From Methylomonas montana (GTDB lineage Bacteria; Pseudomonadota; Gammaproteobacteria; Methylococcales; Methylomonadaceae): DNA of 64,000 bases. The notes beneath the pieces were generated by a model. That model saw only the letters and a program-made list of their open reading frames with translations, did not search any database and was not told the DNA's origin. This document shows, in pieces, positions 1-64,000 of the stretch (position 1 is the first letter of the stretch; each line of letters opens with the position of its first letter). The stretch covers positions 2,480,001-2,544,000 of the forward strand of contig NZ_CP129884.1 in NCBI RefSeq assembly GCF_030490285.1, given 5' to 3'. The position numbers were made by a program, and so were the translations under genes.

Positions 1-1
1 C

Positions 2-592
2 AGTTGGGCCAACTTCTTTCATGGCGGCTTCGTGCTGTTATTTGTGGTGTTGTTTCCAGGCTTGATCTCGACGATCCCGCTGGCATCGTTGGCTGCGCTG
101 CTGGTCTATACCGGCTATCGCTTGGCGTCGCCGCAAGCCTTTGCCAAAAGCATGGATATGGGCAAGGAGCAACTGGCCTTGTTCGTGATTACCATTTTGG
201 CGATTCTGGCCAGCAACCTGTTGATCGGCGTGCTGCTTGGTATCGCCGCTAAACTATTGCTGCATATCGGCCGCGGGGTACCGTTGAGCAACATGCTGTC
301 GATGTCCTACAAACTGCAAGCCAACGGCCCGGACAGTTGGATTATTAAAGTCAGCGGCGCGGCCTTGTTCTCCAACTTTCTGGCGTTGAAAAGCCAGATT
401 GCCACCCTCGCCGACGGCCAAACCGTGATATTCGATGTAACCGCCGCCGACCTGATCGACCACACCGTAATGGAATTTATCGCCCATTACCAAGAAGACT
501 ACATCGCCCGTGGCGGCCGTTGCGAAATTCACGGCCTGGCCGATTTGGAATCTTTGGGAGACCATGCCCTGGCTGCAAGAAAGCGTCGATAA
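2..592 (+). CDS. SulP-family anion transporter, C-terminal part (truncated by window edge)
   Basis: Open from the first base; the start lies outside the window. About 196 residues are visible: two to three hydrophobic segments (residues ~5-30 and ~55-85 of the fragment), then a soluble ~100-residue C-terminal domain with the pattern of a STAS domain (VSGAALFSN, VIFDVTAADLIDHTVMEF). Membrane transport core plus cytoplasmic STAS is the SulP architecture, a family that moves sulfate, bicarbonate or related anions across the inner membrane. The substrate cannot be read from this fragment. No partner gene follows; a 440-base gap separates it from the next gene. Confidence 0.85.
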   Translation, partial: SWANFFHGGFVLLFVVLFPGLISTIPLASLAALLVYTGYRLASPQAFAKSMDMGKEQLALFVITILAILASNLLIGVLLGIAAKLLLHIGRGVPLSNMLSMSYKLQANGPDSWIIKVSGAALFSNFLALKSQIATLADGQTVIFDVTAADLIDHTVMEFIAHYQEDYIARGGRCEIHGLADLESLGDHALAARKRR

Positions 593-1033
593 ACTTCCGT
601 CCCTCCTTAACCAAAAAAGGGGGCTAGCAATACTCGACACGGCTGTAGAGACTCAACATCCTGAGGCATTCACCAATCAGTTGATAGGCTCCACGCTGAA
701 TTCGGCCTCTGTTGCCTATCTTGACACAAGGTCAAAGGTTTCCGCTGGAATCGAAAACAGATTTAGCGGATTTATCGCAAACGAGAGTTAAAGCCTTGCG
801 TAGAGCTGCCCCAAGAAACTGAGCACATACGACACATCAGCAGATCACGAATGTAGCTCAAGATTACTGTTTGTAAGCAAAAATTGACAGTCTCTATCGA
901 GTGCGATAACTTCGACGATTAACATAAGGGAACCTCAAAAAATGCCCTCTCCCAGAGGGAGAAGGAGGTTATTTTGATTTTTAGAAATTCTCATAATAGA
1001 TATATTTCATAAACGCTTACCTAAATTATCGGT
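593..1033. other. Gene-poor spacer with a small palindromic repeat
   Basis: No convincing gene. An open frame starting at 510 runs to 791 but overlaps the SulP gene out of frame and has no family-like pattern. At 948-962 the inverted repeat TCTCCC-aga-GGGAGA lies in a longer CCCTCTCCC...GGGAGAAGG context, resembling a short repeat scattered in many gammaproteobacteria. AT-rich sequence at 975-1020 probably holds the promoter of the following receiver gene, but no clear -35/-10 pair can be named. Confidence 0.5.
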
Positions 1034-1423
1034 TTGGATGTGAAAACAAGACAAAGGATTTTGCTTGTCGAAGATGACAAAAACTGTGCAGATTTATTGC
1101 ATTACGTTTTGGTAAGAGCCGGCTTCCAGGTAGACATCGCAGCAGACGGTCTTCAGGGACAAAGACTCATCAATAACTCCGCAAATCCGCCAGCACTGGT
1201 CTTAACAGGGTTGATTTTGCCTTACATAGATGGCTATCAACTGCTGCAGCAAGTTCGCAAAACTGAAAATTGGTCACAAGTGCCAATCATTGTTTTAAGC
1301 TCTAAAACTCAAGAACAAGATATTGTCAGGGCTTTTCAGCTCGGCGCGTCGGACTACGTCACCAAACCTTTTCAATTGGGAGAATTATTAGCTCGTATCG
1401 ATTGCCGTATAAACGAGAGCTAA
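1034..1423 (+). CDS. Single-domain response regulator (receiver domain only)
   Basis: A 127-129 residue protein that is almost entirely a CheY-like receiver domain. Visible features are the acidic pair in LLVEDDKN, the GYQLLQQVR helix, the VLSSK segment (Thr/Ser position) and the conserved Lys in YVTKPFQLGEL. The usual phospho-acceptor strand reads ALVLTGLILPYIDGY, where the normal DLxxP Asp is replaced by Gly (LTGLILP), so canonical phosphorylation may be lost; this is a notable oddity. The start is either TTG 1034 or GTG 1040, with no strong ribosome site for either. It lies 10 bases before the YaiO gene and probably belongs to the polysaccharide locus as a regulator or docking protein. Confidence 0.85.
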   Translation: MDVKTRQRILLVEDDKNCADLLHYVLVRAGFQVDIAADGLQGQRLINNSANPPALVLTGLILPYIDGYQLLQQVRKTENWSQVPIIVLSSKTQEQDIVRAFQLGASDYVTKPFQLGELLARIDCRINES

Positions 1424-1433
1424 TATTTCGTAT

Positions 1434-2678
1434 ATGTCTCACATTTACCGTTGGTTTATCATCTGTTCGATGATTTCCGGGCCATTATCAGCCGCCAATA
1501 CCCAGCCCCTGATCGATGAGGCGGTCCATAGCGGTCGTTTTTCAGATGCAGAGCGACTTCTGCGCGACGACTTAATTCAAAATCCCAATAATGCAGAAGC
1601 GGCTTTTCGATTAGCCAAAGTGCTGTCCTGGCAAAAAAAATATGACGACGCGGAAATCGCTTACCGCGCACTATTGGCGAACGAACCGGAAAATACCGAC
1701 TATCAATTAGGGCTCGCCCAAGTCTATGTATGGCGAAATCAGCCCGCATTAGCCCTGCCGTTGCTCGAAAAAGCCAGAGCCTCAGCTGCGGCTGATTCGG
1801 ATATTTGGCGGTTACATATTCAAGCGCTAGCGGCAAAAGGCGATGTAGTATCGCTTCGGCAAGCGCTTGTTTTGAGACAACAGGCAGCGGAACGTTTCCC
1901 AAACTTGAATTGGCCCGCTATAGAAGAGCCTCCGGAAAATGCCGCGACAAAGCCGGTTGCAGGCGTCGTGACAGCATTGGAACGAAAATTCAATGACCCC
2001 TATGCCAACCAGATTGAGTTAGGTGGTTCCTATGAGAACCTGACTAATCAGCAAGGCCATTGGCGATCCGAATATTTGAGTATCGAGCATCATTTTAACC
2101 CTCGCCAATTGGTATATGGCTCGGTTCAACAAACCGAACGTTTCGCCCGGAACGACATCCAGCTACTCTTGGGAACCTACCAGCCGCTGACCGCCAATCT
2201 GACTTTCAACCTGGAAGGAGATGTCAGTCCGACTTCTCAGGTCTTGGCCAAAAACAGCATCATGGCTTCGTTACAAGGTGGCTTGGGCCACGGGGTTTTC
2301 CTGACCGGCGGCTACCGCCATAGTGAATACGGTACCGGTCCGGTTGAACAAGGTTTCTCCACTTTAGAAAGTTATTTCTCTGATTTTCGCTTTGCTTATA
2401 CCGTCCGCGCGACCGATTCTTTCCAGAAAACCCAGTTCGGTCACCGCTTTGACTTTTCGTATTACTACAATGACATCAGTTCTATCACCTTTACTTACAA
2501 CTTTGGTGCAGAAACAGGTGGTTTCCAAGGCGTTGTCTACGACACGCAATATTTTGGCCTACACGGTAGACATTGGCTTAATCCGGACTGGGCGTTAACC
2601 TGGGACTTGGGACATATCGAACAAGGCACGTCTTATATTCGCGAAGGAGCGACACTTGGGATTCGCCGCGCTTTCTGA
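1434..2678 (+). CDS. YaiO-type TPR plus outer-membrane beta-barrel protein
   Basis: 414 residues. An N-terminal signal peptide (about residues 1-20) is followed by TPR-like helices (about 25-165, with pattern AAFRLAKVLSWQKKYDDAEIAYRALL) and a ~230-residue C-terminal region of alternating strands rich in aromatic and Gly residues that ends in Phe (GIRRAF), as outer-membrane barrels do. Periplasmic TPR scaffold plus barrel is the YaiO layout and resembles PgaA/BcsC-like export porins in principle. Its gene overlaps the following HEAT gene by 23 bases, implying co-translation. Likely role (inference): outer-membrane exit for the polysaccharide made by the GT2 protein. Confidence 0.8.
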   Translation: MSHIYRWFIICSMISGPLSAANTQPLIDEAVHSGRFSDAERLLRDDLIQNPNNAEAAFRLAKVLSWQKKYDDAEIAYRALLANEPENTDYQLGLAQVYVWRNQPALALPLLEKARASAAADSDIWRLHIQALAAKGDVVSLRQALVLRQQAAERFPNLNWPAIEEPPENAATKPVAGVVTALERKFNDPYANQIELGGSYENLTNQQGHWRSEYLSIEHHFNPRQLVYGSVQQTERFARNDIQLLLGTYQPLTANLTFNLEGDVSPTSQVLAKNSIMASLQGGLGHGVFLTGGYRHSEYGTGPVEQGFSTLESYFSDFRFAYTVRATDSFQKTQFGHRFDFSYYYNDISSITFTYNFGAETGGFQGVVYDTQYFGLHGRHWLNPDWALTWDLGHIEQGTSYIREGATLGIRRAF

Positions 2679-3729
2679 CATTAGGGTTATCATCGCCTTC
2701 TGGATCGGAGCAATTTCCATTTTGCTCGCCTTCCTGTTGCTCATCGAGATTATCTGGCTGCGTACCTCCTTATTGCTTAAGAGCTATTTTCGCGAAACAT
2801 TCGAAACCAAGGCACAAAAGTGGTTGATTCGCAGAATAGCCGGAGAATCAGGCGAGATGCCAAAATTTAGGCGCCGCAATCTGCGTGATTTCATGCACCT
2901 TTGGATTCATTATCAAGAAATGTTACGCGGGGAATCCACGGAGCGGCTCAATCAGGCGCTGCTAGATTCCGGTTTTTTGCCACTGATACGCAAACAACTG
3001 CGTCGAGGTAGTTTTGAAGACCGTTTATTGGCCGTTACCCTGCTTGGGCATCATAGGGATGTCCAATCGCTAAAGCTTATCGACCAGCTACTTGACTCAG
3101 CGTCCCCTTTACTATCGATGACCGCCGCAAAAGCGCTAGCGAGAATTGCACCGGAACAAGCTCAGCACAAAATAGTGCAATTGCTGATTCAGCGCCGCGA
3201 TTGGGTGCCTGTGCGGGTGTTACTGATGCTGAAATTGACCGACCCTTGTTTGAAACAAGCACTGCTCGACACTATCCAACGCGAGGCCGCTCAATTTCCG
3301 CCTTATTTGCTGCGACTGGTTCAATATCTGGAAAACTTGCCGAATAACCAGGCGCTGGCCGTCACCCAAAAACTCTTGGCAAATCAAAACCAACAAGATG
3401 GCGACGGTGATTTAATTGCGGCCGGGCTGCGTTTGATCTGCCATCCTGCCGAAATGGAAACAGCCCGTAAATTTTTTGACGACGACCACTGGGCAGTTCA
3501 AGTGCAAATAGCCTCGCTGATCTCTCGATTAGGCTCGGCTAGCGATGCTCACCATCTGGTTAAGCTGCTCGATTCCAGTCAATGGTGGGTTCGTTACCGC
3601 GCCGCCAAGGCGCTAGTAAATTTACCTTATATGAATCATCGTGCGATTAAACGTCTCGCTAAAACACGAAAAGACTTGTTCGCGAGAAATATATTGCAGC
3701 AAATTTTAGCGGAACAGGATCATCGATGA
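2656..3729 (+). CDS. Membrane-anchored HEAT-repeat protein
   Basis: 357 residues. The TTG start at 2656 is chosen because GAAGGAG lies just upstream (2643-2649). One N-terminal membrane segment (about residues 10-32) is followed by a soluble region. From about residue 115 onward it shows HEAT/Armadillo-type repeats (RLLAVTLLGHHRD, SMTAAKALARIAP, VQIASLISRLG, VRYRAAKALVNLP). HEAT arrays are protein-binding scaffolds, so it probably organises the synthase on the cytoplasmic face. It overlaps the upstream barrel gene by 23 bases and the downstream GT2 gene by 4 (ATGA). Confidence 0.8.
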   Translation: MGFAALSDIRVIIAFWIGAISILLAFLLLIEIIWLRTSLLLKSYFRETFETKAQKWLIRRIAGESGEMPKFRRRNLRDFMHLWIHYQEMLRGESTERLNQALLDSGFLPLIRKQLRRGSFEDRLLAVTLLGHHRDVQSLKLIDQLLDSASPLLSMTAAKALARIAPEQAQHKIVQLLIQRRDWVPVRVLLMLKLTDPCLKQALLDTIQREAAQFPPYLLRLVQYLENLPNNQALAVTQKLLANQNQQDGDGDLIAAGLRLICHPAEMETARKFFDDDHWAVQVQIASLISRLGSASDAHHLVKLLDSSQWWVRYRAAKALVNLPYMNHRAIKRLAKTRKDLFARNILQQILAEQDHR

Positions 3730-5168
3730 CCGGCCTGCCAATCAATTGGAACGACCTTTTACATTTCAGCGAATGGTTTTTTTTGGCCTATTTTGTCGCC
3801 ATCAATTTTTTTTATCTGATGTTGAATGTGGTAGCGCTATTCAACTTGTCAGCCTACATGCCGAACAAGATTTTGGAAGATATGCCGCAAATCTATTCCG
3901 GCATGGAGCCGCCAGTCAGTATTTTGATTCCGGCCTATAACGAGCAAACGACCATCATTGGCTCAACACTATCCATGCTGCAATTGGATTACCCGGAATT
4001 TGAACTGGTCGTCGTTAACGACGGCTCTACAGACAACACGCTGCAGACTCTAACAGACTATTTTGGTTTGCTGCCTTTTCCGGAGGCCTATCGCCAATCG
4101 CTAGACACCCAGGACGTCAAAGCCATCTTTCGTTCAACCCGCTACCCCAATTTACGCGTTATCGATAAAGTCAATGGCGGCAAAGCCGATGCTCTGAATG
4201 CGGCGGTTAATGCGGCCCGTTACCCTTTAATCTGCTCGGTCGACGCCGACAGCATGCTGCAATTGAATAGCTTGCAACGCATCACCTTCCCGTTCATGGA
4301 AGATCGCCGAGTGGTTGCGGTCGGTGGCACCGTCCGCGTCGCAAACGGCTGCTCGGTTAAAGACGGTTTCATGAGCGCTATTGGTTTACCCAGTAACTTA
4401 CTGGCACTGTTTCAGGTCATCGAATATTTACGGGCATTTTTATTTGGCCGGCTGGGATGGTCGGTTCTTGGCGGATTGCTGATCATATCCGGCGCATTCG
4501 GCGTGTTCCGCAAAGACGTGGTGTTGGCTATTGGCGGTTTTCGATCAGATACCGTTGGCGAAGATATGGAGCTTGTGGTGCGCATGCATCGATTGCTACG
4601 CAAACGAAAACAAACATATCGCATGGTGTTCTTACCCGATCCGGTTTCTTGGACGGAAGTACCGGAAGATTTTCGGACACTGAAAAATCAAAGGGTGCGC
4701 TGGCAACGCGGCTTATGTGAAAGTTTGTTTGGCAATTTAGGACTGATGTTCAGTCTCAATGGCGGTGTACCAGGCTGGTTGGCTTTTCCATTCATGTTAT
4801 TTTTCGAATGCTTAGGCCCACTCGTTGAGGTGACCGGCTACATTCTGATGTTCGTTTTTTATTGGCTGGATTATCTATCTTGGCCTGTGTTCAGCATTTT
4901 TATATTTGCTAGTATCGGTCTGGGTCTATTACTATCGGTCTCGAGTTTATTGCTCGAAGAAATGTCATTTCACCTGTACGACAACCCCAAGCAAATTCCA
5001 GGCTTATTGTTAGCCGCTATTCTGGAGAATTTCGGGTTTAGACAACTCAATTCAATTTGGCGGGTGATAGGGTTCTTGCATTGGTTATTCGGTCGCAAAC
5101 ACGGCTGGGGCGAAATGAAGCGCAAAGGCAAGTGGCATGATTTAAAGGAGAAGGAGTATGCATCATGA
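3726..5168 (+). CDS. Processive family-2 glycosyltransferase (polysaccharide synthase)
   Basis: 480 residues. An N-terminal membrane helix (about 17-40) precedes a GT-A domain with VSILIPAYNE (~64-73), the NDGSTD motif (~98-103), the DxD-type SVDADS (D173, D175), the TVGEDMEL acceptor/base motif (E279-D280) and the QRVRW motif (Q322-W326). QxxRW marks processive inverting synthases such as PgaC, BcsA and HasA. Several membrane helices follow (about 345-425). It likely polymerises and extrudes a beta-linked polysaccharide at the inner membrane; the sugar is unknown. Translation is coupled to the HEAT gene (ATGA) and to the next gene (11-base overlap). Confidence 0.9.
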   Translation: MTGLPINWNDLLHFSEWFFLAYFVAINFFYLMLNVVALFNLSAYMPNKILEDMPQIYSGMEPPVSILIPAYNEQTTIIGSTLSMLQLDYPEFELVVVNDGSTDNTLQTLTDYFGLLPFPEAYRQSLDTQDVKAIFRSTRYPNLRVIDKVNGGKADALNAAVNAARYPLICSVDADSMLQLNSLQRITFPFMEDRRVVAVGGTVRVANGCSVKDGFMSAIGLPSNLLALFQVIEYLRAFLFGRLGWSVLGGLLIISGAFGVFRKDVVLAIGGFRSDTVGEDMELVVRMHRLLRKRKQTYRMVFLPDPVSWTEVPEDFRTLKNQRVRWQRGLCESLFGNLGLMFSLNGGVPGWLAFPFMLFFECLGPLVEVTGYILMFVFYWLDYLSWPVFSIFIFASIGLGLLLSVSSLLLEEMSFHLYDNPKQIPGLLLAAILENFGFRQLNSIWRVIGFLHWLFGRKHGWGEMKRKGKWHDLKEKEYAS

Positions 5169-6522
5169 ACGCTACCGACATGGCCTCAGTATATTCGCTA
5201 CCCACCTGTCACAAAGATTATGTTGGCTGTTGCTAGTTGTCTCAAGTATGGCCGACGCCAGTTGGTTAGAATTTTGTCCCTATCCGTCCTTACCTGATCC
5301 GCTGCCTCCCGGTTATCTATCGCACATTCTCGATTCAACGCAAACTGTCAGACTTCTGCGGATTAGCGCAGAGCCGCCCAATGATCCAAGCTGCCAAGTT
5401 AGGCAATTACCGATCAGCACTGATGACTTGGCTTGGGTTGGTTTTGCAAGCCCTTCGGATAGTCAGGCCAGACGATTAGGTTTGCTAGGCCAACAAAATC
5501 AACAAACCTTCAAAGTCACAGAAATCGTTGACATTGATGCATCGGCAGCGACGGTGCACGTTAGGGACGAGTCCCTTCCGCCAAAGTTGACGGGGCCTAA
5601 AACATCGCCAATACATTATCCTCGATCCGCCTGGTTTTGGTCACCCACCATCTGGCAACAAACACCGCAGCGTATTTTCGACGCCCAAATCAAATTTGGG
5701 TTACAGCGGATTTATATCTCGTTACCCTTCTCAGAACAGCAAATCAGTCATGCCAATCAATTGCGGGAGTTTTTGCAACTCGCTCATCGGCATGGTTTGC
5801 AAGTTTGGGCAGTACTGGGCGATCCGCATGCGGTGCTCGACGACCAACGCCCCTATTTCCTCAATCTAGCCAAATCGATTGAAGCCTTCAATTCCGAACC
5901 CGACCCAAACAAACTCGATGGCCTACAGTTGGATATAGAGCCCTACTTGCTACCCGGCTACCACGTAAATCCGGGGATTTGGTTAAAAAAACAAGCTGAA
6001 ACCGTGGCAGCCGTACGGCAAGTAACGCCATCTTTGGCGCTAGACATGGTGATTCCATTTTGGCTTAATCCGGAACAAAAAGAAGGAAGCGAACTTCTGA
6101 CGGCAGTCGAAGCCCACTTGAACAGTTTAACCGTTATGAATTACCGCACTGATCTGGATCAAATTAATGATTTTACGGAAAAATTTCTGACCTGGGGCGA
6201 TACGCACAAAAAGTCGGTTTTTATCGCACTGGAATCCCTGCCTATAGCGGATCAGGAACTACGTGTCTATGCACAGGCGGCACAGGGTGAGCTTTGGCAA
6301 ATCGATTTTGGTTCCGTGAAAGTCTTAATGTTACTGAAACAGCCGCAAGCCCTATCCGGCGAGAAAGCCTATCGGTTATCCCACACACGTAACGTGGAGG
6401 GAAGCAATACCAGCTTTTTCCAAAAACCGGAAGCATTACATGACTTAATCAGCAAAATCGAATATCGCTTCAGTGACTCGCCATCATTTGCCGGCGTTGC
6501 TTTGCATGGTCTTGATTATTAA
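5158..6522 (+). CDS. Secreted GH18-like TIM-barrel protein of the polysaccharide locus
   Basis: 454 residues with an N-terminal signal-like hydrophobic segment (about 18-33). The C-terminal ~280 residues have TIM-barrel features: RIYISLPFS, LQVWAVLGDPHAV, the acidic strand LDGLQLDIEPYL and the later VMNYRTDLD. The D-x-D-x-E strand and MNY motif recall GH18-type hydrolases, but I cannot show activity. By analogy with PgaB-like partners of synthase systems it may trim or modify the polymer in the periplasm; that role is inferred. The start overlaps the GT2 gene by 11 bases, and the gene ends the plus-strand run, convergent with the next gene. Confidence 0.65.
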   Translation: MHHERYRHGLSIFATHLSQRLCWLLLVVSSMADASWLEFCPYPSLPDPLPPGYLSHILDSTQTVRLLRISAEPPNDPSCQVRQLPISTDDLAWVGFASPSDSQARRLGLLGQQNQQTFKVTEIVDIDASAATVHVRDESLPPKLTGPKTSPIHYPRSAWFWSPTIWQQTPQRIFDAQIKFGLQRIYISLPFSEQQISHANQLREFLQLAHRHGLQVWAVLGDPHAVLDDQRPYFLNLAKSIEAFNSEPDPNKLDGLQLDIEPYLLPGYHVNPGIWLKKQAETVAAVRQVTPSLALDMVIPFWLNPEQKEGSELLTAVEAHLNSLTVMNYRTDLDQINDFTEKFLTWGDTHKKSVFIALESLPIADQELRVYAQAAQGELWQIDFGSVKVLMLLKQPQALSGEKAYRLSHTRNVEGSNTSFFQKPEALHDLISKIEYRFSDSPSFAGVALHGLDY

Positions 6523-6543
6523 ACCTAACTATTTACGGCTTGG

Positions 6544-7509
6544 CTAAGGCACGACGAGATTAGTTTCGATTTTTTGCAACTGATCCCGAGCCTCTTGATG
6601 TTTGGGCTGGAGTTGTAGCACTTTTCGAAAATAATCCGCGGCTTCTTTTAAGCGTTTTTCTCTGGCCAACACCAATCCCAACCCGTTTAATGCTTCAACA
6701 TTGTCCGGTTCTTTCGCCAGCACTTTGGTAAATCCTTGCTCGGCAGCGGGAAGTAAGTTGTCCCGATAATTGCAGTAAGCGGTGCCTATTAGTGGATCGG
6801 TAGAAGATGGCAGCAAACCCTCTGCAGTGGTGAAATATTTTCGCGCAGCCTCTATGTTACCCAGTTTGTAATTGACCCAGGCATGCAACAATACCGCCGC
6901 AGGAGTCGGCGCCCGAATTTCATCTAAAAGCGTCAAAGCCTGCTGATAATCGCCCTCGTTGAACTTTGTTTCCGCCGAATCGAGTTTTACTGCTTGGCGA
7001 CTGCGCTCCCCTTCCTGCAGGGTATAACGAGCCACCTTGATTTGTTTTGCCTCAAGCAATTTTTTCACGGTGGCAATCCGATGAACCCCCAAATAACAAT
7101 GAAGATAAAGTTTGCCGGCATGATTGGCGATTGTCTCGGCAGCGTGATTAGCGTTTTGCTCATAATAAGCTCCAAACTTTTGCCCAAGAATGCTGGCCAT
7201 CGGGAAGTTTAGTAATTGCATACCATAACGTCCGGCCAACTCGCCTTCTTGATCCAACAGCTGTTTTTCATAGGGCAACGCCGGATCCAATAAGCTGACT
7301 ATCGTTTTTATATTGTTTTCTGACAGACGTTTGAAATCTTTTTCAACTGGATAAGGTCCGGTAATAATGTTCGCGCTGACATCGGAGATTTCGCCGCGAA
7401 AAATCCGTAATATTGGATTATCAGGGGTAATCAAAATCCAATACCCTAGTGCAATGCCAAGCAGTCCTAACATGGCAAAGCCAACAGTTTTTTTGAAGTA
7501 GTCGAACAT
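6544..7509 (-). CDS. Membrane-anchored cysteine phosphatase-like protein with TPR tail
   Basis: 321 residues. One N-terminal membrane helix (about 9-27) is followed by a dual-specificity/tyrosine phosphatase-like domain with the signature HCYLGVHR (nucleophile C138, R144; HC-x5-R). TPR helices follow from about residue 155 to 315 (YQQALTLLDEIRA, PDNVEALNGLGLVLARE). The usual general-acid Asp loop is not obvious; DPALPY at ~75 is a candidate. The substrate is unknown. The gene is convergent with the polysaccharide locus, with only 21 bases between stops, which suggests but does not prove a link to envelope polysaccharide control. Confidence 0.75.
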   Translation of the reverse strand: MFDYFKKTVGFAMLGLLGIALGYWILITPDNPILRIFRGEISDVSANIITGPYPVEKDFKRLSENNIKTIVSLLDPALPYEKQLLDQEGELAGRYGMQLLNFPMASILGQKFGAYYEQNANHAAETIANHAGKLYLHCYLGVHRIATVKKLLEAKQIKVARYTLQEGERSRQAVKLDSAETKFNEGDYQQALTLLDEIRAPTPAAVLLHAWVNYKLGNIEAARKYFTTAEGLLPSSTDPLIGTAYCNYRDNLLPAAEQGFTKVLAKEPDNVEALNGLGLVLAREKRLKEAADYFRKVLQLQPKHQEARDQLQKIETNLVVP

Positions 7510-7853
7510 ATTTTTGCCGGTGGCTCCCCAACAAGTGTATAAAAATGGTGCATCGATTTGATAGATAAGCCATTCATAAAAGCTTGGCTGTATTCAACGC
7601 GATGCTCTTTTAATTTTTTCTAAGCCAGAATTTTCCAGCATCGCCTTCCCTAAAAGCAAACGTTTTTGGTATTGCCCCTAGATGCCTGAAAGCCGCCGCC
7701 CGGTTAGTCTCTCAATGGGAATTGCCGCAACAGCCTTCCGCGACGATAAAACACCATGTTGCCGTGGATCGTTTTGACGGTGACATTGCGATATTTGAAG
7801 GGATGTGCAATCGGCTGATTACGTCAGGCTCTCGATACCGTAATCACGTCATT
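7510..7853. other. Spacer without a recognised gene
   Basis: 344 bases upstream of the minus-strand phosphatase gene. The part next to 7510-7600 is AT-rich and probably carries its promoter. No frame with family-like sequence, no clear hairpin-T terminator and no RNA gene was recognised. Confidence 0.4.
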
Positions 7854-8042
7854 TCATATTGGAATATCATCCACGGCGTCGGCGGCGGAATCTATCGCAT
7901 CGTGAGCGGAATTGCCAACACCAGGGACTACCGAAATTACCGCGCCACCCAGACGCATCGGTACCGATGCGACCTTGGTAATCACGCAGCCTTGCAGTAG
8001 CGTAGCGCCTAGCAGCAGCAACACGATTTTTATTGGTTTCAT
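7854..8042 (-). CDS. Small lipoprotein, DUF6726-like
   Basis: 62 residues beginning with a lipoprotein signal (LLLLGATLLQGC, lipobox LQGC, Cys19). The mature part contains VITKVASVPMRLGGAVISVV and a DAIDSAADAVDDIPI tail, a pattern I recall from the small DUF6726 lipoproteins. GGGAG lies upstream of the ATG at a normal distance. The function is unknown; it is expected to be anchored to a membrane facing the periplasm. Confidence 0.7.
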   Translation of the reverse strand: MKPIKIVLLLLGATLLQGCVITKVASVPMRLGGAVISVVPGVGNSAHDAIDSAADAVDDIPI

Positions 8043-8420
8043 ACTAACTCCCGGTCTTTAAGATATTTTGTGCATGGTTTTGTACTACCGATAACCATTA
8101 TACAACCGGGTGATACTCCAGCGCGAAGCGCGCCAGTGGAGAACGAACCAGATATCATCAATATCGGCCTGTTCTGCCGGTTTTGATGTATGTATCGATA
8201 CGGGATATTACATCGCTGATAAAAACTCAACGACCTTAGAAACTATGATTGGATTGCTTGCCGCGTATTATTGGCCATTAGCTTCTTGGCCGGTTATTTG
8301 AAGAAACTGCCGGCCATGGCTTGGCTCGACGGTTTCGCCAGCGGCGGTCTCATGGTCAATAGTCAAACCTGAACCCTCCATTCGATGCGCATCCGAAACC
8401 GCCGACGCGCATCGTCCGGC
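8043..8420. other. Spacer with hairpin and a possible decayed gene fragment
   Basis: At 8116-8141 CTCCA and TGGAG flank a GCGCG/CGCGC-rich core, forming a strong hairpin. From 8223 to 8372 an open plus-strand frame of 49 codons without a usable early start reads as one hydrophobic helix followed by GYLKKLPAMAWLDGFASGGL and a stop. It resembles the tail of a lost membrane protein, but the family is not recognised. Nothing else was seen. Confidence 0.3.
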
Positions 8421-8927
8421 TTATTCTGCGGGCGCCATATGGTGCTGGGCATGCCCTGGCGCGACTGTTGCCCCGTGCTCCGCGGCTTGGGCCTCGAACC
8501 ATTCGTGCAATGCTTGTATGTATTGTGGATATTCGCTCGCATAATGAATCTGTCCACCGTTTGCCAAGGCTTTATAGTCGAATCGAATATCGTCGGTTTT
8601 TGCCATTTTCAATCTCGCCAGACCTGGCATATCCGCGCCGTGTAGCTTTTCGGTCACGGAAAAATCGCCTTTGCTGAAATCGACGGCAAGTTTGGCTAGA
8701 TGCGTTTGAATCAATTTTATATCGCGTGCATTATCCGCCGACTTGACGACCACATGCTGCACGCCGCCATGAACTGTTTTGCTAAAGGTCTGCACAGTTT
8801 GGGCGAGCGAATAAGGTATCAGTTGTTGAGCAGCATTAGCTTGCTTGGCGCTGGCCTGCTCCACAGCCACACTGGCGGTGGAAAAAACCAAAAGTCCGGC
8901 AATTATTATCAAAGGATGTTTTTTCAT
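8421..8927 (-). CDS. Periplasmic His-containing protein near copper genes
   Basis: 168 residues with a Sec signal peptide (about 1-22, cleavage near SVAVEQ). The mature protein has a conserved-looking core (IKLIQTHLAKLAVDFSKGD, HGADMPGLARLK, IHYASEYPQYIQALHEWF) and a His-rich tail (HGATVAPGHAQHHM). Proteins of this kind are often labelled aspartate carbamoyltransferase in databases, but no carbamoyltransferase motif is present and that name should not be carried over. It lies downstream of copB on the same strand with a 276-base gap. The His/Met content and location suggest periplasmic metal binding (inference). Confidence 0.6.
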   Translation of the reverse strand: MKKHPLIIIAGLLVFSTASVAVEQASAKQANAAQQLIPYSLAQTVQTFSKTVHGGVQHVVVKSADNARDIKLIQTHLAKLAVDFSKGDFSVTEKLHGADMPGLARLKMAKTDDIRFDYKALANGGQIHYASEYPQYIQALHEWFEAQAAEHGATVAPGHAQHHMAPAE

Positions 8928-9010
8928 GACTGCACTCCGGGTTTAATTAACTTTAAAATCACAACGGTCGATTAGTGGTTATTACGGATCGAATTTCGGT
9001 CATTCAAACA

Positions 9011-9054
9011 ACCGCCCTATTTCCCGCAAAAGGCGGCTCGGTAGCTGACCCGAG
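9011..9054 (-). terminator. Possible weak hairpin terminator after copB
   Basis: Two adjacent hairpins, CCGCC (9012-9016) with GGCGG (9032-9036) and CTCGG (9037-9041) with CCGAG (9050-9054), lie downstream of the copAB pair. Read on the minus strand the first is followed by TTGTTT rather than a clean T-run, so termination is only plausible. Confidence 0.3.
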
Positions 9055-9203
9055 AATGCCGAAATTTGAACTGCACCTGGATGATTGTTGTTGATTGTGC
9101 AAAGCTTGCATTGGACAAATTTCAATTGAATACGGTTCATAAACCCGGCATTCTTTTAAATATGCTGTTAGATAACGGCTTTTGGTGCGCGAAGGCGGCG
9201 GTG

Positions 9204-9890
9204 TCAATACCAAATCCGAAAGCCCACCACACCGCGCAAGCTATGTTGGTGTTCGCGCAACGACGCTTCCTCGACATAATCCATACCCACATACGGCGCA
9301 AACTCGCGCTCGATCTCGTAACGCAAGCGAAAACCCGCCTCAAACTCCGTGACGCCGGATTTCACGCCGCGATTTTGTATATCCTGCGCCGCTAGGTTGA
9401 TCTCGACTCGTGGCTGGAAAATCAAACGCTGGGTTAGCAGCATTTCGTACCCCAGAGTCAGCCGTCCCAACACATTGCCTTTCTCGTTAATAAACATCGC
9501 GCTATCGACTTCGATGAAATACGGTGCCAAGCCCTGAAAACCAATCACCGCATCGAAAGTACGCTCCGGCTCGAACGCCCGTCTGGCGCCGATTTGAAAA
9601 TCCCAAAAGGTGTCGATATTGCGGCTGTACAGTAGCTGCAAATCGGCGCGACCGAAGATATTCTGATCGGCGGAGTAATCGCCTTCCGATTTTAGCCATA
9701 GCTTGTGTTCGTCGTTGCCTGTCCAATTCTGTACATCCCATTTGAACAGATGCAAGCCTTGATTGCCTTCGTACTCCAGCCGATCGGCCTTGAAATGATT
9801 GAAAATCATCGAGTGTTCTTGGGCGGCGGCATTCATGCTCATCGCTGCCAATAGCCCGCACAACCAAATGTTTTTCAAGGTATTATTCAT
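9204..9890 (-). CDS. copB: Copper resistance protein B (outer-membrane beta-barrel)
   Basis: 228 residues, signal peptide about 1-23, then a beta-rich outer-membrane domain typical of PcoB/CopB: the opening FNHFKADRLEYEGNQG, then WDVQNWTGND, LLYSRNIDTFWDFQIGAR, FIEVDSAMFIN and a C-terminal FRIWY ending in an aromatic residue. It lacks the long Met/His-rich N-terminal stretch of some CopB proteins, so it is a short version. It overlaps copA by 8 bases, so the two are co-translated. Likely role: outer-membrane part of copper resistance. Confidence 0.9.
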   Translation of the reverse strand: MNNTLKNIWLCGLLAAMSMNAAAQEHSMIFNHFKADRLEYEGNQGLHLFKWDVQNWTGNDEHKLWLKSEGDYSADQNIFGRADLQLLYSRNIDTFWDFQIGARRAFEPERTFDAVIGFQGLAPYFIEVDSAMFINEKGNVLGRLTLGYEMLLTQRLIFQPRVEINLAAQDIQNRGVKSGVTEFEAGFRLRYEIEREFAPYVGMDYVEEASLREHQHSLRGVVGFRIWY

Positions 9891-11583
9891 GTCGTTGCTC
9901 CGCCTTTTCGACGATTAATTTGCGGAACATGCCGGTATCCATGTGATAGAGCAAATGACAATGGAAAGCCCATTCACCCTCGGCATCGGCCGGCACATCG
10001 ACATTGACAGTCTGGCCGGGCTTGACATTGATGACATGCTTTTTCGGGTTATACATGCCTTTACCGTTGTCCAGATATTGCCAAAGGCCGTGAATATGAA
10101 TCGGATGATTCATCATGGTTTCATTGACGTAACGAAAGCGGATCCGTTCGCCAAACTTCACCCGTATCGGTTCCGCATCGGCGAATTTTGTATCGTCGAA
10201 CGACCAGATATAACGATACATATTTCCGGTCAGCCGCAAAGTGATTTCCCGGTCCGGCGGCCCCATCAAGGCATGATTGGCTTCCGTAGCTTGCAAATCC
10301 TTGTAATCAAGCAGCGCATGCGACTCCATGGCCGGCTCGCTATCAATATGCGTTTGCTGATGAACATGCGCCGGCGGGACAGCCCCGACCGCTTCGTGCC
10401 CGGCATGATCCTGCGCAGATGGTGCGGAATGCTCGGCGTGCTGTTGGTCGGCGTCGTTGGTTTGGGTGTGCAACTCAGCGGCTTGATGACCGGCGTGACC
10501 ACTATGTGCGCCGCCCATGTCAGCCAAAGTCAATAAGGTTATCGGCCGCATAGTCGGAATCGGCGCGTGTAAATCCTCGCGCGGCGTCAGCGTGGCAAGC
10601 GCATAACCGCTGCGATCCATGGTTTCGGCAAATATGCTGTAAGCCTGATCGGCTTGCGGTTGGACCAAGACATCGTAAGTTTCCGCGACTGCGATCCGAA
10701 ACTCCTCGATGTCGACCGGCATCACCGGCTGCCCGTCCGCGGCGATCACCCGCATCTTCAAACCGGGTATGCGCAAATCAAAATGCGTCATCGCCGAGGC
10801 ATTGATAAAACGCAGGCGTAAGGTCTCACCCGGCTTGAACAGATAGATTTGTTTAGCGTCCACCGCTTGGCCGTTGATCAGATAACGGTAATTGATACCG
10901 GTCACATCGGCTAGATCGGTCGGCTCCATGCGCATGTCGCCCCAAGCCAAACGGTCGGCAATCGTTTCCCAAAACCCCAGCTTTTGTATGTCGGTGAAAA
11001 AATCGCCGACGGTGCGTCTTTGAAAGTTATAGTAATCGCTTTGTTTTTTTAGCCTGGCCATCGAGCGATGCGGGTCCGCGCGCGGCCAATCGGACAGCAT
11101 CACCACATAGTCGCGATCAACCGGCTGATGATCATGCAGGGGCTCGATAATCAGCGCTCCGAACAGACCTTGCTGCTCCTGCATCCCGGAATGGCCGTGA
11201 TACCAATAAGTGCCGCTTTGCTTGACTTGAAACTGGTAAGTAAAGGTCTGGCCGGGCGCAATACCGTCAAAGCTGATGCCCGGCACGCCGTCCATTTGAT
11301 ACGGCAAGATGATGCCGTGCCAGTGAATCGAAGTCTGTTCCGTGAGCAAATTGGTGACTTGCAATGTCACTTGTTCGCCTTCCCGCCAATACAGGGTGGG
11401 CGCGGGCAAACTACCATCAGCCAGCACGGCTGTCTGCGATTCGCCGATCAGATTAATCGATTTTTCCGAGATAGATAGCCGATAAACATCGGCGTAAGCC
11501 AAGACCGGCCCCATGACGATCAGCCAAAGGCAAATAGCCATGCATTTGCCGTCCGGATAATGCCCATTACCGAGAATTTGCAT
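9883..11583 (-). CDS. copA: CopA-type multicopper oxidase
   Basis: 566 residues. All copper-binding motifs are visible: HWHG (~87-90), YHGHSGMQ (~128), HPIHIHG (~490s) and HCHLLYHMDTGM near the end. A His-rich insert (GGAHSGHAGH and following, about residues 355-410) lies before the last cupredoxin domain. The family oxidises Cu(I) and/or sequesters copper in the periplasm. The N-terminus looks like a Sec-type signal (MAICLWLIVMGPVLAYA, from residue 15) and no twin-arginine motif is visible, unlike many CopA proteins. The start at 11583 has CAGGGG just upstream; M15 at 11541 is an alternative. First gene of the copAB pair. Confidence 0.92.
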   Translation of the reverse strand: MQILGNGHYPDGKCMAICLWLIVMGPVLAYADVYRLSISEKSINLIGESQTAVLADGSLPAPTLYWREGEQVTLQVTNLLTEQTSIHWHGIILPYQMDGVPGISFDGIAPGQTFTYQFQVKQSGTYWYHGHSGMQEQQGLFGALIIEPLHDHQPVDRDYVVMLSDWPRADPHRSMARLKKQSDYYNFQRRTVGDFFTDIQKLGFWETIADRLAWGDMRMEPTDLADVTGINYRYLINGQAVDAKQIYLFKPGETLRLRFINASAMTHFDLRIPGLKMRVIAADGQPVMPVDIEEFRIAVAETYDVLVQPQADQAYSIFAETMDRSGYALATLTPREDLHAPIPTMRPITLLTLADMGGAHSGHAGHQAAELHTQTNDADQQHAEHSAPSAQDHAGHEAVGAVPPAHVHQQTHIDSEPAMESHALLDYKDLQATEANHALMGPPDREITLRLTGNMYRYIWSFDDTKFADAEPIRVKFGERIRFRYVNETMMNHPIHIHGLWQYLDNGKGMYNPKKHVINVKPGQTVNVDVPADAEGEWAFHCHLLYHMDTGMFRKLIVEKAEQRHE

Positions 11584-11771
11584 AATACCCCTGAATACGC
11601 ACTGAGCCTGGTTTTACTTTAGCACTTAATAGTTGAGTATTGGGAACTGGTTATCGATAAACGATACCTTCGCTGCCGCTTATGCCAAATGTTGACAGCT
11701 AAACCGATGAAGCCTAAAAGGTTAAAACAAGACGTTCGCCGACTCGATTAATCGTGATAGAGGTAATGGCC

Positions 11772-11939
11772 ATGATGAGAATGCTGCTTGAAGTAGTAAT
11801 GGTGTTAGCGCTGGTGGGAGGCTTACTGTTCGTCACCAAGGTACTGGCAAAAGAAAATCGATCCGACAAATCGTTACCCCGGATCGACGATGGTGATAAA
11901 ACCGAGGGCCCGGCCGAACCAGAAGCCAAGAAAGATTAA
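11772..11939 (+). CDS. Small single-pass membrane protein
   Basis: 55 residues if started at ATG 11772, which has AGAGG a few bases upstream; frames from GTG 11754 or ATG 11766 are also open. One hydrophobic helix (LLEVVMVLALVGGLLFVTKVL) is followed by a charged tail rich in Lys, Asp and Glu (RSDKSLPRIDDGDKTEGP). No family is recognised. It is divergent from copA, and a role in copper handling cannot be claimed. Confidence 0.5.
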   Translation: MMRMLLEVVMVLALVGGLLFVTKVLAKENRSDKSLPRIDDGDKTEGPAEPEAKKD

Positions 11940-12193
11940 CGCCAGTTGACAACATCCTGCCACACGAGCCGTCTCGACTCCAAGGGGCCAGCCGGCTTTG
12001 TCTGTATGAATGCAGCTAATCAACAGCACCTGCTGAATATTCAGCAAAACTGGCCTCCGCAACTTAGCTATTTCTAAGGCCAAACTCCCGTCCGCATCGG
12101 CAATCGCAATACCTCCATGCCTTCTGACCCTCCTGGTATGTGTCTTGCAACAACACTGCCATTCATGCCCCTCATAAAACCCAAGGAGATTTC

Positions 12194-13651
12194 ATGCGTA
12201 GATCGATAAACAGCGCGCTTGGCCTAGCCATTGCGATGGCCAGTACAGGATGCAGCTCTTTGCATCAGAACAGTTTGCAACATGCTAGCGAGGCTTCCGG
12301 CGCGGCGACTATTAAATCCATCGAATTCTCCGGCACCGGCCGCTGGTATCAGTTTGGTCAAGCGCCGAATCCGGATCTACCTTGGCCACCATTCGATGTT
12401 AAAGCCTATACAGCCGATATCAATTACGACACCGCCAGCGCTAGAGTGCAAATCGCCCGCGCACAAGTTATCGAGCCAGGCCGTACCCGTCCGGCACCAG
12501 TAGAGCAAAAGGTCGATCAATATATCAGCGGCACCAGCGCCTGGAATGTCGCTACAACCGGCAATGCCACGCCAAGCGCTCAGCCCGCATCCGTTGACGA
12601 ACGTACCGCCGAAATCTGGTCCAGTCCGCAGGGATTTTTGAAGGCGGCGCTGGCCAACCAAGCCAAATCCAAGGACATCGATAACGGCACGGAGGTATCA
12701 TTCAGCATTGGCGGCAAATATCGTTACGTCGGCACCCTCAACACCAAAAACCAACTGACCAAGGTGCAAACCTGGATAGACAACCCAGTACTGGGCGACA
12801 CGCTGGTGGAAACCCAATACAGCGATTATAAAGAATTCGACGGCGGTCAATTTCCCGGCCATATCATCCGGACTCAGGGCGGCTATCCGGTGCTGGATAT
12901 CAATGTCTCGGCGGTCAAGGCCAATCCGGCCGTCAATATTGCCATTCCGCAGGAAGCCAGCAAACCACCGACTACCGTGGTCGCAGCCAGCAAACTGGCC
13001 GACGGCGTTTATTATTTAACCGGCGGCAGCCATCACAGCGTCGCGATCGAACAAAAGGACCACATCGTCTTGGTCGAAGCACCATTAAACGAGGAACGCT
13101 CATTAGCGATCATCGCCAAACTGAAAGAGACCATCCCCAACAAACCGATCAAATATTTGATCAATACCCACGCTCACTTTGATCATTCCGGCGGCTTGCG
13201 AACCTTCGTCGACGCTGGCGCCACCATCGTCACCCATCAACCCAATCAGGCTTATTACCAAAAAGTATGGGACGCCCCACATACTATCAATCCCGACCGC
13301 TTGGCCAAATCGAAAAAATCTGCCCATTTTGAAAGCTTTACCGGCAAGCAGATATTGTCGGACGGTAAACGCAATATCGAAATTCATTCTATAGCCGGGA
13401 ATAGCCACAACGACGCTTTCGTGTTGGTTTATCTGCCCAGCGAGAAGATTCTGGTGGAAGCGGACGCCTACACGCCTCTGGCAGCCAATGCGCCGGCACC
13501 GACCTCAGTCAATCCGTATTCAGCGAACCTGTATGAAAATATTCAAAAGCTGAAACTGAATGTTGGCCAGATTGCCGCACTGCATGGCCCTAGAATAGCC
13601 ACGTTGGCCGATTTGCGTAGTGCTATCGGGATCACCAAAGCATCCAGATAA
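12194..13651 (+). CDS. Metallo-beta-lactamase-fold lipoprotein
   Basis: 485 residues from ATG 12194, chosen because AAGGAG lies at 12183-12188 and the product begins with a lipoprotein signal (LGLAIAMASTGC, lipobox STGC). Residues ~30-270 form a beta-rich domain with no recognised family. From about 275 a metallo-beta-lactamase fold follows, with NTHAHFDHSGG (HxHxDH zinc motif), the later AGNSHNDAFVLVYLP (metal-ligand His) and ALHGPRIA. The fold hydrolyses diverse substrates; the substrate is unknown. It is expected to face the periplasm. No operon partner was identified. Confidence 0.82.
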   Translation: MRRSINSALGLAIAMASTGCSSLHQNSLQHASEASGAATIKSIEFSGTGRWYQFGQAPNPDLPWPPFDVKAYTADINYDTASARVQIARAQVIEPGRTRPAPVEQKVDQYISGTSAWNVATTGNATPSAQPASVDERTAEIWSSPQGFLKAALANQAKSKDIDNGTEVSFSIGGKYRYVGTLNTKNQLTKVQTWIDNPVLGDTLVETQYSDYKEFDGGQFPGHIIRTQGGYPVLDINVSAVKANPAVNIAIPQEASKPPTTVVAASKLADGVYYLTGGSHHSVAIEQKDHIVLVEAPLNEERSLAIIAKLKETIPNKPIKYLINTHAHFDHSGGLRTFVDAGATIVTHQPNQAYYQKVWDAPHTINPDRLAKSKKSAHFESFTGKQILSDGKRNIEIHSIAGNSHNDAFVLVYLPSEKILVEADAYTPLAANAPAPTSVNPYSANLYENIQKLKLNVGQIAALHGPRIATLADLRSAIGITKASR

Positions 13652-13659
13652 TCCCCGAA

Positions 13660-13696
13660 CGGGTCGAGGCAAAAACCTTGGTATTGTGTCGACCCG
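13660..13696. repeat. Inverted repeat after the MBL-fold gene
   Basis: CGGGTCGA (13660-13667) and TCGACCCG (13689-13696) form a perfect 8-bp stem with a 21-base loop, nine bases after the stop of the MBL gene. No T-run follows on either strand, so it may act as an mRNA 3' end structure rather than a classic terminator. Confidence 0.45.
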
Positions 13697-13776
13697 CGTC
13701 TGCCGCCCTGGTGAATCGCCAAGGCAGTAGGCGTCTGTTAATTCAGATGATTTATCAAACCATTGTCAAAATGGAT

Positions 13777-13938
13777 CTATCTTCCACGCCCTCTCAATAT
13801 CGAAGACAGATGGCGACCGCACTGCGCACACACGAAATTCCCGGTTGGAACGCCTAGCACAAACTCTTTGGCTAATGACGGATGATCGCATTGACTATCG
13901 CGGCGTTCATTTGATGTTTCTGATTTTTTTGCGTCCAT
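13777..13938 (-). CDS. 53-residue Cys/His micro-protein (probable zinc-binding)
   Basis: Too short for usual ORF cut-offs. ATG at 13936-13938 with GGGGAAG a few bases upstream, stop at 13777. The product has a polar N-terminus, then QCDHPSLAKEFVLG, then FVCAQCGRHL. The C-x-x-H followed by C-x-x-C (residues ~17-20 and 37-40) is a plausible treble-clef or zinc-ribbon-like site. I recall similar small proteins with CDHP...CxxCG in proteobacteria, without known function. It stands alone between the MBL gene and an AT-rich spacer. Confidence 0.65.
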   Translation of the reverse strand: MDAKKSETSNERRDSQCDHPSLAKEFVLGVPTGNFVCAQCGRHLSSILRGRGR

Positions 13939-14314
13939 AATCTTCCCCTCGCTTTATAGCTAAATTCACGATTATTCAACAATTTTGCCACATCAATTGA
14001 ACAGCAATAAGTATGCTTGATTAATATATTTCAATGGAAAACAACGATTTTCAGCATATTGAATGACTTACCGCATATAGCGGTAATATAGAAATGTAAA
14101 GATTTCCGACTTGTTTGATTGATAATAACGGGATATTTAACGCTATCCCGTTACGCTCCATGTCGGCAAATTCCCGGCATATTTGAGTTATTCGCTTAAC
14201 TACAGCTCAGATAACTTGATGGGAGATCAAGGTTGCGGATTGATTTTGCAATATCCTCTGTAAATATTTTCGACAATTAAAAGCCGCCACAGAGAATACA
14301 CGCTGCTCGTCGGC
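13939..14314. other. AT-rich spacer with two perfect inverted repeats
   Basis: No gene is seen. TTACCGC-ATATA-GCGGTAA at 14068-14086 and AACGGGATA-(8)-TATCCCGTT at 14127-14152 are perfect dyads in AT-rich DNA. They look like operator or mRNA-hairpin elements. The first part probably also holds the promoter of the minus-strand micro-protein gene. No T-run follows either dyad. Confidence 0.45.
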
Positions 14315-14851
14315 TTAGCGAGATCTTTTATCTCTTTCCAATTCCAGATATTTGTGCCGCAAATCGACATAGTTGCCGCCGATCCATTGCCAAAAGGTCG
14401 CGGCCGCTTCCGGGTCGGTACTCAGCAGCTTGACGGCGATGGCGCCATTACTGCTAATGTCGGTAATTTGCGCATCGATATCGATATTGGCCTTATTCTT
14501 CACCACGCGTTTATCGGTTTCCACTCTGAAGGTGACTTGTTCTCCGACCCGGAACAGCATGTCTCGCTTTAATCCGGCCAAGAACTTCAAGCTATATTCA
14601 GGAACTGATTGAAACGGCAGCACGAATTCCGCGTGCCAACGAAACGGCGGACATTGGATGGGGCCGCTGTTCTTTGGAAAATGCACGGTGTAGCCATTAT
14701 CCACTTTGGCTTTGACTATGCCTTTGGTGTATATGTCGTGACAATTGGCCAGCACCATATCGCCAGGTTCAAGGTTATAGGTTCCGGCTCGCGCCGATTG
14801 GCTCGTTAAGACCAGCACAAATCCCAAACAAACGATATTGAATATTTTCAT
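14315..14851 (-). CDS. Exported protein of unknown function
   Basis: 178 residues from ATG 14851, chosen for GGGAGCG upstream and the signal peptide it gives (IVCLGFVLVLTSQSARAG, cleavage near ARA-G). Upstream codons to 14884 are open but unsupported. The mature part starts YNLEPGDMVLANCHDIYTKGIV, suggestive of a small beta-barrel (Tudor/agenet-like) fold, followed by FRVGEQVTFRVETDKRVV. The family is not recognised. Cys residues in CHDIY and QCPPF could form a disulfide in the periplasm. Confidence 0.65.
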   Translation of the reverse strand: MKIFNIVCLGFVLVLTSQSARAGTYNLEPGDMVLANCHDIYTKGIVKAKVDNGYTVHFPKNSGPIQCPPFRWHAEFVLPFQSVPEYSLKFLAGLKRDMLFRVGEQVTFRVETDKRVVKNKANIDIDAQITDISSNGAIAVKLLSTDPEAAATFWQWIGGNYVDLRHKYLELERDKRSR

Positions 14852-15094
14852 GATGCGCTCCCGGTTATTATTGTGTGTTTTCATCCCTAAAATTCGCCTT
14901 ACCCGATCGTATAAAAGGGGTAACGTTCGTCGAACGCTGATCGGCTAAGTCATCGTTTGGTCGAATAATTGATTGGAATCACCCTACCCCATGGCCTTCG
15001 CATCAGCCAAACTCCATCGCAGTCTGTCCCCGCCGTTTGGCATTGTCAAGGCTAGCCTATTTGCACGCGGCAATGGCTGATCGCAAACCGATGA

Positions 15095-15823
15095 CTAATG
15101 TGCTGGTGCTTGGCTTGGCTGATAAGGTCCGAGCAGGCTGCGTGCCAAGGGATCGCTTTCGTCGACATCCACGGTAATCATGTGACCGGTGTTGCTACCG
15201 ATATAGGCTTGCATGGCTGCCGCCATATATGGAAATACCAAACGCAAATCGTTGCTGGCGCCGCTACTTTGCACACTGGTTTTCCAGAGTTGCTTGCGCT
15301 GTTGCTGCTGTAAATAAGCCTCCTTATCGCAAGCTTCCAACACCAAATAACGCCGAAAGGTCGTATAAGATTCTATCCGTTGCGTGTAACCACCCACCCC
15401 ATACCCTGGATAATAACCACGGTAATACCGGGACATGCGGTAAGGATAGTAATAGCCCATATCGTTCCACATCGGTACTTCGTAGGAATACTGATGCACT
15501 TCCGGCGCGCCAATGCCATAGCTCAGGAACATCACCACATTGCTATCTTGCAAGGAGCCGGCCTTGCTATAGCCGCGATTGGCTAGGATTTTTTCGATAT
15601 ACGTTTTAAATTCGATAAATTGCAAATCCTGTTCGTTAGCGTCCGAGCTGCCGGGCAACACCACAAACCGCATATTATTCTGTTGCCCGGTAGCGGCTAC
15701 CAAGGAATCGATTTCGGTGCGAAATTGCAAGGGTCGCGGGGTGGTCGAGCAGGCCGCCAAAAACATCGACAGGAACAATCCGAAAACAACATAACCAAAT
15801 CTGATGAGTTTATTGTTCAACAT
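15095..15823 (-). CDS. DUF4136-like lipoprotein
   Basis: 242 residues from ATG 15823, which gives a clean lipoprotein signal (VVFGLFLSMFLAAC, lipobox LAAC) with GGGGGCG upstream; a longer open frame to 15901 lies inside the preceding gene. The body carries features of DUF4136-type lipoproteins: FVVLPGSSD, FKTYIEKILANRGYS and VVMFLSYGIG. A Tyr/Gly-rich stretch (YYYPYRMSRYYRGYYPGYG) follows, then a C-terminal domain with VDVDESDP. It overlaps the upstream coiled-coil gene by 14 bases, so it is the last gene of that run. Its place is the inner face of the outer membrane or the periplasm; the function is unknown. Confidence 0.7.
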   Translation of the reverse strand: MLNNKLIRFGYVVFGLFLSMFLAACSTTPRPLQFRTEIDSLVAATGQQNNMRFVVLPGSSDANEQDLQFIEFKTYIEKILANRGYSKAGSLQDSNVVMFLSYGIGAPEVHQYSYEVPMWNDMGYYYPYRMSRYYRGYYPGYGVGGYTQRIESYTTFRRYLVLEACDKEAYLQQQQRKQLWKTSVQSSGASNDLRLVFPYMAAAMQAYIGSNTGHMITVDVDESDPLARSLLGPYQPSQAPAH

Positions 15824-16871
15824 GATCGCCCCCTGTCGGATTTGCGGGATTACTATCTTGCCATAGATTTTGAGTGCGTTGTTGCAAGCGAATATCGGCA
15901 AGTACTTTTTTGTCGTGTAGCATGGCCTGATGCGCCAGATGATCGGTCAGTTGCAAACTTTCCGCGAGCCTTTGTCTGGCCTGCTGTTTTTCCTGGGCGC
16001 GCAATTCGGCTTCAAAACGCATTTCCTTCAATTCATTTTCATGGCGAAGCTGTTCGGCAAACAGCCGTTTTTCGAGTGCCAATTGCTGACAAAGCTGATC
16101 TTGCTGGTCTTCCAGCAAGCGCCGCTGTTTTTCCGCTTCCTGTGCTTGAATCTGTTGCTCCAACTCGGCTAACTGTTGCAGATGCTCCAGGTGACGGCGC
16201 TTTTCCAGCAGTTCTTCCTGTTCCAGCAAGCGTTGTTGCCTAAGCAACTCTCTGTTTTTTTGTTCGTTTAGCTCGAAGGTTTTTTTTAAGACATGCAGAT
16301 AAACGCTATCCCGGCCCAACTGCACATTAGGAAATTCGGCAAAACTGGCGGTCAGGTTGCACACCACTTGCGACTGAATGTGCTGTTGCACCAAGACCTG
16401 GTTAATGGCCAGCCCGATACGTCTTTCCAGGTCGCTCAGACCGTTTTGTATCCATGATCCATCCGCCAGGGCTTGCAGCTCCAGATTGACAATATCGTCG
16501 ATAATGTCGGCATAGAGCTGTTTGATGTGCTGATTGATGGTGGCCAGCATTTCGCTGTTTTTTTGCACATAAGCCAAAGTGGCCTGAAAGCGCAAGTCCA
16601 GCGCCAAATCCAGCGTGCAAAAATCGTCGAACATTTTTAGCTGCCGCCGGTACGGCCAGCTTTCGATGGCTAACGGATGGAGCCGATGATAAAAGCGCTT
16701 AGTGAATTTTTTCGGCCGCAAATACAGCTTTTTGTACGGACCGATTTTTAACGCAACCACTTGCCGGTCGGCATCGAACCCGGCTAGCCACTGTTCGTTA
16801 TCGAGATACGTTTCTTCGAATAAGTCGCCACCCGACAACCAGGCTTCCAATTCGGTATCCGGATTAGTCAT
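15810..16871 (-). CDS. Coiled-coil protein with SPFH/band-7-like N-terminal domain
   Basis: 353 residues, no signal peptide. Residues ~30-220 resemble an SPFH domain: VALKIGPYKKLYLRPKKF, a CTLDLALDLRFQATLAYV strand pair, a helix with IIDDIVNLELQALAD and the closing IGLAINQVLVQQ. Residues ~220-315 form a long Gln/Glu/Leu coiled coil (RQQRLLEQEELLEKRRH), as in flotillin-type oligomers. SPFH assignment is by pattern only. The gene overlaps the 4-TM gene upstream by 8 bases and the lipoprotein downstream by 14, implying a tight three-protein unit. Confidence 0.6.
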   Translation of the reverse strand: MTNPDTELEAWLSGGDLFEETYLDNEQWLAGFDADRQVVALKIGPYKKLYLRPKKFTKRFYHRLHPLAIESWPYRRQLKMFDDFCTLDLALDLRFQATLAYVQKNSEMLATINQHIKQLYADIIDDIVNLELQALADGSWIQNGLSDLERRIGLAINQVLVQQHIQSQVVCNLTASFAEFPNVQLGRDSVYLHVLKKTFELNEQKNRELLRQQRLLEQEELLEKRRHLEHLQQLAELEQQIQAQEAEKQRRLLEDQQDQLCQQLALEKRLFAEQLRHENELKEMRFEAELRAQEKQQARQRLAESLQLTDHLAHQAMLHDKKVLADIRLQQRTQNLWQDSNPANPTGGDHVEQ

Positions 16872-18120
16872 GGCTCACGGCGCGTGGTGCGCTGGCTGCT
16901 TTTTGTTTGATCGCGGCGATTTTGTCGGACATCTTTTCGGCGATCAAGGGATAAAGGTTGGGTGCAAACTCCACCGTCCTGTCGTCTACTTTGCGCAGAA
17001 ATCCTCTGCTCAACAGCAAGCCCACCACGAACATTCGCGACCAATCCGAATAACGCCTGGCCTTTTCCAGGTCCGATTTTTCGATAATCATCTCCAGCTC
17101 GTCATTTTCGTTGATGCGGAATTCGGTAAATTGTCTGAGGCATTCGAACACCAACTCCTCTTCCTGCACGGTCAAAGGCCCCGGCGCGGTAAACTCCAAC
17201 CGATAAGACAACAGCACGGTAAAAAAATCCACCATCGCCGCACAAGCGAACGCGAACCAGGAAAACCCACGCCACATTGCAAACGAGGGTTTTACTTCCT
17301 CGACAAACTGCTTATACGTCATCAACAACGGCGCATCGGGCAAGGATAAGCCCATGTTGCTGGCCAGTTGGTTTACACCCAATTGAATATCCTGATAGTT
17401 CTTCAAAAACTGGGAATAAGTCGCTTCGGCATCGTTGGTGACATCCAGCTGGTTAAGATTGCTTTGCAGCAAGCGAATGTTGTTATCCAGCGCCAGAAAC
17501 GCCTGTTCCTGCTGCTGCAAGGCTTGTTTCTTTTCCTGATAAATCTGGTTGTAATGGCGCCAAAACGGCCCCTCGCCGACCTGGTTTTTATAACCGGGCC
17601 CAATTTGATTATGGGTGCCGAAATAAGCCTGACTGGCATCCAGCGACGCTTTATCCAGTTCCTGTTTTTGTTGTTGCAGCATCTGGCTTTTAACCTGCAG
17701 GATGCTGTCCAGATAATCCTTGGTTTGTTGCCTAAGTTGATTTAGACGATTAATGTGCAGCGTTTCTTGCTCGGATATTTCGTAAAACTTGAAATAAGAA
17801 AACGTTACCGACGCAGCAATCGCCACGCTGAGCGAAGCGACCACGGTGAAATAGCGTATCCGGTTAGCTTTCCAGTGGATGCCGGCCATTTCCAGAGAAC
17901 AGATGACGATGATGGATTGGATCGCAACGGTGATCACCAGAGCAATCCAAGGCGTGATGAAGTGCGATAAACCGTAATAAGTCGTGAAGCCGGACGATAA
18001 GCTGAGCATCAGCACGATGGGTATCGTCCAAATCCGCAACATGCTGACAAACAGGGTTTGAATTCGGTTAATAAAATAACCGAGTCCGCCGGAACGAATC
18101 TTTATGCTGGGATTATTCAT
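16864..18120 (-). CDS. Four-TM membrane protein with internal coiled coil
   Basis: 418 residues. Three membrane helices (about 31-51, 54-76, 90-110) are followed by a long coiled coil (about 115-245, with QVKSQMLQQQKQELDKAS), a fourth helix (about 288-308) and a soluble C-terminal domain (about 315-400, FECLRQFTEFRINENDELEM) of possibly winged-helix type. The family is not recognised. It starts 46 bases after cysK on the same strand and overlaps the SPFH-like gene by 8, so it is probably read in the rpoE-mucABD-cysK transcript and forms a complex with the SPFH-like protein (inference). Confidence 0.6.
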   Translation of the reverse strand: MNNPSIKIRSGGLGYFINRIQTLFVSMLRIWTIPIVLMLSLSSGFTTYYGLSHFITPWIALVITVAIQSIIVICSLEMAGIHWKANRIRYFTVVASLSVAIAASVTFSYFKFYEISEQETLHINRLNQLRQQTKDYLDSILQVKSQMLQQQKQELDKASLDASQAYFGTHNQIGPGYKNQVGEGPFWRHYNQIYQEKKQALQQQEQAFLALDNNIRLLQSNLNQLDVTNDAEATYSQFLKNYQDIQLGVNQLASNMGLSLPDAPLLMTYKQFVEEVKPSFAMWRGFSWFAFACAAMVDFFTVLLSYRLEFTAPGPLTVQEEELVFECLRQFTEFRINENDELEMIIEKSDLEKARRYSDWSRMFVVGLLLSRGFLRKVDDRTVEFAPNLYPLIAEKMSDKIAAIKQKAASAPRAVSHD

Positions 18121-18165
18121 AGTCGCTATTTTAATCGCTCCAGCAGGTTTACGGGTGAAACAGTG

Positions 18166-19074
18166 TCAGCTCATGCTGAGATAGCGCTCGCCGGTGTCGT
18201 GAATAATGGTCACCACAGTTTTACCGAGTCCCAGTTGCGCCGCTACCCGCAACGCGCCACAGACACTGGCACCGGACGAAATGCCGGCCATGATGCCCTC
18301 TTCTTCGACCAGTCTTTTACGCATTGCAAACGCCTCAGCAGTACTGACCAATTCGATGCCGTCCAGCAAATCAACCTCGAGATTTTTCGGCACGAAACCG
18401 GCACCTATGCCTTGAATCTTGTGTGGCGAATGGATGCCGCCGGAAATCACCGGCGATTCCGCCGGCTCGACGGCAATCACCTTAAACTGCGGATTGCGGT
18501 TTTTAATCACGTCGGCGACTCCGGAAATGGTACCGCCAGTACCGACGCCACAGACGAAGGCATCGACTTGGCCATCGGTCGCCGACCAGATTTCCTGAGC
18601 AGTGGTCTGCCTATGCACTTCCGGATTCGCGGGGTTTTCAAATTGCTGCGGCATATACGCACCAGGTGTATGCCTAGCAATCTCTTCCGCTTTAGCAATC
18701 GCACCTTTCATACCTTCGGCGCCGGGCGTCAACACAATTTCGGCACCATATAAAGCCAATAATTGCCGACGTTCGATCGACATCGTCTCCGGCATCGTCA
18801 AGATGCAATGGTAACCGCGCGCGGCAGCCACCATGGCCAAAGCGATACCCGTGTTGCCTGAGGTAGGTTCGACGATAGTGCCGCCGTGTCTCAAATGCCC
18901 CATTTTTTCCGCGGCCTGAATCATCGCCAAACCGATCCGGTCCTTCACTGAACCGCCAGGATTCCTCGATTCCAGCTTCACTAGCACCGTTGCCGAATCT
19001 TCCGGAACCAGTTTATGTAATTTCAGCAACGGCGTGTTGCCGATCAATTGAGTTACATTATTTGCGGTAGGCAT
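18166..19074 (-). CDS. cysK: Cysteine synthase A (O-acetylserine sulfhydrylase)
   Basis: 302 residues, the normal length. It shows the PLP lysine motif [11 protein letters not shown], the substrate loop [11 protein letters not shown], the phosphate-binding [10 protein letters not shown] and the C-terminal ISSGAS. It makes L-cysteine from O-acetylserine and sulfide in the cytosol. It starts 14 bases downstream of mucD and is likely in the same transcript, an unusual place for a cysteine gene. A second paralogue (cysM) lies at 44.4-45.3 kb; the NPGGS here versus NNPAGS there supports the A/B split. Confidence 0.93.
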
Positions 19075-19087
19075 TGAGTCACCTCAA

Positions 19088-20491
19088 TTATTTATCGATT
19101 TTAAAAGCTAAAAATACTGGACTACCGTTACGTTGTATCAAAACCGCAATAGATTTTTCAACCGGTAATTTAGCAACGATAGCATTAAACTCGGCGGCAT
19201 CGCGCACCACGTTATTTTGAACCCGCAAAATTATGTCGCCCGGTTGGATGCCGGCTTCCAGCGCAATGCCTTTATTAACCTTTTGTACCAACACACCGTT
19301 TTTTTCAACCTGTAATTGTTGGCGCTGTTCGGCCGTCAAATCCGCCACCGCCAATCCCAAACGGTTGACCGCGATTTCAGCGGCAGCAGGCGCCGGGCTT
19401 GGTAAAGCGGCGGCTTGTGCAGGCAGTAAGCCGATCTTAACGCTAAGATCCTGCTTGTCGCCTTGGCGAATGATTTTAACCTTGGCTTTTTCGTCGATCG
19501 GCGTCATGCCCACCCTAGGCGGCAGTTCGCCGGAGGTTTCGATGACTTGGCCGTTAAACTCAACGATGATGTCGCCAATCTGAATGCCGGCTTTTTCCGC
19601 CGGTCCGCCCGGTATTACCTTAGAGACCAATGCGCCGTGCGGTCTGTCCATACCAAACGACTCAGCCAACTGGCGAGTAACGTCTTGGATTTGCACGCCC
19701 AACCAACCCCGAGACACCTTGCCCTTGCTTTTGATTTGTTCGACTACATTCATCGCCACATCGATAGGAATCGCGAACGACAGGCCCATATAACCGCCGG
19801 AACGGCTGTAGATTTGCGAGTTGATCCCTACTACTTTGCCCTGCATATTAAATAAAGGGCCGCCCGAATTGCCTGGATTGATCGCCACGTCGGTTTGGAT
19901 GAAAGGCACATAGTTGCCGTCCGGCAGGCTGCGGCCCTTGGCACTAACAATACCGGCGGTGACCGACTGATCGAAACCGAACGGCGTACCGATAGCTAAC
20001 ACCCATTCGCCGACTTGCAATTGATCAGGCGCACCGATTTCGACTACTGGTAAGTCCTTGGCTTCAACTTTCAGCAAGGCCACGTCAGTACTCTCGTCGG
20101 AACCGATCAACTTGGCGATCAGCTCCCGGCGGTCTTTCAATTTAACGACAATCTCCGAGGCATTGTTGACCACATGGTGATTGGTCAACACATAGCCGTC
20201 CTTGGAAATCACGAAACCGGAGCCCAAGGAATTGGTTTCTCTGGGCGTATTGCCGCGGCCTGGTCCCTGAAAGAAATGCCGGAAAAACTCTTCCATTTCC
20301 GGCGGCATGTCCGGCGGCATTTGCTGCTGATCGGCACCAGCCTGTATATCGGGGGCTTTTTGGGTAGTGCTGATGTTAACCACCGCATCGCCATTGGTTT
20401 TAACCATTTCGGTAAAATCGGGCAATTGCGCGTAGCTTGCATCAATCGCCAATAAAAATATCAAAACTCCATAAAACAGCTTGTTAAGCAT
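19088..20491 (-). CDS. mucD: Periplasmic serine protease of the DegP/MucD family
   Basis: 467 residues from ATG 20491 (TGGAGA upstream; signal peptide LFYGVLIFLLAIDASYA). The catalytic triad is visible: His in LTNHHVVNNA, Asp in DESTDVALLKV and Ser in NPGNSGGPLFN. Two PDZ domains follow (about 270-360 and 380-465), giving the Deg/HtrA layout. It degrades or holds misfolded periplasmic proteins. Its position behind rpoE-mucA-mucB matches the mucD locus of pseudomonads, where it damps the sigma-E response. Confidence 0.93.
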   Translation of the reverse strand: MLNKLFYGVLIFLLAIDASYAQLPDFTEMVKTNGDAVVNISTTQKAPDIQAGADQQQMPPDMPPEMEEFFRHFFQGPGRGNTPRETNSLGSGFVISKDGYVLTNHHVVNNASEIVVKLKDRRELIAKLIGSDESTDVALLKVEAKDLPVVEIGAPDQLQVGEWVLAIGTPFGFDQSVTAGIVSAKGRSLPDGNYVPFIQTDVAINPGNSGGPLFNMQGKVVGINSQIYSRSGGYMGLSFAIPIDVAMNVVEQIKSKGKVSRGWLGVQIQDVTRQLAESFGMDRPHGALVSKVIPGGPAEKAGIQIGDIIVEFNGQVIETSGELPPRVGMTPIDEKAKVKIIRQGDKQDLSVKIGLLPAQAAALPSPAPAAAEIAVNRLGLAVADLTAEQRQQLQVEKNGVLVQKVNKGIALEAGIQPGDIILRVQNNVVRDAAEFNAIVAKLPVEKSIAVLIQRNGSPVFLAFKIDK

Positions 20492-20536
20492 GTAATCTCC
20501 ACTCATACATTTGATTTGTGACTAAAAAAGGACGCG

Positions 20537-21475
20537 CTAGCGCAATGCTATGCCGTCGGCAATCAGCTCGACGGTCTTGGCGGGCACTTCACCCAACACG
20601 GTAAATTGCATATCGCCGATCACCTTGCTGAAAGAATTGACAGAGCCCAGGCTATGCAAACCCTTGATACCCTGTGATTCTTTCGCCTCCAAATACACGG
20701 AAACTGTAGAAAAACCGTCGCTGATCAACAGATGATCCACGGCTTTCTGGGATTGCTGGATGGAATTGCGAATAAAAAATACCGACTCGAAACCGACCGG
20801 CCAATTTTTCAATACGAATGACGCTTTTTCAAACGGCTCGGCTTCACTGGCGTGAATATGTTTGACATGAAACTGCTGTTCGTCGCCATCGCTGCCGTTC
20901 GCGGCCGTCACCGCATCGGTATTCAAATCGGTGAATACCACTTGCTCCAAGATATGCCCGTCTAAATTGTAAACTTCAACTTTCAACGGTAAAAAATGTT
21001 GGGTATCTATCCAGATTTTCCGGGAATAGCGCAGCGTATCCTTCGGTTGAATAGTCAGGATTTGCGTCGGCAACATTGCGATGGACTCCTGGCCAGCCAA
21101 GCCTAACTGATAATACTTTTCCAATACGCTGGTGTTTGACGGCACATTGACAATGAAAGAACTGTCGAGCGGATGATGGTTTACTATCTTTTGGCTGGTT
21201 TCCTTGAAGACACAGGTTACCTCGTTGGACTTGCGGGTCACTTCGCGCATCGGCGAATTCAGCGAAGATAAGCGTTCCTGTTCGACGCCATTTTCAGCAC
21301 TGTGTTGATACTTCATCGTATCGAGCTGACCGTTTTTCATGAAAATGACAGTCCCTCGAAAATTCAGGGTTTTCATTGCCATATTCATCTTGTCCAGCCA
21401 TTGTGCCGCGCTGAGTGGCTCGGCAACGGCGACTTGATAAATCATCCATAGAAAAAAAGCCGCTAACGCTCTCAC
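20537..21475 (-). CDS. mucB: MucB/RseB sigma-E regulatory protein
   Basis: 312 residues from GTG 21475, chosen because it lies four bases after the mucA stop with CAGGAA upstream and gives a signal peptide (RALAAFFLWMIYQVAVA); the length matches RseB (~318). The frame is open further upstream but inside mucA. The N-terminal LolA-like lipid-sensing domain (LSAAQWLDKMNMAMKTLNFRG...) and the C-terminal domain (GLHSLGSVNSFSKVIGDMQFT) are recognisable. In the periplasm it binds the anti-sigma factor and protects it from cleavage. Confidence 0.9.
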   Translation of the reverse strand: MRALAAFFLWMIYQVAVAEPLSAAQWLDKMNMAMKTLNFRGTVIFMKNGQLDTMKYQHSAENGVEQERLSSLNSPMREVTRKSNEVTCVFKETSQKIVNHHPLDSSFIVNVPSNTSVLEKYYQLGLAGQESIAMLPTQILTIQPKDTLRYSRKIWIDTQHFLPLKVEVYNLDGHILEQVVFTDLNTDAVTAANGSDGDEQQFHVKHIHASEAEPFEKASFVLKNWPVGFESVFFIRNSIQQSQKAVDHLLISDGFSTVSVYLEAKESQGIKGLHSLGSVNSFSKVIGDMQFTVLGEVPAKTVELIADGIALR

Positions 21476-21479
21476 ACCG

Positions 21480-21986
21480 TTATTCCTGATGATAACCAAC
21501 CACCCGCGCATAAGGCTGCGCCGTTTGTTGCATACTATTGACGTAAAGCGCGTTATCGTGCGCTTGCAGATACTCGTTAAAGCGGGCATTCATCGCGTCG
21601 GCCGGTATTTTTCCGTGTGCGACAATTTCGACGCTACCGAATGGGCTGTTCATTTGTTTATCGACTTTGCTACTGACCCAAACTACCGCCAGAACTACCG
21701 AAGCGGCTATCGCCAACGCAGCTTTTTGCCAGTTCACAGACGGTTTTTTGCTCGGTAAGAAATAAATGGGTTCTTGTCGAATCTGCTGATGGAGCTTGTC
21801 GGCAAAATCGCTGCTGACCGGCGAATATTCATTACTTTTCAATACTTGGCTGACGATTTGATAGCGTCTCAGCTTGTCTTTGAGCAGTTCGTCGCTTTGC
21901 ACCGATCTCAACAGCAACAAGGCTTGTTCGCAGTCGAGTTCGTCGTCTATAAATTGTGACAGTTTTTCGTTAAATTGTTCTTGCAT
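21480..21986 (-). CDS. mucA: Anti-sigma-E factor MucA/RseA
   Basis: 168 residues. The cytoplasmic N-terminal domain begins FNEKLSQFIDDELDCEQALLLL and continues RRYQIVSQVLK, typical of RseA N-termini. One membrane helix (about 88-106, ALAIAASVVLAVVWVSS) and a periplasmic tail follow. It holds AlgU/RpoE at the membrane until cleaved in envelope stress. It starts 10 bases after rpoE. Confidence 0.9.
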   Translation of the reverse strand: MQEQFNEKLSQFIDDELDCEQALLLLRSVQSDELLKDKLRRYQIVSQVLKSNEYSPVSSDFADKLHQQIRQEPIYFLPSKKPSVNWQKAALAIAASVVLAVVWVSSKVDKQMNSPFGSVEIVAHGKIPADAMNARFNEYLQAHDNALYVNSMQQTAQPYARVVGYHQE

Positions 21987-21996
21987 CGATATACCT

Positions 21997-22587
21997 TTAG
22001 TCGAGCAATGGGTTTAATTTTTGATCGATGGCTTCGCGCGCTCTAAAAATTCGCGAGCGTACCGTGCCGATTGGACAATCCATCGCTTCCGCTATTTCCT
22101 CGTAACTCATCCCTTCAAATTCCCTGAGCGTAATCGCAACGCGCATTTCTTCGGGTAATTTTTCGATCGCCGCTTTAATTACCGCGACGATCTGTTCGTT
22201 CATCAATAAATTTTCCGGCGTTTCTATGTCTTTCAACTGCGGCGCATTTTCGACCTGTTCGGCATCCTGAACATCGATCTCGTAATCAAAATGACGGCGC
22301 GAACGAGACAGCAAATAATTTTTGGCGGTGTTGATCGCAATGCGATACAACCAAGTGTAGAAAGCACTATCACCACGAAAATCACCTAAGGCCCGATAAG
22401 CCTTGATGAAAGCATCTTGAGCCACGTCCTGTGCCTCGCTGGGATCTTTGACATAGCGATTCACCAAGTGGACGATTTTGTGCTGATATTTGATCACCAA
22501 AAGATCGAACGCAGACTTATCCCCTTGCTGCACACGCTGCACCAATTCTTGATCCAAATCTTCAATAATCCTTGCTTGTTCGTTCAC
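21997..22587 (-). CDS. rpoE: Extracytoplasmic stress sigma factor RpoE/AlgU
   Basis: 196 residues from GTG 22587. Region 2 has DLLVIKYQHKIVHLVNRYV, DVAQDAFIKAYRALGDFRG and FYTWLYRIAINTAKNYL; region 4 has VAITLREFEGMSYEEIAEAMDCPIGTVRSRIFRAR. This is the sigma-E/AlgU sequence type, which directs envelope-stress transcription. The gene is divergent from nadB, the same arrangement as in enterobacteria and pseudomonads, and heads the mucA-mucB-mucD-cysK run. A likely self-activated promoter lies just upstream. Confidence 0.96.
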   Translation of the reverse strand: MNEQARIIEDLDQELVQRVQQGDKSAFDLLVIKYQHKIVHLVNRYVKDPSEAQDVAQDAFIKAYRALGDFRGDSAFYTWLYRIAINTAKNYLLSRSRRHFDYEIDVQDAEQVENAPQLKDIETPENLLMNEQIVAVIKAAIEKLPEEMRVAITLREFEGMSYEEIAEAMDCPIGTVRSRIFRAREAIDQKLNPLLD

Positions 22588-22607
22588 TGCTCTATTTTGC
22601 TGATGAA

Positions 22608-22634
22608 GTGGACAGAATTAAACCGCATTAGTTC
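22608..22634 (-). promoter_or_regulatory. Candidate sigma-E/AlgU promoter for the rpoE operon
   Basis: On the minus strand GAACTA (22634-22629) is followed after 16 bases by TCCAC (22612-22608), close to the AlgU pattern GAACTT-N16-TCNNA. Transcription would start near 22600, about 13 bases before the GTG start. Autoregulation of rpoE from such a promoter is known in relatives; here it is read by eye only. Confidence 0.45.
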
Positions 22635-22717
22635 TGGCAATACAAAAAAAATTACCGGCCGATTAAAACGAGATATTATTCGGAAAATTGCCAACCCTCC
22701 ATTCATGACCCGCGAAG

Positions 22718-24373
22718 TTGACCACATTGATAGAAAACCATCGCCCCAATACCGCAGAATCCTATTACGATATTCTTATTGCCGGCAGTGGCGGAGCCGG
22801 ACTCAGCCTAGCCCTACATCTGGCTGACTCATACAAAGTTGCAGTACTTGCCAAATTCGCGCTGACCGAATGCAGCACCTATTACGCCCAAGGCGGTATT
22901 TCGGCGGTATTCGACGATCAATACGATTCTATCGAATCGCATATCGAAGACACACTCATTGCCGGCGCCGGCCTTTGCGACCCGAATATCGTGCGTCTGA
23001 CCGTCGCCCAAGGCCGGCAGAGCATTGAATGGTTACGTCGGCAAGGGGTTAACTTCACCCAGGAAACAACCGCTGACGGCGTCAAACAGCTACATTTGAA
23101 CCGCGAAGGTGGCCACTCTCACCGCCGCATTGTCCATACCGACGACGCCACCGGCAAAGCCGTCTCGCTGTCCTTGATCGAACGCGCCCAGGCTCACCCC
23201 AATATCAGTTTGCTGGAATATCACAATGTGGTGGAACTGATCACCGCCGCCAAGCTAGGCGCCAGCGAACAACGTATTTGTGGTGCCTATGTGTTGGACA
23301 GCAAATCCGGCAATGTCAAATCAATTGCCGCCAAAGTAGTAGTGCTAGCCACCGGCGGCGCCAACAAGGTATATCTGTATTCGACCAACCCACACATTTC
23401 CAGCGGCGATGGCATCGCGCTGGCCTGGCGCGCCGGGTGCCGAATCAGCAATATGGAGTTCATGCAGTTTCATCCGACCTGCTTGTACCACCCCACGGCA
23501 CGCTCGTTTCTGATCAGCGAAGCGGTGCGCGGCGAAGGCGGCCATTTGATTCTGCCGGACGGGGAACGCTTCATGCGCCGTTACGACGAGCGCATGGAAC
23601 TGGCGCCGCGCGACATCGTCGCCCGCGCTATCGATAGCGAGATCAAGAAACATGGCATCGAATGCGTCTATCTCGACATTAGCCACAAATCGCGGGAGTT
23701 CATTCAAAAGCATTTCCCGACGATTTATACACAGTGTCTGGAACTGGATATCGACATCAGCCAGCAACCGATTCCGGTGGTGCCGGCAGCGCATTATACC
23801 TGCGGCGGCGTGTTGACCGATGCCAACGCCCGTACCGACATACCCGGTTTGTACGCGATTGGCGAAGTAGCCTGCACGGGCCTGCACGGCGCCAACCGCA
23901 TGGCCAGCAACTCGCTGCTGGAATGTCTGGTATTTGCCGAACAAGCCAATCAAGACATTCGTCGCACATTCGATCAATTGCCGACGCCTTTGCCGCTACC
24001 AGCCTGGGATGCATCCAAAGTCAGCGATTCCGACGAAGAAGTCGTGATCGCCCATAACTGGGACGAACTACGCCGCTTCATGTGGGACTACGTCGGCATC
24101 GTCCGCACCAATAAACGCCTGGAACGGGCGATGAACCGTTTGGTACTGTTAAAAGAAGAAATTGCCGAATACTACGGCCAATTCCGCATCACCAGCGACT
24201 TGCTGGAATTGCGTAATTTGGTCATCGTCGCCGAACTGATCATCCGTTGCGCCCAACAGCGCAAGGAAAGCCGCGGCCTGCATTACACCAAGGATTATCC
24301 CGAACTGGACAATAGCCAGCCACCGCAAAATACAGTGCTGACACCGGATAAACCTGGCAGCAAAGCGCGCTGA
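22718..24373 (+). CDS. nadB: L-aspartate oxidase
   Basis: 551 residues. It has the N-terminal FAD dinucleotide fold [20 protein letters not shown], the family motifs [29 protein letters not shown] and [13 protein letters not shown], the active-site region [19 protein letters not shown] and [21 protein letters not shown]. It oxidises L-aspartate to iminoaspartate, the first step of NAD synthesis, using FAD. No ATG in frame precedes the fold: TTG 22718 or TTG 22727 are the candidate starts, neither with a strong ribosome site. Divergent from rpoE. Confidence 0.94.
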
Positions 24374-24524
24374 GTGTTTTTCTTGCGATGTCTGAACGGC
24401 GTTTGCCCGTCGACAAACGCAATACGGACGGTTAAATCCTGATTAGCCTCCAGGCATATTTTATGTCCGGACCTTTCAAATAGTGGCTACACTTTCGGTG
24501 TTATCGAAATTCCCAGGATTCGTC

Positions 24525-26165
24525 ATGAACACGGCAAAATTCGACACTATCGGCCAATATCTCCTCAAACGCCTTTACGACGCGGGTGTCGAACACATCT
24601 TCGGCGTACCGGGCGATTACGTGCTGGGTTTTTACGATCTGATGGTCAAAAGCCCGGTCCAGCATATCGGCACCACCCGGGAAGATTCGGCGGCTTTTGC
24701 CGCCGACGGTTATGCGCGTTGCCGCGGCATGGGGGCATTGGCGGTTACTTACGGTGTCGGCGCTTTAAATACCGTCAATGCCATCGCCGGCGCTTATGCG
24801 GAGTCTTCGCCCGTGGTGCTGATCAGCGGCGCGCCCGGCGTACGCGAACAACGCAACGATCCCCTGCTTCATCATCGTTTCGGCCCTTTTACCTTCCAGC
24901 GTGAAATTTTCGAACGCATTAGCTGCGCCTGCGTAGTACTCAACGATCCGGTCATTGCTTTTCGGCAGATAGACCATGCCATAGAGTCCGCCCGCCATTT
25001 TTGTAAACCGGTTTACATCGAAATTCCCCGCGATTTGGTGATGTCGGAAGGTTATCCGATCCCGGCCGCGGCGACGGAAACGTTTGCCAGCAACGAAACG
25101 GCTTTGTCGGAAGCCATCGCCGAGACCATGGAACTGTTATCCAAGTCGGTATCGCCGATGATCGTTGCCGGCATCGAATTGCACAGGCGCGGACTCCAGG
25201 CGGCTTTAGCCGATTTTGTCGAGCGCGCCGGCATGCCGGTGGTCGCGACGATGACCGGCAAATCGGTGATGGCCGAGCGGCATCCCGCTTATCTGGGCAT
25301 TTACGAAGGAGCGATGAGTGCCGAGACGGTGCGCTACACGGTGGAACAATCCGATTTGCTACTGATGTTGGGCGTGACCCTGAATGAAATCGATACCGGC
25401 ATCTACACCGCAAAACTAAACCCGCATTTGACGATCCGCGCCGCACTAGACGAGGTGGTAATCAGCGCGCATCGCTATCCCGGTGTCGCGTTGGACGATT
25501 TTCTCAGCGCTTTGGCGAGCGCGATCAAAACGCCCAGCGAAAAATTTGTATCGCCGCCTTCGACATCGGAAACCCTGGCGTTTCCCGAACCGGACCGGCC
25601 CATCACTACGGCCCGTTTAATCGAGCGGCTGAATCAAGCGCTGAGTCAAGATATGATCGTGGTTTGCGATGTCGGCGACTGCCTGTTTGCCGCCATCGAT
25701 TTAAGGGTGCACGAGCAGAGCGAGTTTCTGGCTTCGGCTTTCTACACCACCATGGGTTTTGCCGTACCTGCCGCACTCGGCGCGCAAATCGCCCGCCCCG
25801 ACCATCGCGCCCTGATACTGGTCGGCGATGGCGCGTTTCAAATGACCGGCACCGAGTTATCCACGCATGCGCGCTTGGGTTTAAATCCCATCGTGGTGGT
25901 GTTTAACAATGGCGGCTACAGCACCGAACGCTGCATTCTGGAAGGTCCATTTAACGATATAAACCCCTGGCGTTTCGACCGACTAGGAGAGCTTTTTGGC
26001 CCGTTAATGGGCTACGAAGCCAGCACGGAAGCGGAATTTGAAGAGGCGCTGATAAAAGCCCTGAACGACCGAAGCATGCCCAGCATTATTAATGTCCATC
26101 TCTCGGCCGATGATGCGTCCTCGGCCATGAAACGGCTTACCGAGCACTTGAAGTCCAGAGTATAA
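24525..26165 (+). CDS. ThDP-dependent 2-keto acid decarboxylase (pyruvate/indolepyruvate decarboxylase type)
   Basis: 546 residues from ATG 24525; an upstream in-frame start at 24483 is less likely. Family features are GVPGDYVLGFYD, the ThDP Glu in TTREDSAAFAADGYAR, the paired His in NDPLLHHRFG, the GDGAFQMTGTELSTHARLG ThDP/Mg motif and FNNGGYSTERCILEG, whose Glu matches the C-terminal catalytic Glu of pyruvate decarboxylases. It releases CO2 from a 2-keto acid to give an aldehyde. Whether it prefers pyruvate, phenylpyruvate or indolepyruvate cannot be told. It is a single gene with no dehydrogenase next to it. Confidence 0.88.
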   Translation: MNTAKFDTIGQYLLKRLYDAGVEHIFGVPGDYVLGFYDLMVKSPVQHIGTTREDSAAFAADGYARCRGMGALAVTYGVGALNTVNAIAGAYAESSPVVLISGAPGVREQRNDPLLHHRFGPFTFQREIFERISCACVVLNDPVIAFRQIDHAIESARHFCKPVYIEIPRDLVMSEGYPIPAAATETFASNETALSEAIAETMELLSKSVSPMIVAGIELHRRGLQAALADFVERAGMPVVATMTGKSVMAERHPAYLGIYEGAMSAETVRYTVEQSDLLLMLGVTLNEIDTGIYTAKLNPHLTIRAALDEVVISAHRYPGVALDDFLSALASAIKTPSEKFVSPPSTSETLAFPEPDRPITTARLIERLNQALSQDMIVVCDVGDCLFAAIDLRVHEQSEFLASAFYTTMGFAVPAALGAQIARPDHRALILVGDGAFQMTGTELSTHARLGLNPIVVVFNNGGYSTERCILEGPFNDINPWRFDRLGELFGPLMGYEASTEAEFEEALIKALNDRSMPSIINVHLSADDASSAMKRLTEHLKSRV

Positions 26166-26269
26166 GGGGACACAATCTGCCAAACCAAACGACAACTTAG
26201 ACGGTGCCCGCAGCAAGACTAAGGCTATGGTTACAAATAACTTCCCTACATCGGGTTATAAGGATATTC

Positions 26270-26370
26270 CCGTTCGTCCTGAGCTTGTCGACGGATGGGC
26301 GGGAGAATCCGGGCTTTCACCGCGGCAAACCGTTCATGCTTCGACTGAGCTCAGCACGAACGGTTTGCCG
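26270..26370. repeat. REP-like palindromic elements between convergent genes
   Basis: CGGCAAACCGTTC (26323-26335) and GAACGGTTTGCCG (26358-26370) form a perfect 13-bp inverted repeat around a 22-base core containing CTGAGCTCAG. A partial copy of the same motif (CGTTCGTCCTGAGCTTGTCGA) begins near 26271. The TTCG-CTGAGCTCAGCACGAACGG type recurs as dispersed repeats in many proteobacteria. It sits between the stops of the decarboxylase and the sensor kinase and could cap both transcripts. Confidence 0.7.
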
Positions 26371-26455
26371 AGAAAATTCATTTCGGGAAGTTGTTTTTGG
26401 CGGAATCCCTAAGCACCCAAGCTTCGGAAAGCGAACTGATACGCTTGCGTGGCAC

Positions 26456-29068
26456 TTAATCGGCAATGCCGCGACACAATTTCGCCACCACGTCGAACCG
26501 GTAAGCATCCACCCAGGCAGCGATGGTTTTGGCCTGTTCCGGAAAGTCGGGGCGCAGACGCTCGATGATGGCTTGCACGACATCGGCATCGAGGAGCTCG
26601 GCGGCATCCGCCAGTTCGGCGCGCAATGTAGGGCTGAGCTGCGACAGATCGAGCCCGGCATCAACTGCTGTTTGCCCCGCCGAAGCGGTCGCGCCCTGTT
26701 CGGCAAACCGGTAGTGTAAGCCAAGCAGATCGCCCATGATTCGAAACAGGCGATATTCGTCCACCGGTTTGGACAGCATCTCGTCGCAGCCGGCGTCGAG
26801 AATAGCTTGCCGATCTTCCCGAAAGGCGCTGGCGGTCAGCGCGGCGATTTTTACCTGTCCACCGCCCGGCAAAGATCGAATGACTTTGGTGGCCTGATAC
26901 CCGTCCAGCACCGGCATGCGCATATCCATCCAGATAAATTGCGGCTGCCAGCTCTCGAAACATTCGATGGCCTGTTGGCCGTTTTCGACCGCCCGCACTT
27001 CAAATCCCACATTGCTCAGCAGCAAGGTAATCAACTCACTGCTATCGGCATTGTCTTCCACCACCAGCACCCTCACCGTCGGCTGCTCCGCTGCCAGACC
27101 GATAACCCGGCTTGGCTCGACGGTCATAGCCGGCGCGTTGGCTTCGGGTAGCGATAAGGTAAAGGTAAACACACTGCCCTTGCCAGGTTCACTGGACACC
27201 TTGATCTCGCTACCCATCAGTCGAACAAATTCGTGGCTGATAGCCAGCCCAAGGCCGGTACCCTCACCTTTGGCGACGCCGGCCTCGGTCTGATAAAAGG
27301 CCTGAAAAATACGTGGCAGGTCGTCGGCACCTATACCGACACCGGTATCGGCCACTTCAAAACGAATGAAGCCTTCTGCGGCCTGCAAACGCAGCTTGAC
27401 CACCCCCTGCTCGGTGTATTTGATGGCATTGCCCAGTAAGTTGATCAACACTTGCCGCAAATGATGAGCATCGCCGACCACATAGCGAGGCAGTTCACCG
27501 CCACATTCGCTGACAAAACGCAAACTCTTCGATTCCGCACGCGCACGAATCATGTCCTCAACCGCCATCAGCGTATCGGCCAGACAAAATACTTCATTTT
27601 GTACCGTGGTGCGCCCTGCTTCGATACGGGAGATTTCCAGCACGTCATTAATCAGCGACAGCAAATGGCGACCGCTACGGTTGATGGTTTCCAACCTGCT
27701 GCGATGGGTTTTATCTAATGTGTCGTCGCGCGCCATGATCTGCGCAAAGCCCAAAATGGCATTTAGCGGCGTGCGCAATTCATGCGACATATTGGACAAA
27801 AACACGCTTTTGGCTCGATTAGCCGCTTCCGCAGCTTCCTTGGCTTGCAACAAGGCTTGCTCGGCGGCTTTGCGCTGGCTGATGTCGGTAACGAAGGCAA
27901 TAAAGCGATCGGCGACCTCCGGCTGAGGCGGCTGATAGTAAAGCACCGCCTCAACGGGAAAACGTCGGCCGCCTTTGGTTCTATAAGTGCTTTCAAGCCG
28001 GATGTAGCCCTGTTCGCGGCAAGGCATCACCAGCTGCTTAAATCGCTCTCGCGGAAAATCCGGACAGATGTCGCCTATGCACAGTAGTAACAATTCGTCC
28101 AACGAATAACCCAACATGGCACCGGTTTGATCGTTGACATAGAGCAGGCGGCCGCTGTCCGCATCCAGCCACTGGATGGCGATGCCGGAGCGATCCATGG
28201 CAAACTGTGTTTCCCTCAACTGACGGTTGCTCTGCACCAATTCGCGGGTGCGAATCGCCACTAATTCTTCCAGGTGGTTTTTATATTCCTGTAACTCAAG
28301 CTGCGCCTGCACTCGGGCATCGATCTCACGCTGCAAATCGTCGCGACTGGCTGTTACCTGTCTGAGATTGCTGGTCATCGTATCGAATGCGCGGGAAAAC
28401 TCTCCCAATTCGTCACGTTGCGTGTCGCCAATCCGGTAATTCAGATTACCAGCCCCTATTTGCGTGGTCGCATCTCGCATCCGCTGTAAGCGATGTAGCA
28501 GACGCCGACCGTTCAAACCGATGAATAAGGCCACTATAAAGGTCAATACCAATAACAATGCGATGATCAGCGAATCAATCCGTTGACGAGTCTCTGCTTG
28601 CTGACGCTGAATATCGCGCAGCAGATTGCCGGCTTCTGCTGCCAGCGTCTGCACGTGCAATGCCATCTGGCTTTCCAAACGTTGCAAGAGTCCTTGCGAT
28701 AACGCCGTTTTGTCGGGAATGCCGCTCAGCGAAATCCGCTGAAAAAGATCATCGAGTATCCGCTGTTCGCGTCCCATACGCTCTACCCTTTCTTGGTAGC
28801 CGGCCTCATCGATGCGCGACAACAGTTCCGTCATATGCTGATTGGAAATTTTCCATTGTCGAGATGCGCGCCGCTCCTCAGGGTGTCTGACGATTTCCCG
28901 GCCAAGACTCATCAAATTGATGCTTTCGAATGTAATGGCTTGAGCTTCTCCAAGTTGCTGCAATTTCAAGCGGTCTTGCCTGGCGGCAAAAACCAACAAC
29001 GCAGCCATGACCAAGCCGAGCAGCACGGGTAAAACCATCAACAGCCGAATCACATGAAGCAAGCGCAT
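26456..29068 (-). CDS. Membrane hybrid sensor histidine kinase (HAMP-PAS-HisKA-HATPase-REC)
   Basis: 870 residues. TM1 (about 10-29), a ~135-residue helical periplasmic domain, TM2 (about 166-186), HAMP (~187-245), coiled linker, PAS (~285-395), HisKA with the phospho-His in FLSNMSHELRTPLN (H429), HATPase (INLLGNAIKYTEQ, DTGVGIG, GEGTGLGLAIS) and one receiver (VLVVEDNADSS ... WMDMRMPVLDGYQATK ... SKPVD). A C-terminal ~65-residue helical tail (LSPTLRAELADAAELLDADV) is shared with two other kinases of the array. It follows the NMT1-type binding lipoprotein by 6 bases, which suggests that protein is its periplasmic ligand sensor. Confidence 0.93.
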   Translation of the reverse strand: MRLLHVIRLLMVLPVLLGLVMAALLVFAARQDRLKLQQLGEAQAITFESINLMSLGREIVRHPEERRASRQWKISNQHMTELLSRIDEAGYQERVERMGREQRILDDLFQRISLSGIPDKTALSQGLLQRLESQMALHVQTLAAEAGNLLRDIQRQQAETRQRIDSLIIALLLVLTFIVALFIGLNGRRLLHRLQRMRDATTQIGAGNLNYRIGDTQRDELGEFSRAFDTMTSNLRQVTASRDDLQREIDARVQAQLELQEYKNHLEELVAIRTRELVQSNRQLRETQFAMDRSGIAIQWLDADSGRLLYVNDQTGAMLGYSLDELLLLCIGDICPDFPRERFKQLVMPCREQGYIRLESTYRTKGGRRFPVEAVLYYQPPQPEVADRFIAFVTDISQRKAAEQALLQAKEAAEAANRAKSVFLSNMSHELRTPLNAILGFAQIMARDDTLDKTHRSRLETINRSGRHLLSLINDVLEISRIEAGRTTVQNEVFCLADTLMAVEDMIRARAESKSLRFVSECGGELPRYVVGDAHHLRQVLINLLGNAIKYTEQGVVKLRLQAAEGFIRFEVADTGVGIGADDLPRIFQAFYQTEAGVAKGEGTGLGLAISHEFVRLMGSEIKVSSEPGKGSVFTFTLSLPEANAPAMTVEPSRVIGLAAEQPTVRVLVVEDNADSSELITLLLSNVGFEVRAVENGQQAIECFESWQPQFIWMDMRMPVLDGYQATKVIRSLPGGGQVKIAALTASAFREDRQAILDAGCDEMLSKPVDEYRLFRIMGDLLGLHYRFAEQGATASAGQTAVDAGLDLSQLSPTLRAELADAAELLDADVVQAIIERLRPDFPEQAKTIAAWVDAYRFDVVAKLCRGIAD

Positions 29069-29074
29069 GGTATT

Positions 29075-30058
29075 TCAGCGAATGATGCTGACCCGATCGG
29101 GCGCCAATTCGCTAAGCGCCTCTGGCGCCAGGACATCAAGATAATCAGGGACGGCGCCTTGAACCAAGCCACTATTGATACCCCAGCGAGCCACTTCTTC
29201 CAGTAACAGCAGCAAAGAATGGCGCATTTCAACCCGCGTATGGTAATTATTCAACACATCGATAGCCTGGTTACGGGTCATATCCAAATGCTGCGCGACG
29301 ATAGCCGCCGTGGCTTCAACCGGCTGAACATGATTCTCCGCTTCCAGCAAAGCAGCCAGCACGGCATGGGCAACGCCCGGTTTCTCGCGTAACAGTTTTT
29401 CGGTCGTCACCAACAATTCCGATTGTTCGTAGATACCGGGATCCGCAAATACCGTCACTCGTTCGCCCAATTTTTCCAGGCATTGGCTCAGATAAGGTTC
29501 GCGCACACTGACGGCGTCTACTTGGCCGGAATTCAGCAATTCGGGCAATGCTTCGATTTTATCGAACTTCAGCGCCACGTCCGCGTAGCTCAGATTATGT
29601 TCCAATAAAAATTGATACAAAAAGAAATGCACCGCGGATCCTTCTTGAGTCGCAATGCTGCGCCCGCGTAAATCGCTTTCCTGGATGATGCCTCGGTCCC
29701 GCCGTGCCACAATAAAAGAGACATTATCGGCACGAATAGTACTGGCCAGCACGCGTAACTCCGGATGTGTGAACACCGCTAACGCTACCGGCGTGTCAAA
29801 TGGGTTAGTCATATCGACAATGCCAGACAGTAAGCCCTCGTCCAGCGCCCGCTTGCCGCTCGGATAAATCTTTAGTTCGACGTTAAGCCCATGCTTTTCG
29901 AATAGTTTTTGCGCCTGGGCGATAAAAAACAACACACTGGTCGGTTGCTTCGATATCCCCAGAATCGCGGATTGCCGAGCAACTTTAGGCGCCGGTTCGC
30001 AACTCACCAGAGTCATGGTAAAAACCGCTAATACCATCCTATGTATCAGTTGCCGCAT
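29075..30058 (-). CDS. NMT1/ThiY-type substrate-binding lipoprotein, probable sensor partner
   Basis: 327 residues. Lipoprotein signal ending LVSC (Cys ~20), then a periplasmic-binding fold: ILGISKQPTSVLFFIAQAQ, KLFEKHGLNVELKIYPSG, DMTNPFDTPVALA, GRSIATQEGSAVHFFLYQFL and GQVDAVSVREPYLSQCLE. The family captures thiamine precursors, nitrate/taurine-type or aromatic sulfonate ligands; the ligand is unknown. No ABC permease or ATPase is nearby; instead the gene lies between a REC-HK-REC gene (12-base overlap) and a membrane kinase (6-base gap), so a signalling rather than transport role is inferred. Confidence 0.85.
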   Translation of the reverse strand: MRQLIHRMVLAVFTMTLVSCEPAPKVARQSAILGISKQPTSVLFFIAQAQKLFEKHGLNVELKIYPSGKRALDEGLLSGIVDMTNPFDTPVALAVFTHPELRVLASTIRADNVSFIVARRDRGIIQESDLRGRSIATQEGSAVHFFLYQFLLEHNLSYADVALKFDKIEALPELLNSGQVDAVSVREPYLSQCLEKLGERVTVFADPGIYEQSELLVTTEKLLREKPGVAHAVLAALLEAENHVQPVEATAAIVAQHLDMTRNQAIDVLNNYHTRVEMRHSLLLLLEEVARWGINSGLVQGAVPDYLDVLAPEALSELAPDRVSIIR

Positions 30059-31914
30059 GATGCCCCCTCCTGAACTATCACGGCGTCAACCGCGTGTTGA
30101 ATCTGATCGAAGCGAAATTCGCGCACCATGGCTTCCAATTCGGTCGCTATACCGTTATGCGTCGGCCGCAGACCTTCGACGATCATGGCAAAGGCATCAA
30201 TATCCAGTTCTTCCGCAGCCCGTTTGATGGTCGCGCGCAGTTCGTCGCTCAACTCGCTGAAACTAATCGCGCGGGCGGTTTGCTCCGGCGCGGCTTCGCC
30301 GTAGCGGTATTGCACGTTCAAAAGATCGCCCATCATGCGGAACAAGTTTTCCTCATCAAAAGGCTTGATCAAGATATCATCGCAGCCCGAATCGAGAATA
30401 TCGCCCAGGCGCTCCTGAAATACGCTGGCGGTGAGCGCCACGATTTTCACCTTGTCACCACCGGGTAACGCGCGGATTTGCCGAGTGGCTTCATAGCCAT
30501 CCATCACCGGCATGCGAATGTCCATCCAAATAAAATGCGGCTGCCAACTGATAAAGCTGGCCACGGCCTGGGCGCCGTTATCGACGCCGCGCACCTCAAA
30601 ACCGACGCTGCGGAGCAAACTGACCAGCAAATCCCGGCTATCGATTTTATCTTCCGCGACTAGAATCCGTAGCGGCATTTGTCCCGCTTCCAGGCCCAGA
30701 ATCCGTGCGCGCGGCACCGATTCCGGCAGTGATACGGTTTCCGGCAACGGCAAGGCGAATGCGAATACGCTGCCCTGCCCTGGCTGGCTTTGCACGTCGA
30801 TTTCGCCGCCCATCAGCCGAACGAATTCACGGCTGATGGTCAAGCCCAAACCGGCACCTTCACCAAGTGCGGAGCCGGCTTCTGTCTGGTAAAAAGCCTG
30901 AAAAATATGCTGTTGCTCGCCCGGATCGATACCGGGACCGGTGTCGGCCACTTCGAAGCGAATACGCCCGTCGATCGGCGTCAGGCGCAAACCGACGCGG
31001 CCTTGCTGGGTATATTTGACGGCGTTACCCAATAAATTGATCAGTACCTGCCGCAAATGGTGGGCGTCGCCCAACACGCAAAACGGCAGTTTGCCGAATC
31101 GTTCGATGACAAATTGCAGGCCCTTGGTTTCGGCGCGTAGCCGGATCATTTCATCGACGGCGTGCAACATATCCGCCAAATCAAAAGGCTTGCTCTGAAT
31201 GGTCGTGCGGCCGGCTTCGATACGGGCAATTTCGAGTACATCGTTGATCAAAGACAACAGGTGGCGGCCGCTACGATTGATGGTCTGCAATTCGCTACGA
31301 TGTTGTTCGCTCAGCGTCGCATCCCGTTCCATCAGTTGGGCAAAGCCGAGAATGGCATTCAAGGGTGTCCGCAATTCGTGGCTCATATTAGCCAAAAATG
31401 CCGTCTTGGCGCGGTTGGCTGCTTCGGCGGCCTCCTTAGCCAACGCTAGTTCAGCGGTGCGTTGGGCGACCAGTTCCTCCAGATGGAAGCGGTGCTCGGC
31501 CAGTTCCTTCTCCAGGCGGGCGCGATGCAAGGTATATAAAATGGTGCGGGCCAGGCCGTCGTAGCCAAAATCGCCCTTCACCAGATAATCGGCGGCGCCT
31601 GCTTTCAAGGTACTCAGTCCGAAATCGGCATCGCTCTGGCCGGTCAGCACGATAATGGGCGTGGCACCGGCAATCGCGAGGATGCGGGCGACTGTGTCGA
31701 TGCCGGTGGAATCGGGCAAGGTCAGATCCAGCAGCACGATGTCGTAAGTTTGCGCGGAATATTGCCGCAAGGCCTCGGCCAGGGTTTGCACCCAAACCAG
31801 CTGAAAGTGGGCATTGCGGAAGCCGCGCAGCGCGATTTTGGCGAGTCCGGCGTCACCCGGCTCGTCCTCGACCAGCAATACCTGAATCGAGCCACTATCC
31901 AGTTCGGTCATCAC
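30046..31914 (-). CDS. Soluble hybrid kinase REC-HisKA-HATPase-REC
   Basis: 622 residues, no membrane segment. The N-terminal receiver (about 10-125) has LLVEDEPGDA, phospho-acceptor D63 in IVLLDLTLPDS and a Lys in YLVKGDFG. HisKA follows (H179 in FLANMSHELRTPLN), then HATPase (INLLGNAVKYTQQ, DTGPGID, GEGAGLGLTIS), a second receiver (ILVAEDKIDSR ... WMDIRMPVMDGYEAT) and the shared C-terminal helical tail (LSDELRATIKRAAEELDIDA). It overlaps the preceding small receiver gene by 4 bases (ATGA) and the following binding-protein gene by 13. Likely a relay node of the array. Confidence 0.92.
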   Translation of the reverse strand: MMTELDSGSIQVLLVEDEPGDAGLAKIALRGFRNAHFQLVWVQTLAEALRQYSAQTYDIVLLDLTLPDSTGIDTVARILAIAGATPIIVLTGQSDADFGLSTLKAGAADYLVKGDFGYDGLARTILYTLHRARLEKELAEHRFHLEELVAQRTAELALAKEAAEAANRAKTAFLANMSHELRTPLNAILGFAQLMERDATLSEQHRSELQTINRSGRHLLSLINDVLEIARIEAGRTTIQSKPFDLADMLHAVDEMIRLRAETKGLQFVIERFGKLPFCVLGDAHHLRQVLINLLGNAVKYTQQGRVGLRLTPIDGRIRFEVADTGPGIDPGEQQHIFQAFYQTEAGSALGEGAGLGLTISREFVRLMGGEIDVQSQPGQGSVFAFALPLPETVSLPESVPRARILGLEAGQMPLRILVAEDKIDSRDLLVSLLRSVGFEVRGVDNGAQAVASFISWQPHFIWMDIRMPVMDGYEATRQIRALPGGDKVKIVALTASVFQERLGDILDSGCDDILIKPFDEENLFRMMGDLLNVQYRYGEAAPEQTARAISFSELSDELRATIKRAAEELDIDAFAMIVEGLRPTHNGIATELEAMVREFRFDQIQHAVDAVIVQEGASCGN

Positions 31915-32357
31915 TTATTTTCGCGAGGCAGCCGCGTCAGCACGAACCAATAATCGCTCAGTTGGGCAATGGCGGCGGTGAACTGCTCGATGTCGACCGG
32001 TTTGGTGATATAGCCGGAGGCGCCGTTCTTAAAACTGGCTTCGACATCGCGCTCCACCTCGGATGTGGTCAACACCACCACCGGAATATCGCAGAGTGCT
32101 TCTTCGGCTTTAATGGCGGCGAGAAACTCGCGTCCGTTCATCCGCGGCATATTCAGATCGAGCAGAATCAAATCCGGGCGCGGTGCGTCCTGGTAAGGCG
32201 GCTTGCGATGTAGAAAATCCACGCCTTCGCGGCCGTCGAGTACATGGTGCAGCCGGCAATGAACCCGTGCGTCCCTCAGCGAAATACGCACCAGATGCGC
32301 ATCGGCCGGCTCGTCTTCCAACAACAGAATTTCGAATAGTTTAATATCCAGCGTCAT
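31911..32357 (-). CDS. Rcp1-like single-domain response regulator
   Basis: 148 residues, one receiver domain with the insertion pattern of phytochrome-type Rcp1 regulators (FLHRKPPYQDAPRPDLILLDLNMPRMNG). LLLEDEPADA supplies the acidic pair, the Asp in LILLDLN is the phospho-acceptor and TKPVD carries the Lys. Its start lies four bases after the stop of the interrupted DUF3365 kinase, so it was probably that kinase's output partner. It overlaps the following REC-HK-REC gene by four bases. Confidence 0.9.
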   Translation of the reverse strand: MTLDIKLFEILLLEDEPADAHLVRISLRDARVHCRLHHVLDGREGVDFLHRKPPYQDAPRPDLILLDLNMPRMNGREFLAAIKAEEALCDIPVVVLTTSEVERDVEASFKNGASGYITKPVDIEQFTAAIAQLSDYWFVLTRLPRENK

Positions 32358-32543
32358 GTGTTCAACTCCCGTTTGGCAGGTCGAATACCACAGCGGTGCC
32401 GCCCTGTGCAGATGTTTCTATCCAGATTTTGCCGTCCTGGCTCTCGACGATGCGCCGCGCGATTGCCAAGCCAATGCCGGTACCGGCCAAGGGATTGGGA
32501 CGGAGTTGTTCGAATACGCCGAACACCCTTGTATGTTATGTGA

Positions 32544-33650
<1,107 letters not shown>

Positions 33651-34943
33651 CTCTAAACACAGTTGCTCTCCCGGTATTCCTCGGCGATACCTGGGCCATT
33701 GTCCTCGATGCGTATCCGCACCGCTGATTGTAGCCTTTCCCCGGAAATTCGAATCGATGGCGCCAGATCGGATTTGGCGTGAATCAGCACGTTGCCGAGC
33801 AAGACATCAAACAGATCGGTCAAACGCGGCAAATCCAGGTATACCGGAAACAGGGAGAGCACTTCGATGCGCGTGCCGGTGTCGGCAATCAACCTGGACA
33901 AACGCCGCCGGACGTCGTTGAGCGCGATGTCCGGATGGTTGGTTTGCAAGCGGGCGCGCGGCACTCCGGCAGCGAGATAACGTTCGATGTCGCGAATTAA
34001 ATCTCGCATCCGCGTCGCCCCCTGCTCAATATATTTCAGCGACAACAATGCGTCATCGTCTTGAATCTGGTGGTTTAGCCGGCCCGTTAATCGTTGGGCA
34101 TATGACAAAAGCCGACGCGTCGGTTCCATCAAATGGTGGGCGGAAATATTGGCAAAATGCGTCAATTCGGCATTGGCGCGCCTGATCGCTTCGTGTTGGC
34201 GCTGGAGTTGGGCGGCGATTGCCGTTTTTTCGCGTAACCGTCTCTGTGCCAGCATCACCCAGACCAGGATGACACTCAGCCCTACCGCCCAAATGGTGCC
34301 GAAAATCAGCAGTTTCTGGTGAATGGCTGCGTTCAGTTCATTCAGATAGGGGCGCATCGGTACCGAAATACCCACACCGCCGCGCACTTCGCCAAGCTGA
34401 TAACCTTGGAAACCGTGACACTTGAGGCAGCCCTGCTGTACCCGCATCGCCCCCATCAGCCGTAAATATGGTTCGCCGTCGATGTCAGTAAACTCGAATA
34501 CTTCCTCGGCGCCACGCTCGAATTGGTGCATCGCTTCGGCTTCCCAAGCATCCGGGGCATTATGGGGATTCATCAGTTTGAAACTGGTGATCTTGCCTTT
34601 GACGCCGTAAAGATCGCTGAACTCTTCCATCAACTGGCGCAACATATAAGCGGGGTTCATCAACGTCAGTTTTTTACCGGAAGGCGTCTGGATGTCACGT
34701 TCGGCAATTTGGGCCAAGGCCGGATTGGGCAGAGTACGCTCGTTGATAGGCACATACACGCCGCCGTGCTGCGTGGCCCACAGCCGAAACGCCTGATCCT
34801 TGTTGAAATTGGCTCGCGCCTCCTTACGCGCCAGAGCGTCCATGTGTTGCCGTGCAAGACCCACGTCGTAATATAAAAATCCGCCGAGCAAGGCACTCCA
34901 GCCTAAAAGCGCAATCAAGCTTTGCATTTTGAGATAGCTAAAA

Positions 34944-36740
34944 TCATTCATGATTCGCGCTTTCATGCCTGGTGGCGACAGCATTCAAAGGTAGCTCAAA
35001 CCAGAAGGTGCTGCCCTGGCCTTCACCAGCCGACTCCACCCCGATGTGGCCACCATGGTGTTCGACAATCTTGCGGCATAGCGCCAAACCCACGCCGGCA
35101 CCTTCGAAGCGGGACTGCGGCTGCAAGCGTGAAAACACCTGAAACAACCGGTCCGTCTGTGCCGGATCGATACCCACACCCTGATCGCTTACTTCGCAAC
35201 GCCAAACTTCGGATCGCAGACTGCCTCGGACCGCCACCTCCGGCGCTTGGCCGGCTGCATGGTATTTGAGGGCGTTACCCAACAGATTTTGAAACAGCCG
35301 CACCATTTCGTCGCGACTGGCAATCAAGCGTGGCCAGTCGCCACCAATCTCAATCCGCCCGGCTGTCGTTACGCACTCAGGCTCCAGAAAGGACAAAGCT
35401 TCGTCCAGCGCGGCGCGCGTTTCCAGCCAGCCCAACGGTTCGGTTTTGCGGCCCACGCGCGAGATGTCCAGCAACGCCAGGATCATCGCATCCATGCGCT
35501 TCGCACCCTCCATGGCGAACTCCAAATATTGGCGGGTATCGCCGTCGAGTTGGCCTCGCAGAGATTTTTCGATCAACTGTAGATAGCTGTTGATCATGCG
35601 CAAGGGTTGGCGCATGTCATGTGATATGGCATAGGCGAACTGTTCCAGCTCGGTATTGGAGCGTTTCAAGTCGGCTTCCACCTGTTTGCGCTCGGTGACG
35701 TCTTCATAGACACCCAATATTCCGCACACGCTGCCATCCGGATTTTTTAGCGGTAATTTGCTGGTATGTAGCCAACCTATTTCGCCATCCGCACGCACGA
35801 TCGATTCTTCATAGCCGAACTTGGCGGCACCTGATTCAATCACCTGTCTATCGTCGGCGTGATACAGTTCGGCAGAACCCCTCCGGGACAGTTGCTCGTC
35901 CGATTTACCAATCAACTCCTCCTGAGACGCCAGGCCGCTGTCCTTCAGAAAATGCCGATTACCGCCAAGATAACTAAGGTCGCAAGCTTTCCAAAACACA
36001 CCTTGCGGGACAGTGTCGAGCACCAGTTGCAGCATTTGCCGAGACTGAAACAACTCCTGGGTACGCATATCTATGCGCTGTTCCAGCCCGGATTGCAATG
36101 CTTCATTGCGTTTTTGAGCGAGGCTCATGGTGACCACCCAATTTGCGAATCCGGTCAGAAAGCGCAAGATTGCCGGCAACTTGGCTTCGGCAATCACCGG
36201 TACTTCGGCCAACGCGCACAAATAGTCTGTTTCATCAAATCCGAATTCGGCTGCCTGTTGCCTGAAGTAATCGAGATCGGGTGCCGCCAACAAAAATTGA
36301 CCGATAAACAGGTTGGCAATGTGTCGGCCATCGATGATGATCGGTGTGGCGCAATCGGTCAAACCGTTTCGGCAACGATAAATGGCGTAATCCTGGCCTT
36401 GCTGCATGGCTTTCGACAGCGAAACATCGCTTTCTATGCAACGCGCGCAGGTATCCGAATTGACGCGATGAAATGTCATGCACAGCCGCTGCCACCGGCT
36501 TGACGCTAAAACCCGCCCACGCAGATCGATCAGAGCCACCGGCAGCCCAACCACTTCCAGGAAGTCGTCAAACATTTGATTCAGTTGGCTAAAATCGATC
36601 AGTTTCGCCAACTCGGTTTCGTCTTGCGGTAATGCGGCATTCCAGTCGCTCGCAATCGGATCGGTCATCGTTGGGATTTGCGGCGGATTGACGAATAGCG
36701 GGGTGTGGCCGACCGACGAATCCTCGGCATCTTGGTTCAT
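34944..36740 (-). CDS. PocR-domain/PAS sensor histidine kinase
   Basis: 598 residues from ATG 36740, with GGAGG upstream; the start overlaps the previous stop (TGATG). No membrane helix. The N-terminal PocR-type domain (about 40-205) has FSQLNQMFDDFLEVVGLPVALID and a Cys-rich centre (CARCIESD, YRCRNGLTDCATPI, with a further Cys in RLCMTFH) suited to a metal or redox cofactor. PAS (~240-355), HisKA (AYAISHDMRQPLRMINSYLQ) and HATPase (DQGVGIDPAQTD, GAGVGLALCRKIVEHHGG) follow. No receiver is fused. It overlaps the interrupted DUF3365 kinase gene by 8 bases. Confidence 0.9.
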   Translation of the reverse strand: MNQDAEDSSVGHTPLFVNPPQIPTMTDPIASDWNAALPQDETELAKLIDFSQLNQMFDDFLEVVGLPVALIDLRGRVLASSRWQRLCMTFHRVNSDTCARCIESDVSLSKAMQQGQDYAIYRCRNGLTDCATPIIIDGRHIANLFIGQFLLAAPDLDYFRQQAAEFGFDETDYLCALAEVPVIAEAKLPAILRFLTGFANWVVTMSLAQKRNEALQSGLEQRIDMRTQELFQSRQMLQLVLDTVPQGVFWKACDLSYLGGNRHFLKDSGLASQEELIGKSDEQLSRRGSAELYHADDRQVIESGAAKFGYEESIVRADGEIGWLHTSKLPLKNPDGSVCGILGVYEDVTERKQVEADLKRSNTELEQFAYAISHDMRQPLRMINSYLQLIEKSLRGQLDGDTRQYLEFAMEGAKRMDAMILALLDISRVGRKTEPLGWLETRAALDEALSFLEPECVTTAGRIEIGGDWPRLIASRDEMVRLFQNLLGNALKYHAAGQAPEVAVRGSLRSEVWRCEVSDQGVGIDPAQTDRLFQVFSRLQPQSRFEGAGVGLALCRKIVEHHGGHIGVESAGEGQGSTFWFELPLNAVATRHESANHE

Positions 36741-39322
36741 CACTTTTCCTCCTCGCCGCGCCGGCAGAGTTCTATGATTTTATCGAAACGATAGTCGCTG
36801 ACCCATTCCCCCAACTGTCGGGCAAGTTCCGGATAGTCGGCCAGCATACCGTCGATGATGGTTCTTATCAGTTCGGTGTCGAGTAGTTCCGCAGCCTCCT
36901 GCAATTCAGCGCGCAATGGCGCGGGAAGATTCGATGGTGCAAGCAAAGCAGCGTTGGCGGACGTGTCGGGAACGGGAGAAACGATGTCGTCGGCATAACG
37001 GTAACGCAGTCCCAGCAATTCGCCCATCAATAAGTATAAGCGGGCCTCGTCGATAGGTTTGGCCAGCATGTCATCGCAGCCAACAGCCAATATCGCCTCG
37101 CGATTTTCATGAAAAGCACTGGCAGTCAACGCGACGATTTTGACCGCATCGCCGCCTGGCAACGCGCGGATGGATCGGGTGGCCTGATAACCGTCCAATA
37201 CCGGCATGCGCATGTCCATCCAGATGAAATGAGGCCGCCAGCCTTGGAAGATGTCGATGGCGCGCCGGCCGTTTTCCGCCTGTCGTACCTCGAAACCGGC
37301 ATTGGTTAATAAACTGGCGATCAATTCCAGATTGTCCGCATTATCCTCGGCCACCAAAATCCGTACTGGGGGATGGCCCGATTCCAAACCCAGCACGCGA
37401 GCTTGATGCGTTTCGACCAGCGGCACGTCAGCCTCCGGCAGCGGCAACTCGAAACTAAACGCGCTGCCTCGCCCCAAGACGCTGTCTACCTGCAATTCGC
37501 CGCCCATCAAGCGCACAAACTCGCGACTGATAGCTAAGCCCAAACCGGTGCCTTCCCCCTTGGCAACACCGGATTCGGCCTGATAGAACGGTTGGAAAAT
37601 CCGCTCTTGATCGTCGCTCGGAATGCCGGGGCCGCTATCGATCACCTCGAAGCGTATGCTGTCGACGGCCGGCGTCAAGCGCAGGCTGGTATAGCCTTGT
37701 TCGGTGTACTTGACGGCGTTACCTAGCAAATTGATCAGCACCTGTCGCAGGTGATTGGCGTCGCCGTAGACAAAACGCGGCAATTCGCCGCTGTGTTCGA
37801 CGTTAAATCCCAAACCTTTATGCTGGGCGCGTAGCCCGATCATTTCTTCGATGCCCGTCAGGGTATCCTGCAAATCGAACACCGCGTTTTGCACCGAAGT
37901 GCTGCCGGCTTCGATACGGGAAATTTCCAATACATCGTTAATTAACGCCAGTAAATGCCGGCCGGCGCGATTGATGGTTTCCAGATTGTGATGAGTGTCG
38001 GCGGGAAGACGTTCGTCGCGTTCCATCAATTGCGCGAAGCCGAGAATGGCGTTCAGCGGCGTCCGTAGTTCGTGACTCATATTGGCTAAAAACATGCTTT
38101 TGGCGCGATTGGCCGATTCGGCGGCATCGCGAGCCCGCACCAATTGGTCGGTGCGCTCCTTAACCAATTGTTCCAGATGGTAGCGGTGCTGTTCGAGCTC
38201 CGCTTCGACCTGCTTGCCTTCGGTCAGGTCGTAGTTGATGCCGACCATGCGCAGCGGCTGCCCGTTGTCGTCGCGTATGGTTTGTGAGGCGGCTTTCAGG
38301 TGATGAATCGAGCCGTCCGGCCATACCACCCGAAATTCCAAGCCATATTCGCGTTCACCGCGCAATGCCGCTTGGATGTTTTGTTTGACTTGGGTTTGGT
38401 CCTCGGCGTGTACAAAATTCAACCAAGCTTCGAAAGTCCCGGCAAATTGCCCCCGGCGTCTGCCGTAGAGCTGATACATCGCCTCGTCCCAAATCAATTC
38501 GCTTTTCACGACATCCCAATCCCAAATGCCGATGATACCGGCGCGGGTCGCCACTCGTAGGCGTTCGTTGGCCAAGCGCAGTGCCTGATCCCGCGTTTCC
38601 AGAGTATCCAACATATCGTCGAATGCCCGTGCCAGGCCGGCCGCTTCGTCGTCACCGCCGAGCCGGACCCGCTGCTGGTGGTCTCCCGCTTGCACGGCAT
38701 TGGTCACTTGCCGGATAAGGTAAAGGCGCCGCGTCAAATGCCAGCCCATGATGCCGGCCATGACCGAACCGATCAGGATGGCGACGCCCGCATACAACAT
38801 ACCATCGCGAGCAATATCGGCCAGCCGCATATTTAAGGCTTGCTCGCCCAGCCCCACTCGAACCCAACCTATCTGATGGTTACCGAGGACCACGGGACTG
38901 AGCACATCGATCAAGGCTGCACTACGCGCGAGAATAGCGGGGCTGAACGGCACGTCGCCGTGGCTGGCCTTGGGTAAATCGAGGACGAATTGATTCACTC
39001 GGGCGGGGTCACTGTGAGCGACGACCCGGCCATGAACATCCAGGATCATGGCGTACAACAGCTCGGGGTAACGGCTTTGCGCGCGAACGATTTCCTGCAA
39101 ACCGAAAAAATCGCGGGCCTCCAGCCAGCCGGCGGACGATGTGGCGACGCTTTGAGCCAGCGCGGTGGCAAATTCGCTCTGCCTATCCAGCAACAAGCTC
39201 TGTTGGCGTGCCATCGCGCCCCACATAAACAATGCCATCATGGTCGTATTGGTTAGCACCACTCCGAGCACGAGTTGCCGGCGTAAAGAGCCGACCAATA
39301 AGGTTCGCAAACGCTTAAACAT
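36740..39322 (-). CDS. Membrane hybrid sensor histidine kinase (HAMP-PAS-HisKA-HATPase-REC)
   Basis: 860 residues from ATG 39322; TTG 39328 is an alternative. TM1 (about 17-37), a periplasmic PAS/dCache-like domain (~40-165, ILDVHGRVVAHSDPARVNQFV), TM2 (~178-196), HAMP (~198-250), PAS (IGIWDWDVVKSELIWDEAMY), HisKA (FLANMSHELRTPLN, His ~417), HATPase (INLLGNAVKYTEQ, GEGTGLGLAIS), one receiver (ILVAEDNADNL ... WMDMRMPVLDGYQAT) and the shared C-terminal helical tail (LPAPLRAELQEAAELLDTEL). It is close in sequence to the kinase at 26.5-29.1 kb, suggesting duplication. It follows the PhnD-type binding protein by 51 bases. Confidence 0.93.
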   Translation of the reverse strand: MFKRLRTLLVGSLRRQLVLGVVLTNTTMMALFMWGAMARQQSLLLDRQSEFATALAQSVATSSAGWLEARDFFGLQEIVRAQSRYPELLYAMILDVHGRVVAHSDPARVNQFVLDLPKASHGDVPFSPAILARSAALIDVLSPVVLGNHQIGWVRVGLGEQALNMRLADIARDGMLYAGVAILIGSVMAGIMGWHLTRRLYLIRQVTNAVQAGDHQQRVRLGGDDEAAGLARAFDDMLDTLETRDQALRLANERLRVATRAGIIGIWDWDVVKSELIWDEAMYQLYGRRRGQFAGTFEAWLNFVHAEDQTQVKQNIQAALRGEREYGLEFRVVWPDGSIHHLKAASQTIRDDNGQPLRMVGINYDLTEGKQVEAELEQHRYHLEQLVKERTDQLVRARDAAESANRAKSMFLANMSHELRTPLNAILGFAQLMERDERLPADTHHNLETINRAGRHLLALINDVLEISRIEAGSTSVQNAVFDLQDTLTGIEEMIGLRAQHKGLGFNVEHSGELPRFVYGDANHLRQVLINLLGNAVKYTEQGYTSLRLTPAVDSIRFEVIDSGPGIPSDDQERIFQPFYQAESGVAKGEGTGLGLAISREFVRLMGGELQVDSVLGRGSAFSFELPLPEADVPLVETHQARVLGLESGHPPVRILVAEDNADNLELIASLLTNAGFEVRQAENGRRAIDIFQGWRPHFIWMDMRMPVLDGYQATRSIRALPGGDAVKIVALTASAFHENREAILAVGCDDMLAKPIDEARLYLLMGELLGLRYRYADDIVSPVPDTSANAALLAPSNLPAPLRAELQEAAELLDTELIRTIIDGMLADYPELARQLGEWVSDYRFDKIIELCRRGEEEK

Positions 39323-39373
39323 CGGCAAGATTGCAGGGAAAAATCAACGCGAAAAAGGCGAACTTAATGTTCA

Positions 39374-40297
39374 TCAGTTCATTTTTTGTTCAACCGGGCG
39401 CACTACCTTCTCGAAGTCGGCTATGTAGTCGCGGACAACGTCGTAACTCGCATCGTCGGCGCTGTGAAACCGTGCCGTTTCCATGCCCGTTAAAATCAGC
39501 TTGCCTTCCGGCCTGTTATCCAGCGCCAGAATCAGTACTTTCAACTTGTCTCGTATGGCTGCCGGCACATCATTGCGTACCATCACGGAGTTGTTGATTA
39601 ATCCCGGTGTTTCCCAAGCAATCGTCAATTCTGCGGCTTCCTGAGGATGGTCTTTTTGAAACAGGCGCCAGGGCGGCGGCCAGGTCGCACCGGCTGCCGC
39701 TTCGCCCAGATAGGCGTTCATGATTGAAGATTCCTGGGAGCCGACATAACGGTTTTGAATATCCCGGTTCACGTCTATGCCGTGTTTGTGCAAGAAATAC
39801 TGAGGCATGATGCAAGCCGCCAGCGCGGTCTGCGAAGGGTAGCTCACCACTTTGCCTTTCAAATCGGCGGGAGTATTGATACCGCTATCCTTACGGACGA
39901 TGAACAGCCCTTTGAAATCCTCGGCGTCGCCAGCCATCGCGATAACCTGATAACCCACCTTGAGTGCCTCCAGCGTTTGCCATGGATTGGCCAGCAGAAT
40001 CTCAGGATCGCGGGTACGGAATTTTGCTTCATACACTTGATAGTCGCGCGAAGCTTCCAGCTCGAAGTGGGCGTCGCTTATCTGCCGATTGAGGTAACCG
40101 ATCAGTGGTTGGTAAGCTTCGGCCAGTTTGTTTGGGTTATGTAAGGGATGAACGGCCAGTCGATAAAGCGGCTTGAGTGGTTCGGCCGGCTGGTCGCCGT
40201 ATTGCGGTCCTGGCGGCGTCGGCGTTTCAGACTCGCAGCCGGCCACAAACATGGTCGGGATGAGAACGGCCAGTAAAAGTCTGATCAAAGTAGCCAT
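39374..40297 (-). CDS. PhnD-type substrate-binding lipoprotein, probable sensor partner
   Basis: 307 residues from ATG 40297 with lipoprotein signal LLAVLIPTMFVAGC. The body matches phosphate/phosphonate-type binding proteins: LAVHPLHNPNKLAEAYQPLIGYL, VYEAKFRTRDPEILLANPWQTLEAL, ADLKGKVVSYPSQTALAACIMPQYFL and VGSQESSIMNAYLGEAAAGATW. Family members bind oxyanions such as phosphonate or phosphite, but several serve kinases as sensors. No ABC transporter genes are adjacent; a membrane kinase follows, so a sensory role is inferred. It starts 9 bases after the HD-GYP gene. Confidence 0.85.
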   Translation of the reverse strand: MATLIRLLLAVLIPTMFVAGCESETPTPPGPQYGDQPAEPLKPLYRLAVHPLHNPNKLAEAYQPLIGYLNRQISDAHFELEASRDYQVYEAKFRTRDPEILLANPWQTLEALKVGYQVIAMAGDAEDFKGLFIVRKDSGINTPADLKGKVVSYPSQTALAACIMPQYFLHKHGIDVNRDIQNRYVGSQESSIMNAYLGEAAAGATWPPPWRLFQKDHPQEAAELTIAWETPGLINNSVMVRNDVPAAIRDKLKVLILALDNRPEGKLILTGMETARFHSADDASYDVVRDYIADFEKVVRPVEQKMN

Positions 40298-40305
40298 CAG
40301 TGCCG

Positions 40306-41373
40306 TTAAAAGTTGGATTTCGGCATGGAATATCCCTTTTCCTCGAACAGCCGCAAGCACGCCGCAGCAACGTCCGCATCGTAAATACTGCCGGCGCCTC
40401 GGCGAATCTCCGCTAATGCAGGTTCTTGCCCCAAGCCCGGACGGTAAGGCCGGTGCGAGGCCATCGCTTCCAACACGTCCGCGACCGCGATAACCCTTGC
40501 CTCAAACAAAATCTCTTCGCCTTTTAGTCCGTTCGGATAGCCGCTGCCGTCTAGGCGCTCGTGATGCTGCAAAATCATATCCGCGACCGGCCAGGGAAAA
40601 TGCACCTGGCGCATAATGTCGCTACCCACTTGCGGATGGACTTTTATCAGCGAAAATTCGATGTCCGACAGACGACCAGGACGAGTCAAAATATCGACAG
40701 GCACATAAATCTTACCGATGTCATGCACCATGGCACCCAGGCGCAGGCCCTCCAAGGGCGCCGCATCCATGCCCAATTCCGTGGCGATAGCTACGGCCAT
40801 CTGCGAAACCCGCCACTGGTGCCCCGCCGTGTAGGGGTCGCGTTTTTCAATGGTCATCGAAATGGCCAGTATCGTTTCTTCCAGCACACCGGCATATTTT
40901 TTCTGGCTTTCCTTTAACGACTCCAGAGCGGTTCGCAAATCCAGTGTCCGTTCGTCGACAATATCCTGCAAATCGCGCTGCAAGCGATATAGCTTCAAGT
41001 GCGCCTGCACTCTGGCCAACACTTCTTCCATCTGAAAAGGCTTGGACACATAATCGACGCCACCGGCCTGAAAAGCCGCCAATTTGTCTTCCATATCCTG
41101 CAAGGCGCTGATAAAAATCACCGGGATGTCACGGGTTTGTTCGTCGCGCTTCAGTTGTCGGCAGACTTCGTAGCCATCCATCTCCGGCATGCGAATATCC
41201 AATAAAATGAGATCCGGCGGGCTGGATTTGATCGATTTCAAAGCCACCGCGCCATCCAGCGCCGGACGTACTTTGTATCCCACCTGTTGCAAGATGCCGC
41301 TCAACACCCGCAGATTATTGGGTTGGTCATCCACGATCACGATGTTGCCCTGCGTGTCGACTGGGTTATTCAT
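40306..41373 (-). CDS. Response regulator with HD-GYP domain (c-di-GMP phosphodiesterase)
   Basis: 355 residues. The N-terminal receiver (about 10-125) has IVDDQPNNLRVLSG, phospho-Asp in LILLDIRMPEMDGYEV and YVSKPFQMEEV. A coiled linker joins it to an HD-GYP domain (about 170-345) with MVHDIGKIYVP, HPQVGSDIM, LQHHERLDGSGYPNG and VIAVADVLEAMASHRPYRP. HD-GYP proteins hydrolyse cyclic di-GMP; phosphorylation by the downstream kinases would couple the array to c-di-GMP level. First gene of the 15-kb array; AGGAA lies just upstream of the ATG. Confidence 0.94.
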   Translation of the reverse strand: MNNPVDTQGNIVIVDDQPNNLRVLSGILQQVGYKVRPALDGAVALKSIKSSPPDLILLDIRMPEMDGYEVCRQLKRDEQTRDIPVIFISALQDMEDKLAAFQAGGVDYVSKPFQMEEVLARVQAHLKLYRLQRDLQDIVDERTLDLRTALESLKESQKKYAGVLEETILAISMTIEKRDPYTAGHQWRVSQMAVAIATELGMDAAPLEGLRLGAMVHDIGKIYVPVDILTRPGRLSDIEFSLIKVHPQVGSDIMRQVHFPWPVADMILQHHERLDGSGYPNGLKGEEILFEARVIAVADVLEAMASHRPYRPGLGQEPALAEIRRGAGSIYDADVAAACLRLFEEKGYSMPKSNF

Positions 41374-41582
41374 ATTGCAGTTCCTGACTGAGCCTTATCC
41401 AATCTGAGCATCTTAGCTCAAATTCTTAATTCGGGTCATCCGCTTAAATTCGCGGCCTCGCCGGTCAACCTAGAGCTTGCTGATTTGTAAAGATCAAGAA
41501 CAATTTTTGGCCGTTACGATGCGTTTAATCTCAGGCACCATCGTCTTTAACGCTGCTTTACGCGGGGATTTCTGATTTTTTG

Positions 41583-42386
41583 TCAATCAAATCGCTTGGC
41601 GTCCGCCGGCAATTTGTCGAACAATGGATGTCTGGGTATCCCGTAATGCGCCGGGTAATAGACCGCAGCCAGATGCAGGCCATGCGGTGGGGCGGTCATC
41701 GCCGCTTGCGAACGGTCCTTGATCGCCAATAACTCGGCTGTCCACTCCACCGGCCGACGCCCCATGCCGATTTCCATCAACACCCCGGCGATATTTCTCA
41801 CCATATGATGCAAGAAGGCGTTGGCACACAGATCGATGATCACGCGTTGTTCCTCTCGATAAACATCAATGAAATGCATCAAACGCTTGGGGCTGACCGA
41901 TTGACAGCTTTGAGCGCGAAACGAGGAAAAATCGTGTTCGCCCAGCAAGGTTTGCGCGGCCAAGTCCATCACTTGCGCGTCCAGCGGCTGGTAACACCAG
42001 GTTGCCTGCGTTCTTAGCAAAGCCGACTTCATCGGCCGATTCAGAATCACATAACGATAGGCCCTGGCTATTGCGCTATAGCGAGCGTGAAAATCGCCGA
42101 GCGCCGGTTGTGCCCAGGTAATGCGGATGTCATCCGGCAATTGGCTATTGCCACCCATCAGCCAGGCGCGCATATCCCGCTCCACCTCGCAATCGAAATG
42201 CACCACCTGTTCCAGCGCATGGACGCCGGCATCGGTGCGACCGGCGCACAACACGGTGATGGGCTGATTGGCGATCTTGCTCAAGGCTGTTTCCAATTCG
42301 CCTTGCACAGTGGCTTTGCCGGCTTGCCATTGCCAGCCGGCATAAGCACTGCCGTCGTATTCGATACCTAAAACGATGCGGGGCAT
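41583..42386 (-). CDS. truA: tRNA pseudouridine(38-40) synthase
   Basis: 267 residues. IEYDGSAYAGWQWQ opens the protein, the catalytic Asp lies in CAGRTDAGVHALEQVVHFD, and IARAYRYVILNRP, DFSSFRAQSCQS, ANAFLHHMVRNIAGVLMEIG and THGLHLA-type sequence (PPHGLHLAAVYYP) follow. It converts uridines 38-40 of the tRNA anticodon arm to pseudouridine. It is transcribed in the same direction as the L,D-transpeptidase and rlmD genes upstream, 69 bases from the former. Confidence 0.96.
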   Translation of the reverse strand: MPRIVLGIEYDGSAYAGWQWQAGKATVQGELETALSKIANQPITVLCAGRTDAGVHALEQVVHFDCEVERDMRAWLMGGNSQLPDDIRITWAQPALGDFHARYSAIARAYRYVILNRPMKSALLRTQATWCYQPLDAQVMDLAAQTLLGEHDFSSFRAQSCQSVSPKRLMHFIDVYREEQRVIIDLCANAFLHHMVRNIAGVLMEIGMGRRPVEWTAELLAIKDRSQAAMTAPPHGLHLAAVYYPAHYGIPRHPLFDKLPADAKRFD

Positions 42387-42455
42387 GGTTAGACGAAAGA
42401 CGAAATGTACAAAACCAAAGCGGTATTGCGCGGACTGTTTCGCCTATCTTGATCA

Positions 42456-43016
42456 CTATTCATGAATCAAAACCCGACAACCGACTGTTACCAAATCGAA
42501 TAAGGCGATCACATCGGCGTTTAACATTCGCACGCAGCCATGCGACTCTGGTTGGCCTTGCATGAACTGGTCCGGTGTACCGTGAATATAGATGTAGCGC
42601 CAAGTGGAATCGACAGCGCCGTAACGGTTTTTGCCTGGCTCCAACCCGCCCAGCCAGAGGATACGACTGAGAATCCAGTCGCGCTGCGGATGCTGTAGGG
42701 CTGATTCGGTTGTGTAGATTTCGCCGGTTGGCCGCCGGCCGACGAACACACTGTTGATCGGCAGACCAACACCGATTTTGGCACGGATTTTATGCCAGCC
42801 GGTCGGCGTGCAATAACTGCCTTTTTGTTCGCCGGGGCCGTTCTTGGCGGTGGAGACCGGATATTGAGCCAGCACCGCGCCGTTATCCAGCAAGCGCAAG
42901 CGCTGCTCGGCGATGGAAATGTCCAGATAACGCGAAATTGTAGGGGCGAATTGATTCGCCCATTTTGCCGAATCGTCCGAGGCGAATGAATTCGCCCCTA
43001 CAGTACCCGCTATCAT
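42456..43016 (-). CDS. L,D-transpeptidase (YkuD fold) with repeat-encoded N-terminus
   Basis: 186 residues. The YkuD domain (about 30-186) has LDISIAEQRLRLL, YPVSTAKNGPGEQKGSYCTPTGWHKI cut here as STAKNGPGEQKGS then TPTGWHKI, and the catalytic motif ESHGCVRM (His/Cys) preceded by YIYIHGTP. The enzyme makes 3-3 crosslinks or lipoprotein links in peptidoglycan. Residues ~5-26 are encoded by a 64-base palindromic repeat, and no other start codon exists downstream of it, so translation must pass through it. ATG 43016 overlaps the rlmD stop (ATGA). No signal peptide is visible, odd for a periplasmic enzyme. Confidence 0.85.
   Translation of the reverse strand: MIAGTVGANSFASDDSAKWANQFAPTISRYLDISIAEQRLRLLDNGAVLAQYPVSTAKNGPGEQKGSYCTPTGWHKIRAKIGVGLPINSVFVGRRPTGEIYTTESALQHPQRDWILSRILWLGGLEPGKNRYGAVDSTWRYIYIHGTPDQFMQGQPESHGCVRMLNADVIALFDLVTVGCRVLIHE
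42939..43002. repeat. 64-base palindromic repeat inside the L,D-transpeptidase gene
   Basis: Left arm 42939-42960 and right arm 42981-43002 are 22-base inverted copies beginning TGTAGGGGCGAATT and differing at one position, with a 20-base spacer. The element type (TGTAGGGGCGAATTCATTCGCC) recurs as a dispersed repeat in many bacteria. Here it is translated as residues ~5-26 of the enzyme and would form a strong hairpin in the mRNA close to the start codon. Confidence 0.85.
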
Positions 43017-44335
43017 TTCACGAATAAGGCGATCGATTCGACGTGCGCGGTCTGCGGAAACATGTCCATCACCCCGGCCTTGACCAATTTGTAACCCAGC
43101 TCGTTAACCAAGATGCCGGCGTCGCGCGCCAGCGTCGAAGGATTGCACGACACGTAAACGATGCGTTCCGGTCGCCAGTGTTGCAAATTGTGCAGCACTT
43201 CCGAAGCGCCGGCGCGCGAGGGATCCAGCAATACCTTGGTAAACTTTTGCTTGGACCAGGGCTGATCTTTCAAATCTTTGGTCAGGTCGGCGACATGAAA
43301 CTCGACATTATCGAGATGATTCAACTTGGCATTTTCGCGGGCATGCTTGACCAAAGGCAAATCGCCTTCCACGCCCACGACCTGTCCGGCTAAAGTAGCC
43401 AACGGCAGCGTGAAGTTGCCCAGACCGCAGAATAAATCCAGTACCCGGTCTTCCCTGCTCAATTCCAGCGCATCCAGCGCCCGCGTCACCATTTTGCGAT
43501 TGATCTCGTAATTGACCTGAGTAAACATCGCCGGGCGGAAATTGAATTTAACGCCTTGCTCTGTCAGCGAATAACTCGGAATCACTTCCGGCTCGCCGTC
43601 CAACGGTACGATAGTGTCTGGGCCTTTCGGTTGCAGGCAGATGCTGATTTGATGATGATGGGCAAATTCGCGCATGATTTGTTGGTCGGCATCGCTTGGC
43701 GGCTCCAGCACACGAAACGCCAACACACATTCCTGATCGCCGATCGCCACTTCGATTTGTGGAATCTTGTCCTTGATGGTCAGGCCGGCGATCATCTCGC
43801 CCAACAAAGTCAGCTTCTCGCCGACGATGGGATGCATGACTTTGCAGGCATCGATCTCGGCCAGAAAAGGATTGCGCCGCTCGCGAAAACCGACTAACAC
43901 CCTGCCCTTCTTGGCCACCCATTTCACGCCCATCCGCGCCTTGGTGCGATAGCCCCAATGCGGGCCGGTCAAGGCTTCCCATATTTGCGGAATCTCGACC
44001 TTGCCGATCCGGCGAAACTGTTCGCGTAACAGTTCTTCCTTGAAATTGATCTGCTCGGCATCGTCGACGTGTTGAAAGCTGCAACCGCCGCAGGTGCCGA
44101 AGTGCGGGCAAGCCGGCTCTACCCGATGCGGATTGCGGTCGTGCAATTTTACGACCTTGCCTTCCGCAAAATCGCGGCGGCTGTCGGTATAAACGAAATT
44201 CACGGTCTCGCCGGGCAAGGCTTCGTCGATGAATACGACCTTGCCGTTGACGTGACTGACGCCGCGGCCGTCGTGCGACAGCGATTCGATAGTAACGGTA
44301 ACGGGGTCTAGCGGGAGTTTTTTCTTGTGGGCCAT
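43013..44335 (-). CDS. rlmD: 23S rRNA (uracil-1939-C5)-methyltransferase RlmD
   Basis: 440 residues from ATG 44335. An N-terminal TRAM domain (VTVTIESLSHDGRGVSHVNGK cut to VTIESLSHDGRGV; PGETVNFVYTDSRRDFAEGK) is followed by the iron-sulfur Cys cluster CPHFGTCGGCSFQ, the SAM-binding LDLFCGLGNFTLPLA, DPSRAGASEVL and the catalytic Cys in VYVSCNPSTLARD. It methylates U1939 of 23S rRNA. Upstream codons to 44416 are open but lie in repeat DNA. It is coupled to the L,D-transpeptidase gene by an ATGA overlap. Confidence 0.95.
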   Translation of the reverse strand: MAHKKKLPLDPVTVTIESLSHDGRGVSHVNGKVVFIDEALPGETVNFVYTDSRRDFAEGKVVKLHDRNPHRVEPACPHFGTCGGCSFQHVDDAEQINFKEELLREQFRRIGKVEIPQIWEALTGPHWGYRTKARMGVKWVAKKGRVLVGFRERRNPFLAEIDACKVMHPIVGEKLTLLGEMIAGLTIKDKIPQIEVAIGDQECVLAFRVLEPPSDADQQIMREFAHHHQISICLQPKGPDTIVPLDGEPEVIPSYSLTEQGVKFNFRPAMFTQVNYEINRKMVTRALDALELSREDRVLDLFCGLGNFTLPLATLAGQVVGVEGDLPLVKHARENAKLNHLDNVEFHVADLTKDLKDQPWSKQKFTKVLLDPSRAGASEVLHNLQHWRPERIVYVSCNPSTLARDAGILVNELGYKLVKAGVMDMFPQTAHVESIALFVK

Positions 44336-44350
44336 TATGCTCAATTGGGT

Positions 44351-44424
44351 AGGTTGGGTTAGCGTAGCGTAACCCAACATGAAGCCGTCAAGTTGGGTTG
44401 TGCTCTGCCGAGACAACCCGACCT
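44351..44424. repeat. Two short palindromic repeats between cysM and rlmD
   Basis: GTTGGGTTA (44353-44361) and TAACCCAAC (44370-44378) form a hairpin with loop GCGTAGCG. About 14 bases on, AGTTGGGTTGT and ACAACCCGACCT (about 44391-44424) form a second imperfect hairpin of the same family. These GTTGGGTTACGCTA-type repeats are dispersed in many proteobacterial genomes. They lie in the leader of rlmD, just after the cysM stop at 44432. Confidence 0.75.
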
Positions 44425-44431
44425 GCGTAGA

Positions 44432-45322
44432 TTATGTTGGAAAAATACCGGTGGACAAATAGCGATCGCCGCGATCGCAGACGATGGCGACGATCAAGGC
44501 ATTTTCGACTTGTTTGGACAATTGCAACGCCGCGTACACGGCGCCGCCGGACGATACCCCGGCAAAAATGCCTTCTTCGGAGGCCAAGGCGCGCGTAGTA
44601 TTTTCCGCATCCAACTGCTCGACTTCGATAATGCTATCGACCCGCGCCGCATTGTAAATCTTGGGCAAATATTCCTGAGGCCAACGGCGAATGCCAGGTA
44701 TTTTCGATTCGCCTTTCGGCTGTACGCCGACGATTTGAATGTCGGGATTTTGTTCTTTCAGATATTTGGACGTGCCCATGATGGTGCCGGTGGTGCCCAT
44801 CGAACTGACGAAATGGCTGATCTTACCTTGGGTGTCGCGCCAGATTTCCGGGCCGGTACCCTCGTAATGGGCCAGCGGGTTGTCCGGATTGGCAAACTGG
44901 TCCAGAATCCGGCCTTCGCCGCGCGCTTCCATGGCCCGCGCCAGATCGATAGCCGCTTCCATGCTGCCCTTGGCCGGCGTTAGGATAATTTCGGCGCCGT
45001 AGGCTTTCATCGAGGCGATGCGCTCGGCGCTCATATTGTCCGGCATGATCAAGGTCATTTTGTAGCCTTTGATCGCCGCCGCCATGGCCAGCGCGATACC
45101 GGTATTGCCGCTGGTCGCTTCGATCAAGCGGTCGCCGGGCTTGATCTCGCCGCGCGCCTCGGCGTGTTTGATCATGCTCAGCGCCGGCCGGTCTTTCACC
45201 GAGCCGGCCGGATTATTGCCTTCCAGCTTAACCAAAATGGTGTTGCCGTTCGCTACGGGCATGCGTTGCAAACGCACCAATGGCGTATTTCCGACAAAAG
45301 ATTCTATGGTTGGAAAATTCAT
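44432..45322 (-). CDS. cysM: Cysteine synthase B
   Basis: 296 residues from ATG 45322. PLP lysine motif NNPAGSVKDRPALSM, substrate loop [28 protein letters not shown] and the C-terminal VCDRGDRYLS, the CysM pattern (with DRPA after the Lys, where CysK has DRIG). It makes cysteine from O-acetylserine with sulfide or thiosulfate. Transcribed away from ppk1, with 125 bases between the two start codons. Second cysteine synthase in the window. Confidence 0.93.
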   Translation of the reverse strand: MNFPTIESFVGNTPLVRLQRMPVANGNTILVKLEGNNPAGSVKDRPALSMIKHAEARGEIKPGDRLIEATSGNTGIALAMAAAIKGYKMTLIMPDNMSAERIASMKAYGAEIILTPAKGSMEAAIDLARAMEARGEGRILDQFANPDNPLAHYEGTGPEIWRDTQGKISHFVSSMGTTGTIMGTSKYLKEQNPDIQIVGVQPKGESKIPGIRRWPQEYLPKIYNAARVDSIIEVEQLDAENTTRALASEEGIFAGVSSGGAVYAALQLSKQVENALIVAIVCDRGDRYLSTGIFPT

Positions 45323-45447
45323 CACTCTTATCCAGATTATCGTTTTGGCGGCGATTATAGCAAGTTCCCCACCTCGAGCGCCGCTGTAACCCAAGGCCAA
45401 AAAATTTCCTTTATAATCGGCCGACTACAATCCAACCCGCAGCCGAC

Positions 45448-47517
45448 ATGGAACCCATCGATCTAAGCAGTCCAGAACTCTATTTAAACCGCGAAAACAG
45501 TCTGTTGGAATTCAACGTCCGAGTATTGGCGCAAGCGTTGGATGAAAACCTGCCGCTGCTGGAACGCCTGAATTACTTATGCATATCCTGTTCCAATCTG
45601 GATGAGTTCTACGAAGTGCGGGTCGCCAGCTTGCTGCAAATGGCGGAAATGGACCCTAACCTGATCAGTTCCGACGGTTTGACCATTAACGAACAATTCG
45701 AAAAAATCTCGGTAAAAGCCCACGAATTGGTGGCCGAACAATATCGGGTATTAAATGAAGTGTTGATCCCGCGCCTGGAGAACGAAAATATCCGCTTTCT
45801 GCGCCGCGACCGCTGGAGCCCTACCCAAAAAGCCTGGTTGGAAAAATATTTCAACGAAGAATTATTGCCGATTTTGACCCCGGTCGGACTGGACTCGGCC
45901 CATCCCTTCCCACGGATCCTCAACAAGAGCTTGAATTTCATCATCTCGCTGACCGGCAAGGATGCGTTCGGCCGGAACAGCGGCCGCGCTATTTTGCAGG
46001 CGCCCCGAGCCTTACCGCGCATTGTGCAGTTGCCGGTGACTGAGACCGATAGCCGCCCTTACGATTTCGTGTTTCTGTCATCCATCATCCATGCTTTCGT
46101 CAACGAGCTGTTCAACGGTATGACGGTGAAAGGCTGCTACCAATTCCGGGTCACCCGTAATAGCGATTTTTTTGTGGACGACGACGCCATCGACGATTTG
46201 ATGCTGGCGGTGGAAGGCGAGTTGGCGATGCGCAACTACGGCGACGAAGTGCGCTTGGAGATCGACGGCAATTGCCCGGAAGAGACGGTCAATTTTCTGT
46301 TGGCTCGCTTCGATTTGACGCAGGATCGCTTATTTTTGGCCCACGGCCCGGTCAATTTAAGCCGCATCCAGACCATTTTTAATATGGTGGAACGGCCTGA
46401 TCTGAAATTCCCATCTTTCAAACCCAGCCAGCCGCCGACGCTGGGGCGTAACAAAGATATTTTCGCCAGTATCCGCAAGCAGGATATTTTATTGCATCAT
46501 CCCTACGAATCCTTCTCGCCGGTGGTGGATTTCATCCGCCAGGCTGCGGCCGATCCTGATGTGTTGGCGATCAAACAAACTCTATACCGCACCGGCGTCG
46601 ATTCGCCGATCGTCGCCGCGTTGATCAAGGCGGCCCGCGCCGGCAAGGAAGTTACCGTGGTGATCGAACTGCGGGCGCGCTTCGATGAAAAAGACAATAT
46701 CGGCCTGGCCGCCAAGTTGCAGGAAGCCGCCGCGCATGTGGTGTACGGTGTGGTCGGCTATAAGACTCACGCGAAGATGTGCATGGTATTGCGCAAGGAA
46801 GGCAGCATGCTGCGCAACTACGTGCATCTCGGTACCGGCAACTATCATCCGAAGACCGCCCGGCTCTATACCGATTACGGTTTGTTCACCTGCGAAAAAG
46901 AACTGGGCGAGGATGTACGGCGGGTATTCATGCAGTTGACCAGTCTGGGCAAGGTCAGCAAGCTCAACAAACTGCTGCAATCGCCGTTTACGCTGCATCA
47001 AGGTTTGTTAAGGATGATCGAAAAGGAAATCGAACAAGCCAAGAAGGGCAAGAAAGCCAAGATCGTCATCAAGGTCAACGCGGTGGTCGAGGAACAAGCC
47101 ATTCAAGCCTTGTACCGCGCATCGCAAGCCGGCGTGGAAATCAAAATGATCGTGCGCGGCGTCTGCTGCCTGCGGCCCGGCGTGCCCGGCGTATCGGAAA
47201 ATATCGAAGTGCGTTCCATCGTCGGTCGTTTCCTGGAGCACACCCGCGTCTATGCGTTTTACAACGGCGGCGACTGGGCGGTTTATGCCTCCAGCGCCGA
47301 TTTGATGAACCGCAATATGTTCCGCCGCGTGGAAGTCTGCTTCCCGATTGCCGACAAAAAAATCGTCGAACGCATTCTCGGCGATCTGGATGCGTATCTG
47401 AAAGACAACTCGCAAGCTTGGCAATTGCAAAGCGACGGCCAATATCGGCATTTGCGAGCCGGCGATCAAACCATTTATCAAGTACAAAGCGAATTGCTGA
47501 AAGCTTTTTGCGGATAG
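45448..47517 (+). CDS. ppk1: Polyphosphate kinase 1
   Basis: 689 residues, the usual length. The N-terminal domain starts LYLNRENSLLEFNVRVLAQA. The C-terminal phospholipase-D-like domains carry VVGYKTHAKMCMV (phospho-His), LGTGNYHPKTARLYTD and GVCCLRPGVPGVSENI. It builds long-chain polyphosphate from ATP at the inner membrane. It is followed after 9 bases by dnaQ on the same strand. Confidence 0.96.
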   Translation: MEPIDLSSPELYLNRENSLLEFNVRVLAQALDENLPLLERLNYLCISCSNLDEFYEVRVASLLQMAEMDPNLISSDGLTINEQFEKISVKAHELVAEQYRVLNEVLIPRLENENIRFLRRDRWSPTQKAWLEKYFNEELLPILTPVGLDSAHPFPRILNKSLNFIISLTGKDAFGRNSGRAILQAPRALPRIVQLPVTETDSRPYDFVFLSSIIHAFVNELFNGMTVKGCYQFRVTRNSDFFVDDDAIDDLMLAVEGELAMRNYGDEVRLEIDGNCPEETVNFLLARFDLTQDRLFLAHGPVNLSRIQTIFNMVERPDLKFPSFKPSQPPTLGRNKDIFASIRKQDILLHHPYESFSPVVDFIRQAAADPDVLAIKQTLYRTGVDSPIVAALIKAARAGKEVTVVIELRARFDEKDNIGLAAKLQEAAAHVVYGVVGYKTHAKMCMVLRKEGSMLRNYVHLGTGNYHPKTARLYTDYGLFTCEKELGEDVRRVFMQLTSLGKVSKLNKLLQSPFTLHQGLLRMIEKEIEQAKKGKKAKIVIKVNAVVEEQAIQALYRASQAGVEIKMIVRGVCCLRPGVPGVSENIEVRSIVGRFLEHTRVYAFYNGGDWAVYASSADLMNRNMFRRVEVCFPIADKKIVERILGDLDAYLKDNSQAWQLQSDGQYRHLRAGDQTIYQVQSELLKAFCG

Positions 47518-47526
47518 GAGTCAATC

Positions 47527-48252
47527 ATGAGTTCACGCCCCCGCCAAATCCGCCAAGTCGTGCTGGATACCGAGACCACCGGCATCAATCCCAAGGAAGG
47601 CCATAAGATCATCGAGATCGGCTGCGTCGAGCTGATCAATCGCCGCCTGACACGCAACCACTTTCATGTCTATCTGAATCCGGACCGGGAAATCGACGCC
47701 GGTGCCATCGAGGTGCATGGCATCACCAACGAATTTTTAAAGGACAAGCTGCGCTTCGCTAATGTGGTCGAGGATTTCATGGATTTTACCCGCGGCGCCG
47801 AATTGATCATCCACAACGCGCCGTTCGACGTCGGCTTCTTGAACCACGAGTTAAGCTTGCTGCCCGGCGAAACTCGTAGTGTGGAAAGTAATAGCACGGT
47901 GTTCGATACGCTGGCTTACGCCCGCAAGAAACATCCCGGCGCCCGCAATAGCCTGGACGCCTTGTGCAAACGTTACGGCATCGACAACAGTCACCGCGAG
48001 CTGCACGGCGCGCTGCTCGACGCCGAGATTTTAGCGGACGTTTATCTGCTGATGACCGGTGGCCAGTCCTCGCTGCTGGACGATGCGGATCATTTGGCGG
48101 GCGGTGAACAAGCCATCGTCCGCCTGTCCGCCGACCGGCCGCGCTTGAAAGTGATTGCTTGCAACGACGAAGAACGGCAAGCCCACGAACAGCGCTTGGC
48201 AAAAATCGCCAAAGTCAGCGGCAACTGCCTCTGGCAACAATTAGGGTCGTAA
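47527..48252 (+). CDS. dnaQ: DNA polymerase III epsilon subunit (proofreading exonuclease)
   Basis: 241 residues with AGGAG upstream of ATG 47527. DEDDh exonuclease motifs are visible: LDTETTGINPKEGHKIIEIG (ExoI), ELIIHNAPFDVGFLNHEL (ExoII) and HGALLDAEILADVYL (ExoIII, with His). The C-terminal ~55 residues are the polymerase-binding tail. It proofreads replication errors as part of the Pol III core. No rnhA neighbour is present, unlike in enterobacteria; ppk1 lies just upstream. Confidence 0.95.
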   Translation: MSSRPRQIRQVVLDTETTGINPKEGHKIIEIGCVELINRRLTRNHFHVYLNPDREIDAGAIEVHGITNEFLKDKLRFANVVEDFMDFTRGAELIIHNAPFDVGFLNHELSLLPGETRSVESNSTVFDTLAYARKKHPGARNSLDALCKRYGIDNSHRELHGALLDAEILADVYLLMTGGQSSLLDDADHLAGGEQAIVRLSADRPRLKVIACNDEERQAHEQRLAKIAKVSGNCLWQQLGS

Positions 48253-48323
48253 ACCCCTTGCCGACTAATCGATATACCTCCGCTCGATTCATGCCATAGC
48301 TGATTCCCGGCGGTTAAAAGTTC

Positions 48324-50252
48324 TCAGCGTGTATTAAGCAACGCCGCAATTTTTTTATTGCCTTCCTTGTTAGCGATAGCCAGCGCATTATCCCCTTCAT
48401 CGTTGACGGGAGTTTTATCGGCTCCAAGTTTTAATAATTGTTTGGCGACATCGAGCCGCTGATAGCGGGAAGCGGCGGTATGCATCAAAGCGGTCCAGCC
48501 ATTACTGTCGGTCGCATCGAGCTTGGCCCCATGTTCAACCAGCGCTTGGATAACCTGGTCGCCAAGGTACCAATTGGATCTAGCGGCTTTCATCAACACC
48601 GTCCTGCCCTCGTTGTTGGCCACGCCGGCATCGGCACCGTTCGCCAGCAAGATAGGTACGATCTCATCGCCGCGCGGACTGGCGGCGGCTAGCAACAATG
48701 CCGATTCGCCCTCCTCGTTGCGGACATTCACCTCAGCTTCCTTCGCGAGCAAGGCTTTGATCACATCGGTCATCCCTTTGTCAGCCGCGTGCATCAGTGC
48801 GGTCAGCGAAAAACTACCGCCAGTATCGCCGGTTCGATCATTGACATCGGCACCGGCCTCGATCAGCAGCAAAGCGACCTGGGGGGTGTCCGCATGCAAA
48901 GCCGCCGCCAAGGGCGTGGGCTGCCACGCCTCCATCCACTTGGCTCGGCCGGTCAGATCGGCACCCTTGTCCAGTAGGCTCCGGACGATTTTTAAACGCT
49001 GCTGTTCGTTTTCCTCGCCACCCGAATTACTCGCGGATACGGCTTGGTGTAGCGGCGTGGCATCGCTTTTATCCTTGACGTTGACATCCGCGCCTTGCGC
49101 AAGCAATAAATCCACCAACTCGGCATTGAATTTGCCGGCTGCGACAAACAGCGCGGACGGCTGCGTTTCGTCGCCTTTCAGGTTGACGTCGGCACCTTTC
49201 GAGAGCAACAGCTTAACCTGCTCTGTGTGTTGCTCATTGCCGTCTACGGCATCGATCAACACCGAAATACCAGAGTCTTGGTCGACGGCATTAGCGTCCG
49301 CCCCTTTGTCGAGCAGCAATTGCACAGTATCGGTATATTCCGTTCCGACAGCGCCAAATAAGGCATTATTAATCGCTGCTTGGTCCGAATTTCTCTCCAA
49401 CATATAATCCAATATCTGCTTTTGACCATATGCAGCCGCCCAAGATATTGCCTTGACCACGTCGGCCCCCTTGTCGATTAGCAGTTTCACTAGATCGAAA
49501 TGACCATGAGCCGCGGCGACTTTCAAGGCGGATTGGTTTTCGTCATTCTCCGCATCGGCTGACATGCCAGCCCGCAGAAACATCTCCACGGCCTGAACAT
49601 CGTTAGCCTTGGCACGCTCAACAAAAGTATTGGCATCGAATTGCATGCCCATCTGCACAATCTGAGCGCGGGACTTTTCCGGGGTAAACACCAATTGCGG
49701 ATATAGCCAAAAACCCAGCGCGCTCAGCAGCAGCAACGACAACACGGCATAGGCTGGCCATCGCGAAAAAATACGGGCCAATTTGTTTCGCCAAGAGGGC
49801 CTAAGCTTGTCGATCAGCAGGGAAACATCCAGATCGAAGTGGTTATCGCGAATTTCGAACGCGTTACGTTGAGCCAATTTGGCGATTGCGCCCGGCAGAT
49901 TATCGGCCTTAGGTATCGGCGTATCCTGCAACAACACCGGGATCACGCGCATATTCCGCTCCAGCGCGGCGACGATCTCGACCCTAACCCAATCGTTTTC
50001 GTTAGCCAGCCGCCAATGGCCTTCCTCATCCACGGCTGTTAGCCAGCGCGGCCCAATCAAAGCCAACAACACATCCGATTGCTTGATCTTCTCGCGAATC
50101 GCCTCGACAAAATCCTCACCGGTGGCAATACCGTCGACATCCCTGAAAACACGGTTTTTGCCAAAGGATTCCACAAAACGATCGTAAATTCGTCCGGCGT
50201 GGCCGGCACTGTCCTCGCGGCGATAGCTGATGAAAATAGTGGGCGTTGCCAT
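48324..50252 (-). CDS. TIR-TM-ankyrin repeat protein
   Basis: 642 residues. The N-terminal TIR domain (about 4-145) has IFISYRREDSAGHAGRIYDRF, VFRDVDGIATGEDF, LIGPRWLTA and DWVRVEIVAALERN, in which E92 sits where TIR NADases keep the catalytic Glu. One membrane helix (about 166-184) is followed by a long ankyrin array (about 205-640, units such as SALKVAAAHGHFDLVKLLIDKGAD). This places the TIR domain in the cytoplasm and the ankyrins in the periplasm. It may act as a signalling or stress-triggered NAD-consuming protein; this is inference. GAGGAG lies upstream of the ATG; it stands alone, convergent with dnaQ. Confidence 0.85.
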   Translation of the reverse strand: MATPTIFISYRREDSAGHAGRIYDRFVESFGKNRVFRDVDGIATGEDFVEAIREKIKQSDVLLALIGPRWLTAVDEEGHWRLANENDWVRVEIVAALERNMRVIPVLLQDTPIPKADNLPGAIAKLAQRNAFEIRDNHFDLDVSLLIDKLRPSWRNKLARIFSRWPAYAVLSLLLLSALGFWLYPQLVFTPEKSRAQIVQMGMQFDANTFVERAKANDVQAVEMFLRAGMSADAENDENQSALKVAAAHGHFDLVKLLIDKGADVVKAISWAAAYGQKQILDYMLERNSDQAAINNALFGAVGTEYTDTVQLLLDKGADANAVDQDSGISVLIDAVDGNEQHTEQVKLLLSKGADVNLKGDETQPSALFVAAGKFNAELVDLLLAQGADVNVKDKSDATPLHQAVSASNSGGEENEQQRLKIVRSLLDKGADLTGRAKWMEAWQPTPLAAALHADTPQVALLLIEAGADVNDRTGDTGGSFSLTALMHAADKGMTDVIKALLAKEAEVNVRNEEGESALLLAAASPRGDEIVPILLANGADAGVANNEGRTVLMKAARSNWYLGDQVIQALVEHGAKLDATDSNGWTALMHTAASRYQRLDVAKQLLKLGADKTPVNDEGDNALAIANKEGNKKIAALLNTR

Positions 50253-50369
50253 GGATACGAGCTCCTCATTTCATAGTGTATGAACCATTCGCCTGATACG
50301 CGGCTGCGTCAGGACAAATTGGCGCGGAGTATCATCCAATGATCGTGAGAGGTCCAGACTGTAGAGATT

Positions 50370-50392
50370 CTGAATAATCGGAAATTATTCAG
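50370..50392. repeat. Perfect dyad in the carH-TIR gene spacer
   Basis: CTGAATAAT (50370-50378) and ATTATTCAG (50384-50392) form a perfect 9-bp inverted repeat with loop CGGAA. It lies 118 bases upstream of the TIR-ankyrin start and could be its operator or an RNA hairpin. No T-run follows on the minus strand. Confidence 0.4.
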
Positions 50393-50535
50393 CAGCCTAA
50401 CGTTAACTTGTCCGCCGCCGAGCCGTCAACTTTTGGTTTATTAAGCCAAATATGTTCAAACTGTGGGGAGAACGCCGACTTCGCCTATCGCCGAACCGTC
50501 GCATTCACAGAAATGAGGATTTCAGCCACGCTGGC

Positions 50536-51432
50536 CTAGATTTTTCGCTGCCTGATTTTGGCGTTGAACTGATCGATGTCGGTAATTAATTCGCAACCGT
50601 TCAGCGCCTGATCGGCATGGTCGTGCAAATACAAAGCACCCGCACCGCCAAGCCACACGCCAGTTTGATTGGCTTTACCGGCATCGACAAGCTGTCGAAG
50701 CTCCATCAAGGTTTCCGGCTCGGGCGGGGTTTTCACCAAGCCTATCACGACTGTTTGCGGCTTCAGATGTTGGCAGGCTTCGATAATGTCCTTGGCCGGC
50801 AGATCGGCTCCCAAATAATAACAATTGTATTGTTGAGCGGCGGCGACCAGACAACTGACTAAAATGCCGAATTCGTGCGGCTCCCCGCTGGGCGTGGCAA
50901 ACATCATCGCCGGATTATTTCTGGAGTGGCGATGCAGATTGTTGACCATACTTAACACGATACGCTTAACACAGCAGGAGAACATGTGTTCCTGAGCGAT
51001 GTTTATTTTTTCCTGATGCCACAAATCGCCCACTTTTTGCAAGGCAGGCAACAAAATGTCCCGTGCATAGTCCAACGGTTCGCTCGCCAACAAGGCTCGT
51101 TTCAACAACTGTTCGCAACGCTCAATCCGATATTCCAATAAGGCTTCGATGATCTGATCGAGCAAGGGCATCGGTTCGCGTTTTTGCTGAACCGATACTT
51201 GTTTCTGAAAATCCGTCAGCTGCTGACAACTGAGGTTCGCCAATTTACCGATTGGATGGCCGTTGCTGGTCAGATTCGCCAACAAGATCAACTTGTCCAA
51301 ATCCTGTTGCGAATAAAAGCGCCTGCCGGTGCCGGTGCGTGCCGGCACGATGCAGGCATAACGGCGCTCCCAGGCTCTAAGCGTCTCGGCTGTCAAACCG
51401 GTTAACGAGGTAATCGCTTTAATTGAGTACAT
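50536..51432 (-). CDS. CarH/LitR-type MerR regulator with B12-binding photosensor domain
   Basis: 298 residues. The N-terminal MerR winged helix (about 1-70) has YSIKAITSLTGLTAETLRAWERRY and GRRFYSQQDLDKL. The C-terminal part has the CarH light-sensing four-helix bundle with the diagnostic W-x9-EH motif (W138...E148-H149) and a B12-binding Rossmann domain with GEPHEFGIL (lower ligand H186), YYLGADLPAKDI and WLGGAGAL. In CarH/LitR proteins adenosylcobalamin-bound dimers/tetramers repress in the dark and release DNA in light. It is divergent from a sigma factor gene, 94 bases away, and probably controls both. Confidence 0.9.
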   Translation of the reverse strand: MYSIKAITSLTGLTAETLRAWERRYACIVPARTGTGRRFYSQQDLDKLILLANLTSNGHPIGKLANLSCQQLTDFQKQVSVQQKREPMPLLDQIIEALLEYRIERCEQLLKRALLASEPLDYARDILLPALQKVGDLWHQEKINIAQEHMFSCCVKRIVLSMVNNLHRHSRNNPAMMFATPSGEPHEFGILVSCLVAAAQQYNCYYLGADLPAKDIIEACQHLKPQTVVIGLVKTPPEPETLMELRQLVDAGKANQTGVWLGGAGALYLHDHADQALNGCELITDIDQFNAKIRQRKI

Positions 51433-51526
51433 TGTTCATGTTTTGTATAGAAAATATTTTGACAAACATTCTACAATCCAGTAACTTTATTGCCAACATC
51501 TTATTGTCCTAATGGTTTGATTATTT
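51433..51526. promoter_or_regulatory. Divergent control region of carH-like gene and sigma factor
   Basis: 94 AT-rich bases between divergent starts. TTGACA at 51459-51464 is a good -35 for the sigma gene; TAACTT 17 bases on is a weak -10. An imperfect dyad TGTATAGAA (about 51445-51453) / TTCTACA (about 51469-51475) surrounds the TTGACA. A MerR-family repressor covering the -35 would fit CarH-type control. Read by eye only. Confidence 0.45.
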
Positions 51527-52786
51527 ATGTCCAACATAGCCGCATTACCCCGCGTTAACGAGACAGATTCGGCAATCGATACAGATTCCGGCACGCTTGC
51601 CGTGCAAATGGGACAAGCCAGACAGCGACTGGTACTGTTATTACTTGAAAATAATCACGCTAACGAACTGATTTCAAAAAAGTTTTTTGGCGCCCTCAAC
51701 AACGGCTCAGATTATTCTGAGTTGATGGTCGCTAAAAACTCTGAAGACTCCAAAAAACTGCTGGATTGGTTCGCCAGCAGTCGTATCGCCGAGACCAATC
51801 CCGCCGAACGGCCGACGGAATATGGCGCAGATTTAAAACCTGTGCAAGATCGGCATATCGTACAACTTTCCAAGCCGGACATAAGCGAACAAAATCCGGC
51901 TTCGACATCGCTTAATCAATTGTTGTACGGCGCGCATTTGTTACCGGTGTTTTTGGTGGATGTCGCAAGCCAGGCTGAACAACAGTTGCTTGCGGACGGT
52001 TTAGGAAGCCAGGATTACCAAATTCAGCTCAAACAAGCCAGCCGCGAGTTGAAAACGCTACGTCAGCAAATGATAAATGCCAATACCGGCTTGGTGGCTT
52101 TCGTCGCTTATAAATATAAAACCAGCAATCTGAGTTTCGACGACTTGATGCAGGAAGGATTGGTGGGATTAATCAAAGCCGTGGACAGATTCGATCCGGA
52201 GCGCGGCATTTGCTTCTCCACATATGCCATCTATTGGATCAAACAAGCCATCTCCCGGCTGATCGTCAAACAAGAAAAAATCGTGCGATTACCGGTTGCG
52301 TTGGCCGAAAAAGCCGCGACCGTGTTCGATGCCATGCGTACTTGTTATCTCCGATATGAGCGTTGGCCCGGCATCGCCGAACTTAAAGCGTGCTGCGATT
52401 TATCGGAGCAGGAAATCAAAACCATCAGCAGTTACTACCAAGCCACGCATTCCCTGGACGCCGTTATCGGCGATGAAGACGATAATCTGGGTTTAATGGC
52501 AAAAATGCAGCAGCGCCAATTCAGCCTACCGCTTGATGAACTAATCGACAAGGACTTAGCTCAATATGTCGACAAAGCAGTGGCCTCGTTACCGGAAAAA
52601 CAGGCCGCGATCCTGACCATGCGTTTCGGTCTGCGCGATCACACGGAAATGACGCTGCAAGCCGTAGCGGACCAACTGCATGTTACTCGGGAGAGAGTCA
52701 GGCAAATTCAAAACGAAGCCTTAAAAAAACTGAAACAACAGTTTGGATTTGACCTTATGCTATTTCTCGAACCCAAGGATGGCTAA
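51527..52786 (+). CDS. Alternative sigma-70 family factor (regions 2, 3, 4)
   Basis: 419 residues. Residues ~1-185 are a poorly conserved extension (DYSELMVAKNSEDSKK...). Region 2 follows (NTGLVAFVAYKYK, LSFDDLMQEGLVGLIKAVDRFDPERG, FSTYAIYWIKQAISRLI), then region 3 and region 4 (LPEKQAAILTMRFGLRDHTEMTLQ, VADQLHVTRERVRQIQNEALKKL). It is a non-ECF sigma factor of the group 2/3 kind rather than RpoD, RpoS or RpoH by length and extension. Divergence from the B12 photoreceptor suggests light-induced expression, as with LitR-LitS in actinomycetes (there ECF). The HflK gene follows after 50 bases. Confidence 0.88.
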   Translation: MSNIAALPRVNETDSAIDTDSGTLAVQMGQARQRLVLLLLENNHANELISKKFFGALNNGSDYSELMVAKNSEDSKKLLDWFASSRIAETNPAERPTEYGADLKPVQDRHIVQLSKPDISEQNPASTSLNQLLYGAHLLPVFLVDVASQAEQQLLADGLGSQDYQIQLKQASRELKTLRQQMINANTGLVAFVAYKYKTSNLSFDDLMQEGLVGLIKAVDRFDPERGICFSTYAIYWIKQAISRLIVKQEKIVRLPVALAEKAATVFDAMRTCYLRYERWPGIAELKACCDLSEQEIKTISSYYQATHSLDAVIGDEDDNLGLMAKMQQRQFSLPLDELIDKDLAQYVDKAVASLPEKQAAILTMRFGLRDHTEMTLQAVADQLHVTRERVRQIQNEALKKLKQQFGFDLMLFLEPKDG

Positions 52787-52836
52787 CAATAACAATCAAT
52801 GACTAAGGTCAGGCTAACACTACAAGAGGAGTGATT

Positions 52837-54000
52837 ATGTCATCAGAAAAACAAAATACCAGTAAGCAAACGCCGCAACCGGACTGGAAGCTTGAGGTAG
52901 ACAAGCAATGGAAGCAAGTCTCGTCTAAGGCGGGCGATTTTTTTAACGACCATAAAAGCCTGTTTTCGGTCTCTAAAATAGCGTCTGCCGTGGGCGGTAC
53001 GCTAACGGCAGTGTGGTTGGCCAGCGGCGTTTATATCGTCGATCAAGGTAACCGCGGTGTGGTCACCCGCTTTGGCGCCTATTCGGAAACCACCCTGCCG
53101 GGTCCGCACTGGCATATTCCTCTGCCGATCGAGAACGTGGCGATCGTCAACGTCGAGCAGCAACGTTTTATCGAAGTCGGTTATAACGACACTAATCGAC
53201 TCAATAAATCCTCGGTGATCCCGCAAGACTCGCTAATGCTGACCAGCGATGAAAACATCATCACCGTGCGTCTGGCCGTGCAGTATCAAATCAATAATGC
53301 CCGCGATTATTTGTTTAACGTCAAAAACAGCGAAAGCACGCTGAAACAACTCACCGAAAGCGTCGAGCGCGCGGTGATAGGCCGCAACAATATGGATTTT
53401 GTGTTGACCGAGGGCCGCAGCCAAATCGTTGCCGAAATTAAAGAACAAACTCAGGCGGCAATGGACGATTACAAGGCCGGCATCAGCATTGCTAGCGTCA
53501 ACTTACAGGATGCTCAGCCGCCCGAAGAGGTGCAAGGCGCCTTCGAGGATGCGATTCGGGCTCGCGAAGACAAGCAGCGCTTAATCAACGAAGCCGAAGC
53601 CTATAGCAACGAGATCATCCCTAAAGCCCGCGGCGCGGCGGCACGGATCATTCAAGAAGCCGAAGCCTATGAGGCCGAAAAAGTCGCCAAAGCCAAAGGC
53701 GAAACCGAACGCTTCGATCAATTGCTGGTGGAGTACGAAAAAAATCCAGCAATCACCCGCAAGCGCCTGTATCTGGAAGCCAAGGAAAAACTCTACAGCA
53801 CCACCAATAAGGTCATGCTGGAAGCGGATCAAACCAATCCGACGCTTTACATGCCCTTACCGCAAGCCATCGGCCAACATGCGCCAACCGGCAATACCAG
53901 CGCCGAGCCGGAGCTTAATGCCGAACAACACGCCGCCGATAAAAACGCGGTACGCAAAACGCCCAACAACGAATTACGCCCTAGCAGGAGCAAACCATGA
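52837..54000 (+). CDS. hflK: HflK-type SPFH protein
   Basis: 387 residues from ATG 52837, with AGAGGAG six bases upstream. N-terminal cytoplasmic tail, one membrane helix (about 50-70), then an SPFH domain (VDQGNRGVVTRFGAY, GPHWHIPLPIENV, VQYQINNARDYLFNV, ISIASVNLQDAQPPEEV) and a long helical tail with EAEAYEAEKVAKAKGETERF. HflK forms the HflKC cage around FtsH. It lacks the Gly-rich N-terminus typical of the standard HflK, in line with a second copy. It overlaps HflC by four bases. Confidence 0.88.
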   Translation: MSSEKQNTSKQTPQPDWKLEVDKQWKQVSSKAGDFFNDHKSLFSVSKIASAVGGTLTAVWLASGVYIVDQGNRGVVTRFGAYSETTLPGPHWHIPLPIENVAIVNVEQQRFIEVGYNDTNRLNKSSVIPQDSLMLTSDENIITVRLAVQYQINNARDYLFNVKNSESTLKQLTESVERAVIGRNNMDFVLTEGRSQIVAEIKEQTQAAMDDYKAGISIASVNLQDAQPPEEVQGAFEDAIRAREDKQRLINEAEAYSNEIIPKARGAAARIIQEAEAYEAEKVAKAKGETERFDQLLVEYEKNPAITRKRLYLEAKEKLYSTTNKVMLEADQTNPTLYMPLPQAIGQHAPTGNTSAEPELNAEQHAADKNAVRKTPNNELRPSRSKP

Positions 54001-54860
54001 GTAGCAGAACTCAAATTCTCTTACCGGCCGGTTTGACCCTGTTAGTACTGGCCTATATGTCGGTTTTTTATGTGAAGGAGCATGAAAAAGCCATCCTATT
54101 TCGTCTCGGTGAGATGGTTACCTCCGATTACAAACCGGGACTCCATTTCAAGACCCCCATCATCAATAATGTCAGTACGTTTGATGCGCGCGTGCTGACC
54201 TTGGATGCTAAATCCGAGCGTTTTCTTACCTCCGAAAAGAAGAACGTTATTGTCGATTCGTTCGTCAAGTGGCGAATAGGTGATGTGGGTCTTTTTTACA
54301 CCACGGTCGGCGGCGATGAGTTTCAAGCCAATCTTCGACTCGACCAGATCATGAAAGACGCGATGCGCAGCGAATTCGGCGTGCGCACCATCAAACAATT
54401 GATCTCCGAAGACCGCAGCGAACTGCGGAAAACGCTGCTCGATAAGCTATCGCCCACAGCAGAAAAATTCGGCATCGAGCTGATCGATATCCGCATCAAA
54501 CGCATCGATCTGCCGACGGAAGTCAGCAGTTCCGTTTACCAAAGAATGCGCGCCGAACGCGAACGGGTGGCCCGCGAATTCCGTTCGCAAGGCGCCGAAA
54601 GCGCCGAGCAAATCAGCGCCGAAGCCGACAAGCAAAAGCATGTGATCGTCGCTAACGCCCAGCGCGACGCAGAAAACATTCGCGGCCGCGGCGATGCCCA
54701 ATCGGCGGAAATTTATGCGAAAAGTTTCGGCAAAAATCCGGAGTTTTATGCGTTCTACCGCAGTTTGCAGGCCTATCAGACCTCATTTGAAAAAACCCAG
54801 GATACTTTGGTGTTGAAGCCGAATTCCGACTTTTTCAAATACTTCTCCAGCGAAAAATAA
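53997..54860 (+). CDS. hflC: HflC-type SPFH protein
   Basis: 287 residues. One N-terminal membrane helix (about 8-27), then SPFH features [69 protein letters not shown] and a helical tail ([44 protein letters not shown] cut here). Partner of HflK in the periplasmic-side cage that limits FtsH access to membrane proteins. It is translationally coupled to HflK (ATGA) and followed after 17 bases by FtsH, an arrangement not usual for the standard hflKC locus. Confidence 0.9.
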
Positions 54861-54877
54861 GTGGGGAGATAGCTAAC

Positions 54878-56782
54878 ATGAAAAAACTATTCATTTTTTT
54901 CACCATCGTCGTCGCGATCGCTTTAGTGGTGTCGGCGGTATTCAACCGCAACATGCCGGAATACGATCCGCATTACGAAGTCTCATACTCGGACTTTATC
55001 GAAGACGTGCGTAATAAAGTGGTCACGGAAGTGGTGATAGACGGCAATTATGTCGACGGCCGCCGCCAAAACGGTACGCGCTTCGCGACGTATAACCCTA
55101 ACGACTCGCGAATGATCGACGAGTTGCTGGAGTATGGCGTCAAAATTAAAGTCGAAAAACCACAACAGCCGTCCACCTTGATGAATATTTTCATCTCCTG
55201 GGCGCCCACGCTGCTGTTGATTGCGGTTCTGGTTTACTTCATGCGCAAGCAAGCGATGATGGGCGGACGCGACGGTCAAATGGGTTTCGGTAAAAGCCGC
55301 GCCAAACTGATGGCCGAAGACCAGGTCAAAGTCCGATTCACTGATGTGGCCGGTGTCGAGGAAGCCAAGGAAGACGTGGTGGAAATGGTCGACTTCCTGA
55401 AAGACCCCAGCAAGTATGAAGCCCTGGGCGGCAAAATCCCCCGTGGCGTATTGATGGTCGGCCCTCCCGGTACCGGTAAAACCTTGCTGGCCCGCGCCAT
55501 TGCCGGCGAAGCTGGGGTACCGTTCTTCTCGATCTCCGGTTCCGATTTCGTCGAGATGTTCGTCGGTGTCGGCGCTTCCCGGGTGCGGGACATGTTCGAA
55601 CAAGCCAAAAAGCGCGCGCCCTGCATCATATTCATCGACGAGATCGACGCGGTCGGCCGCCAACGTGGTGGCAGCGGCATCGGCGGCGGCAATGACGAGC
55701 GCGAACAAACCCTCAACCAATTGCTGGTAGAAATGGACGGTTTTAGCGGCAACGAAGGCATCATCGTCATCGCCGCCACCAACCGAGCCGATGTGTTGGA
55801 TAAAGCGTTACTGAGACCAGGCCGATTCGACCGTCAGGTGCAAGTCAGCTTACCCGACATTAAAGGCCGCGAACAAATTCTCAAGGTACATGGCGCTCGA
55901 GTACCGCTCGCCGAAGACGTCAACATCAACGACTTGGCCCGTGGCACACCGGGTTTTTCCGGCGCCGAATTGGCCAATCTGATCAACGAAGGCGCTTTGT
56001 TTGCCGCCCGCAATAACAAGCGGGTGGTGACGATGAACGATCTGGACAAGGCGCGCGACAAAATGATCATGGGCGCGGAAAAACGCACCATGGTGATGTC
56101 GAAGGAAGACTTGTTGATGACTGCTTATCACGAAGCCGGGCACGCCATCGTCGGCCGAAAAGTGCCAGATCACGATCCGGTTTATAAAGTCAGCATCATG
56201 CCGCGCGGCGGCGCACTGGGCATTACCATGTTCCTGCCGGAGCGCGACCAATACAGCGCCTCCAAGGACAAACTGGAAAGCCAAATCGCCAGTCTATTCG
56301 GCGGCCGGGTAGCGGAAGCCTTGATCTACGGCAAAAACAAGGTCACTACCGGCGCTTCCAACGACATCATGCGCGCCACCCAATTGGCCAGAAACATGGT
56401 GACCAAATGGGGTTTGTCGGATCGACTAGGGCCGATGGATTACGGCGACAACGAAGGCGGTTACATGGGTCCGCAATCCAAACCGATGTCCGAGAAAATG
56501 GCACAGACTATCGATGAAGAAATTCGACTGGTGATAGACGCCAATTACAACCGCGCAGAAACCATATTGAAAGAAAACATTGAAGTGTTACATAACATGG
56601 CCCAAGCCTTAATGGATTGGGAAACCATCGATAAATATCAGATCGACGAGTTGCTGCAGGGCCACATGATTGCGCCGCCGGAACCGGAAGTAGAAGAGCC
56701 ACAATCGCTTGAAGAGATCGAAGATTCGGCAAACAACCAAGCCGACGAGCACCTGGATAAAGGACAAGTACTGGCGTCTTAA
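54878..56782 (+). CDS. ftsH: ATP-dependent zinc metalloprotease FtsH
   Basis: 634 residues, standard length. Two membrane helices (about 4-22 and 105-123) flank a periplasmic domain. The AAA domain has [54 protein letters not shown]; the protease has the zinc site [12 protein letters not shown] and the third ligand Asp region ([19 protein letters not shown]). It degrades membrane and short-lived proteins. Being directly behind HflK and HflC in one run, rather than next to rlmE/folP, suggests a second, dedicated copy (inference). A strong terminator follows. Confidence 0.93.
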
Positions 56783-56797
56783 CAGTCCTCCTCTATA

Positions 56798-56835
56798 TAC
56801 CCTCCAAACGCAGTACTACTGGAGGGTATTTTTTT
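56798..56835 (+). terminator. Rho-independent terminator after ftsH
   Basis: TACCCTCCA (56798-56806) and TGGAGGGTA (56820-56828) form a perfect 9-bp stem with a 13-base loop, followed by seven T (56829-56835). It lies 16 bases after the ftsH stop and ends the sigma-hflK-hflC-ftsH transcript. The next gene therefore needs its own promoter or read-through. Confidence 0.93.
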
Positions 56836-56917
56836 GTTATGGGGCAGCAACTGTGCCGTGAAAAACTAAGCAAACCGCTTAATCAAGCAATAAGCCTAAT
56901 CTTCGGAGTGAAACATC

Positions 56918-57829
56918 ATGAGCACAAATCCGATTCTCATCACCGGTGGCACCGGATTTTTGGGCGGCGCACTGACCCGTCTGCTCTTGCAAAAAAATTA
57001 TTCGGTGACGGTATTGAGCCGCAGCGCCGAAAAAGTCGCAAATCAATTCGGAAACCAGGTTCAGGCAGTCACCCGTATCGCGGATTTACCGGACGCTGGA
57101 TCGTGCAAAGCCGTGGTCAACCTGGCCGGTGCCGGGATTTTCGACCAACGTTGGACGCCGACCCGCAAACAATTACTGCGCGACAGCCGCATTAAACTCA
57201 CCGAACAGCTGGTCGCCTGGATGGCTGCGTCCTCGCAACCGAAGCCGGTGCTGGTTAACGGTTCGGCAATCGGGATTTACGGCGATCAAGGCGACACGCC
57301 ACTCAACGAAAACAGCCCCAGCAAAACCGATTTTTCCCAGCAACTGTGCGCAGATTGGGAATCGACGGCGCTGCAAGCGGAAAAAGCAGGCGGCCGCGTC
57401 TGCCTGATACGCACTGGCCTGGTGCTGGGTAAGGACGGTGGCATACTAAAACGCATGTTGCTGCCGTTTCGGCTGGGACTGGGAGGACGCCTGGGCGACG
57501 GCCAACAATGGATGTCCTGGATACATTTGCACGATTGGCTGGCGATAGTCGAGGCGATGATAAGCAATCCCGAAATGAGCGGCCCGTATAACGCAACCGC
57601 CCCCACGCCTGTCAGCAATCGAGAATTCAGCGAAGCGCTGGCCCAGGTTTTGAATCGGCCGATGTTGTTGCCGATGCCGGCAGTTTTACTAAAAGGCTTG
57701 CTAGGCGAGATGGCTGAGCTAGTATTAGGTAGTCAGCGAGTCCTACCGAAGCGCTTGACGGCACAAGGCTTTGGTTTTGCATATCCGCAACTGGACGCGG
57801 CCTTACGCAATATCCTAATCACACCCTAA
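56918..57829 (+). CDS. TIGR01777-type epimerase (SDR39U1/YfcH-like)
   Basis: 303 residues. N-terminal Rossmann motif ITGGTGFLGGALTRLLL, then VNLAGAGIFDQRWTPTRKQLLRDSRI (quoted in parts), NGSAIGIYGDQGDTPLNE with the Tyr-region, LIRTGLVLGKDGGILKRML, MSWIHLHDWL and YNATAPTPVSNREFSEAL. These are characteristic of the TIGR01777 family of extended short-chain dehydrogenase-like proteins. The substrate is unknown. GGAG precedes the ATG. First gene of a plus-strand run ending at 61226, a set often seen near LitR-type regulators. Confidence 0.9.
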   Translation: MSTNPILITGGTGFLGGALTRLLLQKNYSVTVLSRSAEKVANQFGNQVQAVTRIADLPDAGSCKAVVNLAGAGIFDQRWTPTRKQLLRDSRIKLTEQLVAWMAASSQPKPVLVNGSAIGIYGDQGDTPLNENSPSKTDFSQQLCADWESTALQAEKAGGRVCLIRTGLVLGKDGGILKRMLLPFRLGLGGRLGDGQQWMSWIHLHDWLAIVEAMISNPEMSGPYNATAPTPVSNREFSEALAQVLNRPMLLPMPAVLLKGLLGEMAELVLGSQRVLPKRLTAQGFGFAYPQLDAALRNILITP

Positions 57830-57843
57830 CACCTGGCGCGCTT

Positions 57844-58353
57844 ATGTTAATTGACAGTCTTTCCTTGTTATTCGCCTTTACGTCCTTCATTAGCTGGTAC
57901 GAAGCCCTGCTGGTGGCAACCGCCCTGGGCATATTGGTGTATTACCTGACGCCGGAACCGTCGCCGGAATGGGAAGAGCGCACGCCGGCCACGCTATATT
58001 TTTACCTGCAATGGAGCTGGCTGGGTTATCTAAGACTGAAAGACGCTTTTTACCCGTTTTTTCTGTTGTACAACGCGGTGCTGTTTCTGATCGATTATCG
58101 AATCGACCAAGGCAATTTCACCGTGGCGAGCTGGGTCACCATCCACATTATTATGGCGATACCGTTGATTTATTGGACAGGCGCGGTATGGCGTTGTTCG
58201 GATAAAAGTTCGTCTCGGCTGTGGGCTGCCATTGCGCGTACCCTCACGGTGGCGGCCTATTTCGATTTGTTGTTGCGTTGGGTGATTTATCAGTATTACC
58301 CCAATATCATGTTCAACTGCCAAGAGATGATCATCCACTGGGGCGACTGTTAA
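57844..58353 (+). CDS. Small multi-pass membrane protein
   Basis: 169 residues with about four hydrophobic helices (near 5-37, 52-82, 93-113 and 128-150). Distinct features are LTPEPSPEWEERTPATLYFYLQ quoted as LTPEPSPEWEER, and a C-terminal NCQEMIIHWGDC with two Cys. No family is recognised. It lies 14 bases after the epimerase gene and 7 before the photolyase gene, so it is co-transcribed with the light-damage genes. Confidence 0.7.
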   Translation: MLIDSLSLLFAFTSFISWYEALLVATALGILVYYLTPEPSPEWEERTPATLYFYLQWSWLGYLRLKDAFYPFFLLYNAVLFLIDYRIDQGNFTVASWVTIHIIMAIPLIYWTGAVWRCSDKSSSRLWAAIARTLTVAAYFDLLLRWVIYQYYPNIMFNCQEMIIHWGDC

Positions 58354-58360
58354 TACGCCA

Positions 58361-59749
58361 ATGTTAAAAAAACGCTACAAAACATCGCTGTTCATCTTCC
58401 GGCGGGATTTACGGCTGGAAGATAACACCGCGTTAAACGCCGCATTGCGAGAATCAAAACAAGTGATCGCTTGTTTTATCTTCGATCCGCGCCAAATCGA
58501 CGTCCACCCGTATCAAAGCCTGCCCGGTTTGCAGTTCATGCTGGAATCGCTCAGCGATTTGCAACAGCAATTTCAACGGCAAGGCGCCCTGCTCTATCTG
58601 TTTAACGAGCAACCCGCCCAACTTCTCCAACACCTCAAACAGGAGCTGGCGATAGACGCAGTGTTCGTCAATCGGGATTACACCCCATTCAGCCGCCAGC
58701 GTGACGAGAAACTACAAGCTCAATGCCTGGCGCTGAACGTGGATTTTCATAGTCACGCCGATTTGTTACTGACTGAGCCCGAACAAGTCTTAAAACGCAA
58801 CGGCAAACCCTATCAAGTTTTCACGGCTTTTTACGCGCAAGCTCAGCAATATCCGGTCGCACTAGCCGATGGCTTAGCACCCGGCAAACTGCTGGCGAAA
58901 AAACATCCGGCGCATAAACCGGCGTTGCTGGGCGAATTGACTCAAGCGCATCGCAACCCGCTGCCGGGAGGCCGGCAAGCGGCTTTGGCCAGGTTGGATC
59001 AGTTGGCAAGCTGTCGAGACTACAGCCAACTTCGCGATTACCCGGCCTTGGCCGCCACCAGCCAACTATCGCCTTATCTGAAATTCGGCTGCTGTTCGGT
59101 ACGGGAAGTGTTTCATCGCGTTCAAGCAGAACTTGGCCCCGACCACCCACTGTTACGCCAATTATATTGGCGGGACTTTTTCACCCACATCGGCTTTCAT
59201 TTTCCGCATGTGTTCCACCAAGCTTTCGACCGGCGTTATGATGGCTTGCGTTGGCGTAATGCTCAAGACGATTTCTGGGCCTGGGCCAACGGCCAGACCG
59301 GCTTTCCGATCGTTGACGCGGCGATGCGCGAACTCAACCAAACCGGCTGGATGCATAACCGGCTACGCATGGTCGTCGCCTCGTTTCTGGTCAAGAACCT
59401 GCACGTCTCCTGGCGTTGGGGCGAACGTTATTTTGCCCAGCATTTGCTGGATTACGACCCCTGCGTGAATAACGGCAACTGGCAATGGGCCGCATCAACC
59501 GGCTGCGACGCCCAACCCTATTTCCGGATTTTCAATCCTTGGCTGCAACAGCAGAAATTCGATCCGCAATGCCTGTATATCAAGACCTGGATTCCGGAAT
59601 TGCAACGTTATCCGGCAGAGGTGATTCATAAATGGGAAAAACACCCGCAAGCCGGCGAATACCCGGCGCCCAGAGTCGATCATGCCAAGCAAAGTCGGCT
59701 GATCAAGGCCCAATTTAAAGCCTTGGCCACTGGCGTTCCGGCAGGCTAA
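58361..59749 (+). CDS. phrB: Deoxyribodipyrimidine photolyase
   Basis: 462 residues. The N-terminal antenna domain begins SLFIFRRDLRLEDNTALNAAL. The FAD-binding helical domain has LSPYLKFGCCSVREVFH, LLRQLYWRDFFTHIGFH, GQTGFPIVDAAMRELNQTGWMHNRLRMV (in parts), FLVKNLHVSWRWGERYF and NNGNWQWAASTGCDAQPYFRIFNP (in parts), the class I CPD photolyase signature with the Trp chain. It repairs UV-made pyrimidine dimers using blue light. Location downstream of the CarH-like regulator fits light-induced expression. Confidence 0.94.
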   Translation: MLKKRYKTSLFIFRRDLRLEDNTALNAALRESKQVIACFIFDPRQIDVHPYQSLPGLQFMLESLSDLQQQFQRQGALLYLFNEQPAQLLQHLKQELAIDAVFVNRDYTPFSRQRDEKLQAQCLALNVDFHSHADLLLTEPEQVLKRNGKPYQVFTAFYAQAQQYPVALADGLAPGKLLAKKHPAHKPALLGELTQAHRNPLPGGRQAALARLDQLASCRDYSQLRDYPALAATSQLSPYLKFGCCSVREVFHRVQAELGPDHPLLRQLYWRDFFTHIGFHFPHVFHQAFDRRYDGLRWRNAQDDFWAWANGQTGFPIVDAAMRELNQTGWMHNRLRMVVASFLVKNLHVSWRWGERYFAQHLLDYDPCVNNGNWQWAASTGCDAQPYFRIFNPWLQQQKFDPQCLYIKTWIPELQRYPAEVIHKWEKHPQAGEYPAPRVDHAKQSRLIKAQFKALATGVPAG

Positions 59750-59752
59750 GCG

Positions 59753-60271
59753 ATGCGCTATTTCTCGATACTATTATTGAGCCTGACCTGCGCCTGCACC
59801 GGTATCCCGGCTGGCATCACCGTGATAGACGGATTCGAACTACCTCGCTATCTCGGCACCTGGTACGAAATCGCCCGCCTCGATCATAGTTTCGAACGTG
59901 GCCTGAGCGACATCAGTGCCGAATACAGCCTGCGCGAGGAAGGTGGCGTCAAGGTATTGAATAGCGGCTACGACGCGGAGCAAAACGAGCGTAAAACCGC
60001 CGAAGGCAAGGCGTATTTTATCGACCAGCCGAACATCGGCCGCTTGAAAGTCTCCTTCTTTGGCCCGTTTTACGGCGCTTACAACATCATCGCGCTAGAC
60101 AAAACTGACTACCGTTATGTGATGATCGCCGGCCCGAATCGCGACTTTTTATGGATACTGGCCCGCAACCCCGACCTGGACCCGGCCGTGCTGCAAAACC
60201 TGATCCAGCAAGCCAAAACGCTCGGTTTTGCCACCGATCAATTGATTTTCGACAAACACCCGCAACGCTAA
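59753..60271 (+). CDS. blc: Bacterial lipocalin (Blc-like)
   Basis: 172 residues. A short signal peptide ends in LTCACTG (possible lipobox around C14-C16). Lipocalin motifs are LPRYLGTWYEIARLDHSFERG (in parts: YLGTWYEIARLDHSFERG), AEGKAYFIDQPNIGRLKVSF and YRYVMIAGPNRDFLWILAR. Bacterial lipocalins bind lysophospholipids or oxidised lipids at the envelope. It begins 3 bases after the photolyase stop, as in many LitR-linked gene sets. Confidence 0.92.
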   Translation: MRYFSILLLSLTCACTGIPAGITVIDGFELPRYLGTWYEIARLDHSFERGLSDISAEYSLREEGGVKVLNSGYDAEQNERKTAEGKAYFIDQPNIGRLKVSFFGPFYGAYNIIALDKTDYRYVMIAGPNRDFLWILARNPDLDPAVLQNLIQQAKTLGFATDQLIFDKHPQR

Positions 60272-60284
60272 TACAGGATCAAGC

Positions 60285-61226
60285 ATGCACAAAATTCCGG
60301 TCGGCATCAGCGCCTGCCTGTTGGGCCATGAAGTACGTTACGACGGTGCGCATAAATATCACAGCTACATCGAACGCACGCTGGGCCAATATTTTGAATT
60401 TAGACCCTTCTGTCCGGAAGTCGAGGCCGGCCTAGGCATCCCCCGTCCCTGCGTGCAACTGCGGGAAACGCCGGAAGGCATTCGTTGCGTCGGCGTCAAG
60501 GATCATAGCTTCGACGTGACAGAACGCTTGGAACAGGCTTCTGAGCAGCAACACGACTGGCTGGGCGGTTTGTGCGGTTACATTCTTAAAAAAGACTCGC
60601 CCAGTTGCGGCATGACCCGCGTCAAAGTCTACAAAAACGAGATACCCGCGCGCCATGGCACCGGTATTTTTGCCGATTATCTGCAACGTAACTTTCCCAA
60701 CCTACCGATGGAGGAGGAAGGCCGATTGGGCGATCCGGGTTTGCGGGAAAATTTTATCCAGCACGTGTTTGTGATGCGACGTTGGCGGGATCTTTGTGAA
60801 CAAGGTTTGACGGCGCATGCTTTAACCAGCTTCCATAGCCGGCATAAATTGATCGCAATGAGCCACGAGCAAAATCAAGCCCGCGAACTGGGGCGGATTA
60901 TTGCCGGCGTCACCAACGCCGATATCGATGCCGTTGCCGCGGCCTACATCGCCGCATTGATGGCTTGTTTGAAAATCGTCGCCACTCGCGGCAATCATGT
61001 CAACGTGTTGCAACACATCCAGGGCTATCTGAAACACAAGCTGGATGGCGACGACAAGCAGGAGTTGGTGGAAACCATCGAAAACTATCGAATCGGTTTG
61101 CTGCCGCTAATCGTGCCGCTGACCTTGCTGAGGCACCATTTCCGCAGAGAACCGGATGCGTTTATCGACAACGCCTATTACATGCTGCCGCATCCGGCCG
61201 AATTGTCCTTGTTGAACGATATTTGA
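60285..61226 (+). CDS. DUF523-DUF1722 protein (YbgA-like)
   Basis: 313 residues. The N-terminal DUF523 domain (about 1-155) has GISACLLGHEVRYDGAHK, FCPEVEAGLGIPRP and KDSPSCGMTRVKVY with conserved Cys residues. The C-terminal DUF1722 (about 180-305) has FHSRHKLIAMSHEQNQARELG and VLQHIQGYLKHKL. The function is unknown, but the family travels with photolyase and CarH/LitR regulators. Begins 13 bases after the lipocalin and ends the run. Confidence 0.9.
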   Translation: MHKIPVGISACLLGHEVRYDGAHKYHSYIERTLGQYFEFRPFCPEVEAGLGIPRPCVQLRETPEGIRCVGVKDHSFDVTERLEQASEQQHDWLGGLCGYILKKDSPSCGMTRVKVYKNEIPARHGTGIFADYLQRNFPNLPMEEEGRLGDPGLRENFIQHVFVMRRWRDLCEQGLTAHALTSFHSRHKLIAMSHEQNQARELGRIIAGVTNADIDAVAAAYIAALMACLKIVATRGNHVNVLQHIQGYLKHKLDGDDKQELVETIENYRIGLLPLIVPLTLLRHHFRREPDAFIDNAYYMLPHPAELSLLNDI

Positions 61227-61235
61227 CGGTTCGAT

Positions 61236-61436
61236 CTATTTCATTTCTCGCCGTTCGCGCTGATATTCGTCGTAACTCTGCCGCCGTTCGCAATCGTTAG
61301 CCATGGCTTTTTGGCATTGCAATTGCCCGGCGTTCTGCACCGCATGATAACCCAGGCGTTGCGGCCAATCGGCGCCACAACCGCCAAGCATGAGCAACAG
61401 ACTCGATAAACCCCAAACCGCGTTAACTCCTCGCAT
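61236..61436 (-). CDS. Small lipoprotein
   Basis: 66 residues from ATG 61436 with AGGGGG upstream. Lipoprotein signal VNAVWGLSSLLLMLGGC (lipobox LGGC). The mature part has QCQKAMANDCERRQSYDEYQRERREMK (quoted as QCQKAMANDCERRQSYDEY), with two Cys and many charged residues. No family is recognised. Convergent with the YbgA-like gene, divergent from the GspE/PilB gene. Confidence 0.6.
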   Translation of the reverse strand: MRGVNAVWGLSSLLLMLGGCGADWPQRLGYHAVQNAGQLQCQKAMANDCERRQSYDEYQRERREMK

Positions 61437-61590
61437 AAGCGTCCCCCTAAACAAGCTCTAACACCGATCGAAACGGAACCGGAGATCGATATATAACACG
61501 CTTGCGTCATCGTCCGGCAATAAATCGACGCCAGACTGTGCGGAAAATCGCTACAATGCGGCGCAAGTTCCGCAAGTTTAGGCTGAAAAC

Positions 61591-63303
61591 ATGGACAAGG
61601 AAATCGCTGACAAACCCGAAAAATATGCCGCCTTTCTGAGCTGGTTAAAAAGCAAAGGCAAACTCTCCGATAGCGACTTGGGCAAAGTCCGCCGCATGCA
61701 AAAATCGGCTCTGGACGACTCCTTGCCGCAATTGCTGATCAAGCTGGGTTTATGCTCGGACAGCGACATCGCCGGCAGCTTCGCCGAAGCCTGCGGCATC
61801 GCCCGCGTAACGCCGGCACAATATCCTCCGCAATCGCCGCTGCCGGACAGCGTATCCCAGCGCTTTCTCAAGCAATACCATGTCGTCGGCCTGGCAGCCG
61901 ACAACGATCAAATCCAAGTCGCGGTGATGGACCCGGAAGACGACTATGTCAGCCAGGCTCTGCAACTGGCCACCGGCAAACCGATCACGCTACAAATCGG
62001 CCAACTCTCGGAAATCGACGCCGCACTGGAATTGCAATACGGTGAAGGTAAATCGCAAATGGACAAGCTGATGGACAACCTCAACGTCGAGGAATCAGGC
62101 AGCGAAGACCTGGAACATCTAAAAGACCTGGCCAGCGAAGCACCGATCATCAAGATGGTGAATTTCATCCTGCAAAAAGCCGTGGAAAGTCGGGCCTCAG
62201 ACGTGCATATCGAGCCCTTCGAGCAAAGTCTGAAAGTGCGCTTACGCATCGACGGCGTATTGCAGGACATCGATTCGCCGCCGGTCGCCTCCACCGCTGC
62301 GGTGCTGTCGCGGATCAAAATCATGGCCAAGCTCAACATCGCCGAGCGCCGCTTGCCGCAGGACGGCCGCATCAAACTGCAAATGATCGGCAAGGAGTTG
62401 GATTTGCGGGTCTCGACGATACCGACCCTGCACGGCGAAAGCGTGGTAATACGGTTGTTGGACAAGGAAAACGCGGTGCTGGATTTCGAAACCCTGGGCT
62501 TCGTTGGCAGACAAGCCGAGCGCTTCATGGAAGTGCTGTCCCAGCCGCACGGCATCCTGCTGATCACCGGCCCGACCGGCAGCGGTAAATCCACCAGCCT
62601 GTACGCCGCACTGAAAACCCTGAACACTTCAGAACGCAAGATCATCACCGTGGAAGACCCGGTGGAGTATCAACTGGAAGGTATCAACCAGATTCAAGCC
62701 AAGCCGCAGATTGGTTTAACGTTCGCCTCGGCGCTGCGTTCCATCGTCCGCCAGGACCCGGACGTGATCATGATCGGCGAGATGCGCGACCTGGAAACCG
62801 CCAAAATCGCCGTGCAGTCTGCGTTGACGGGTCACTTGGTGTTATCGACATTGCACACCAACGATGCCGCAGCCGGCGTCACCCGCTTGCAGGATATGGG
62901 CCTGGAAGAATACCTGCTCAGCTCGACGATCAACGGCATCCTGGCACAGCGTTTGGTACGGCGCCTGTGCCCCCATTGCAAACAAGCCCATCCTGCTTCC
63001 GAAACGCTGATCGAGGAAATGAAACTCAGACAGTGGCAACCGACCGGCGAAATCCTGCTGCAAAAACCGGCCGGCTGCCCGGCCTGCAATGGCATCGGCT
63101 ATAAGGGTCGCTTGGCGATCATCGAGTTTTTGACGATGACCGACACGATACGCAAACAAATCATGAAACACGAGGAAGCCTTCGTGATCCAGCAAACCGC
63201 AATTCAGGAAGGCATGCAGACCATGTACGAAGATGGCGTCGGCAAAGCCTTGCAAGGCATAACGACGCTGGAGGAAGTGTTGCGGGTGACGACGGAGGCC
63301 TAA
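61591..63303 (+). CDS. gspE: GspE/PilB-family secretion ATPase
   Basis: 570 residues. An N-terminal GspE-N/MshEN domain (about 20-150) is followed by the ATPase: SDVHIEPFEQSLKVRLRIDG, Walker A GPTGSGKSTSLYAAL, Asp box ITVEDPVEYQL, Walker B DPDVIMIGEMRD, His box LTGHLVLSTLHTND and the zinc-binding pair CPHC...CPAC. It powers type II secretion or type IV pilus assembly from the cytoplasmic face. The CxxC pair and general sequence favour GspE, but no other gsp or pil gene is in the window, so PilB is possible. Confidence 0.88.
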   Translation: MDKEIADKPEKYAAFLSWLKSKGKLSDSDLGKVRRMQKSALDDSLPQLLIKLGLCSDSDIAGSFAEACGIARVTPAQYPPQSPLPDSVSQRFLKQYHVVGLAADNDQIQVAVMDPEDDYVSQALQLATGKPITLQIGQLSEIDAALELQYGEGKSQMDKLMDNLNVEESGSEDLEHLKDLASEAPIIKMVNFILQKAVESRASDVHIEPFEQSLKVRLRIDGVLQDIDSPPVASTAAVLSRIKIMAKLNIAERRLPQDGRIKLQMIGKELDLRVSTIPTLHGESVVIRLLDKENAVLDFETLGFVGRQAERFMEVLSQPHGILLITGPTGSGKSTSLYAALKTLNTSERKIITVEDPVEYQLEGINQIQAKPQIGLTFASALRSIVRQDPDVIMIGEMRDLETAKIAVQSALTGHLVLSTLHTNDAAAGVTRLQDMGLEEYLLSSTINGILAQRLVRRLCPHCKQAHPASETLIEEMKLRQWQPTGEILLQKPAGCPACNGIGYKGRLAIIEFLTMTDTIRKQIMKHEEAFVIQQTAIQEGMQTMYEDGVGKALQGITTLEEVLRVTTEA

Positions 63304-63315
63304 GGGGAAGTGACG

Positions 63316-63570
63316 ATGCCGGTAATCTGCCGTTTTTATGGAATTATGATCAGGATGTACCTAATAGACCGGGAGCATCCACCCCGCCACATCCATATCA
63401 AATATGCCGAGTACGAAGCTGTCATGGAACTCGACAATTTGAACATTATCGATGGCCGTATCCCCAAAAAATGCCGGGAACTGGTACGCGAATGGGCGGA
63501 GTTACATCAGGACGAGTTGATAGAAATGTGGGATACCCAAAATTTTTGTCCCATAGCCCCACTGGAGTGA
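63316..63570 (+). CDS. DUF4160 protein
   Basis: 84 residues from ATG 63316, with AAGGGGAAG upstream. DUF4160 pattern: MPVICRFYGIMIRMYLID, EHPPRHIHIKYAEYEAVMEL and CRELVREWAELHQDEL. The HxHxxY-like centre (PPRHIHIKYAEY) is the family hallmark. DUF4160 and DUF2442 proteins commonly occur as a pair and are suspected toxin-antitoxin-like units. It begins 13 bases after the GspE/PilB stop. Confidence 0.88.
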   Translation: MPVICRFYGIMIRMYLIDREHPPRHIHIKYAEYEAVMELDNLNIIDGRIPKKCRELVREWAELHQDELIEMWDTQNFCPIAPLE

Positions 63571-63575
63571 ACCAT

Positions 63576-63818
63576 ATGAAATTGCAACAGTTCGAACAAC
63601 TAGATGGCTACCGTTTTAAACTGGTTTTTGAAAACGGCGAAGTCAAACAAACGGATTTAAAGGAATTAATAAGCAAGCATGTATCCATCGACGAATTAGC
63701 CTCCGCACGGCTTGACGCTGACTGGGGTTGCCTGGAATTCAAAAACGGCATGGTCGATATTGAGCCGAAAACCTTGTATAAATTTTCCTGTGCGGAACAT
63801 TTCGAGAAGGCGGCATAA
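63576..63818 (+). CDS. DUF2442 protein, partner of DUF4160
   Basis: 80 residues from ATG 63576, five bases after the DUF4160 stop. Sequence VFENGEVKQTDLKELISK, LDADWGCLEFKNGMVDIEP and a short C-terminal tail give the DUF2442 pattern (small beta-rich protein). Family members are adjacent to DUF4160 in many genomes and are possibly the neutralising partner; that is not shown here. The last ~180 bases of the window hold no supported gene. Confidence 0.88.
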   Translation: MKLQQFEQLDGYRFKLVFENGEVKQTDLKELISKHVSIDELASARLDADWGCLEFKNGMVDIEPKTLYKFSCAEHFEKAA

Positions 63819-64000
63819 TCGGAACGATCGCGGCCAACGAATTTCTACCCTTACCGTTCGGGGAAACTGTTTTAATTTCGTGAGCCCCCTGGACTTGGTT
63901 GCCTTATCAGAAACTTACGCGCAATCCTGGATATTCGCGCTGGGTTTCACGTTGATCAACCCAGCTTAGGGCCCTAAAACGTGCCCACCCTTGGTTTATC

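Follow-up and report, generated by a model that had tools for sequence, protein, structure and literature searches.

The BcsA/BcsB/BcsC cellulose synthase consists of a GT2, a partner subunit and a TPR/outer-membrane barrel, an arrangement that the cassette described here would share. The cassette also resembles PgaABCD of E. coli (PNAG), which comprises a GT2 synthase, an exporter made of TPRs and an outer-membrane barrel, and a periplasmic TIM-barrel hydrolase. A further resemblance is to the uncharacterised yaiS-yaiP-yaiX-yaiO cluster of E. coli, where a YaiO barrel and a GT2 are clustered and a putative deacetylase is present. Five synthase-dependent exopolysaccharide systems are named in one survey (PMC7112194). 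Here we describe a locus in a window of 64,000 nt from Methylomonas montana (NZ_CP129884.1, 2,480,001 to 2,544,000, forward strand), the whole stretch of DNA that was analysed.

Architecture of the locus

The preliminary description of the window had proposed a compact plus-strand locus with overlapping genes at 1034-6522, and all five open reading frames are indeed present. Its assignments of a YaiO/TPR barrel, a HEAT protein and a GT2 with a QRVRW motif, led by a receiver, are backed by Pfam and NCBIfam profiles and by motifs. The HEAT gene overlaps the YaiO gene by 23 nt, the GT2 gene overlaps the HEAT gene by 4 nt, and the last gene overlaps the GT2 gene by 11 nt. Promoter and terminator scans of the locus gave results at chance level.

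The first gene (1034..1423, + strand) encodes a stand-alone receiver (response-regulator) of 129 aa without an output domain (Pfam Response_reg 7.4e-24; motif VLTGLILPYIDG). At the phospho-acceptor position it carries Gly in place of Asp (VLTGLILP), and it therefore does not qualify as a phosphorylatable receiver, which is defined by the acceptor Asp. Lacking this residue, the protein would work unphosphorylated or as a constitutive subunit.

The second gene (1434..2678, +) encodes N-terminal TPRs followed by a YaiO-type outer-membrane β-barrel (YaiO 2.9e-12; TPR_19 6.7e-13; TIGR04390 8e-33). The OMP_YaiO_dom model (TIGR04390) scores 114.3 bits over residues 192-414 against a cut-off of 32, which places the barrel in the YaiO family. 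Having TPR and YaiO in one protein matches the periplasmic TPR/outer-membrane barrel component of synthase-dependent systems.

The third gene (2656..3729, +, TTG start) encodes a predicted membrane-anchored HEAT protein (HEAT_2 2.3e-14) with a hydrophobic N-terminus and positive-inside charge. Its AF2 model (pLDDT 94.3, pTM 0.85) shows a helix at 9-61 followed by helical repeats. An N-terminal hydrophobic helix is present in 66 of 67 HEAT proteins, with a mean K/R count of 0.6 on its N side versus 6.3 on its C side. We thus predict from the model and the charge distribution one N-terminal TM helix and a cytoplasmic α-solenoid.

The fourth gene (3726..5168, +) encodes a processive-type GT2 synthase (Glyco_tranf_2_3 8.4e-23). 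The NDGS, DAD, GED and QRVRW motifs are conserved in its relatives, and domains, motifs and terminal hydrophobic segments agree with an inner-membrane processive GT2 whose processivity is predicted. Its profile matches are of the chitin-synthase and PgaC type, and its sequence gives short or weak matches to GT2s of solved structure.

The fifth gene (5158..6522, +) encodes an exported GH18/GHL-like barrel protein with a conserved DIEPY motif, for which Pfam and NCBIfam gave no family match. Its AF2 model is a TIM barrel with a pLDDT mostly about 90 over residues 150-454, and Foldseek/VIA fold matches lie in the GH18/GHL-type neighbourhood of glycosidase barrels; model and matches together agree with the TIM barrel of a GH18/GHL-type glycoside hydrolase. 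A profile match to Cellulomonas fimi 10yv was obtained (2.6e-12), the fold matches include the C-terminal domain of PgaB (Z 16.3), and D259 and E261 (DxE) are invariant in 13 rows. Assignment to one GH family was rejected, as the VIA matches tie in Z across many glycosidases.

Downstream lies a convergent gene (6544..7509, − strand) for a dual-specificity-phosphatase-like protein with TPRs, identified by weak PTPase Pfam matches and by the repeats. It occurs in one of 37 genomes of the host genus, i.e. only in that of M. montana itself, and it also directly follows the GH-like gene in one relative, L011. This gene is probably co-inherited with the cassette.

Recurrence of the HEAT-GT2 pair

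In 70 of the 80 named relatives the gene immediately upstream of the GT2 gene encodes a HEAT protein, and 3 further loci stop at a contig edge; these rows include one genome twice (L012 and L018) and one pair of identical GT2s (L043 and L044), and the HMMs had been refined iteratively on loci that they were later used to label. The other 7 form one Nitrospira-type group, of which 4 retain the HEAT gene within the locus but on the other strand. No HEAT was found on the contigs of L014 and L016. Searching with HEAT alone gave 15 non-self loci in the class sample, with the GT2 downstream in 13 and convergent next door in 1, the remaining locus ending at a contig edge, while GT2 alone recovered an upstream HEAT in every one of the 13 non-self loci of the phylum sample, which shares the genomes of L145 and L148 with the class sample. 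The pairing is also present in 12 of 13 plasmid records examined (15 were found; H4 and H5 were left out). Among the hosts are Proteobacteria, Nitrospira, Bacteroidota, Gemmatimonadota, Clostridia, Bacilli, Actinobacteria, Deinococcota and haloarchaea.

The same genes, in order or as a set, are thus repeated across phyla and are not neighbours in this window alone. HEAT and GT2 are the invariant core of the cassette, HEAT being the constant partner and a candidate co-polymerase or regulatory subunit. Since only two gene regions of the M. montana genome, this locus included, pass the HEAT_2 cut-off, adjacency by chance is negligible. HEAT and GT2 distances are correlated (r 0.74, 73 pairs), a statistic that ignores shared ancestry. 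The preliminary description had singled out the HEAT component as the unusual part of the locus; it is not peculiar to this locus and is, with the GT2, its most conserved component. Below about 30% identity the pairing was lost in one case, a Prevotella GH18-NodB-GT2 fusion without HEAT; a Legionella match at 29.7% identity retains HEAT. Among the loci examined, natural fusions of HEAT with GT2 or of a receiver with HEAT were not found. What look like HEAT-GT2 fusions in L034 and L090 are ORF-extension artefacts, no ORF matching both profiles. Sugar-nucleotide genes adjoin the cassette in Halosolutus and Legionella adelaidensis.

The remaining components vary. YaiO was recognised in 49 of 64 diderm versus 0 of 16 monoderm or archaeal loci (Fisher p 1e-8), with labels taken from record titles and two archaeal rows representing metagenome bins, and on this distribution it looks like an outer-membrane module. 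In the 15 diderm loci where a recognised YaiO was not found, some contigs are truncated, and tblastn of YaiO against plasmids gave no match. The YaiO/TPR protein is likely to be the polymer exporter. Extracytoplasmic enzymes differ from locus to locus, while receivers and histidine kinases repeat. Thus, of the GH18-like protein originally proposed as a component, the exported TIM barrel stands, but as a variable accessory. An exported family found mostly in monoderm loci (10 loci) appears GH5-like by eye only; it has no GH-family match in Pfam/NCBIfam and none in the PDB, a GHL10 match at 0.09, below cut-off, being the one exception.

A receiver is located upstream on the same strand in 59 of 83 loci. 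In the other 24 no same-strand receiver was found within 3.3 kb, some of these loci being cut by contig ends. By the P-4 rule the acceptor is Asp in 53 of the 59, and in 55 when L048 and L052 are added by eye; L057, L064, L069 and L074 have Asp, and the window and L011 have Gly. A cluster that contains confirmed histidine kinases is present in 24 loci.

Proposed mechanism and alternatives

We consider it probable that the cassette is a synthase-dependent surface polysaccharide system in which a HEAT subunit replaces partners of the PgaD/BcsB type, with a putative phosphorelay input. Based on motifs and fold class, the GT2 would polymerise a nucleotide sugar and pass the chain through the inner membrane. 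The near-invariant pairing suggests that HEAT acts as PgaD or BcsB do elsewhere, as a co-polymerase or an obligate partner; a single TM helix is predicted to anchor it beside the synthase, the solenoid lying in the cytoplasm. In diderms the YaiO barrel with its periplasmic TPRs would serve as outer-membrane exporter, and the exported barrel protein may trim or release the polymer. The receiver, which frequently has a histidine kinase in its vicinity, would pass a signal of the two-component type on to HEAT and GT2, and the HEAT subunit may take this phosphorelay input. More tentatively, and leaning somewhat against it, we entertain an ancient synthase class of Bacteria and Archaea in which a two-component receiver, not c-di-GMP, gates the synthase through the membrane-anchored HEAT solenoid, with YaiO and lineage-specific glycosidases as export and processing modules and the window as a derived case with a phosphorylation-blind receiver.

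A serious competitor, which we judge a little short of evenly balanced, is that HEAT serves to scaffold the assembly or localisation of a synthase that lacks phosphorelay control, the receiver acting elsewhere. The structural matches of HEAT are generic binding scaffolds (alphaRep, ARM, PP2A), which is consistent with this, as are the 24 of 83 loci in which no receiver was found and the loss of the acceptor Asp in the window and L011. However, the receiver adjacency repeated in Gram-negatives, Gram-positives and haloarchaea, the Asp acceptor in 55 of 59 receivers and the histidine-kinase cluster of 24 loci speak against it. It is unlikely that the GT2 is non-processive, acting in glycolipid or protein glycosylation while its neighbours export or trim something else: matches to solved GT2s are poor, but the motif set, the terminal hydrophobic segments, the chitin-synthase and PgaC-type profile matches and the YaiO/TPR and glycosidase-like neighbours point to a processive enzyme.

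The surroundings of the cassette raise another alternative. About 2.4 kb upstream lie pgaB-pgaC-pgaD, the pgaD matching its own model, and PgaA over cut-off was not found anywhere in the M. montana genome, so that YaiO might mainly serve this pgaBCD and the locus be a displaced Pga accessory. We regard this as very unlikely. In the host genus PgaB exceeds its cut-off in 37 of 37 genomes and PgaA in just 5 of 37, and pgaB without pgaA is therefore usual there; moreover, the HEAT gene is present in 0 of 7 other same-genus genomes of the family sample, and L011 and L012 have the cassette with no adjoining pga genes (by eye). The least probable reading, which we give hardly any weight, treats the locus as a diverged form of an established system (Pga, Bcs, Pel or Alg). 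The roles match (GT2, TPR-barrel, TIM-barrel enzyme), as does the PgaB C-terminal fold, whereas the profile scores, the lack of PgaD and PilZ and the separate GT2 clade, described below, speak against it.

If the preferred reading of a polysaccharide synthase with a HEAT partner is true, the cassette, with HEAT and GT2 as its constant core, would be a sixth type beyond the five named in the survey (PMC7112194). Many lineages, among them nitrifiers, methanotrophs, rhizobia and haloarchaea, would gain a biofilm or surface polymer. The system would also bring the function of YaiO within reach of experiment, provide a phosphorelay-based alternative to control by c-di-GMP, and account for a large number of adjoining 'HEAT repeat' and 'glycosyltransferase' annotations.

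Comparison with known systems

No description of a HEAT-GT2 system was recognised in the open-licence literature, mostly at the level of titles and abstract openings, and PMC12419801, PMC10434189 and PMC12691653 are, in the parts available, unrelated to it in substance. We infer the labels 'exopolysaccharide' and 'undescribed' for the cassette.

The proposal that the locus lacks close homology to a characterised one agrees with the profile scores. The PgaC model (TIGR03937) gives 136.1 bits on the GT2 against a cut-off of 422.3, the PgaA model (TIGR03939) 22.7 bits against 366.65, and the BcsC model 25.1 bits against 858, all far below cut-off; the locus accordingly falls outside the Pga and cellulose (Bcs) models. 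This is further supported by the tree, in which a branch with support 98 sets the cassette GT2s apart from all six outgroup rows, PgaC and YaiP included. Gene content likewise differs from Pga and Bcs, as originally suggested: Pfam searches of the five proteins gave no match to PgaD or PilZ.

Compared with PgaABCD, the cassette lacks both PgaD and a deacetylase domain and has a HEAT protein instead, and its GT2 shares 27% identity over 326 alignment columns with the PgaC of its own genome. No HEAT is annotated in the E. coli yai cluster; BLAST gave no significant match between the YaiO of the window and that of E. coli, and YaiP is 25% identical to the cassette GT2 over 285 columns. In contrast to Bcs, no PilZ was found and no BcsB seen in the cassette. 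The fusion of Prevotella nigrescens (L128) resembles the cassette in tying a related GT2 to carbohydrate-active domains, but is a single chain of 1135 aa without HEAT. Alpha-solenoid partners of GT2 polysaccharide synthases are known in yeast Chs4 (Sel1 repeats) and plant CSI1 (ARM repeats); these eukaryotic proteins belong to other repeat families and to no operon, and their likeness to the cassette HEAT protein is a functional analogy.

Cassette layout and recurrence of the HEAT-GT2 pair

The overlapping five-gene plus-strand set claimed in the preliminary description is present within the first 6.5 kb of the window (1034-6522). ORFs and domain matches define a stand-alone receiver (1034-1423, +), a TPR/YaiO barrel protein (1434-2678, +), a TM-anchored HEAT-repeat protein (2656-3729, +) and a processive-type GT2 (3726-5168, +), followed by an ORF without Pfam match for an exported, GH-like fifth protein (5158-6522, +). 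The last four genes overlap by 23, 4 and 11 nt in order, the usual sign of one transcript. The HEAT gene opens with TTG here, as do its counterparts in the two family relatives, L011 and L012. Our genome is a single 4.63-Mb contig in which just two gene regions exceed the HEAT_2 cut-off.

The HEAT protein occurs in 3 of 121 genomes of the family sample, our own counted, and the order receiver-YaiO-HEAT-GT2-GH-like is the same in all three, with identities down to 29% for HEAT and 56% for GT2. Scanning named genomes with an alignment of the GT2 yielded at least 542 confirmed relatives. Among the best 80 of these, a same-strand HEAT gene lies directly upstream of GT2 in 70 loci, three GT2s stand at a contig start, and the remaining seven loci form one Nitrospira-type group, in four of which GT2 is encoded on the strand opposite HEAT-YaiO-GH; within this group HEAT lies 5.5 kb from GT2 in L015 and was not found at the L014 and L016 loci. 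Searching with HEAT only, we obtained 15 non-self loci from 369 class genomes: GT2 is immediately downstream in 13, convergent next door in one, and one is at a contig edge. In an evenly drawn phylum sample (398 genomes), a GT2-only search matched in 14, with HEAT directly upstream in all 13 non-self matches. Plasmid records, of which 15 were found and 13 opened, carry the pair in 12, including three haloarchaea, Paenibacillus and Deinococcus. Gene content, pairing and distribution are thus documented beyond a local neighbourhood, in family, class, phylum, named-genome and plasmid sets, and the cassette is a real, deeply conserved gene system.

Putative synthase, HEAT partner and signalling genes

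The GT2 carries the motifs NDGS at 98, DAD at 173, GED at 278 and QRVRW at 322, with hydrophobic segments at its N- and C-terminal ends, and would be the polymerising enzyme. It scores 136 bits against the PgaC model, under the cut-off of 422, and is 27% identical to PgaC of the same genome over 326 columns. A quick tree (111 rows) groups 105 such GT2s, separated from the six other rows by a branch with 98 support; those six (own PgaC, E. coli PgaC, YaiP, a Prevotella fusion and two other GT2s) are long branches that leave the root and exact depth of the clade uncertain.

The predicted fold of the HEAT protein is a long N-terminal helix (9-61) followed by a solenoid (pLDDT 94.3), and its closest structural matches are generic HEAT/ARM binding scaffolds. 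A hydrophobic N-terminal helix is found in 66 of 67 HEAT proteins, with on average 0.6 K/R before and 6.3 after it. Based on this distribution and the positive-inside rule, the solenoid is predicted to be cytoplasmic, next to the receiver and the catalytic domain of GT2. HEAT and GT2 may form a complex.

An upstream same-strand receiver is present in 59 of 83 loci, and 53 of these 59 have the Asp acceptor by the P-4 rule; by eye, Asp is also found in the L048 and L052 loci. The acceptor position holds Gly in the window and L011, Asn and Glu in L058, and, by eye, Glu in L075. Because the usual phosphorylation position is unavailable, the receiver of the window would be a pseudo-receiver. One cluster, with two members that Pfam confirms as histidine kinases, was found in 24 loci, and the Mesorhizobium ciceri locus has an Hpt gene in addition. 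The receiver would provide input to the system; from the common compartment and conserved proximity we infer that it acts directly on HEAT.

Variable modules

The fifth protein had been proposed to be a GH18-like secreted barrel. It is exported and has no Pfam match; a TIM barrel is modelled over residues 150-454 and backed by fold matches. The best Foldseek match is a group II chitinase (9e-7) amid many other barrels, and Z in VIA-align is 18.9 against Cwp19, 17.6 against a GH18 chitinase and 16.3 against the C-terminal domain of PgaB. Two residues, D259 and E261, do not vary across 13 aligned sequences. The barrel may trim the polymer. The same family occurs in Nitrospira, Beta-, Gamma- and Alphaproteobacteria and Bacteroidota loci, in some alongside a deacetylase-like protein (L050, Polysacc_deac_1 1.8e-11). 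On a Prevotella nigrescens plasmid record (L128 2778-6185), a single 1135-aa protein combines GH18, polysaccharide deacetylase and GT2, an entire synthesis-and-trim unit in one chain.

Among the best 80 of at least 542 relatives, 49 of the 64 diderm loci carry YaiO (threshold 100 bits, distance up to 6 kb), as against none of the 16 that are monoderm or archaeal, a pattern expected of an outer-membrane exporter through which the polymer would leave. Monoderm loci tend to carry instead another large exported protein, found beside HEAT-GT2 in 10 loci in all, mostly of monoderms (L048 3835-5955, L052 4221-6377, L080 9477-11699, L126 1850-3919 and others). It has TPR-type matches in two loci (L058 and L113), and no recognised enzyme family in Pfam/NCBIfam or PDB relative was found. 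The polymer probably differs between lineages, since the Halosolutus locus has a nucleotidyltransferase and glmS alongside and that of Legionella adelaidensis a nucleotide-sugar dehydrogenase and epimerases.

Genomic surroundings and known systems

About 2.4 kb upstream of the cassette, on the opposite strand and before the window, lies pgaB-pgaC-pgaD without pgaA (L013 9923-13630; genome 2474923-2478630), and no PgaA over cut-off was found in this genome. This is usual in the genus, where PgaB exceeds its cut-off in 37 of 37 genomes and PgaA in 5 of 37. After the cassette, a convergent phosphatase-like/TPR gene (6544-7509, -) has no counterpart in the 36 further genomes of the genus that were searched. 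In L011 it is the gene immediately after the GH-like one, which suggests that it arrived together with the cassette. Elsewhere in the window, a minus-strand pair (9204-11583) resembles, by eye, a multicopper oxidase and a copper-resistance outer-membrane protein, and 52001-54000 has an AT skew of +0.21, marked against the remainder.

No description of the cassette system was found in the open-licence full-text literature searched. A survey of synthase-dependent systems names five, its main text being without HEAT or YaiO (PMC7112194), and a c-di-GMP control review mentions neither 'HEAT repeat' nor YaiO (PMC8461298). The uncharacterised E. coli yaiS-yaiP-yaiX-yaiO locus likewise pairs YaiO with a GT2, but HEAT is not annotated there. 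With Pga and Bcs the cassette would share the roles of synthase, partner subunit, TPR barrel exporter and hydrolase. It belongs to neither: their models fall under cut-off on its proteins, and its partner subunit differs. The mismatch proposed for Pga, Bcs, Alg and Pel holds for Pga and Bcs. The cassette appears to be a variant within the synthase-dependent polysaccharide systems and would synthesise a polymer.
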